The position numbers and the translations under genes are program-made. Below, piece by piece: positions 1-32,083 of a stretch of DNA of 32,083 bases. Within the stretch, counting starts at the first letter, position 1; the number at the start of each line of letters is the position of its first letter. The notes beneath the pieces were generated by a model. That model searched no databases. It was not told the DNA's origin and saw only the letters and a list, made by a program, of their open reading frames with translations. Source of the DNA: an uncultured Erysipelotrichaceae bacterium. Its GTDB lineage: Bacteria; Bacillota_I; Bacilli_A; Erysipelotrichales; Erysipelotrichaceae. The stretch spans positions 1 to 32,083 of the forward strand of contig CADCPY010000166.1 of NCBI GenBank assembly GCA_902803495.1, read 5' to 3'.

Positions 1-444
1 AGCGGAAGTGGATGGAAGGGAGATGCACGGTACGGATACCGTGGCTTTCTGGTATTTCTCATACAGATGAAATGCGGTTTTCCCGTTACAGAAGACAGCG
101 GTAATCTTACTGTTCTGAATGATTGCTTCGAGATCTGTCGGGACGGCATTTTTGATGGACGCATCGGAAGAACCGCGGATCTCACAGGACTGTATCACAT
201 CATATAAAGCGATATGATTCCGCAGAAGAAACGCTTTCTTTTCTTCGACACTTTCCGGTACCTCTTCCTCTCGGAGATATGCCATCACCTTCCAGAAGCG
301 GTTCTGCTTATGCCCGTAGTAAAAACCCACCTCCCGTGACTTCACACTGGGAAAACTTCCCAATATCAGAATGCGGGAATCGTTATGATAATACGGTTCA
401 AACGGGTGAATGACTTCGGTTAAAGCGTTCATAGGCAACCCCAT
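1..444 (-). CDS. DNA-deoxyinosine (hypoxanthine) glycosylase, 3' end outside window
   Basis: My translation of the minus strand reads open from position 444 to the window edge. It shows the features of the UDG-superfamily hypoxanthine-DNA glycosylases: an N-terminal HPFEP, then ILILGSFPS (motif-A-like loop), GFYYGHKQNRFWKV, and at the edge the SLPSTS that normally leads into the C-terminal PSTSPAN-like motif. Members excise deaminated adenine (hypoxanthine) from DNA in base-excision repair. Two in-frame ATGs are possible, at 444 and 432. The second has a GGGG four to seven bases upstream and gives the usual family N-terminus, while the first adds only MGLP. About 145 residues are visible; the last few tens are missing. 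The gene is divergent from metG and shares a 100 bp intergenic region with it. The family call is firm; enzymatic specificity is inferred. Confidence 0.8.
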   Translation of the reverse strand, partial: MGLPMNALTEVIHPFEPYYHNDSRILILGSFPSVKSREVGFYYGHKQNRFWKVMAYLREEEVPESVEEKKAFLLRNHIALYDVIQSCEIRGSSDASIKNAVPTDLEAIIQNSKITAVFCNGKTAFHLYEKYQKATVSVPCISLPSTSA

Positions 445-488
445 TTTACCATGTAATTCTCTCTTATATAAATAAGGATAAGGTTTTA

Positions 489-517
489 TTCACTTTGGTT
501 TATAGATTTGGTATAAT
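489..517 (+). promoter_or_regulatory. Sigma-A type promoter of metG-gltX-ldcA
   Basis: TTCACT (489-494), 17 bases, then TATAAT (512-517). The -10 is preceded by TGG, an extended -10. The predicted start of transcription, about 524, leaves a short leader containing AGGAGGT (532-538) seven bases before the metG ATG. There is no room for a T-box leader. Confidence 0.7.
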
Positions 518-545
518 TCTTAATGTTATACAGGAGGTATTTGTT

Positions 546-2537
546 ATGAGCAACTATCCGAACCGCCCGAACTTTCCGAAAAAAGCAGTCGTCACTGCCG
601 GAATGCCTTACGGGAACAAGTCACTCCACTTCGGACACATCGGCGGAGTCTTTGTACAGGCGGACACCTATGCCCGTTTCTTGCGGGACCGCATCGGCAA
701 AGACAACGTTGTCTTCGTGAGTGGTACAGACTGCTACGGCAGCCCGATTGCTGAAGGATACCGTGTCAAAAAAGAAAAGGAAGGTTTTGAAGGATCCATC
801 GAGGATTATGTCAATGCCAACCACCAAAGCCAGAAGAATACCTTGCATGATTATCTGATCAGCCTGAACCTCTTCGGTGCCAGCGGACTGGGAAAAACCA
901 AAGAGGTCCATCAGGAAGTCACCAATGAGATCATCACCCGGCTGTATGAAAACGGCTGGCTCGATAAATCCGTTACCCGTCAGTTCTATGACGAAAAAGC
1001 CGGATGTTTCCTTAATGGCCGTCAGGTCATCGGAAAATGTCCGATTCAGGGATGTCAGAGTGAAAAAGGCTACGCCGATGAGTGCGACCTGGGTCACCAG
1101 TACATGCCGGAAGACCTCATCAATCCGAAGAGCACCCTGACCGGGGAAACACCGATCATGAAGGATGTCACCAACTGGTACTTCCGCTTAACGGACTTCG
1201 ACGAGATCCTCAAGGATTATGTCAACATGATTCAGTACAAGGACAATGTCCGTCCGATCGTTTCCAAGACGATGAAGGAAACATTGGCAGAGCCGATCAT
1301 TTACGTCATCAAGGACTATCTGGACCTTTATGAACATTTAAAGAAGGAGCTGCCGCACCATGAAATTCTGGTGGAAGAAAAGAAGAACTCCTTCCAGCTG
1401 ACATTCGACAAGTTAAAAGACAGAGAAACTGCCTGTGAGATCTTAACGGCTCACGGCGTGCGTTACCGTACCGGTAAAACACTGGTACCGCTGCGCTTAT
1501 CCGGCAATATTGAATGGGGCGTCAAGTTCCCGGAACTCGAAGATCTGAAAGATCTGACGGTCTGGGTCTGGCCGGAATCCTTATGGGCTCCGATCTCCTT
1601 CACCAAAGCCTATCTCAACAGCATCGGCAAAGACGATGAAGAGTGGAAGAAATACTGGTGCAGCAAGGATGCCGAAGTCTTCCAGTTCATCGGCCAGGAC
1701 AACATCTACTTCTACGGCATTGCCCAGCAGGCCATGTTCATGGCGCTTCAGGGTAAGGACAATCTGTCCATCACACCGGAAGAAGGCCAGTTGACGTTAT
1801 CTACGTTAGCCGCCAACTACCATATTTTATTCCTGGACAAGAAAGCCAGTTCCAGCGGCTCCGTCAAGCCTCCAATGGCAGCGGACCTGCTCAACTACTA
1901 CACACCGGAACAGCTGCGCGCGCACTTCCTCGGCCTGGCTCTGGATAAGAAGAGCGTCAGCTTCATGCCGAAACCGTTCAACCCGAACGCCAATCCGAAT
2001 GAAGCCGACCCGGTCTTAAAGGAAGGCAATCTGTTCACCAACGTCTTAAACCGTCTGGCCCGTTCCTGTTTCTACACGGTCCAGAAGTATTATGACGGTG
2101 TGTTACCGGAAGGCGAAGTCAGCGCCCAGGTCAAACAGGAAGCGATTGATGTCTGTCTCGACTACGAAAAGGCCATGTACAAGATCGATACTCACAAGTG
2201 CATGGATATCCTGGACAGCTACATCCGCTTAGGCAACAAATACTGGGCAAGAAACTACAACCAGGCAGAAAAGGAAAACAATGAGGAATTACGCAAGCAG
2301 ACACTGATCGACTGCTTCCACATTGTCCGTACCTGCTGCTTATTAACCCACCCGATCGTCCCGCAGGGAACGGAAATGATGGTGGAATACTTAGGTGCCA
2401 ATGAAAACATCTTCAGCTGGGATCACTTCGATGAACCGCTGAACAGCTTCATTGAAGAAGGCAAACCGTTCAAGGTCCTGGAACCGAAGGTCGACTTCTT
2501 CAGCAAGCACCCGAGTCAGTTTGAAGAAGGGAGATAA
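546..2537 (+). CDS. metG: Methionyl-tRNA synthetase-like class I aminoacyl-tRNA synthetase
   Basis: 663 residues from ATG 546, chosen because AGGAGGT at 532-538 is well placed; the longer reading from 495 runs back through the promoter. Class I signature HFGH at residues 28-31. A zinc-knuckle-like segment (C165, C170, C180, H184) is followed by PKSTLTGETPIMKD, as in the E. coli-type MetRS connective peptide. The FIGQDNIYFY block matches MetRS. Three oddities are visible: the KMSKS loop reads KASSS (433-437), lacking the second lysine; about 60 extra residues (roughly 252-315) interrupt the region before the WVWPESLWAP block; and there is no C-terminal tRNA-binding (Trbp111-like) domain. The anticodon-helix TNVLNRLAR retains the Asn and Arg expected of MetRS. 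It should charge tRNA-Met in the cytosol, but a divergent paralogue alongside a standard MetRS elsewhere is possible. It is followed two bases later by gltX. Confidence 0.8.
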   Translation: MSNYPNRPNFPKKAVVTAGMPYGNKSLHFGHIGGVFVQADTYARFLRDRIGKDNVVFVSGTDCYGSPIAEGYRVKKEKEGFEGSIEDYVNANHQSQKNTLHDYLISLNLFGASGLGKTKEVHQEVTNEIITRLYENGWLDKSVTRQFYDEKAGCFLNGRQVIGKCPIQGCQSEKGYADECDLGHQYMPEDLINPKSTLTGETPIMKDVTNWYFRLTDFDEILKDYVNMIQYKDNVRPIVSKTMKETLAEPIIYVIKDYLDLYEHLKKELPHHEILVEEKKNSFQLTFDKLKDRETACEILTAHGVRYRTGKTLVPLRLSGNIEWGVKFPELEDLKDLTVWVWPESLWAPISFTKAYLNSIGKDDEEWKKYWCSKDAEVFQFIGQDNIYFYGIAQQAMFMALQGKDNLSITPEEGQLTLSTLAANYHILFLDKKASSSGSVKPPMAADLLNYYTPEQLRAHFLGLALDKKSVSFMPKPFNPNANPNEADPVLKEGNLFTNVLNRLARSCFYTVQKYYDGVLPEGEVSAQVKQEAIDVCLDYEKAMYKIDTHKCMDILDSYIRLGNKYWARNYNQAEKENNEELRKQTLIDCFHIVRTCCLLTHPIVPQGTEMMVEYLGANENIFSWDHFDEPLNSFIEEGKPFKVLEPKVDFFSKHPSQFEEGR

Positions 2538-2539
2538 TC

Positions 2540-4192
2540 ATGGATTATCAGAAGTTAGCAGAATTATTATTCCCGAACATTCAGAAGACTCCGCAGGAAT
2601 ATGAAGAAATGTTTCCGGAGAGAGATCTTCCGAAAGGCGCGGAAGTCTTACGTATGGCACCGAGCCCGACGGGATTCATCCACCTCGGAAACCTCTACGG
2701 CACTCTGGCCGATGAGCGTGTCGCTCACCGCTCCAACGGTGTTCTGTACCTCCGAATCGAAGATACGGACGACAAGCGGAAAGTCGACGGCGCCGTGGAA
2801 ACACTGTTAAAGACATTCAAGTACTTTGAAATTCCGTTCGATGAAGGTGCGGAAGTCGATCCGAACAACGGCAACAACTACGGACCGTACTATCAGAGAC
2901 AGCGTGCCGAGATCTATCAGTGCTTTGCGAAAGATTTGATCGCCAGAGGCCTCGCCTATCCGTGCTTCTGCTCCGAAGAGGAACTCAACGAGATCCGCGA
3001 AAAGCAGACGGAACTGAAAGTCACGACCGGCTACTACGGCGAATGGGCCAAGTGCCGCAATTTGACGTATGAAGAAGTCGAGAAACACATTCAGAACGGT
3101 GATCCGTTCACGGTCAGACTCCGTGCCAACGGTGACATCAATAAGAAGCACGTCTTCCACGATGAGATCAAGGGAGACATCACGGTCATTGAAAACGACC
3201 AGGACGTGGTCCTCTTAAAACAGGACGGCATCCCGACCTATCACTTCGCCCATGCGATCGATGACCACCTCATGCGTACCACGGTTGTGCTGCGTGGGGA
3301 AGAATGGCTCGGCACCTTACCGGTACATATCGAACTCTTCAATGCCTTAGGCTTCAAGCGTCCGAAATATGCCCATACGTCCCAGTTAATGAAGATCGAT
3401 AACGGCGTCAAGCGTAAGCTCAGCAAGCGCAAGGACCCGGAACTTTCTCTGGATTACTACCGCCATCTCGGTTACCATCCGTATGCGGTCAAGATCTACT
3501 TAATGACACTCTTGAACTGGAACTTTGAGGAATGGTTCCTCAAACATCCGGATACTCCGATCGAAGAGTTTGACTTCAAGCTCAAGAACATGGGACAGTC
3601 CGGTGCCCTCTTTGACTTAGCCAAACTGGACAATATTTCCAAGACCTACCTGTCCAAGTTCTCTTTAGATGAGATGAAGGCCTGGCTGAAGAAATTCGTA
3701 CAGGAATTCCGTGCCGACAAGTACGATGTCTATTTCGGGGATGAAGCCTATCTCGATAAGATCCTGTCCTTAGGCATGGGACTGGAATTAAAGAAGCGCA
3801 GAAAAGACTATATCTCCTGCACGCAGATTCTGGACAGCATCTCCTACTACTTCGATGAGCTGCATCATCCGGAATATTCCTTCAAGTACGACAGCGATCT
3901 CTGCTTAAAGATCATTGAAGACTTTGAAGCATCCTATGATAGTAATGACGACAACAGCCAGTGGTTTGAAAAAGTCAAAGCCATTGCCGAGAAATACGGT
4001 TTCTGCACGGACATGAAGGAATACCGCAACAACCCGGACAGCTATCCGGGAAGCGTATCCGATGTCGCGGAGATCATCCGTATCGCCATTACCGGTTTAA
4101 GCAATACCCCGGACCTCTATGCCATTCAGAAGATCATGGGATACGAGCGCTCCATGCACCATTTACAGATGGCCAAGGAAGCCCTGAAATAA
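2540..4192 (+). CDS. gltX: Glutamyl-tRNA synthetase
   Basis: 550 residues, class Ic synthetase that attaches glutamate to tRNA-Glu (and to tRNA-Gln in bacteria relying on GatCAB). APSPTGFIHLGN carries the HIGH-equivalent HLGN at 48-51. LRIEDTD follows, then the YPCFCSEEEL region, the DGIPTYHFAHAIDDHLM block, and KLSKR (293-297) in place of KMSKS. About 35 residues precede the usual GluRS start, and the length is like the approximately 550-residue clostridial form rather than the 480-residue E. coli form. AAGGGAG (2527-2533) serves as ribosome binding site inside the end of metG, so the two are probably translated from one mRNA. The window does not show whether a second GluRS or a GlnRS exists. 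Confidence 0.92.
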   Translation: MDYQKLAELLFPNIQKTPQEYEEMFPERDLPKGAEVLRMAPSPTGFIHLGNLYGTLADERVAHRSNGVLYLRIEDTDDKRKVDGAVETLLKTFKYFEIPFDEGAEVDPNNGNNYGPYYQRQRAEIYQCFAKDLIARGLAYPCFCSEEELNEIREKQTELKVTTGYYGEWAKCRNLTYEEVEKHIQNGDPFTVRLRANGDINKKHVFHDEIKGDITVIENDQDVVLLKQDGIPTYHFAHAIDDHLMRTTVVLRGEEWLGTLPVHIELFNALGFKRPKYAHTSQLMKIDNGVKRKLSKRKDPELSLDYYRHLGYHPYAVKIYLMTLLNWNFEEWFLKHPDTPIEEFDFKLKNMGQSGALFDLAKLDNISKTYLSKFSLDEMKAWLKKFVQEFRADKYDVYFGDEAYLDKILSLGMGLELKKRRKDYISCTQILDSISYYFDELHHPEYSFKYDSDLCLKIIEDFEASYDSNDDNSQWFEKVKAIAEKYGFCTDMKEYRNNPDSYPGSVSDVAEIIRIAITGLSNTPDLYAIQKIMGYERSMHHLQMAKEALK

Positions 4193-4196
4193 ACCT

Positions 4197-5216
4197 ATGC
4201 GTTATCCGGAATTTTTAAAGAAACACGATACGATTGCCCACGTGGCTCCGAGCTTCGGTGTCACGGGCGAACCTTATACAACTCAGTACAAGGAAGCAAG
4301 ACGCAAATTCGAAGAACTCGGCTATACCATTCAGGAAGCGGAAAGCCTCTACCTGATGGGAAAAGCTGCCAGCAACACCGCCGAAGCAAGAGCCAGCGAA
4401 TGGATGAAGGCCTACCTCGATGAGAATGTGGACTTTGTGCATTCCGTCGCCGGCGGGGAACTCATGATGGAGATCCTTCCACTCATCGATTTCCACACGC
4501 TGATCCATGCCAAACCGAAATGGTTCATGGGCTACAGCGACAATACCTACATGACCTTCCTTCTCAATACCATCTGCGATACGGCTTCCCTTTACGGAAA
4601 CTGCGTGGAAAACTTCGGGATGGAGAAGTGGCATAAATCCTTAAAGGAATCTTATCAGATCATGCAGGGCAAGCGCTTCGAGCAGAAGAGCTATCCGAAA
4701 TTTGCGATCAACGATGTCAGCCACATCGAAGGCATGGAACTGGCAGATTACGACTTAACAGAAAAGAATGTCATCTACACCTCCACAGGCGAAGACATGA
4801 CACTGCACGGCCGTCTGATCGGCGGCTGCATGGACTGCCTGGTTACCTTAGTCGGTACTCCGTACGACCAGGTGGAAGAGTTCAAGGAACGCTACAGCGA
4901 AGACGGTGTTCTCTTCTATATGGAAGCGTATGACTACAGCCCGGTCGGAATCGTCCGCACCCTCCTTCAGATGAAGGAAGCCGGCTGGTTCGACGGCTGT
5001 AACGGCATTCTCTTCGGCAGAAGAAAACAGCGTGACCCGTTCTTCGGACTCACGTATGAAGAAGCACTGCACTCCGTGCTGGATGATTTGAACACTCCGT
5101 ATGTTTACGAGATGGACTTCGGACACGTACCGCCGGCCTGGACACTCATTTCCGGCAGCGTTGCGACGGTGGAAGTCAAAAACAGGAAGGCCAGCATTAC
5201 CTATGAATTGAAATAG
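4197..5216 (+). CDS. ldcA: LD-carboxypeptidase family protein (peptidase S66)
   Basis: 339 residues of the S66 (LdcA/MccF) family. The nucleophile motif GYSDNT puts Ser at 114. The other triad members are probably Glu243 (YMEAYDYSP) and His310 (DFGHVPP). Family members cleave the bond between meso-diaminopimelate and D-Ala in murein tetrapeptides during cell-wall recycling, or hydrolyse aminoacyl-nucleotide antibiotics such as microcin C (MccF). No signal peptide is seen, so it is cytosolic. It follows gltX after four bases with only a distant AAGGAAG, suggesting translational coupling. Because it is co-transcribed with two tRNA synthetases, an MccF-like role in resistance to aminoacyl-AMP synthetase inhibitors is worth considering alongside recycling. 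The symbol is by family, not proven specificity. Confidence 0.82.
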   Translation: MRYPEFLKKHDTIAHVAPSFGVTGEPYTTQYKEARRKFEELGYTIQEAESLYLMGKAASNTAEARASEWMKAYLDENVDFVHSVAGGELMMEILPLIDFHTLIHAKPKWFMGYSDNTYMTFLLNTICDTASLYGNCVENFGMEKWHKSLKESYQIMQGKRFEQKSYPKFAINDVSHIEGMELADYDLTEKNVIYTSTGEDMTLHGRLIGGCMDCLVTLVGTPYDQVEEFKERYSEDGVLFYMEAYDYSPVGIVRTLLQMKEAGWFDGCNGILFGRRKQRDPFFGLTYEEALHSVLDDLNTPYVYEMDFGHVPPAWTLISGSVATVEVKNRKASITYELK

Positions 5217-5241
5217 CCGCTCAAACGGCTATTTTCTTTTT
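5212..5241 (+). terminator. Rho-independent terminator of metG-gltX-ldcA
   Basis: Perfect 8 bp stem AATAGCCG/CGGCTATT (5212-5219, 5226-5233) with a six-base loop, followed by TTCTTTTT. The ldcA stop codon lies in the left arm. Confidence 0.8.
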
Positions 5242-5276
5242 ATAAAAATTGATAAAATAAAGCCGGGAGAAACAGT

Positions 5277-6047
5277 ATGAGAATATTAATTACCAATGAC
5301 GACGGCATTCAGGCTCCGGGCATCCGCTCTTTAGTCAATGCCTTAAAACCGCTGGGCGATATCACGGTAGTGGCACCGGCCACCCAGCAGACCGCCAAGG
5401 GCAACGCCATGACGTATGACAGGGAACTGATCTGCGAGCGCTATGACTTTGATTCGGACGTGAAGGCGTATAAAGTCTACGGAACCCCGCGCGACTGCAT
5501 CTATGCGGCACTGGATGTCTTTATGGACGAGAAGCCGGATCTGGTGGTTTCCGGCATTAACGAGGGTGCCAACCTTTCCAACTGCTGTGTTTCGAGCGGC
5601 ACCATCGGCGCAGCCACGGGTGCCTATGCCGAGGGACTGGTCGCCATTGCGACTTCTCTGGACTTCGGAAGCGAATATCCCTATGACCGCTTTGCGCCGT
5701 ACTTAAGAGATATTGCCGCCTGGTTTGTGAAGCAGCCGTTCTGCCATGACTTTATCCTAAGCGTCAATCTGCCGAATCCGAAAGACGGCATTGTCAAAGG
5801 CGTGACGGTCGGCGACTACGGCGGACGTCAGATCTTCCTCTCCAAATACGAAGTGGAGAACGAGTCCGACGGGAAGATCACCCTGCTCATGAAGGGCAGC
5901 GGCGTCTCCATGGAGGATATCGTGGAAGACCTCGACCATGACATGTATGCCCTCGCGCAGGGATATATCGTCTTAACTCCGCTCGATGACGACGTGGTCA
6001 AAAAGGATTCGCTGGAATTCCTGAAATCCTACATTACCCATAGATAA
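5277..6047 (+). CDS. surE: 5'/3'-nucleotidase SurE
   Basis: 256 residues. SurE is a metal-dependent phosphatase acting on nucleoside 5'- and 3'-monophosphates and short polyphosphate. The N-terminal ILITNDDGI supplies metal ligands Asp8 and Asp9. GTPRDC and SGINEGANL follow in the expected order, then SSGTIGAATGA. The loop that normally reads RSGAS is replaced here by QQTAKGNAMT, so the usual serine metal ligand is not obvious. ATG 5277 is preceded by CGGGAG with seven-base spacing. It stands alone between two terminators. A TAAAAT at 5253-5258 is a weak -10 candidate. Confidence 0.92.
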   Translation: MRILITNDDGIQAPGIRSLVNALKPLGDITVVAPATQQTAKGNAMTYDRELICERYDFDSDVKAYKVYGTPRDCIYAALDVFMDEKPDLVVSGINEGANLSNCCVSSGTIGAATGAYAEGLVAIATSLDFGSEYPYDRFAPYLRDIAAWFVKQPFCHDFILSVNLPNPKDGIVKGVTVGDYGGRQIFLSKYEVENESDGKITLLMKGSGVSMEDIVEDLDHDMYALAQGYIVLTPLDDDVVKKDSLEFLKSYITHR

Positions 6048-6053
6048 ATAATA

Positions 6054-6085
6054 AGGAGAAGACCACGTGTCTTCTCTTAACTTTT
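6054..6085 (+). terminator. Terminator after surE
   Basis: Stem GAGAAGAC/GTCTTCTC (6056-6063 with 6069-6076), extended by a G-U and an A-U pair, five-base loop CACGT, then a short CTTTT tract (6081-6085) after AA. The T tract is short, so efficiency is uncertain. Confidence 0.55.
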
Positions 6086-6105
6086 CAGGCGATTTATTCT
6101 ATAAT
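6077..6105 (+). promoter_or_regulatory. Promoter of the PPi-dependent phosphofructokinase gene
   Basis: TTAACT (6077-6082), 17 bases, TATAAT (6100-6105). The -35 overlaps the right arm of the preceding terminator. The gene's ribosome binding site AAGGAG lies at 6131-6136. Confidence 0.6.
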
Positions 6106-6143
6106 TTGATATAGAGAAAAACATAAAAAGAAGGAGTATCATT

Positions 6144-7805
6144 ATGAAACTTACACCGCTTCAGAAAGCCAGATACGAATATCAGCCAAAATTACCGGGC
6201 ATGCTCCGTCACGGCATTTCCGAGATCTGCGTCAAGGAAGGCGAAGCAACTCAGAGTGTTGCTGACCAGGAAAAAATCCAGGCTTTATTCCCGAATACTT
6301 ACGGAAAAAAAGAAATTACCTTTATGAAAGGGAAAAACACCTCCCCTGCCAAAAAGCAGGTTGTCGGTGTGATCCTCTCCGGCGGACAGGCACCTGGCGG
6401 ACATAACGTTGTCTGCGGTCTCTATGACGCATTAAAGGCAACCGATAAGGAAAATGTCCTCTACGGATTCAAGAACGGTCCGATCGGCTTATTAAAAGAC
6501 GACTATCTCATCTTTGATGATGAATATATCAATCAGTACCGCAACACCGGCGGCTTCGACATCATCGGCTCCGGCAGAACAAAACTGGAAACGGAAGACC
6601 AGTTTGCGGTCGCAGCGGAAGTCTGCAAGAAGCACGGCATTACAGCCATCGTCATTATCGGCGGTGACGATTCCAATACCAACGCAGCTGTCTTAGCGGA
6701 ATACTTCGCAGCACACAACACCGGCGTTCAGGTCATCGGCTGCCCGAAGACCATCGACGGTGACTTAAAGAACGAAGACATTGAATGTTCCTTCGGTTTC
6801 GACACGGCAACCAAGACATACAGCGAACTCATCGGCAATATCGAACGTGATGCCAACTCCGCTAAGAAGTACTGGCACTTCGTTAAGGTCATGGGCCGTT
6901 CCGCTTCCCACGTCGCCCTGGAATGCGCACTGGAAACACAGCCGAACATCTGCCTGATCTCCGAAGAAGTCGCAGCAAAGAAGATGTCCCTGTCCTCCAT
7001 TGCGGACTATATCGCCGACGCGGTCGCCAAACGTGCAGCCAACGGCAATAACTTCGGTGTGGCTATCATTCCGGAAGGCGTTGTCGAATTCGTACCGGAA
7101 TTCTCCGTCTTAATCAAGGAAATCAACGAACTTCTGGCCGGTTCCAAAGCCGAAGCCTTCAACGCACTGGCAAGCTGGGATGAAAAATATGCCTTCATCG
7201 AAAAAGGTCTGTCCAAGGAATCCATGGCCGTCTTCGCCATCCTGCCGCAGGGCATCCAGCAGCAGCTGTTCCTGGAAAGAGACCCGCACGGCAACGTTCA
7301 GGTTTCCCTGATCGAATCCGAAAAGCTCTTCTCCGCTTTAGTCAAAGCCAAACTGGAAGAGAGAAGAAAAGCAGGCACTTACAATGGGAAATTCAGCCCG
7401 CTGCATCACTTCTTCGGATATGAAGGAAGATGTGCCTTCCCGTCCAACTTCGATGCGGACTACTGCTACTCCTTAGGATACAATGCCTTCATGCTGATCC
7501 AGTACGGATACAACGGATACCTCTCCAAGGTTTCCAACCTGTCCAAACCGGCAGAAGAATGGGTTGCAGGCGGCATGCCGATCACCAAGATGATGAACAT
7601 CGAACGCAGACACGGCGAAGACAAACCGGTTATCCGCAAGGCCTTAGTCGAACTCGACGGCAAACCGTTTAAATACTTCGAAGCCAACCGTGATACCTGG
7701 GCGGTCGAAACAGCTTACACATATCCGGGTGCCATCCAGTACTACGGACCGACGGAAGTCTGTGATTTGACAACTAGAACACTGGCTCTCGAAAAAGGAG
7801 AATAG
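6144..7805 (+). CDS. pfp: Pyrophosphate-dependent 6-phosphofructokinase
   Basis: 553 residues, the length of the 'long' PPi-PFK clade. It phosphorylates fructose 6-phosphate to the 1,6-bisphosphate reversibly with pyrophosphate, in glycolysis and gluconeogenesis. The substrate loop is [14 protein letters not shown] (75-88). GGDDSN at 173-178 is the PPi-type signature; the ATP enzymes have [13 protein letters not shown] (201-208) holds the catalytic Asp205, and KVMGRSASH is the fructose-phosphate site. ATG 6144 has AAGGAG seven bases upstream. It is monocistronic, with its own promoter and a strong terminator. PPi dependence rests on the GGDD motif and the clade length. Confidence 0.92.
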
Positions 7806-7825
7806 TACTCTTTCACAAAAGACAC

Positions 7826-7863
7826 AAGGCGGGAAAAACTTTCCCGCCTTTCTTTGCTCTTTT
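7826..7863 (+). terminator. Strong rho-independent terminator after pfp
   Basis: 11 bp stem AAGGCGGGAAA/TTTCCCGCCTT (7826-7836 with 7840-7850) with a three-base loop, followed by TCTTTGCTCTTTT. Confidence 0.85.
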
Positions 7864-7864
7864 C

Positions 7865-7870
7865 TATAAT
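7865..7870 (+). promoter_or_regulatory. -10 box upstream of the CAT-like gene
   Basis: TATAAT at 7865-7870, directly after the pfp terminator. No convincing -35 at 16-18 bases. A leader of about 20 bases with AAGAAGG leads to ATG 7899. Confidence 0.45.
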
Positions 7871-7898
7871 ATATATAGATAAATAAGAAGGTATTTTC

Positions 7899-8531
7899 AT
7901 GAGCAAGCACTACATCGATATGGATAACTATCCCAGAGCCGCACATTTCGCCTATTTCCGCTCCCTGCCCTATCCCTATGTCGGAACGACCGTCAATGTG
8001 GATGTCACGGGACTCTTATCTTACTGTAAAAGCCATCAGGTCTCCTTTTATCTGATGTTTCTGCACGAAGCCGCTCTGGCAGCTGACGCGATTCCGGAAT
8101 TCCGCCAGCGCATCGAAGGCGGGAGAATTGCGGAATATGACGCCTGCCCGACGTCCCATACCGAAGCAAAGGAAGACGGAACCTACTGTTACTGCACATT
8201 GCACCACCATATGCCGTTAGACGACTATCTCAAAGAAGCGGAAGCTGCCCGGAAGGAATGTCAGAAGAACGGCATTACGGAAGATGAAGACGTGGCAAGC
8301 ATGTACTTTATCTCCACGCTGCCCTGGCTGCACTACACTTCCCTCATTCAGCCGGTAGCGGGAGGCGATGAGTCCAACCCGCGCATCACCTGGGGGAAAT
8401 ACGAGAAAGACGTCAACGGAAGATATCAGATGCCGCTCTCCGTACTGGTGCATCATGCCCTGATTGACGGCATCCAGATTGCCCGTTTTTATGACAATAT
8501 CAGCCAAAACCTGAATCAGTACGAAGGGTAA
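7899..8531 (+). CDS. Chloramphenicol acetyltransferase-like O-acyltransferase
   Basis: 210 residues of the trimeric CAT fold. The active-site motif VHHALIDG is present, with His186 the catalytic base and Asp190-Gly191 conserved. The FYLMFLHEAALAADAIPEFRQRI block matches the CAT core helix. CAT enzymes transfer acetyl from acetyl-CoA to the 3-hydroxyl of chloramphenicol. Chromosomal relatives of this kind often have unknown acceptors, and I cannot tell resistance from housekeeping use. It has its own -10 and a good ribosome binding site, AAGAAGG, seven bases before ATG 7899. Its codon usage resembles the neighbouring housekeeping genes, so recent acquisition is not indicated. Confidence 0.8.
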   Translation: MSKHYIDMDNYPRAAHFAYFRSLPYPYVGTTVNVDVTGLLSYCKSHQVSFYLMFLHEAALAADAIPEFRQRIEGGRIAEYDACPTSHTEAKEDGTYCYCTLHHHMPLDDYLKEAEAARKECQKNGITEDEDVASMYFISTLPWLHYTSLIQPVAGGDESNPRITWGKYEKDVNGRYQMPLSVLVHHALIDGIQIARFYDNISQNLNQYEG

Positions 8532-8589
8532 CCGGTTTTCGGTGTATTGTTGTCTTTCAAAAATTAAAAATATTGAAAGTTTCGAAAGT

Positions 8590-9026
8590 GTATATTGTAA
8601 TGCATTTATGTTTTACAATATAAAAAGATATGATATTAAAGAAAATTATATCTTGAAACATCAGAAAAGTACTATCTTGCAGATACCGGGTTACGATATG
8701 CAATTCTGGGGAAAAGAAACATAGATTACGGAAGAGCATATGAGAATCTTGTCGCAATTGATTTGTTGCGACGCGGTTACAATGTGTATATCGGAAAACT
8801 ATATCAAAAGGAGATAGATTTTGTTGCGACACGGGGGAGTGAAAAGATATATATCCAAGTATCTGATAATATAACACAAGATTCCACCTTTGAAAGAGAA
8901 GTTAAGTCCCTTTTGCAGATAAAAGACACATATCCTAAAATACTGATAGTAAACACAGGACATCCAGAATATCAATATGAAGGGATAAGAATAATTAATA
9001 TTGCAGATTGGCTACTTGCGGTTTAG
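8590..9026 (+). pseudogene. Decayed C-terminal fragment of a DUF4143-type ATPase
   Basis: Reading two frames gives a continuous match to the end of a DUF4143/AAA ATPase. [13 protein letters not shown] (8602-8640) is in one frame. [18 protein letters not shown] then continues in the next frame from 8643, through [37 protein letters not shown] and IYIQV to the TAG at 9026. One base is missing at about 8641, and roughly the first 250 residues (Walker A/B part) are absent. The tail closely resembles that of the intact gene at 27410-28606: both have LLRRG, GKLY-KEIDF, YIQV, LLQIKD-YPK and IADWL-A. It is clearly more AT-rich than its neighbours, consistent with import. The two open stretches at 8542 and 8763 are pieces of this remnant and not genes. 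Confidence 0.8.
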
Positions 9027-9109
9027 TTCTTTTTACAAATATAAAGACATTAGACATGCATAATTCGAATAGTCAAATTGAGGATTGAAATGAAAGGATT
9101 TGCGGATAC

Positions 9110-9571
9110 ATGCAAAGATTGATAAAAATACTGTTTGTCTGCCACGGCAATATCTGCCGCAGCACCATGGCCGAGGCCATGATGAACGCCAAGATTCAGA
9201 AATACTATCTGGAAGGCATATTTCAGACCGACTCCGCGGCGACGTCCTATGAAGAAATCGGAGAGCCGATGTACTATGCCGCGCAGGAAATATTAAAGAA
9301 GCATCATATTCCCATCGGAAATCACTGCGCCAGGCGCATTACGCCGGAAGACTATGAGCGCTTTGACCTGTTGATCGGGATGGACTCCGCCAACATCCGG
9401 AATATGAAACGGATGTTTGGAGACGATCCTGAGCATAAGATCTTCAAGCTCTTGGAATTTGCCGGACGGGATGAAGATATCAGTGATCCTTGGTATACTC
9501 GGAATTTTGATCTGTCCTATGAACAGATTGATGAAGGCTTAAACGGACTGATCGAGAAATATATCGATTAG
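9110..9571 (+). CDS. Low-molecular-weight protein-tyrosine phosphatase
   Basis: 153 residues. The phosphate-binding loop C-H-G-N-I-C-R-S follows CX5R(S/T), with nucleophile Cys11 and Arg17. The general acid lies in DPWYT (Asp126). These are the full hallmarks of the LMW-PTP family, which dephosphorylates phosphotyrosine on proteins; in Bacillota the partners are often capsule or stress kinases. Arsenate reductases share the fold but normally carry extra cysteines in a different arrangement, so phosphatase is preferred. ATG 9110 is taken as start; AAAGGA at 9093-9098 is eleven bases upstream, rather far, and TTG 9119 is an alternative. It follows the decayed ATPase fragment and precedes the YigZ gene by 27 bases. 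Confidence 0.88.
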   Translation: MQRLIKILFVCHGNICRSTMAEAMMNAKIQKYYLEGIFQTDSAATSYEEIGEPMYYAAQEILKKHHIPIGNHCARRITPEDYERFDLLIGMDSANIRNMKRMFGDDPEHKIFKLLEFAGRDEDISDPWYTRNFDLSYEQIDEGLNGLIEKYID

Positions 9572-9586
9572 TCCTTTTCTTTCCTT

Positions 9587-9592
9587 TATAAT
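9587..9592 (+). promoter_or_regulatory. -10 box six bases before the YigZ start codon
   Basis: Perfect TATAAT at 9587-9592, then AGAGAT and ATG 9599. Transcription would begin at about the A of the ATG. No Shine-Dalgarno and no good -35 are visible. Confidence 0.5.
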
Positions 9593-9598
9593 AGAGAT

Positions 9599-10198
9599 AT
9601 GAGAATCCAGTTTGAAAGCGAATATGAAATCGAGATCAACAAGTCCCGCTTCATCTGTTACCTGAAACGGGTAGAAAGTGAAGAAGAGTTCCGGGACTAT
9701 CTCGCACAGATCAAAAAGATGCATCCCAAGGCCACGCATCACTGCTCAGCCCTATGCATCAATTCCACTTTGCAGCGCAGCAACGATGACGGGGAACCGA
9801 GCGGAACAGCCGGCATCCCGATGCTGGAAGTTTTGCGCAAGCGCAACATGGAACAGATCTGCGCCATTACGGTACGCTACTTCGGCGGTATTCTGTTAGG
9901 TGCCGGCGGATTGATCCGGGCATATTCCCGCAGCGTGTCGGAAGCTTTGGATCATACCGATCTTTACGAAGTCAGAGAGATGGACGTCTATCAGTTGAAA
10001 GTGGACTATTCCACCGCCAGCCGGCTGGACCGCTTCCTTTCCACGGTGACGGTATTGGAGAAGACTTACGAGGAAAACGTGCTTATCCGCTTTGCGACGG
10101 AAGACAAGGACATCATAAAAAAAGCGACGGAAGCGCTGAACGGAAGATTTACCCCGGAATTTCTCTATTCCAAAGAAACTGAAATCAAGACAAACTAA
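9599..10198 (+). CDS. YigZ/IMPACT family protein
   Basis: 199 residues of the YigZ (UPF0029, IMPACT N-domain) family. DDGEPSGTAGIPMLEVL (about 62-78) and TVRYFGGILLGAGGLIRAYS (about 94-113) are the diagnostic blocks. A C-terminal ferredoxin-like domain (DUF1949) follows. The eukaryotic relative IMPACT regulates the GCN2 kinase, while the bacterial role is unclear, possibly translation-associated. The start lacks any ribosome binding site and sits six bases behind a perfect -10, so the mRNA may be leaderless. The gene ends in a hairpin shared with the convergent gene at 10207. Confidence 0.9.
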   Translation: MRIQFESEYEIEINKSRFICYLKRVESEEEFRDYLAQIKKMHPKATHHCSALCINSTLQRSNDDGEPSGTAGIPMLEVLRKRNMEQICAITVRYFGGILLGAGGLIRAYSRSVSEALDHTDLYEVREMDVYQLKVDYSTASRLDRFLSTVTVLEKTYEENVLIRFATEDKDIIKKATEALNGRFTPEFLYSKETEIKTN

Positions 10199-10227
10199 AA
10201 GAGGAACTACTGTTCCTCTTTCTTCAT
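10198..10227. terminator. Bidirectional terminator between yigZ and the convergent gene
   Basis: Perfect 10 bp stem AAAGAGGAAC/GTTCCTCTTT (10198-10207, 10212-10221) with loop TACT, followed by CTTCATTC on the plus side and TTTTAGTTTG on the minus side. The minus-strand gene's stop codon lies at the loop. Confidence 0.75.
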
Positions 10228-11010
10228 TCTCCACATTTCGCTGTAAGCGATGAACGGAATTCCGTCGGCACTGTTCTTGGCGTTGTAGCGCTGTTTCTTG
10301 ATGTCCTTTTCGCATTCCGTATTCAGAACGTCCTTGTTCATCATGTAGGAAACATAGACAACTTTCTTTAACAGATACCACTTGCTGACGGCATTGTAGA
10401 TGTAATCTGCCTTGTCATCGAGTTCCGGAAGTGTTTCCTTGGCTTTGTTGACTTCCTCTTCGGCTTCGGCAGTCGCAATCTCAATCATTTCCTTGAGATT
10501 TTTGTAGTAATAGTTATCCACTTCGCGCTGGATGGCTCCGGCACGGGATTTCGGATTCAGGAATTTCTGAACCTTTTCCACGATGAGATCCGGGTTGTCC
10601 AGACTCATGGAGATCAGTTCGTTGCGGGAGTTTTCCAGAATGGCATACTGTTCCGTCAGGCAGTAGTAATAGCCTTTCGCTAACAGATAGTCTTCACTGA
10701 GAACGATTCCCTTCTGTTCTCCATCCTTATTGATATAAAGAAGATACGGGCATTTCATTGCCTTTTCCGGAAGTTTGCTGGCATCTTTATACCGAATGAT
10801 CTGATTCGATATGACGTTTTTGTTCACGTTAAAACCCAGCCCGACACAAATGCGTAATTCGTTATCGAGTGCGAGTAATTTTGTGAACAGATCGTGGTAA
10901 GGAAGATCCTCTTTCATGCTTAAAAAATCTTCCAGGTAGCCGTTGAAGACGCATGCGTCCCCTTCTTTTCTGCGGTCAAGCACCACACTTAATTGATCAA
11001 ATACTGCCAA
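10207..11010 (-). CDS. Conserved-looking protein of unknown function
   Basis: About 267 residues, no family recognised. It is soluble and highly charged, without a signal peptide or membrane segment. Residues about 170-205 (KNLKEMIEIATAEAEEEVNKAKETL) look like a charged, possibly coiled-coil helix, and the C-terminus is basic (KKQRYNAKNSADGIPF). The segment CPYLLYINKDGEQKGIVLSEDYLLAKGYYYC resembles a beta-rich input domain, but I cannot name it. Start choice: GTG at 11019 has AGAGG directly abutting it with no spacing, whereas TTG at 11010 lies six bases after GAGGGTG. I therefore prefer the TTG start. It is monocistronic, convergent with yigZ and divergent from addB. Confidence 0.7.
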   Translation of the reverse strand: MAVFDQLSVVLDRRKEGDACVFNGYLEDFLSMKEDLPYHDLFTKLLALDNELRICVGLGFNVNKNVISNQIIRYKDASKLPEKAMKCPYLLYINKDGEQKGIVLSEDYLLAKGYYYCLTEQYAILENSRNELISMSLDNPDLIVEKVQKFLNPKSRAGAIQREVDNYYYKNLKEMIEIATAEAEEEVNKAKETLPELDDKADYIYNAVSKWYLLKKVVYVSYMMNKDVLNTECEKDIKKQRYNAKNSADGIPFIAYSEMWRMKKEEQ

Positions 11011-11212
11011 ATTCTTCACCCTCTTATAAATATCTTTTAGATACTAATATAATGCCATAAATAAATGTAACTTAAAAGGAAATTCGTCCTCCGAATTATG
11101 AAATTTTTGCCATTATTCTCCTAAATATTTTGAATCTTTTCGAAAATCATACTTTGGTAGGAGTGCAAAAAGATGGATATCCAGACTTACGGAATTATGC
11201 TATTCTAATTAT

Positions 11213-13759
11213 ATGGAAAAAACGAATGTTATCATTGCCGAAAACAGTCTTCATCCGGAGCTCCGCAACCTGCTCCTAGAGAAGCAGGAAGGCTATCTGA
11301 ATACCGATATTCTCAGCATGCAGAACTATCTGTTACGCACGGCGAGAGCGTCCAATGAAGAGAGCGAACTTCTTTTGAAGGTCTATCATACCGTACTGGA
11401 ACACAGGGATTCTCTCACTGCCTTAAAGGAGAGTGCGCAGTATCCTTTCTTTGCCATGGAACTTGTATCCTTCCTTAAGGAAATGGCATCCTTTTCGATT
11501 GCCTATGAGTCTTTACCGGAGAGCACCCAGATTCAAAAGTAACTCAAATATCTTATCTCCCTCTTTCTGGATCTGCCGCTGGCGGAAAAGAAATATACGG
11601 CCTATCTGAACGAACTCAAAGATGCCTCCAATGTATCTTTTGTAAACTCCCCGGTCTTCTCTGCCTTGGAAGACAAACGCCGCAGCATCTTACTCTCCTG
11701 CGGTGCCAAGCCAATCGAAGCCGAAGAGTTCAAAGTGGAAGACGTTCATTTCCTGATTGCCCAGAACAAGCGGCAGGAAGTGGAAGCACTGGCACAGTAC
11801 ATCTTTTCGCATGAAGATCCACTCGAAGACTACCGCATCATCTGCGGCGATGAGGAATATCTCAGCAGCATTCAGCGCATCTTTGAGCGCTACCATATTC
11901 CGCTGAATACGTCCTTGATCCGTAAGACCCCGGCCATCCTGGTCCGCTTTGTTGCTCTTTGCGAGTATCAGAGAAACAAAAACCGGGATACCTTGAAATC
12001 CTTACTGTTAAGCGGGGCCTTCCCGGACTGTTACCATATGAGCCGGCTGCGTCAGCTTGCCCACTATTCCTCTCTTTCCGAAATGCGCTCCTTAAATGTG
12101 GTAACCGAGGAAAGAGATTTAAAGGATCTCTATCAGAAAGCCATGGAGGAATTCGACGCCCATATGGACGCGATCGCCGAAGTGGAAAAGGAAGGAAAAT
12201 CCCTGCAGGAGATCATCCGCACCGCCTTTGAGATTACGGTTAGCACCATTGCCAATGACAGCGAAAAAGAGATCTGTTTACTGATTAAAAACACCATTGA
12301 AAACTATGTTTCCCTCTATGCGAACCTGGACGAACTCTTCCTTCTCTTATCGGGTATTTCCTATGTCTATGAAGGTAGTTCCGGCGGGGTCCGCTTTACC
12401 AAGATGGAAAACTCCTATACACTCGCACCGAAGATCACCGTGGTATTGGGAAGCGCCAATCTGCCGGATTTCCGCTTCTTTAACGGTATCTTTGATGAAG
12501 ACTACTACAGCCTTTTGGACTATCCTTCCAAGGAGGAACGTTACAACCTGATCGAAAAAGCAACCAGAGAGATGCTGCTGCACTCGAAACGGTTGCTTGT
12601 CTCTTTCCCGATTGCCGATTACAGCGGCAAGACAGTCAATTTGAATGCCTTCTGGGAAGAATTAATGAATGAATACGGCGTGAAAAAGGAACTCTGGCCG
12701 CTAGTTGAAGGCGGTGCTTTGCCTTCCTACAAGCATAAGATCAGCAGCGCAAAAGCCGAAGAGATCTTTCTTAAGGACGGAGCCGTTCCGGGTTCCATTT
12801 CCTCCTTTGAGAAATACTTTAACTGCCCGTATTCCTACTTCCTTTCCTATGGCTTAAAGCTGAAGAAAAAGGAATACGAGATCGGTCCTGCTCAGATCGG
12901 CACCATTCTGCACAGCATTATGGAACAGCTGATCAACACCTACGGCAAGGACTACTACCGTCAGGAAAAAGATACCTACATCAAATATATTGAAGAGGCC
13001 TTTACGCCGTTATATGCCTCCTATCCGACCCTGCATCCGATGATCGATAATTTGAAGGCCAGGCTCACCAGCCACTTCTTCTCATCCTTGGATGCCTTAA
13101 GCCGCATTGAGGAAGTATCCACGTACGAACCGTTGAAAGCGGAAAAGAAATTCCTTACGGAACTGCCGCTGGATCCGCCGATCCGTCTGAACGGCATTGT
13201 AGACCGCATTGACATCAGCGAAAAAGGCTACCGCGTCATTGACTACAAGAGCGGCAACAAAGCCCTCTCCCTGCCGAAGATCCGTGCCGGACTGCAGCTG
13301 CAGCTCTTAACGTATCTGATGATTCTGGAAGATACCATGGCACGCGCTCCGCACGGGACCTATTACTTCTCCTTTACGGATGAAAGCATTGACGTCATTG
13401 CCGGATCCTTCGCCAAGCGCACCAACTCGACAACTTTCATGGATGAGCTGGACTGGAGAGAAGACTATCAGAACAATCATAAACTCGTCGGTGTTTCCCT
13501 TACGGAACTGCCGGACGATCTCAAGGAATATGTGAAATCGCTCAAGCAGAACGACTATCAGGAATTCAAGGCGGTCTTACTGCAGCTCTACTCCTATCTG
13601 GGAGAACAGCTTTTACAGGGTAAGATTGCTCCGTTACCGGTAGAGACTGCCTGTCAGTATTGCGATTTCAAGGGAATCTGCCACTATTATGAAGATCCGC
13701 TGAAAGCCAAGGATGCGGATATCATCGCAAGAATCGAGGAAGCCCATGGAGTTCAGTAA
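11213..13759 (+). pseudogene. addB: AddB/RexB helicase-nuclease subunit interrupted by one in-frame TAA
   Basis: 849 codons in one frame from ATG 11213, with a TAA at 11540-11542 (codon 110) and no other stop. Sense resumes at once as LKYLISLFLDLPLAEKKYTAYL, so this is a point nonsense change (GAA to TAA would restore the frame) and not an indel. The C-terminal AddB nuclease is intact: GIVDRID (Asp664) and VIDYKSG (Asp677, Lys679). So are the four cysteines of the 4Fe-4S clasp: C538 (FNCPYSY), C814, C817 and C823. With AddA it would process double-strand breaks for RecA-dependent repair. It is shorter than B. subtilis AddB (about 1160) and lacks a visible N-terminal Walker A. The start has no Shine-Dalgarno and follows TATTCT by six bases. 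The C-terminal part alone has no good start (only TTG 11666, no ribosome binding site). Confidence 0.8.
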
Positions 13760-16700
13760 TCAGCAGCGAAAAGCCATTGACAGCCGTAATAAAAACGTTG
13801 TGGTCAGCGCCAGTGCCGGCGCCGGGAAGACAACGGTTTTAGTCGAGCGCTTAACGCGGAGAATCATTGACGACGGTGTCGATGTGGACCGCATTCTGGC
13901 CACGACCTTTACCGAAGCGGCTGCCGGAGACATCAAGAAAAAACTGACCCGTTCCCTGCGTGATGCCTATCAGAAATCACAGGATGCCCGTCTGAAACGG
14001 CAGATTGCCTTACTGGCGGATGCGGATATTTCCACTCTGCATTCCTTCTGTTTAAAGATCATTAAGAAATACTACTATGTGATCGGGCTGGACGTTTCCA
14101 TCACCAACAACATCTTTGATGAAACCTCCACCAACTACTTTAAGAGCGCTGCCCTCTTCCGCACCTTTGATGCGGCTTATAAAACCAACAGCCCGGCCTT
14201 TATTGAACTGTTGGACCGGCAGTCCTCTTCCATCACGGCAACCGTAATGCTGGAAGAAAGCATCAAGAAGCTGGCAACGGCTGCCCTGTCGCACTATGAC
14301 TATGAAGGCTGGCTCAAAAAGAGTGCCTCCCGCTATAAAAGCTACAGTTCCCTTTCCGAATTGCCGGAAGAGATCCTGGACCTTTTCTATCAGCGGCTGA
14401 ATGACTTCTATGAGATCTACCGGAACCTGTTAAAAGAAGCCTTACTGGCCTATGCCGACGAAGGCAAGGAAGAACCGCTGGTCCCATTACAGTTAAAGAT
14501 CCAGCATCTTGAGCAGCAGGTCAAACCGTGCCTGGAGAACCGGGATTATATGGCGTTCCGCAAAGCCATTGCGGAGAATGCGGATATCAACGTCAAAAAA
14601 CCGGCCAAATGCACGGGAAGTGACTTATTAAATAAAGCCTACGACACTTATGCCAAAGTATTAAAATATCTCTTTACGGAAACCGTCTTCTTAAAAGACC
14701 TCAAGGACAATGAAGCCGTGGCGCAGGAACTGGTTTCTCTGACTCTGAATTATCTGAAGGAATACCGCCAGTTAAAGGCGGAAGCCAAAGGCATTGAGTT
14801 TGACGATATGGAACGCTATGCCCTGGATATCCTCAAGGCCGACAACGGCAGTATCGCGAAGGCCTTACGGGAACACTACATCGATATCCTGGTGGATGAA
14901 TTCCAGGATACCAACTATGTCCAGCATGAGATCATCAATCTGATTGCCAAAGAAAACAACGTCTTCCGGGTGGGAGACGTCAAGCAGTCCATCTACCGCT
15001 TCCGGAACGCCAAGCCTGCCATCATGCAGTCTTTGATCACCTCTCCGGGCGAGTACGATGAGATCTTATATCTGAATCAGAACTACCGCAGCAGCGGTGC
15101 GCTGATCACCTTCAACAACGACCTCTTTACCCGCTTAATGAATCTGGAACACCGTCCGGTTTACTTCCCGAAAAACGACCTGGTCTCTCCGGGAACGGAA
15201 GAGCAGAAACAGGAAAGCTATCCGGTGGAATTCTTAATGGTAACACAGAGCAAGGAAGAGGACGATTCCATGATTCCGGGTGAAAAGAAAGCCTCCCGCA
15301 TTGCGGAAAAGATATTGGAATTAAAAAAGCAGGATCCTTCTCTCTCTTATAAAGACTTTGCGGTACTGGTCAATGCCAACCGCAACAAGATCCTGATTCA
15401 GAATGTTCTGACCTCCTACGGAATCCCGTCCTTCGGCGGAGAATCCCTGGGGTTATATCAGTCTTCCGGCGTCAAAGCCATCTTAAGCTTTTTGGAATAT
15501 ATGGAAGATCCGTCCAACCGGATTGCTTTGAATTCGATCCTTGTCACCTTCTTCCGGTATGACGATGAGAAACTGCTCTCCGTCTATCAGAATGGACTCA
15601 AGGAAACGGACCCGGAGACTTATAACACGATCTGGCGGATTGCCAAGTCGAATCTGACGCTGGGCGATACGGTCAATGCCCTGCTGCGTCTCAATCATTA
15701 CTATGAAGACTTAAATGACGACAACCAGAAAGCCAATATTGACCTTTTCCTGGATGTCGTTGACCGTCGGGATAAAGAAGGCGTCACGGTGGAACGATTC
15801 CTGGACTTTATCAACAGTGCCGTGGATGACAATGCCGCGGAAGCCTCCCTCAGCAATGACGATGCCGATGCGGTCAAGATTATGAGTATCCACCACTCCA
15901 AAGGTCTGGAGTTCCCGGTGGTCTTCCTTTTCAGTAAGGACCGCACCAGTGTATCCCGCGCGGACAGCTATGCCTTTATCCATTCCGACTACGGCTTCAG
16001 CATTCCTTCCCTGCAGTATCCGAAGAAATACAAACGGGAGAATGTCATTTCCCTCGCCCTGAAATATCAGGATCAGGTGGAAGAGATTGAGGAAAGCATC
16101 CGTGTGCTCTATGTGGCCTTAACACGGGCCAAGCACCGCTTATATATCGTCGATGTCCGCGATCCGGAAAAGAAAGAGGATCCGTTTACCTTCGGTTCCC
16201 TCTTCTCCAACAGTTATACCTCCTGGATGATGGCCCTGCATGAAGACTGCCATTACCAGACGGTATCTTTCAAGGGCATTGACGAGAAAGACATCACGGA
16301 ACTGTTACAGAAGGAAGAGAAAAAATTCATCTATCCGCGCTACGGCAAACAGGTGGATGAAATTGAAACGCTTTCCCCTTCTTCGACCGAAGCTTCCCGT
16401 GCGGATCTGACGTTGCGCTTTGAGAAGAACACTGCCGCCCAGATCGGTACTGATGTTCATGAAGTCTTTGAACTTTTACCGGATACCCTCTGGAGTAAGG
16501 AAGAGATCCTTTCGCACTTACGGGATGACTTGAAGCACTATCTGCCGGCCTTTGAAGTCTTCCGCGATTCCGATCTGTATCATAAGATGCTGAGCGGAAC
16601 CATTTATAAGGAACTGCCGTTCTTAACAAAGATCGACGGCAAGATCATTCACGGCTATATCGATATGTGCTCCATAACCGATACTGAAGTAATCGTGGTC

Positions 16701-16859
16701 GACTTTAAGACCGACAGGAATGTGACGGCGGAAGATCTGATCGAGCGCTACACCAGTCAGATCAAATTATATAAGGATTCCATGAAAACTCTCTGTCCGG
16801 ATAAAGCGGTCAGCGGATATATCTATTCCGTAACCTTAAAACAGTTTATCGCATTATAA
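13746..16859 (+). CDS. addA: ATP-dependent helicase/nuclease subunit AddA (RexA)
   Basis: 1037 residues from ATG 13746. UvrD/SF1 helicase motifs run in order: Q-motif NQQRKAI, Walker A SASAGAGKTT (21-30), LVDEFQDTN (Walker B, about 382-390), VGDVKQSIYRFR, NYRSS, and LYVALTRAKHRLYI (motif VI). The C-terminal RecB-family nuclease shows HGYIDM and VVDFKTDR (about 985) followed by QIKLYKDSM. AddA supplies the 3'-5' helicase and one nuclease of AddAB, unwinding DNA ends and responding to Chi. It is shorter than the 1230-residue B. subtilis protein. Its start overlaps the end of addB by 14 bases with GAGGAAG just upstream, typical of coupled subunits. If the addB stop is real, AddA may be under-translated or lack its partner. 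Confidence 0.93.
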   Translation: MEFSNQQRKAIDSRNKNVVVSASAGAGKTTVLVERLTRRIIDDGVDVDRILATTFTEAAAGDIKKKLTRSLRDAYQKSQDARLKRQIALLADADISTLHSFCLKIIKKYYYVIGLDVSITNNIFDETSTNYFKSAALFRTFDAAYKTNSPAFIELLDRQSSSITATVMLEESIKKLATAALSHYDYEGWLKKSASRYKSYSSLSELPEEILDLFYQRLNDFYEIYRNLLKEALLAYADEGKEEPLVPLQLKIQHLEQQVKPCLENRDYMAFRKAIAENADINVKKPAKCTGSDLLNKAYDTYAKVLKYLFTETVFLKDLKDNEAVAQELVSLTLNYLKEYRQLKAEAKGIEFDDMERYALDILKADNGSIAKALREHYIDILVDEFQDTNYVQHEIINLIAKENNVFRVGDVKQSIYRFRNAKPAIMQSLITSPGEYDEILYLNQNYRSSGALITFNNDLFTRLMNLEHRPVYFPKNDLVSPGTEEQKQESYPVEFLMVTQSKEEDDSMIPGEKKASRIAEKILELKKQDPSLSYKDFAVLVNANRNKILIQNVLTSYGIPSFGGESLGLYQSSGVKAILSFLEYMEDPSNRIALNSILVTFFRYDDEKLLSVYQNGLKETDPETYNTIWRIAKSNLTLGDTVNALLRLNHYYEDLNDDNQKANIDLFLDVVDRRDKEGVTVERFLDFINSAVDDNAAEASLSNDDADAVKIMSIHHSKGLEFPVVFLFSKDRTSVSRADSYAFIHSDYGFSIPSLQYPKKYKRENVISLALKYQDQVEEIEESIRVLYVALTRAKHRLYIVDVRDPEKKEDPFTFGSLFSNSYTSWMMALHEDCHYQTVSFKGIDEKDITELLQKEEKKFIYPRYGKQVDEIETLSPSSTEASRADLTLRFEKNTAAQIGTDVHEVFELLPDTLWSKEEILSHLRDDLKHYLPAFEVFRDSDLYHKMLSGTIYKELPFLTKIDGKIIHGYIDMCSITDTEVIVVDFKTDRNVTAEDLIERYTSQIKLYKDSMKTLCPDKAVSGYIYSVTLKQFIAL

Positions 16860-16888
16860 AAGCTCACGTTTCCGTGAGCTTCTTTTTG
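16860..16888. terminator. Terminator between convergent addA and prs
   Basis: 9 bp perfect stem AAGCTCACG/CGTGAGCTT (16860-16868, 16873-16881), loop TTTC, tail CTTTTTG on the plus side; the minus side continues TTTTAT. It should stop both addA and prs transcripts. Confidence 0.8.
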
Positions 16889-16890
16889 TA

Positions 16891-17847
16891 TTAATCATTA
16901 AACATTGCGTAGATTTCGCTGACCGGTTTGTAATCGGAAATCGCCTCGATGGTCTTTGCCAGCATGTAGGCGATGGAAAGAACCTTGATCTTCGGATCTT
17001 TCTTTTCTTCCGGAAGCGGAATCGTATTCGTGATAATGACTTCCTTAATATTCGAGTTATGGATCTTTTCTACGGCATTATTGCTTAAGACGGCATGGGT
17101 GCAGCAGAAGTAAACTTCCTTGGCACCGTTGTTCTCCAGCATCTTGGCAGCTCCGACCAGGGATCCGCCGGTATCCACCAGGTCATCGACGATGATGGCA
17201 GTTCTGCCGTCAACATCACCGATCAGGCCCATGGCTTCGGCTTCATTCGGACGGACTCTTCTCTTATCTATGATCGCGACAGGTGCGTTGACATATTCCG
17301 CCAGCTGACGGGCTCTGGTTGCTCCGCCGTGGTCCGGGGATACGATAACGATATCGCCTTCAATATGTTTGGCACGGAAGTACTGTCCGAACAGTGCGAC
17401 GGCACTCAGATTGTCCGAAGGAATCTTGAAGAAGCCCTGAATCTGTGTCGCATGTAAGTCAATACAGACAACGCGGTCCGCTCCGGCAGTTTCGATCAGA
17501 TCGGCAACGAGTCTGGCCGTGATCGGCTGACGCGGTTTGCTCTTACGTTCCTGACGGGCATATCCGAAATATGGAATTACACAGGTAATCTCTTTTGAGC
17601 TGGCCCTGCGGCATGCATCGATCGCAATCAGCATTTCCATGACATTGTCATTGACCGGATTGCAAGTGGAACAGACAAGGAATACATGTTTTCCGCGGAC
17701 TGTTTCCTCTGGCTCAACAATGATTTCACCATCGGCAAATTTACTGATTTTCACTTTGCCGCGTTCACATTTCAAATAGCCGCAAATCTCATCTGCGATG
17801 GCAGTTGCGCTAGACAGGCCGAACACAATAATGTTATTGTTTACCAT
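16891..17847 (-). CDS. prs: Ribose-phosphate pyrophosphokinase
   Basis: 318 residues. It transfers pyrophosphate from ATP to ribose 5-phosphate, making PRPP for purine, pyrimidine, NAD, histidine and tryptophan synthesis. YARQERKSKPRQPIT (96-110) holds the ATP-binding flexible loop, DLHATQIQGFF (130-140) the metal/PRPP signature, SPDHGGATRAR the regulatory-flap region, and IIVDDLVDTGGSL (218-230) the PRPP loop. Class I, length as usual. ATG 17847 has AGGAG about eleven bases upstream. It lies 75 bases after glmU, the standard Bacillota order. A TACAAT on the minus strand (17876-17881) suggests an additional promoter within that gap, without a clear -35. Confidence 0.95.
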   Translation of the reverse strand: MVNNNIIVFGLSSATAIADEICGYLKCERGKVKISKFADGEIIVEPEETVRGKHVFLVCSTCNPVNDNVMEMLIAIDACRRASSKEITCVIPYFGYARQERKSKPRQPITARLVADLIETAGADRVVCIDLHATQIQGFFKIPSDNLSAVALFGQYFRAKHIEGDIVIVSPDHGGATRARQLAEYVNAPVAIIDKRRVRPNEAEAMGLIGDVDGRTAIIVDDLVDTGGSLVGAAKMLENNGAKEVYFCCTHAVLSNNAVEKIHNSNIKEVIITNTIPLPEEKKDPKIKVLSIAYMLAKTIEAISDYKPVSEIYAMFND

Positions 17848-17922
17848 AGCTTACATTTCTCCTATTTGTGAATATATTGTACCATACCCTGTACGTTTTA
17901 CCACGAAAATCCGTCGTAACTG

Positions 17923-18924
17923 TTAGCGGAATTCCCTGTTTTCATAGCGGACATAAGGTCCGATCTTCCGGTCGTTTCCGACCGTGCAGTTTTCCAGTTG
18001 AACATTGTCGATCGTGTTCCCGTTTCCGATGACACAGTTCACAATTTCATTGGAACCGTGCAGCAGATTGTTCTCTCCGATGACTGTTTCCCCGTAAATA
18101 AAGGTATTCGGATAAATAATGGTATCTTTCCCGATTTTGGCATCGGTGGAGATATATGTATCTTCCGGATTGAGGATCGTTACACCCTCTCTCATCCAGT
18201 AGGTATTGATCTTGTTTTGGAGCCATCTCTGTGCTTCATATAATTCCACGCGGTCGTTGATACCGCTGGCTTCCTGCGGGTCGGCGATCGGTACGGCTTT
18301 TACCGCATGACCGTGATCCTTGAAGATCTGAACCAGATCCGTAATGTAGTATTCTTTCTGAGCGTTGTCATTCTTTAATAACGGCAGATAACGGAAGAGA
18401 AGTTCATTGTTGAAGGCATAAATGCCGGAGTTGATTTCCTTGACTTCCTTTTCCGCTTCGTTGCAGTCCTTGAACTCCGTAATGCGTTCAAACTGTCCTG
18501 CTTCGTTGCGGATGATCCGTCCGTAATGTCTGGCGTCATCCAGTACGGCACTGAGAACCACCAGTTCCGCTTCTTCCGCTTCCCGGTACATCATTTCAAA
18601 TGTTTCCGGCTGAATCAGCGGGCAGTCCCCGTTGACGACCAGCGTTGTGCCTGTTTCGTCTTTCAGCTGTGTGGCATATTTGACGGCGCTGCCGGAGCCG
18701 TTGACTTCCAGCTGGGTCGCAAATTCACACTTGCCGTTCATATATGTAGTAACTGCTTCCGCATCGTATCCGACAATGACAACAATACGTTCCGCATGGG
18801 CTTTTTTCAGATTGGAAACAATATGTTCCACCATCGGTTTGTCCAGAACCTTGTGCATCGGCTTGACCAGGGTACTCTTCATCCGGGTTCCCTTGCCTGC
18901 CGCTAAAACAATTGCAGATCTCAT
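17923..18924 (-). CDS. glmU: GlmU lacking most of the acetyltransferase domain
   Basis: 333 residues against about 455 for normal GlmU. The N-terminal uridylyltransferase is complete in outline: LAAGKGTRM (7-15), the K-P motif at 21-22, NGSGSAVKYA in place of the usual GTGHA, NGDCPLI, YGRIIRNE, EINSGIYAF and GINDRVELYEA. It should join UTP and GlcNAc-1-P to UDP-GlcNAc, the peptidoglycan precursor. The left-handed beta-helix begins (TDAKIGKDTIIYPNTFIYGETVIGENNLL) but the protein ends after IGPYVRYENREFR, where E. coli-type GlmU has the arginine preceding its acetyl-CoA site. The downstream catalytic His/Tyr/Asn/Lys residues are absent, and only 75 bases remain before prs. GlcN-1-P acetylation must then be supplied elsewhere. 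AGGAGG precedes ATG 18924. Confidence 0.85.
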   Translation of the reverse strand: MRSAIVLAAGKGTRMKSTLVKPMHKVLDKPMVEHIVSNLKKAHAERIVVIVGYDAEAVTTYMNGKCEFATQLEVNGSGSAVKYATQLKDETGTTLVVNGDCPLIQPETFEMMYREAEEAELVVLSAVLDDARHYGRIIRNEAGQFERITEFKDCNEAEKEVKEINSGIYAFNNELLFRYLPLLKNDNAQKEYYITDLVQIFKDHGHAVKAVPIADPQEASGINDRVELYEAQRWLQNKINTYWMREGVTILNPEDTYISTDAKIGKDTIIYPNTFIYGETVIGENNLLHGSNEIVNCVIGNGNTIDNVQLENCTVGNDRKIGPYVRYENREFR

Positions 18925-18964
18925 GGGGTAATCCTCCTACGATATTTTAACAGATTCCCTATCA

Positions 18965-19807
18965 CTAGGGCTCAATGATTTGTGTTTTTTTCACGAAACG
19001 GTAACTCTGACGGAACTTCTGAAAGCCGTTTTCCAACAGCATCCTGTCTCTGGTAAAGGCAATGACCGTGGAGCCGCTGCCGCTCATGACCGCTGCGTCA
19101 AATCCGAACGTTACCAGATCTTCCTTCAGCTTGGCAATTTCCGGAACCAGCTGCACCGCTGTCTGTTCCAAAGAATTCCCCAGGGAGTTCAGTAAGAGCG
19201 GATAATTGTTGGTTTCCAGAGCTTCCCGGATATGGAGAATATCCGGATGTTCCAGTGTTTCAAAATCCAGCATCTCAAAGGCCAGCTTCGTACTGACACC
19301 CATCTTCGGTTTCACCAGTAACATATAGAACGGACAGTTAAGCTTGAACGGTGTCAGCTTTTCGCCGATGCCTTCCACATAGCAGCAGGTCCGTTTCAGG
19401 AAGAACGGAACGTCCGCTCCGATTCCCGTCGCAAACTCCAGCATCTCTTCTTCGCTCATGTTCAGATTGAGCACGGCATTCAATACCTGCAGAACGGCTG
19501 CCGCATCACTGCTGCCTCCGCCCAACCCGGCCTGCGTCGGAACATGCTTCTCCATATGGATCTTAAACTGATCTTCAAAGTGATAGATATCCCGTAAGCG
19601 GTTGATGACTTTCACCACCGAGTTTCGCTCATCCGTCGGAATAAAACGCAGATTGGATGTAACTTCCATGGTTGGTGAGAAAGAGATATCAATCGTGTCA
19701 TAGATATTGATCGGAGCCATGATCATGTTCAGTTCATGGTATCCGTTCTCCATTCTCCGTACGACATCCAGGCCGACATTGATCTTCGCATAGGCATTAA
19801 CCTTCAT
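18965..19807 (-). CDS. ispE: 4-diphosphocytidyl-2-C-methyl-D-erythritol kinase
   Basis: 280 residues, GHMP kinase of the non-mevalonate (MEP) isoprenoid pathway; it phosphorylates CDP-methylerythritol at the 2-hydroxyl. AYAKIN (with Lys8) opens the substrate site, PTQAGLGGGSSDAAAV (90-105) is the ATP phosphate loop, and IGADVPFFL carries the catalytic Asp. The C-terminal VMSGSGSTV is motif 3. It overlaps the end of rsmA by 11 bases, with GAGGTG just upstream of its ATG, so the two are co-translated. The presence of ispE implies the organism makes IPP by the MEP route. Confidence 0.95.
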   Translation of the reverse strand: MKVNAYAKINVGLDVVRRMENGYHELNMIMAPINIYDTIDISFSPTMEVTSNLRFIPTDERNSVVKVINRLRDIYHFEDQFKIHMEKHVPTQAGLGGGSSDAAAVLQVLNAVLNLNMSEEEMLEFATGIGADVPFFLKRTCCYVEGIGEKLTPFKLNCPFYMLLVKPKMGVSTKLAFEMLDFETLEHPDILHIREALETNNYPLLLNSLGNSLEQTAVQLVPEIAKLKEDLVTFGFDAAVMSGSGSTVIAFTRDRMLLENGFQKFRQSYRFVKKTQIIEP

Positions 19808-20645
19808 ATGTCACCTCATACAGCTTTACAAAATCTTCGACAGAAAGGCTTTCTGCCCTCCTATTCTCATCAAATTTACAGTCATTTAGTACTTGAATTG
19901 CTTTTTCTTTATCATTAAAGAATTCTTTCAGGTTGTTGTAGAGCGTCTTTCTCCGCTGGGTAAAGCACCCTTTCACAAACTCGTTGAAGCGGTTGAGATC
20001 CTTAATCGGATAATCCTTCTTCGGAACAAAGCGAATCACGATGGAGTCCACCTGCGGTTTCGGGATAAAGACCGTCTTTGGGACCTTCATCACGATCTTA
20101 ATGTCATACAGATACTGTAACAGGACCGAGAGCCCGTTATACTCCTTCGTATTGACTCTGGCGTTAAAGCGGTCTGCCATTTCCTTCTGTACCATAACCG
20201 TAATGGATTCAAAGTCCGTTTCGCTTTCAATCAAATGGAAAAGAATTGGTGTTGTGACATAATACGGCAGATTGGCACAGATGGCCGTCTTTTCCGCACC
20301 GATTTCCTTTAAATCTTCTTTGATGTTACGCTTTAAAACATCCTCAAAGATGATTTTGACGTTATCATACTCTGCCAGCGTGTCTTTTAAGACATCCTGC
20401 AGCTTTAAATCGATTTCGTAACAGAGCACCTGTTTGGCCTTTTTGGCCAGCTGCTCCGTTAAGGCGCCGATTCCCGGCCCGATTTCCACTGCCGTGGTCG
20501 TTTCATCGATGCCGGAGAATTCCGCAATGTGCCGGACGATTTCCGGTTCTATGATAAAGTTCTGCCCGAAGCCTTTTTTGGGATACAGATCATAGGTCTC
20601 CATGATCTCCCGGGTTCTGGCAATGGTTGCGATTTCTTTACTCAT
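19797..20645 (-). CDS. rsmA: 16S rRNA (adenine1518/1519-N6)-dimethyltransferase
   Basis: 282 residues (KsgA). It dimethylates A1518 and A1519 in helix 45 of 16S rRNA late in 30S assembly, using S-adenosylmethionine. KGFGQNF opens the protein, EIGPGIGALT (54-63) is motif I for SAM, and NLPYYVTTP (125-133) is the catalytic motif IV. FIPKPQVDSIVIRF and FTQRRKTLYNNL are typical of the family. Length is normal. ATG 20645 lies eight bases inside the end of rnmV. Loss of this enzyme gives kasugamycin resistance in other bacteria. Confidence 0.96.
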   Translation of the reverse strand: MSKEIATIARTREIMETYDLYPKKGFGQNFIIEPEIVRHIAEFSGIDETTTAVEIGPGIGALTEQLAKKAKQVLCYEIDLKLQDVLKDTLAEYDNVKIIFEDVLKRNIKEDLKEIGAEKTAICANLPYYVTTPILFHLIESETDFESITVMVQKEMADRFNARVNTKEYNGLSVLLQYLYDIKIVMKVPKTVFIPKPQVDSIVIRFVPKKDYPIKDLNRFNEFVKGCFTQRRKTLYNNLKEFFNDKEKAIQVLNDCKFDENRRAESLSVEDFVKLYEVTYEG

Positions 20646-21171
20646 TGATCTGATCCAATACTTTCTTTATTTCTTCATATGACAGCTTGCGGCTGTTCAG
20701 ACGCTTATAGAGCGTCTTGGCACTGCCGTGTCCAAGATGGTAATAGTCTTCTAAATAGATCCGTAATCCCCGGGAGCCCTGCTCTCCGCTCAAACCGAGC
20801 CGGTTGAACTCTTTTCTGCTCAGGGTCTCTTCCTCATCTTCATAGGTCAGAAGATGGCTCAGGGCGTCTTCAATCTCCTGCTTTGTCGCATGTTCCACCC
20901 CAACCAGATTCTTCTTACGGGATTTACTGGTGAGGAAGGCGTTCTTCACGCCGGGTACAGCTTCATTGATCTTCCGGCGAATCTCCTCTCCCGGATGGTC
21001 CGGATCGGTAAATACAATGACACCGTGATCCTTGTGCGCTGCGCGGATCTCCTCCAGTGTTTCTTTGGAAAGGTGGGTTCCGTTCGTCCGGATAATATCT
21101 ACTTCATAGATACTCTTTAAGAGCGTCTCGTCGTCTTTTCCTTCGACGACTATTGTTTCCTTCATTTTCAT
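20638..21171 (-). CDS. rnmV: Ribonuclease M5
   Basis: 177 residues from ATG 21171. A TOPRIM-domain nuclease that matures 5S rRNA from its precursor together with ribosomal protein L18. VVEGKDD (8-14) is the TOPRIM Glu motif, and VIFTDPDHPGEEIRR is the DxD motif. LVGVEHATKQEIEDAL and the C-terminal RNase M5 block follow. Upstream reading to 21276 is possible but the family N-terminus MKxKExIVVEGKDD fits this ATG; ATGs at 21174 and 21165 are close alternatives. No good ribosome binding site is seen, and the -10 ends seven bases before the start. First gene of rnmV-rsmA-ispE-glmU-prs. Confidence 0.93.
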   Translation of the reverse strand: MKMKETIVVEGKDDETLLKSIYEVDIIRTNGTHLSKETLEEIRAAHKDHGVIVFTDPDHPGEEIRRKINEAVPGVKNAFLTSKSRKKNLVGVEHATKQEIEDALSHLLTYEDEEETLSRKEFNRLGLSGEQGSRGLRIYLEDYYHLGHGSAKTLYKRLNSRKLSYEEIKKVLDQINE

Positions 21172-21178
21172 CATAACT

Positions 21179-21184
21179 ATTTTA
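21179..21184 (-). promoter_or_regulatory. Extended -10 of the rnmV operon
   Basis: On the minus strand TGT precedes TAAAAT (21184-21179), an extended -10. It lies four bases before ATG 21174 and seven before ATG 21171, leaving almost no leader. No -35 is evident. Confidence 0.4.
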
Positions 21185-21252
21185 ACACATTCCCCTGAAT
21201 CTCCTACGTTAATAGGGAAAATATTCCGATTTCTATTGCCATTTTTAGCCAA

Positions 21253-21291
21253 TCCGAATTCGTACCAATATCTCAAATCCGATTTCGCACC
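21253..21291. repeat. Two direct copies of a 14-base repeat
   Basis: TCCGAATTCGTACC (21253-21266) and TCCGATTTCGCACC (21278-21291) each differ by one base from TCCGATTTCGTACC, which occurs as a perfect inverted pair at 22594-22635. A partial copy starts at 21225. They sit between rnmV and the divergent membrane-protein gene. Confidence 0.6.
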
Positions 21292-21356
21292 GTTTCTCCC
21301 GATAAATCACAAGATTTCCTGTGTCAAAAGGAGCCCTGTTGCGCTATAATGGATAC

Positions 21357-21695
21357 ATGAAAAGAAATTATCCTGACTATACATTTGGGCTTATCTTATT
21401 CGGAATCGGCCTGTTTATGCTGTTTAAAAACGTGAATGTGAACAGTTTCCACTTCTACACATTCCATTCCGTCAATACCGGAGGAGTCATTATCTTCCTG
21501 TTGATTCTGACCAGTGCCTTCTATATTGCGAAGGGGTATGAGATCTTAAAATACGCGATCTATGCGTTGGTGATTCTGCTGGTGATTTCCATCATTCTCG
21601 GAATCCATGTCTATCTCAGACCAATGTCTCTCTTCGATCTCATTCTGATCCTGGCACCGATCACCATCGGAATCGGGCTCATGTTACAGAGCTGA
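21357..21695 (+). CDS. Small four-helix membrane protein, unknown function
   Basis: 112 residues from ATG 21357. Four hydrophobic segments are visible: about 9-23, 42-58, 65-86 and 91-110. They are joined by short polar turns, with a basic N-terminus (MKRNY) and little outside the membrane. No signal peptide or known motif was recognised; small integral membrane proteins of this layout accompany stress-response operons in some Bacillota, but nothing here supports a role. TATAAT (21345-21350) ends six bases before the ATG, suggesting a leaderless transcript. The alternative is TTG 21339, which has AAAAGGAG (21326-21333) five bases upstream and adds six residues. It has its own terminator. It is the only rightward gene between 16.9 and 32 kb. 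Confidence 0.65.
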   Translation: MKRNYPDYTFGLILFGIGLFMLFKNVNVNSFHFYTFHSVNTGGVIIFLLILTSAFYIAKGYEILKYAIYALVILLVISIILGIHVYLRPMSLFDLILILAPITIGIGLMLQS

Positions 21696-21720
21696 TTGAA
21701 ACAAAACCATATCGTATACG

Positions 21721-21754
21721 AGCAGAGGATGCCTGATGTCACCTCTGCTTTTTT
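21721..21754 (+). terminator. Terminator of the small membrane protein gene
   Basis: Stem AGCAGAGG/CCTCTGCT (21721-21728, 21742-21749), 13-base loop, then a run of six T (21749-21754). Confidence 0.75.
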
Positions 21755-21765
21755 CGTAATATAAC

Positions 21766-21977
21766 ATTACGTGTGGTTTTAAAAAAATAGCCACTAAAAT
21801 TACGTGTGGTTAGAGGGAAAGAAAAGTGATGGGGAGGGAATTAGCCAACTAGTATGGACACAGAGCTTGGAAACTACATGTTCTTCAAACCGGATAATAT
21901 CACGGAGGTTTTTTATGGTTTTTGGAGTGTCCACACAAAATTTTAGAGACTCTCCACAACCTCACGTAGTTTTAGAG
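21766..21977. mobile_element. MITE-like element with doubled end repeats
   Basis: ATTACGTGTGGTT occurs twice (21766-21778, 21799-21811). At the other end two related copies lie in inverse orientation, around 21931-21948 and at 21958-21975. CTAAAATTACGTGTGGTT (21794-21811) matches the reverse complement of 21958-21975 at 16 of 18 positions, and both arms are bordered outward by an A/T homopolymer run. About 120-150 bases lie between, without a reading frame of note. Paired binding-site-like repeats at both ends suggest a small non-autonomous element or an insertion-sequence remnant. The family is not identified. Confidence 0.45.
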
Positions 21978-22593
21978 CGCCGCTTTTTTCTTGTTACAAA
22001 AATATTAAATAGAGTGTGGGTTTGATCATGTGTTTTTGCGAAAACAGTTAAATAAAATGCGGGGTGAATTCTGCTTCCTTTTAAAGCTGCTTAATTATCT
22101 GCGGGATGTAATCTGTATCCCTCAATACTGTGAAATTAACTGTGGGCGTACAATAGTCCACAAGTTATATATAACATATCTACTAACAAATACGGATGCC
22201 GCAGAGCAGCCGGAGAAGGGAACCTGCTCAGCCAGATATCTTTATAAGGTTATATCTCATTTAACTTCCTGTATGGCCGTAAAGAGAGCAGGGGACTCAT
22301 TCCAGATATTTCATATCTATCTATTTCTATCTATCCTTAGCACCATATCTTAACAATCTCTCGAACGGATCGTTATTCGACATCGAAATACATTCCTTTA
22401 TCACAGGAGGTTTCTTAAACACCTAAAAACGAAGCTCCTCGGTTCTGCAGCTTTTCCGTATTCCGCTATCAAAAAGCGCTGTTTTCTATCTTATCCTAAA
22501 TAATGAAATCGGTTTCTTTCTTTCTTACAAAATAACGCATTTCTTATAATATCGGAATTTTATGCATTTTCCCTGCGATTACGCCGTATTTTT
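21978..22593. other. Long intergenic stretch without a recognisable gene
   Basis: Between the MITE-like element and the inverted repeat at 22594 I see no gene. The longest open stretch (22030-22353) has a low-complexity, Cys/Leu/Ile-rich translation, no ribosome binding site and no family resemblance. Visible structures are a short hairpin with arms GAGCAG/CTGCTC near 22205-22231, a CTATCTAT-type microsatellite at about 22314-22335, and a stray AGGAGG near 22406 with no start codon after it. It could be decayed mobile DNA or an unrecognised RNA. Confidence 0.4.
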
Positions 22594-22635
22594 GGTACGA
22601 AATCGGAAATTGGTTTTAGAATCCGATTTCGTACC
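22594..22635. repeat. Perfect 14 bp inverted repeat
   Basis: GGTACGAAATCGGA (22594-22607) and TCCGATTTCGTACC (22622-22635) are exact inverses, separated by 14 bases. The arms are copies of the repeat seen twice upstream of the small membrane protein gene (21253-21291). No T tract follows, so it is not a typical terminator. Confidence 0.75.
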
Positions 22636-22711
22636 GATTGCTTTTCTTTCGGAAACGGTGCATTTCGAGAAAAGGCAGAACTTTGCGTCCTCCATGCGCT
22701 CTGCTTTTGTA

Positions 22712-22743
22712 CGCAAAAAGAAAAACCGCCCTGCGCAGGCGGT
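22712..22743 (-). terminator. Terminator of the mnmE-tatD operon
   Basis: Stem ACCGCC/GGCGGT (22725-22730, 22738-22743) with a seven-base loop. On the minus strand it is followed by TTTTTCTTTTT, directly after the tatD stop. Confidence 0.85.
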
Positions 22744-22765
22744 CTCTTATCTTTTTAGGAATATA

Positions 22766-23539
22766 TCAGTTTTGATGTATTAATCTCTTGTAATTCTCCA
22801 TTACAGCTCCCTTCAGTTCCTCTTTGGAGATATTCCGCAACTCGGCAATGGTATCTGCCGTATAAGTGACATACATCGGCTCGTTCCGTTTGCCGCGGAA
22901 GGGTACCGGTGTCATATACGGACAGTCCGTTTCCGTTAACAGACGGTCAAGCGGAACCTTTGCTGCAACTTCTTTCGGCGTAACGGAATTCTTGAAGGTG
23001 ACCGGCCCGCCTAAAGAGATATAATAACCCAGTTTCATGAATTCCACTGCCATCTCATAGCTGGAACTGTAACAGTGCATGATTCCGGCTCGGTGACACG
23101 GATGTTCCTTTAAAATCTGATAGGTATCCTGTGTTGCATCCCGCATATGGATGGAAATCGGCAGATCGTATTTGTTTGCCAGGTCGATCTGCTTCATAAA
23201 GAGTTCTTTTTGTTTCTCCTTATTGTCACTGACCCAGTAATAATCGAGTCCGATCTCTCCCAGTACACAAAACTGTCCCGTCTTTAACAGCTCTTCCAGT
23301 GCATTTAAACCCTCATCCGTCGTCTCATTGGCGTTTTCCGGATGAAATCCGACCGCCAGATCGACTTCCGGGTGCATTTTTTTGATCTCAATTGCTTTTC
23401 TTGCCTCATCCAGTGTCACACACATGATCAGGAAGCGTTCCACACCGGCATCTTTTGCTCGCTGAATCACTTCTTCCGTCTCATTTTCGTATGCGGCATC
23501 TGCAATGTGGCAATGGGAATCCAAATATCCTGTACTCAT
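22766..23539 (-). CDS. tatD: TatD family metal-dependent deoxyribonuclease
   Basis: 257 residues of the TatD amidohydrolase-fold family, metal-dependent 3'-5' DNases implicated in DNA repair and nucleic-acid turnover. DSHCH supplies His9 and His11, GEIGLDYYW Glu95, SIHMRDA His131, MHCYSSS His155, and TDCPYMTP Asp205: a complete metal set. AGGGAAG is five bases before ATG 23539. It follows mnmE by two bases and ends the leftward operon. In B. subtilis tatD lies next to metS and rnmV; here it is coupled to mnmE instead. Confidence 0.94.
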   Translation of the reverse strand: MSTGYLDSHCHIADAAYENETEEVIQRAKDAGVERFLIMCVTLDEARKAIEIKKMHPEVDLAVGFHPENANETTDEGLNALEELLKTGQFCVLGEIGLDYYWVSDNKEKQKELFMKQIDLANKYDLPISIHMRDATQDTYQILKEHPCHRAGIMHCYSSSYEMAVEFMKLGYYISLGGPVTFKNSVTPKEVAAKVPLDRLLTETDCPYMTPVPFRGKRNEPMYVTYTADTIAELRNISKEELKGAVMENYKRLIHQN

Positions 23540-23541
23540 AA

Positions 23542-24864
23542 TTACTTCCCTAAGCAGAAATTCGAGAATAGGGCATCTATTAAGTCGTCTCTGCTGACCT
23601 CTCCTAAGATTTCTTTCAATGAATTGTAGGCACTTTGGATCTCAACTGTGATTAAATCCGGTTCCACTCCATCCAAAGTCTGCTGTCTGGCCGTTTTTAT
23701 GCTCAGCAAAGCTGCCTTTGCCAGGCCGATTTGACGGTCATTATTCAGTACATCCCCGTTTACGATCATCTTGGATTCAAAACGGCGCTTGATTTCATCA
23801 TTTAATGCATCAATCTCCTTATTCTGAGCACTGATGCTGATGCCTCTTGTATCTTCTGAGATATCATTCTTGTTATAAACAATGATCGGATCCTTATGAC
23901 GGCATTTTTTCAGGATCTCTTCATCCTCTTCCGTCAGTTCCTTTCCGGCTTCCAGAACACAGATGACTAAGTCCGCTTCTTCCAGCGCTTCTTCGCTCTT
24001 ATTGATGCCGATCTGTTCAATCTTATCATCCGTTTCATGGATTCCGGCCGTATCGATAATCTCTAACGTCAGATCATCCAGGTGAGCAACACCTTCCACC
24101 AGGTCTCTTGTAGTACCGGCAATTTCCGTTACGATTGCTTTGTCTTTTTGAATCAAAGCATTCAGTAAACTGGACTTTCCGACATTTGGTCTCCCAATGA
24201 TTACCGTTTTTATACCTTTTAGTAATAATCTGTTATTTTCTCCTTCTCTGATGATCCGGTTTAACTGTGTTTCCCAACTGTCCAGAGAAGGGAGCAAGAG
24301 CTCATTTGTCAGCTGTTCAATATCCTCATATTCCGGATAATCGATATTGACCTCAATCTGAGCGATGACTTTTAACATGTCATCCACCAGCGGATTCAGT
24401 AAACGCGCCACGCTGCCGTTTAACTGATTCATGGCTGCTTTCGCTCTAAAGTCATTATCCGCATGGATCAGATCGTTGACGGCTTCCGCCTGGGACAGGT
24501 CGATTCTGCCGTTCAGGAAGGCCCGTTCCGTAAATTCTCCCGGCATGGCCAGTCTGGCGCCGTGCGCAATACATAAGGAAAGGATCTTCCGCATGATATG
24601 GACACCGCCATGGCAGTTGATTTCCACCACATCTTCTTTGGTATAGGTCTTCGGTGCCTTAAAGACACTGATTAAGACCTCATCCACCGGTTCTCCCTGA
24701 TCCATAATATGTCCATAGGTCACCGTATGGCTTTTTGCCTTTAAAAGATTACGGTCAAACATCTCATTGACAATGGGAATCGCCTGATCACCCGTTAAAC
24801 GGACGATACCGATGGCGCCTTCCGCCAATGGGGTACTGATTACACAAATCGTATCATTTAACAT
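23542..24864 (-). CDS. mnmE: tRNA uridine-5-carboxymethylaminomethyl modification GTPase MnmE
   Basis: 440 residues (TrmE). With MnmG it installs the carboxymethylaminomethyl group on the wobble uridine of several tRNAs, using methylenetetrahydrofolate and GTP hydrolysis. The N-terminal tetrahydrofolate-binding domain begins DTICVISTPLAEGAIGIVRLTG. The G domain has GRPNVGKSS (224-232), GTTRD (250-254) and DTAG (271-274). The C-terminus is CLGK (family C-(I/L/V)-G-K), supplying the catalytic cysteine. The usual neighbour mnmG is not adjacent. It overlaps the HAD gene by seven bases. Confidence 0.96.
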   Translation of the reverse strand: MLNDTICVISTPLAEGAIGIVRLTGDQAIPIVNEMFDRNLLKAKSHTVTYGHIMDQGEPVDEVLISVFKAPKTYTKEDVVEINCHGGVHIMRKILSLCIAHGARLAMPGEFTERAFLNGRIDLSQAEAVNDLIHADNDFRAKAAMNQLNGSVARLLNPLVDDMLKVIAQIEVNIDYPEYEDIEQLTNELLLPSLDSWETQLNRIIREGENNRLLLKGIKTVIIGRPNVGKSSLLNALIQKDKAIVTEIAGTTRDLVEGVAHLDDLTLEIIDTAGIHETDDKIEQIGINKSEEALEEADLVICVLEAGKELTEEDEEILKKCRHKDPIIVYNKNDISEDTRGISISAQNKEIDALNDEIKRRFESKMIVNGDVLNNDRQIGLAKAALLSIKTARQQTLDGVEPDLITVEIQSAYNSLKEILGEVSRDDLIDALFSNFCLGK

Positions 24865-25505
24865 AAGACAATTTTCTCCAACTCTTCCGCATGCCGGATC
24901 AGATAATCCGGATGGTTGTTACGAAGTTCCTCTTCAGAACGGAATCCCCATGTCACGGAGCAGACATCGACGCCGGCATTCCGTGCCGTTTCAATATCCA
25001 CACTGCTGTCTCCGACATAGAGAACATCTTTGTTCTTTAATCCAAATGATTCAATCATTTCCAGCAGGGAAGAAGGATCCGGTTTGCTTTTCCGTCCTGC
25101 ATCTCCGCCGATAACTTGATCAAATAATCCTAAATAGTAATTCGAAATCATTTCCGTGGCATAATTCTCCGATTTATTGGTGATTATACCCAGTTTGATT
25201 CCTTTCTTCTTTAACTTTGTTAATACTTCCTGAATGTGAGGATAGGGTACTGTTTTATCCGTTTTATGCGCTTCGTAATATGCGTCATAGTACCGCATAA
25301 ACGTATCCATGTCAGCCTGCGGGCCTTTATTCTTTAACACACGTTCCGCCAGCTTAAACTTCCCGTTACCGACTTTTTCCCGGACGGAGTCAATGCTCTC
25401 TAACGGAAGATCCATTGTTCTTAGAGCGGCATTTACCGCATCCGCCAGATCCTCAAGAGTATTGAGAACCGTACCGTCTAAATCAAATATCACTGCCTGA
25501 TACAT
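24858..25505 (-). CDS. HAD-superfamily phosphatase, phosphoglycolate phosphatase-like
   Basis: 215 residues, subfamily IA HAD hydrolase. FDLDGTVLNT carries nucleophile Asp8 and Asp10, GIITNKSENY the motif II region, KSKPDPSSL motif III, and YVGDSSVDIETARNAG motif IV. This set is shared by phosphoglycolate phosphatase (Gph) and the pyrophosphatase PpaX, which I cannot separate from sequence alone. It begins two bases after the MATE gene with AGAAGGAT upstream, and overlaps mnmE, so it belongs to the marR-MATE-HAD-mnmE-tatD transcript. Confidence 0.85.
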   Translation of the reverse strand: MYQAVIFDLDGTVLNTLEDLADAVNAALRTMDLPLESIDSVREKVGNGKFKLAERVLKNKGPQADMDTFMRYYDAYYEAHKTDKTVPYPHIQEVLTKLKKKGIKLGIITNKSENYATEMISNYYLGLFDQVIGGDAGRKSKPDPSSLLEMIESFGLKNKDVLYVGDSSVDIETARNAGVDVCSVTWGFRSEEELRNNHPDYLIRHAEELEKIVLC

Positions 25506-25507
25506 TT

Positions 25508-26860
25508 CTATCCTTCTTTCACCCGTAAATATCTGTACTGCTTATTCTTTACAAAAAGTAATGTAAAGGATACTGCCAATGCCAACACCTGTGCCGTAAC
25601 CGATGAGAACCATACGCCGTCCGTTCCGAAGATCCCCGGAAGGATAAAGACGCACCCCACTTCGAACACAAAGGTACGCAGGAAGGAAATCATCGCACTG
25701 ACCGGTCCGTTTCCCAATGCCGTAAAGAACGACGACATATAGATACTGAAACCGCAGAATAAGTAATAAATACTGTGGATTTTCATGGCATGTGTGGTCA
25801 GATCCCACAAGCCTGCGTCATAACTCGTAAAAACTGCTGCGAGCTGTCTCGCAAACAGGCCGGAAACCGTAAACATGATGAGTGCTCCGGCGCTGATAAT
25901 CACCATGCTCTTCTTTAATATGTTATTGATCTCATATGTATTGTTTGCTCCGTAGTGATAGGCAACGATCGGCGAAGAGCCGGAGGCATAGCCCAGGAAG
26001 GAAGCCACAAGGACATAATTGAGATAGGAGATGACTCCATAGGCGTCAACACCGTTCTCTCCGAAGTAAGACATCAGTACCATATTATAGATAATGGTAA
26101 CCAGAGAGAGGGAGATATTGGAGAAGAGCTCTGACACTCCGTTGACGCATGTTTTCATAATAAAATGGAAATCCCACTTGAAACGGATAAACCGTAAGAG
26201 GCTGTCATTCTGCCGGGAGAAATAGATAATCGGCAGGATTCCGCCGGTCAATTGACTTACTGCCGTCGCAATGGCGGCACCCGTAATTCCGAGTTTCATC
26301 ACAGCAATAAAGACCGCATCGCCGATAAAGTTTAGAATACCGGCTAAAACTGTTACATATAATCCTAATTTCGGTTTTTCTGCGACAATTAGGAAGCTTT
26401 GGAACACATATTGTAAAACATAGAAGGGGACACACAGGAATAAGATCCTGCCGTAGATGATGCAGTTATCCAAAACCACTCCCTCTGCTCCTACCTGAAT
26501 CGACAGTTGGCGGATGAAGATGAATCCCAGGATGCCAACCGTCAGTGCGAAGGTGCTGGCGACCGCAATCAGTAAGGTAAATGACTGCTGTGCCTCTTCG
26601 CTGCGCTTCTCGCCCAGCATCTGTGCCACCAGGGCACTGCCGCCGGTACCGATCATAAATCCGAAGGCTGCCACAAGCTGCGGCAGAGGCCAGATCAGAT
26701 TCACGGCAGTAAAGGCATCCTTCCCCGCGAAGTTACTGACGAACACTCCGTCAATCACCCCGTAGACGGAAATGAAGACCGTCATCGCGATGGAAGGGAA
26801 AACAAACTCCAGTAATCTCTGATAGGAGAAATGATCGGACAGCTTAATCCTCGTCTTCAC
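25508..26860 (-). CDS. MATE family multidrug/Na+ antiporter-like efflux protein
   Basis: About 450 residues from GTG 26860, which gives the usual MATE length with about 12 membrane segments; the reading back to 26986 only adds residues overlapping marR in another frame. The two-lobed repeat is visible: MTVFISVYGVIDGVFVSNFAGKDAFTAVNL in lobe 1 and the GYASGSSPIVAYHYGANN block in lobe 2. It probably exports drugs or metabolites in exchange for Na+ or H+. GTG 26860 overlaps the end of marR by 17 bases with AGAGAAG upstream, so it is translationally coupled to the regulator. The pairing points to MarR control by an exported compound. Substrate unknown. Confidence 0.85.
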   Translation of the reverse strand: MKTRIKLSDHFSYQRLLEFVFPSIAMTVFISVYGVIDGVFVSNFAGKDAFTAVNLIWPLPQLVAAFGFMIGTGGSALVAQMLGEKRSEEAQQSFTLLIAVASTFALTVGILGFIFIRQLSIQVGAEGVVLDNCIIYGRILFLCVPFYVLQYVFQSFLIVAEKPKLGLYVTVLAGILNFIGDAVFIAVMKLGITGAAIATAVSQLTGGILPIIYFSRQNDSLLRFIRFKWDFHFIMKTCVNGVSELFSNISLSLVTIIYNMVLMSYFGENGVDAYGVISYLNYVLVASFLGYASGSSPIVAYHYGANNTYEINNILKKSMVIISAGALIMFTVSGLFARQLAAVFTSYDAGLWDLTTHAMKIHSIYYLFCGFSIYMSSFFTALGNGPVSAMISFLRTFVFEVGCVFILPGIFGTDGVWFSSVTAQVLALAVSFTLLFVKNKQYRYLRVKEG

Positions 26861-27281
26861 TGTTTTCGGTCTTCTCTTTAAATATGCGGATATATGTCCG
26901 GTATCCTTCCAGAAGCTGTTCCGCTTCTTCACCCATGGCATCCACAACTTCGATTTCCTTATTGATGAGCGGATCGATATACTCACGGATAACAGATCTT
27001 CCGCGGTCCGTCAGATAGATATCTTTCCGTCCGTAATTCTCTTCGAGATAGGCATATCTTCCTTCCACCAGTTTCTTCATGGCAGAGTTCACGGAAGACT
27101 TGCTGTAATGCGTGTAGTCGCAGATTTCCTTCTGCGTTCCGCCTTCTCCGTATAAGGCGATGTAGTAGAGAACCTCAAAAATCATATAGGAAATTCCGAT
27201 CTCATCCGCGGCATCGCGGTACAGACTGTTCAGTTCTTTGAGTTCCCGGTTCAAATCTGTCAGTAAAAGTTCAGCATTCAT
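26844..27281 (-). CDS. MarR family transcriptional regulator
   Basis: 145 residues from ATG 27281, chosen because GGAGG lies eight bases upstream and the promoter lies beyond; the longer reading to 27428 would run through the promoter. The winged helix-turn-helix is visible: TQKEICDYTHYSKSSVNSAMKKLVEGRY as helix 3/4, and LEENYGRKDIYLTDRGRSVI as the wing with the family's (D/R)-K-R/D-x-x-L-T-x-x-G pattern. MarR dimers usually repress their own operon and release DNA on binding a small phenolic or drug ligand. It is the first gene of an operon leading into a MATE exporter, so autoregulation of drug export is likely. The housekeeping genes mnmE and tatD appear to be downstream of the same control. 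Confidence 0.88.
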   Translation of the reverse strand: MNAELLLTDLNRELKELNSLYRDAADEIGISYMIFEVLYYIALYGEGGTQKEICDYTHYSKSSVNSAMKKLVEGRYAYLEENYGRKDIYLTDRGRSVIREYIDPLINKEIEVVDAMGEEAEQLLEGYRTYIRIFKEKTENSEDED

Positions 27282-27315
27282 GCCAAATTCCTCCAGTCCA
27301 TTTTCGTACTCAATT

Positions 27316-27344
27316 ATGATAGTATGAATTCGTATCGCTGTCAA
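27316..27344 (-). promoter_or_regulatory. Sigma-A promoter of the marR operon
   Basis: On the minus strand a perfect TTGACA (27344-27339), 17 bases, then TATCAT (27321-27316). AATT-flanked, partly symmetrical bases around 27312-27330 overlap the -10 and are a plausible but weak MarR operator. This is the best-scoring promoter seen in the window. Confidence 0.8.
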
Positions 27345-27369
27345 GGAAGAAAAACCGCTTTTTTGCATC

Positions 27370-27395
27370 AAAAAAGGGCAGCCTTGCGGCCACCC
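27370..27395 (-). terminator. Terminator of the DUF4143-type ATPase gene
   Basis: On the minus strand GGGTGGCC/GGCTGCCC pair with two G-U wobbles around a GCAA tetraloop, then six T. On the plus strand the wobbles become mismatches, so it works only leftward. It lies between the ATPase gene and the marR promoter. Confidence 0.75.
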
Positions 27396-27409
27396 GGTTT
27401 TTGTTAAGG

Positions 27410-28606
27410 CTATTTTGCTTCGAGCCAATCGGCAATATTCATGATCTTAATGCCGTAATAATCGAAAGATTTGCTGCTGGAATTGGTGATCAGATACTTC
27501 GGATAGTTATCCTTGATCTGCAGCAGGGTGCTGATTGCATCGTTGAAGCGTGTCGTGTCGGAGAGGTTTCCGATGACCTGGATATATTCCTTCTCGCCGT
27601 TCATCATCGACATGAAGTCGATTTCCTTTTTATATAATTTACCGACATTGACTTCCTTGCCACGGCGCAGCAGCTCTAACAAAACGATGTTGGAGAGCAT
27701 CTTTTCGTCATCGATTTCCGTCGTATTGCGGTAAGCGTAGTTGTACATTAAATCGGCCACGTAGTACTTGCAGTCCTTGCTGAGGTATTTTTCCTCGCGG
27801 ATCTCATAGCGCTGTACTTCAATGAACAGATTGGATTCCACGATCGCGTCGATGAATTTTGAGACCGTTTTATTGTCTGCGGTAATTCCCTTACCGTTCA
27901 GATATTTGGCGATCCCGTAGGCTGAAATCAGCTCGTTGGTGTGATTCATGAGGTAGTCCAGTACGTCATAAAACATATCCCTGTTTCTGATCTTATTGCG
28001 CTTTAAGACAACGTCAATGATCTTTTTAAAGATCAATTCCTCACGGACATAGAAGAATCTCTGGTCAATGGATTTCATGCCGTAGACGTCCGGTAAACCG
28101 CCGACACGGGAATAGGCCTTAAATAGGTTGGCAGTGCCCATCTTTTCCACATCGAGATTTTGATAATTAATATATTCATTGAATCCAAACGGATACATCT
28201 TGATCACTTTCACCCGTTTCTCGAGTAAAACATCCAGATCTTTATCGCCTTTCAGCAAAAACGGAGAGGAAACAAAGATTTTATAGACCTTTTTCGCATG
28301 AAGTTTTAATAAGCTCTTCTTGAAATCAGGATACTTTTCAATATTGTCCACCAGGATAAAGTTATTTTCTTCACTCTTGTATCTGCTCTCAATATATTTT
28401 TCAAATTTCAGCTGGGTATGGTACTTCGCATCCTCTTCCTGGTTCAAATTTAAGCGAATTACGTTAGCCGGTGCATAAACTTCAGTTATGTAGGATTCTA
28501 ATTCATCAAAAAGGATTGTTTTGCCGCTTCCCTCGACACCACAGATATATTTAATGTCGTCTGTTTCGGCAAGGTCGATCAGCTGATTCAAATATTGGAT
28601 CTTCAT
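27410..28606 (-). CDS. DUF4143-type AAA ATPase with C-terminal PD-(D/E)XK-like domain
   Basis: 398 residues. N-terminal P-loop domain: Walker A GVEGSGKT (23-30), Walker B FILVDN (83-88), and the VSSPFLL sensor-like segment. The middle part forms a winged-helix region (ISAYGIAKYL, KTVSKFIDAIVESNLF). YYVADL and LLELLRRGKEVNVGKLYKKEIDF (with Asp330) followed by EYIQV form the DUF4143 tail, related to PD-(D/E)XK nucleases, though the usual E-x-K is replaced. These proteins are widespread, patchily distributed, and of unsettled function. GGAGGGG precedes ATG 28606. It is more AT-rich than its neighbours and monocistronic, with its own promoter and terminator, between the marR and parB operons. The decayed copy at 8590-9026 is a relative. 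Confidence 0.85.
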   Translation of the reverse strand: MKIQYLNQLIDLAETDDIKYICGVEGSGKTILFDELESYITEVYAPANVIRLNLNQEEDAKYHTQLKFEKYIESRYKSEENNFILVDNIEKYPDFKKSLLKLHAKKVYKIFVSSPFLLKGDKDLDVLLEKRVKVIKMYPFGFNEYINYQNLDVEKMGTANLFKAYSRVGGLPDVYGMKSIDQRFFYVREELIFKKIIDVVLKRNKIRNRDMFYDVLDYLMNHTNELISAYGIAKYLNGKGITADNKTVSKFIDAIVESNLFIEVQRYEIREEKYLSKDCKYYVADLMYNYAYRNTTEIDDEKMLSNIVLLELLRRGKEVNVGKLYKKEIDFMSMMNGEKEYIQVIGNLSDTTRFNDAISTLLQIKDNYPKYLITNSSSKSFDYYGIKIMNIADWLEAK

Positions 28607-28631
28607 TATATATACCCCTCCTATAAAGTAA

Positions 28632-28661
28632 ATTATAGAACAACCGTATTTTAGAATTCAA
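28632..28661 (-). promoter_or_regulatory. Promoter of the DUF4143-type ATPase gene
   Basis: On the minus strand TTGAAT (28661-28656), 18 bases, TATAAT (28637-28632), then about 25 bases to ATG 28606. Confidence 0.6.
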
Positions 28662-28760
28662 GAAACTAAGGATAAATTTCACCAATTTTCTCTTTTTTAA
28701 AGACCTAAATATTTATATTATTTATTTAGGCATTTAATTTATGGTGTTTTTCTATTTTTG

Positions 28761-28790
28761 GACAAAAAGAAAAGCCGATATGCTCGGCTT
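28761..28790 (-). terminator. Terminator of the rsmG-noc-parA-parB operon
   Basis: Stem AAGCCGA/TCGGCTT (28772-28778, 28784-28790) with a five-base loop; on the minus strand it is followed by TTCTTTTTGTCC. The right arm includes the parB stop codon. Confidence 0.8.
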
Positions 28791-29643
28791 ATAATTCTTC
28801 TTCTAAACAATTTAGTAATTCAAGGATCCGGTTCAGATCTTTGTTGTCCTTGTAGCTGATCGTGATCTTGTGCTTGGAAACTTCAACGTCTGCCTTCAGT
28901 TTATCCTTCAGGGAACTTTCCAGATCCATTAAGAAGATATCCTTTTCTTTCTTCTTCGGCTTAGCAGGTTCCTTCTTCTCGTCCTTTAACATCTTTTCCA
29001 GATCATGGACGGAGAGTTGTTCATTCACGATGCGCTTGGCCCAGGAAGTGATCTCTTCCGGATCCTCCAGTGTTAACAGTGTTCTGACATGGGAACCGCT
29101 GAGTTTTCCTTCCACGACCATTTCCTGTACGGCTGTCGGGAGTTTTCTTAAACGCAGCAGGTTGGTGATATAGGTTCTGGATTTTCCCAGTCTCTGTGCC
29201 AGCTGTTCCTGCGTGTAATTCAGATTGGTCAGAAGCGTATAGTATCCGTTGGCTTCTTCAATCGGATTCAGGTTTTCTCTCTGAATATTTTCCAGCATGG
29301 TGACTTCCATCATCTGGCTGTCATCCATCTCGAGAATAATGGCCGGAATGGTTTCCAGACCTGCGATCTTGCAGGCTCTTAACCGGCGTTCCCCGGCAAT
29401 CAGTTCATAGCCGTTAATGGCCTTTCTGACCAGAATCGGAGTAAAGACACCATGTTCCTTAATGGACTCTGCCAGTTCGTTCAGTTTCTCCTTATCGAAC
29501 TGAACACGTGGCTGATACGGGTTGGCACGGATCTCCGTTACCTTGATCTCATGCTTAATACTGGTCTCGTCATTCTGGATCTCATCCAGAACTCTTGTCA
29601 GATCTTCACCGAAAATCTGATCCAAACCTTTTCCTAATCCCAT
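28789..29643 (-). CDS. parB: Chromosome-partitioning protein ParB (Spo0J)
   Basis: 284 residues. Binds parS sites near oriC as a CTP-dependent clamp, spreads, recruits SMC and works with ParA/Soj in origin segregation. NPYQPRVQFD starts the ParB/Srx domain, followed by ELIAGERRLRAC (80-91; GERR is box II, CTP binding) and TMLENIQRENLNPIEEA. The helix-turn-helix QEQLAQRLGKSRTYITNLLRL is followed by LSGSHVRTLL, which has the Gly expected of ParB rather than the Arg of Noc. The C-terminal dimerisation domain is preceded by a lysine-rich linker. AAAGGAG lies nine bases before its ATG, and parA ends two bases upstream. No parS was found in this window. Confidence 0.95.
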   Translation of the reverse strand: MGLGKGLDQIFGEDLTRVLDEIQNDETSIKHEIKVTEIRANPYQPRVQFDKEKLNELAESIKEHGVFTPILVRKAINGYELIAGERRLRACKIAGLETIPAIILEMDDSQMMEVTMLENIQRENLNPIEEANGYYTLLTNLNYTQEQLAQRLGKSRTYITNLLRLRKLPTAVQEMVVEGKLSGSHVRTLLTLEDPEEITSWAKRIVNEQLSVHDLEKMLKDEKKEPAKPKKKEKDIFLMDLESSLKDKLKADVEVSKHKITISYKDNKDLNRILELLNCLEEEL

Positions 29644-29645
29644 TA

Positions 29646-30428
29646 TTATCTGCTCCTTTCATTCGCAGCAAGAATCTCTCTTACCACAGCAGCGTATGCT
29701 TTGGACCCTTCACCGCGGACATCATACTGGAAGATGGATTCCCCACGGGACGGTGCTTCCGCGAAACGGACCGTTCTCGGAATATGTGTCTTGTAGACGA
29801 TTTCCTTGAAATACTTCCGGACTTCAGCGGAAACTTCCTTGCTTAAATTCGTATGTGCATCGAACATCGTTAAAAGAACGCCTTCGATTTTCAGCTTGTT
29901 GTTAAAGAGTTTATTGACCAGACGGATCGTGCTTAATAACTGGGTCAGACCTTCCAGGGCATAGTATTCGCACTGGACCGGAATGATGACCGTATCCGAA
30001 GCCGTCAGGGCATTGGTATTTAATAAACCCAGAGAAGGGGGACAGTCGATGATAATGTAGTCGTACTGATCGCGGACCGCATCCAGATGTTTCTTCAGGA
30101 AGCGCTCTCTGCCGGTCTTATATTCCGACATCTGCAGATCGGCACCGGCCAGATCGATGGTTGCCGGCAGTAAGTCCAACGGCGGTTCCTTCAGATGCTG
30201 AACCGTCTGATCAAAGGTCGACTGATCCATGATAAGATCGTAGACACTGTAGGTAACGGAATACTTCGGCGCATAACAGCCCAGACCCTGCGTCGCATTT
30301 CCCTGCGCGTCAAAATCAACCAGCAGTACTTTCTGGTTTAAGTAGGCTAATCCGGCCGCAATATTAACACTTGTTGTTGTCTTGCCAACCCCGCCTTTCT
30401 GGTTGGCAACCGATATAATCTTTGCCAT
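29646..30428 (-). CDS. parA: ParA-type ATPase (Soj)
   Basis: 260 residues. Deviant Walker A KGGVGKTTTSVN (11-22) with the signature lysine, IIDCPPSLGLL as Walker B, and VIIPVQCEYYALEGL following. ATP-bound dimers bind DNA non-specifically and are released by ParB; in Bacillota the protein also modulates DnaA at the origin. The start is chosen at ATG 30428, with GAGGGG nine bases upstream inside the end of noc. It is the third gene of rsmG-noc-parA-parB, in the canonical order. Confidence 0.96.
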   Translation of the reverse strand: MAKIISVANQKGGVGKTTTSVNIAAGLAYLNQKVLLVDFDAQGNATQGLGCYAPKYSVTYSVYDLIMDQSTFDQTVQHLKEPPLDLLPATIDLAGADLQMSEYKTGRERFLKKHLDAVRDQYDYIIIDCPPSLGLLNTNALTASDTVIIPVQCEYYALEGLTQLLSTIRLVNKLFNNKLKIEGVLLTMFDAHTNLSKEVSAEVRKYFKEIVYKTHIPRTVRFAEAPSRGESIFQYDVRGEGSKAYAAVVREILAANERSR

Positions 30429-30434
30429 ATTCCT

Positions 30435-31214
30435 TTACCCCTCTTTCGGGAACTTCACAATGATCCGGCGATCCGTGTCTGTTTCCGTTTCTTCTACCTG
30501 TAACTCGATTCCCATTTTCCGGCACATTTCCACAGCCTGGCGGATGGTATTGACCGCTACCATCTGATTCCGGGAGAATCCTTTTGTCTTATGTTTTGTT
30601 TCCGCGGTTCCTTCCGCTTTACCGTTCAGCTTCTGAACGTATTCTTCCGTTTCCTTTACCGTATAGTCTTTGGATATGATCCGATTTAACACACGGGTAC
30701 GCTTGGAAGGATCCACGTTCAACAGCGCTCTGGCGTGACGTTCCGTGATTTTCTTTTCGATAATGGCCTGCTGGATCTTTCCGGAGAGCTCCAGTAAGCG
30801 CAGTTTGTTCGCAATGGTGGACTGGGCTTTCCCCAGCTTCTGGGCCAGTTCTTCCTGCGTGTAGCCGTTATTGCGTAAGATCGTCTGATAGGCTTTCGCT
30901 TCCTCAATGGCGCTGAGGTTCTCCCGCTGAATATTCTCAATGAGAGCCAGCTCCGCACTTTCGCGGTCGGTTGCTTCCATGAGGATGCACGGAACCTGCT
31001 GCAGACCCGCCAGCTGGCAGGCGCGGTAGCGGCGTTCCCCGGCAACAATTTCATATCCTTTTTTGTGCTGGCGCACCACGATTGGCTGGATCAGTCCGTT
31101 TTCCCGGATGGACTGCGCAAGCTCAAAAATCGTATCATCCCCGAAATCCTTTCGCGGCTGGTACCTGTTTGGACGGATATTCTCAATTGCGATTTCCAGT
31201 ACTTCTTTGTTCAT
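30435..31214 (-). CDS. noc: Nucleoid occlusion protein Noc (ParB paralogue)
   Basis: 259 residues. A ParB-family CTPase that binds its own sites over the chromosome, sparing the terminus, and blocks division over the nucleoid. RPNRYQPRKDF and YEIVAGERRYRAC (GERR 59-62) form the CTP domain. GKAQSTIANKLRLL and KKITERHARALLNV are nearly identical to the DNA-recognition parts of B. subtilis Noc as I recall it, and differ from the ParB downstream. Unlike that protein, it begins directly at NKEVLEI, equivalent to about residue 26 of B. subtilis Noc, and lacks the N-terminal amphipathic membrane anchor. Its ATG overlaps the rsmG stop as ATGA, so no upstream extension with its own start is seen. Confidence 0.9.
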   Translation of the reverse strand: MNKEVLEIAIENIRPNRYQPRKDFGDDTIFELAQSIRENGLIQPIVVRQHKKGYEIVAGERRYRACQLAGLQQVPCILMEATDRESAELALIENIQRENLSAIEEAKAYQTILRNNGYTQEELAQKLGKAQSTIANKLRLLELSGKIQQAIIEKKITERHARALLNVDPSKRTRVLNRIISKDYTVKETEEYVQKLNGKAEGTAETKHKTKGFSRNQMVAVNTIRQAVEMCRKMGIELQVEETETDTDRRIIVKFPKEG

Positions 31215-31903
31215 AACGGTTTCTTTTTGATTCTGTCATAGCGGCGCGGATACTTCAGATCCGTCGCTTTTTCCTTACGGATGCGGATGTTGTAGCGTCC
31301 CGCTCCGTTTAATGTTAAATACTCCACTGCTTCTGTTTTCCCGCCTAAGAGCCGGATGGCATTCCTGGCAGCTTCCGCTTCTTCCTTGCCGGCCGCACCT
31401 TTCATAGCCAGGAAACAGCCGCCGACTTTCACAAGCGGCAGACACAGTTCCGAAAGGACAGGGAGGTTGGCGACCGCCCGGGCCGTCACAACGTCAAAGC
31501 TTTCCCGCACTTCCGAGACGTAATCTTCCGCACGCTTATTGACGGTTGTGATACCCTTGAGGTTCAGCTTACGGATCACTTCATTTAAGAAGGTGACGCG
31601 CTTTCCCGTCGGTTCCAGTAAAACGACCTCCAGTTCCGGACGGGCAATTTTCCAGACCACACCCGGGAAACCGGCGCCGCTGCCGACATCGATCACGCGG
31701 CCTTTCACTTCTTCACTTAAGGAAAGAAGGCAGTCCAAAAAATGTTTTTCGTAAATTTCGTCCGTCTCCGTAATGGCGGTCAGATTCATTTTTTCATTCC
31801 ACTGCTGTAACAGCAGGCAGTATTCATCGAATTGTTCGATCTGTTCCTGTGATAGATCAAACGGAGAAGAGGTAACATAAGCAACAAATTCTTCTTTCGT
31901 CAT
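31211..31903 (-). CDS. rsmG: 16S rRNA (guanine527-N7)-methyltransferase
   Basis: 230 residues (GidB). It methylates G527 in the 530 loop of 16S rRNA with S-adenosylmethionine; loss gives low-level streptomycin resistance in other species. VIDVGSGAGFPGVVWKIARPEL is the SAM-binding motif, followed by EPTGKRVTFLNEV and VTARAVANLPVLSEL. ATG 31903 is preceded by GGAGG at six bases; the reading back to 31984 would pass through the promoter. First gene of the segregation operon, coupled to noc by a four-base overlap. Confidence 0.95.
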   Translation of the reverse strand: MTKEEFVAYVTSSPFDLSQEQIEQFDEYCLLLQQWNEKMNLTAITETDEIYEKHFLDCLLSLSEEVKGRVIDVGSGAGFPGVVWKIARPELEVVLLEPTGKRVTFLNEVIRKLNLKGITTVNKRAEDYVSEVRESFDVVTARAVANLPVLSELCLPLVKVGGCFLAMKGAAGKEEAEAARNAIRLLGGKTEAVEYLTLNGAGRYNIRIRKEKATDLKYPRRYDRIKKKPL

Positions 31904-31922
31904 TTCATACCTCCGCGTGTTA

Positions 31923-31928
31923 ATTATA
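31923..31928 (-). promoter_or_regulatory. Extended -10 of the rsmG-noc-parA-parB operon
   Basis: On the minus strand TGA precedes TATAAT (31928-31923), an extended -10. The -35 position is occupied by the palindrome at 31940-31959 and has no good consensus. Confidence 0.65.
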
Positions 31929-31939
31929 TCATAGATAGC

Positions 31940-31959
31940 ATTATTTCTCGGGAAATAAT
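31940..31959. promoter_or_regulatory. Probable Noc-binding site over the rsmG-noc promoter
   Basis: ATTATTTC-TCGG-GAAATAAT is a palindrome. Its core, ATTTCTCGGGAAAT (31943-31956), matches the B. subtilis Noc-binding consensus ATTTCCCGGGAAAT at 13 of 14 positions. It covers the -35 region of the operon that encodes Noc. An outer inverse pair ATATCAT/ATGATAT (31926-31932, 31963-31969) surrounds it and overlaps the -10. Confidence 0.65.
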
Positions 31960-32010
31960 TATATGATATTTCCTCACCAAACAAAAAGGTGATTTCTGAA
32001 GTGATACGCT

Positions 32011-32049
32011 AAAAGTAGACAAGTACAAAAAGTACCAGTCTACTTTTTT
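32011..32049 (+). promoter_or_regulatory. Nested inverted repeat upstream of the rightmost gene
   Basis: AAAAGTAGAC (32011-32020) and GTCTACTTTT (32038-32047) are exact inverses, with an inner GTAC/GTAC pair around AAAAA. A T-run reaches 32049, so it looks like a terminator. It lies just upstream of TATAAT, however, and may be an operator. Confidence 0.5.
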
Positions 32050-32051
32050 AG

Positions 32052-32057
32052 TATAAT
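32052..32057 (+). promoter_or_regulatory. -10 box of the gene starting at 32081
   Basis: TATAAT at 32052-32057, no good -35 at 16-18 bases. The -35 position would fall inside the nested inverted repeat. Confidence 0.5.
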
Positions 32058-32080
32058 TTAATCAGAAAGGGAGTGAAAAC

Positions 32081-32083
32081 ATG
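32081..32083 (+). CDS. Start of a gene cut by the right edge
   Basis: ATG at the last three bases, with AAAGGGAG (32066-32073) seven bases upstream and TATAAT at 32052-32057. It is divergent from rsmG. Only the start codon is visible, so the product cannot be named. Confidence 0.5.

Follow-up and report, generated by a model that had tools for sequence, protein, structure and literature searches.

The RexB-like addB gene of an Erysipelotrichaceae metagenome bin is interrupted by a single in-frame TAA codon that is most likely an ordinary artefact and not a sign of gene loss. Single-base stops of the same kind were found in the sole metK gene and the sole full pheT gene of the same assembly, which makes an assembly or sequencing error the most economical explanation. 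A one-base consensus error in the draft bin is considered highly probable as the origin of the TAA.

The window, i.e. the complete stretch of DNA that was analysed (32,083 nucleotides), is contig 166 of a draft bin of 195 contigs and 1.84 Mb belonging to the family Erysipelotrichaceae. Completeness and contamination of the assembly are 91.66% and 5.52%, respectively. The closest named relatives are members of the same family, many of them metagenome bins.

The addB reading frame

Gene addB is located on the plus strand (11213–13759) and encodes 848 amino acids if read through. Starting from the ATG at position 11213, the frame runs ...ACC CAG ATT CAA AAG TAA CTC AAA TAT..., with the extra TAA at positions 11540–11542 as codon 110. 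Reading of the frame thus bears out the sequence-only reading, which had placed a single TAA between AAG and CTC, followed by 739 codons in the same frame. These correspond to 738 sense codons plus the terminal TAA at 13757–13759. Beyond codon 110, neither a further in-frame stop nor an indel was found between 11213 and 13759, again as claimed before, and apart from this codon the gene bears no sign of decay. A single substitution would turn the TAA into a Glu codon.

The adjacent addA gene (13746–16859, plus strand) is an intact open reading frame of 1037 codons for amino acids, which was identified with TIGR02785 (E 2.5e-138). Its start at 13746 overlaps the 3′ end of addB by 14 bases. No obvious Shine-Dalgarno sequence was observed at the addB start (11188–11215), and a −10-like sequence, TGCTATTCTAAT, is located directly 5′ of it. 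Based on these two features of the sequence, a leaderless start of addB at 11213 is possible.

Identity and conservation of AddB

The part of addB downstream of the stop matches the AddB model TIGR02773 with an E-value of 9.6e-35 and 119.5 bits, which is well under the curated equivalog cut-off of 903.7 bits. Since this cut-off is not reached, the assignment to AddB is based on the nuclease domain, the cysteines, synteny and the match to a solved structure. A C-terminal PDDEXK_1 nuclease domain (PF12705, E 1.2e-35) covers residues 418–714 of the downstream part, and the Fe-S cysteines C538, C814, C817 and C823 around it are invariant in 29 relatives. The earlier statement that nuclease residues and Fe-S cysteines are intact is therefore correct. 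The gene is adjacent to addA, and a search of solved structures with an alignment-based profile yielded Bacillus subtilis AddB (3u44_B, E 1.6e-48).

The AddB of the window shares with B. subtilis AddB (PDB 3U44/3U4Q/4CEH) the PDDEXK nuclease domain, the four-cysteine Fe-S signature and the addA gene located downstream. It differs in its length (848 compared to 1166 amino acids) and, like the AddB proteins of its family relatives, in the lack of an obvious N-terminal Walker A motif. Unlike the B. subtilis gene, the consensus of the window gene carries one in-frame TAA.

Each of the 29 nearest family members encodes AddB in one open frame of approximately 830–950 codons, with about 30% identity to the protein of the window. 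The 109 residues 5′ of the stop align with the N termini of these proteins, and none of the 29 is split at the position matching codon 110. As the relatives read through this position in a single frame, the pieces of 109 and 738 codons constitute one gene. The column of codon 110 is part of the motif LP...(K/R)-E-L-K and is occupied by Glu in 25 and by Asp in 4 of the 29 relatives. Across 65 sequences taken from named records, a broader set that shares members with the former and takes in more distant sequences, Glu was found 49 times and Asp 6 times.

Of 44 columns that are invariant in the 29 relatives, 43 are kept in the AddB of the window, among them C538, H567, D664, D677, K679, Q695, C814, C817 and C823; the exception is V663 in place of Ile. 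This degree of conservation is expected for a functional addB, and an isolated lesion with a conserved remainder is the pattern looked for in a spurious pseudogene. The genome collection and viral contigs contained no addB copy of the same genus or species (AddA was used as an additional query against the viral contigs). A scan of the genome collection with the protein alone, which may omit very near records, also gave no close AddB copy.

That the stop is real and AddB is nevertheless produced, either as two fragments or by re-initiation at a start beyond codon 110, is very improbable. In-frame ATG, GTG and TTG codons are present downstream, the first being TTG at codon 152, but the first nine in-frame starts lack a well-spaced Shine-Dalgarno-like sequence in a simple pattern test. 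The first start preceded by such a sequence is the ATG at codon 318, the use of which would cost more than a third of the protein. The lack of a split AddB in the 29 nearest relatives also argues against this explanation.

Equivalent stops in other genes of the assembly

Interrupted genes were searched for in the window and in a systematic sample of stretches of 60 further contigs (8 read as N), which together provide about 545 kb of readable sequence, or about 30% of the bin. The scan evaluated coding potential on both sides of in-frame stops and was complemented by inspection. A version with 25 codons per side missed the addB stop, and a version with 60 codons per side recovered it near the threshold (5.1 bits), so the number of interrupted genes is to be regarded as a minimum. 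Most other hits were judged by eye to be either a gene end followed by a neighbour in the same frame or shadow frames (e.g. L154:17679 and L169:8523).

Besides addB, three genes in this sample are cut by one in-frame stop each. In pheT (L125 = G000:C125, minus strand), a TGA at 4914–4916 separates ILDVS from TPNRNDC. In metK (L139 = G000:C63, plus strand), a TAG at 2461–2463 precedes SAEID. The third gene encodes an S33-type alpha/beta hydrolase (L138 = G000:C53, minus strand), in which a TAG at 11494–11496 precedes PNLPYFMFGHSMGS, shortly before the GHSMG motif. In all three cases, the stop is flanked by Pfam domains of the same protein.

A family-wide metK table was left out as a control because terminal and internal stops are mixed in it; instead, loci aligned residue by residue were used. 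The position of the metK TAG is occupied by Gln in 27 of 30 relatives, with two of the other three rows being visibly gap-shifted. The pheT TGA replaces a near-invariant Leu (20 of 23 relatives). No internal stop was found in the aligned metK (n = 30) and pheT (n = 23) parts of the relatives. In genome-wide searches, neither another metK nor another full pheT was found, which leaves the two interrupted genes as the sole full copies in the assembly.

Both MetK and PheT are essential bacterial proteins, and stops in their genes are therefore not credible in a growing cell. With no intact second copy of either gene, the single stops observed here cannot all be real. An equal lesion in indispensable genes of the same assembly points to a spurious pseudogene, and we infer that the stop in addB arose from the technical cause that also produced those in metK and pheT. 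According to this explanation, a miscalled base or an assembly artefact would have produced the TAA at 11540–11542. The organism most likely possesses an intact single-frame addB next to its intact addA, and the product would be an ordinary AddAB helicase-nuclease. The length of the window contig (32 kb), which is long for this assembly, may reflect better than average coverage and would then count against an artefact.

Pseudogenes with internal stops have been described as often being errors of low-coverage assembly (PMC11017572). The case presented here resembles those of Cooley and Wright (2024) (BMC Genomics 25:365, PMC11017572) in showing isolated in-frame stops in otherwise intact genes, several per draft assembly. 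That study compared paired near-identical genomes together with reads, whereas our argument draws on relatives and on essential genes present in a single copy.

A very recent genuine nonsense mutation, by which the sampled strain, or some members of the population, would have lost AddB and AddA would be left without its partner, appears unlikely. The addAB genes are dispensable in many bacteria and one substitution is sufficient; as addB is not essential, its stop could be real even if those in metK and pheT are artefacts. However, metK and pheT, both single-copy, carry the same lesion, which indicates that events of this class are mostly technical in this assembly, and the remaining addB residues show no relaxation. 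A relative (L056, OMYM01000176.1, rumen bin RUG087) also carries one in-frame TAG in addB, at a different and poorly conserved position, but the locus itself comes from a fragmented and contaminated metagenome bin (apparently G059, with 590 contigs and 10% contamination). Its TAG may likewise be an artefact of this type.

Among the explanations considered in the sequence-only reading (recent decay, error or readthrough, with no preference given), error is now favoured on the basis of the metK and pheT parallels, while decay is not. The loss of AddB with a partnerless AddA, which had been outlined as a consequence, is not supported either, given that the same lesion affects the sole metK and the sole full pheT, where loss is not viable.

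Readthrough of UAA or its reassignment to sense, the third of these explanations, is extremely improbable, and the same low probability is assigned to the assumption that all four interrupting stops (addB, metK, pheT and the hydrolase gene) are real and tolerated by general stop-codon suppression. The interrupted genes include essential ones and their frames are intact past the stop, as expected for readthrough or reassignment. However, all three stop codons (TAA, TGA and TAG) occur within the four genes and all three are also ordinary terminators, which argues against recoding. Long open reading frames terminate with TAA in 217, TAG in 81 and TGA in 72 cases, and there is thus no single stop codon that is read as sense and unused as a terminator. 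No suppressor tRNA was present among the six tRNAs of the sampled contigs, an incomplete sample, and no notable RNA fold was predicted downstream of the addB stop (z −1.08).

Estimated error rate and implications

With the codon usage observed here, a random substitution creates a stop in 4.36% of cases. Given the four stops detected across 466,548 coding bases, the rate of base errors is then approximately 2e-4 per base (Poisson range about 5e-5 to 5e-4). By extrapolation, about 13 false stops are expected genome-wide, which is a minimum because the scan is not fully sensitive. A single false stop in the window hence needs no special cause.

The consensus-error explanation guards against AddAB being wrongly reported as lost, and it flags this assembly as one with roughly a dozen extrapolated false stops. 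It also provides a simple check for draft assemblies: where an isolated stop is found, the same lesion should be sought in single-copy essential genes before decay is called.

Other features of the window

No Rfam match was obtained in the window. On the minus strand, between 28789 and 31984, a ParA gene is located between two genes of the ParB family, next to rsmG (gidB). This cluster looks like the usual origin-proximal arrangement of Firmicutes (noc, spo0J-like).
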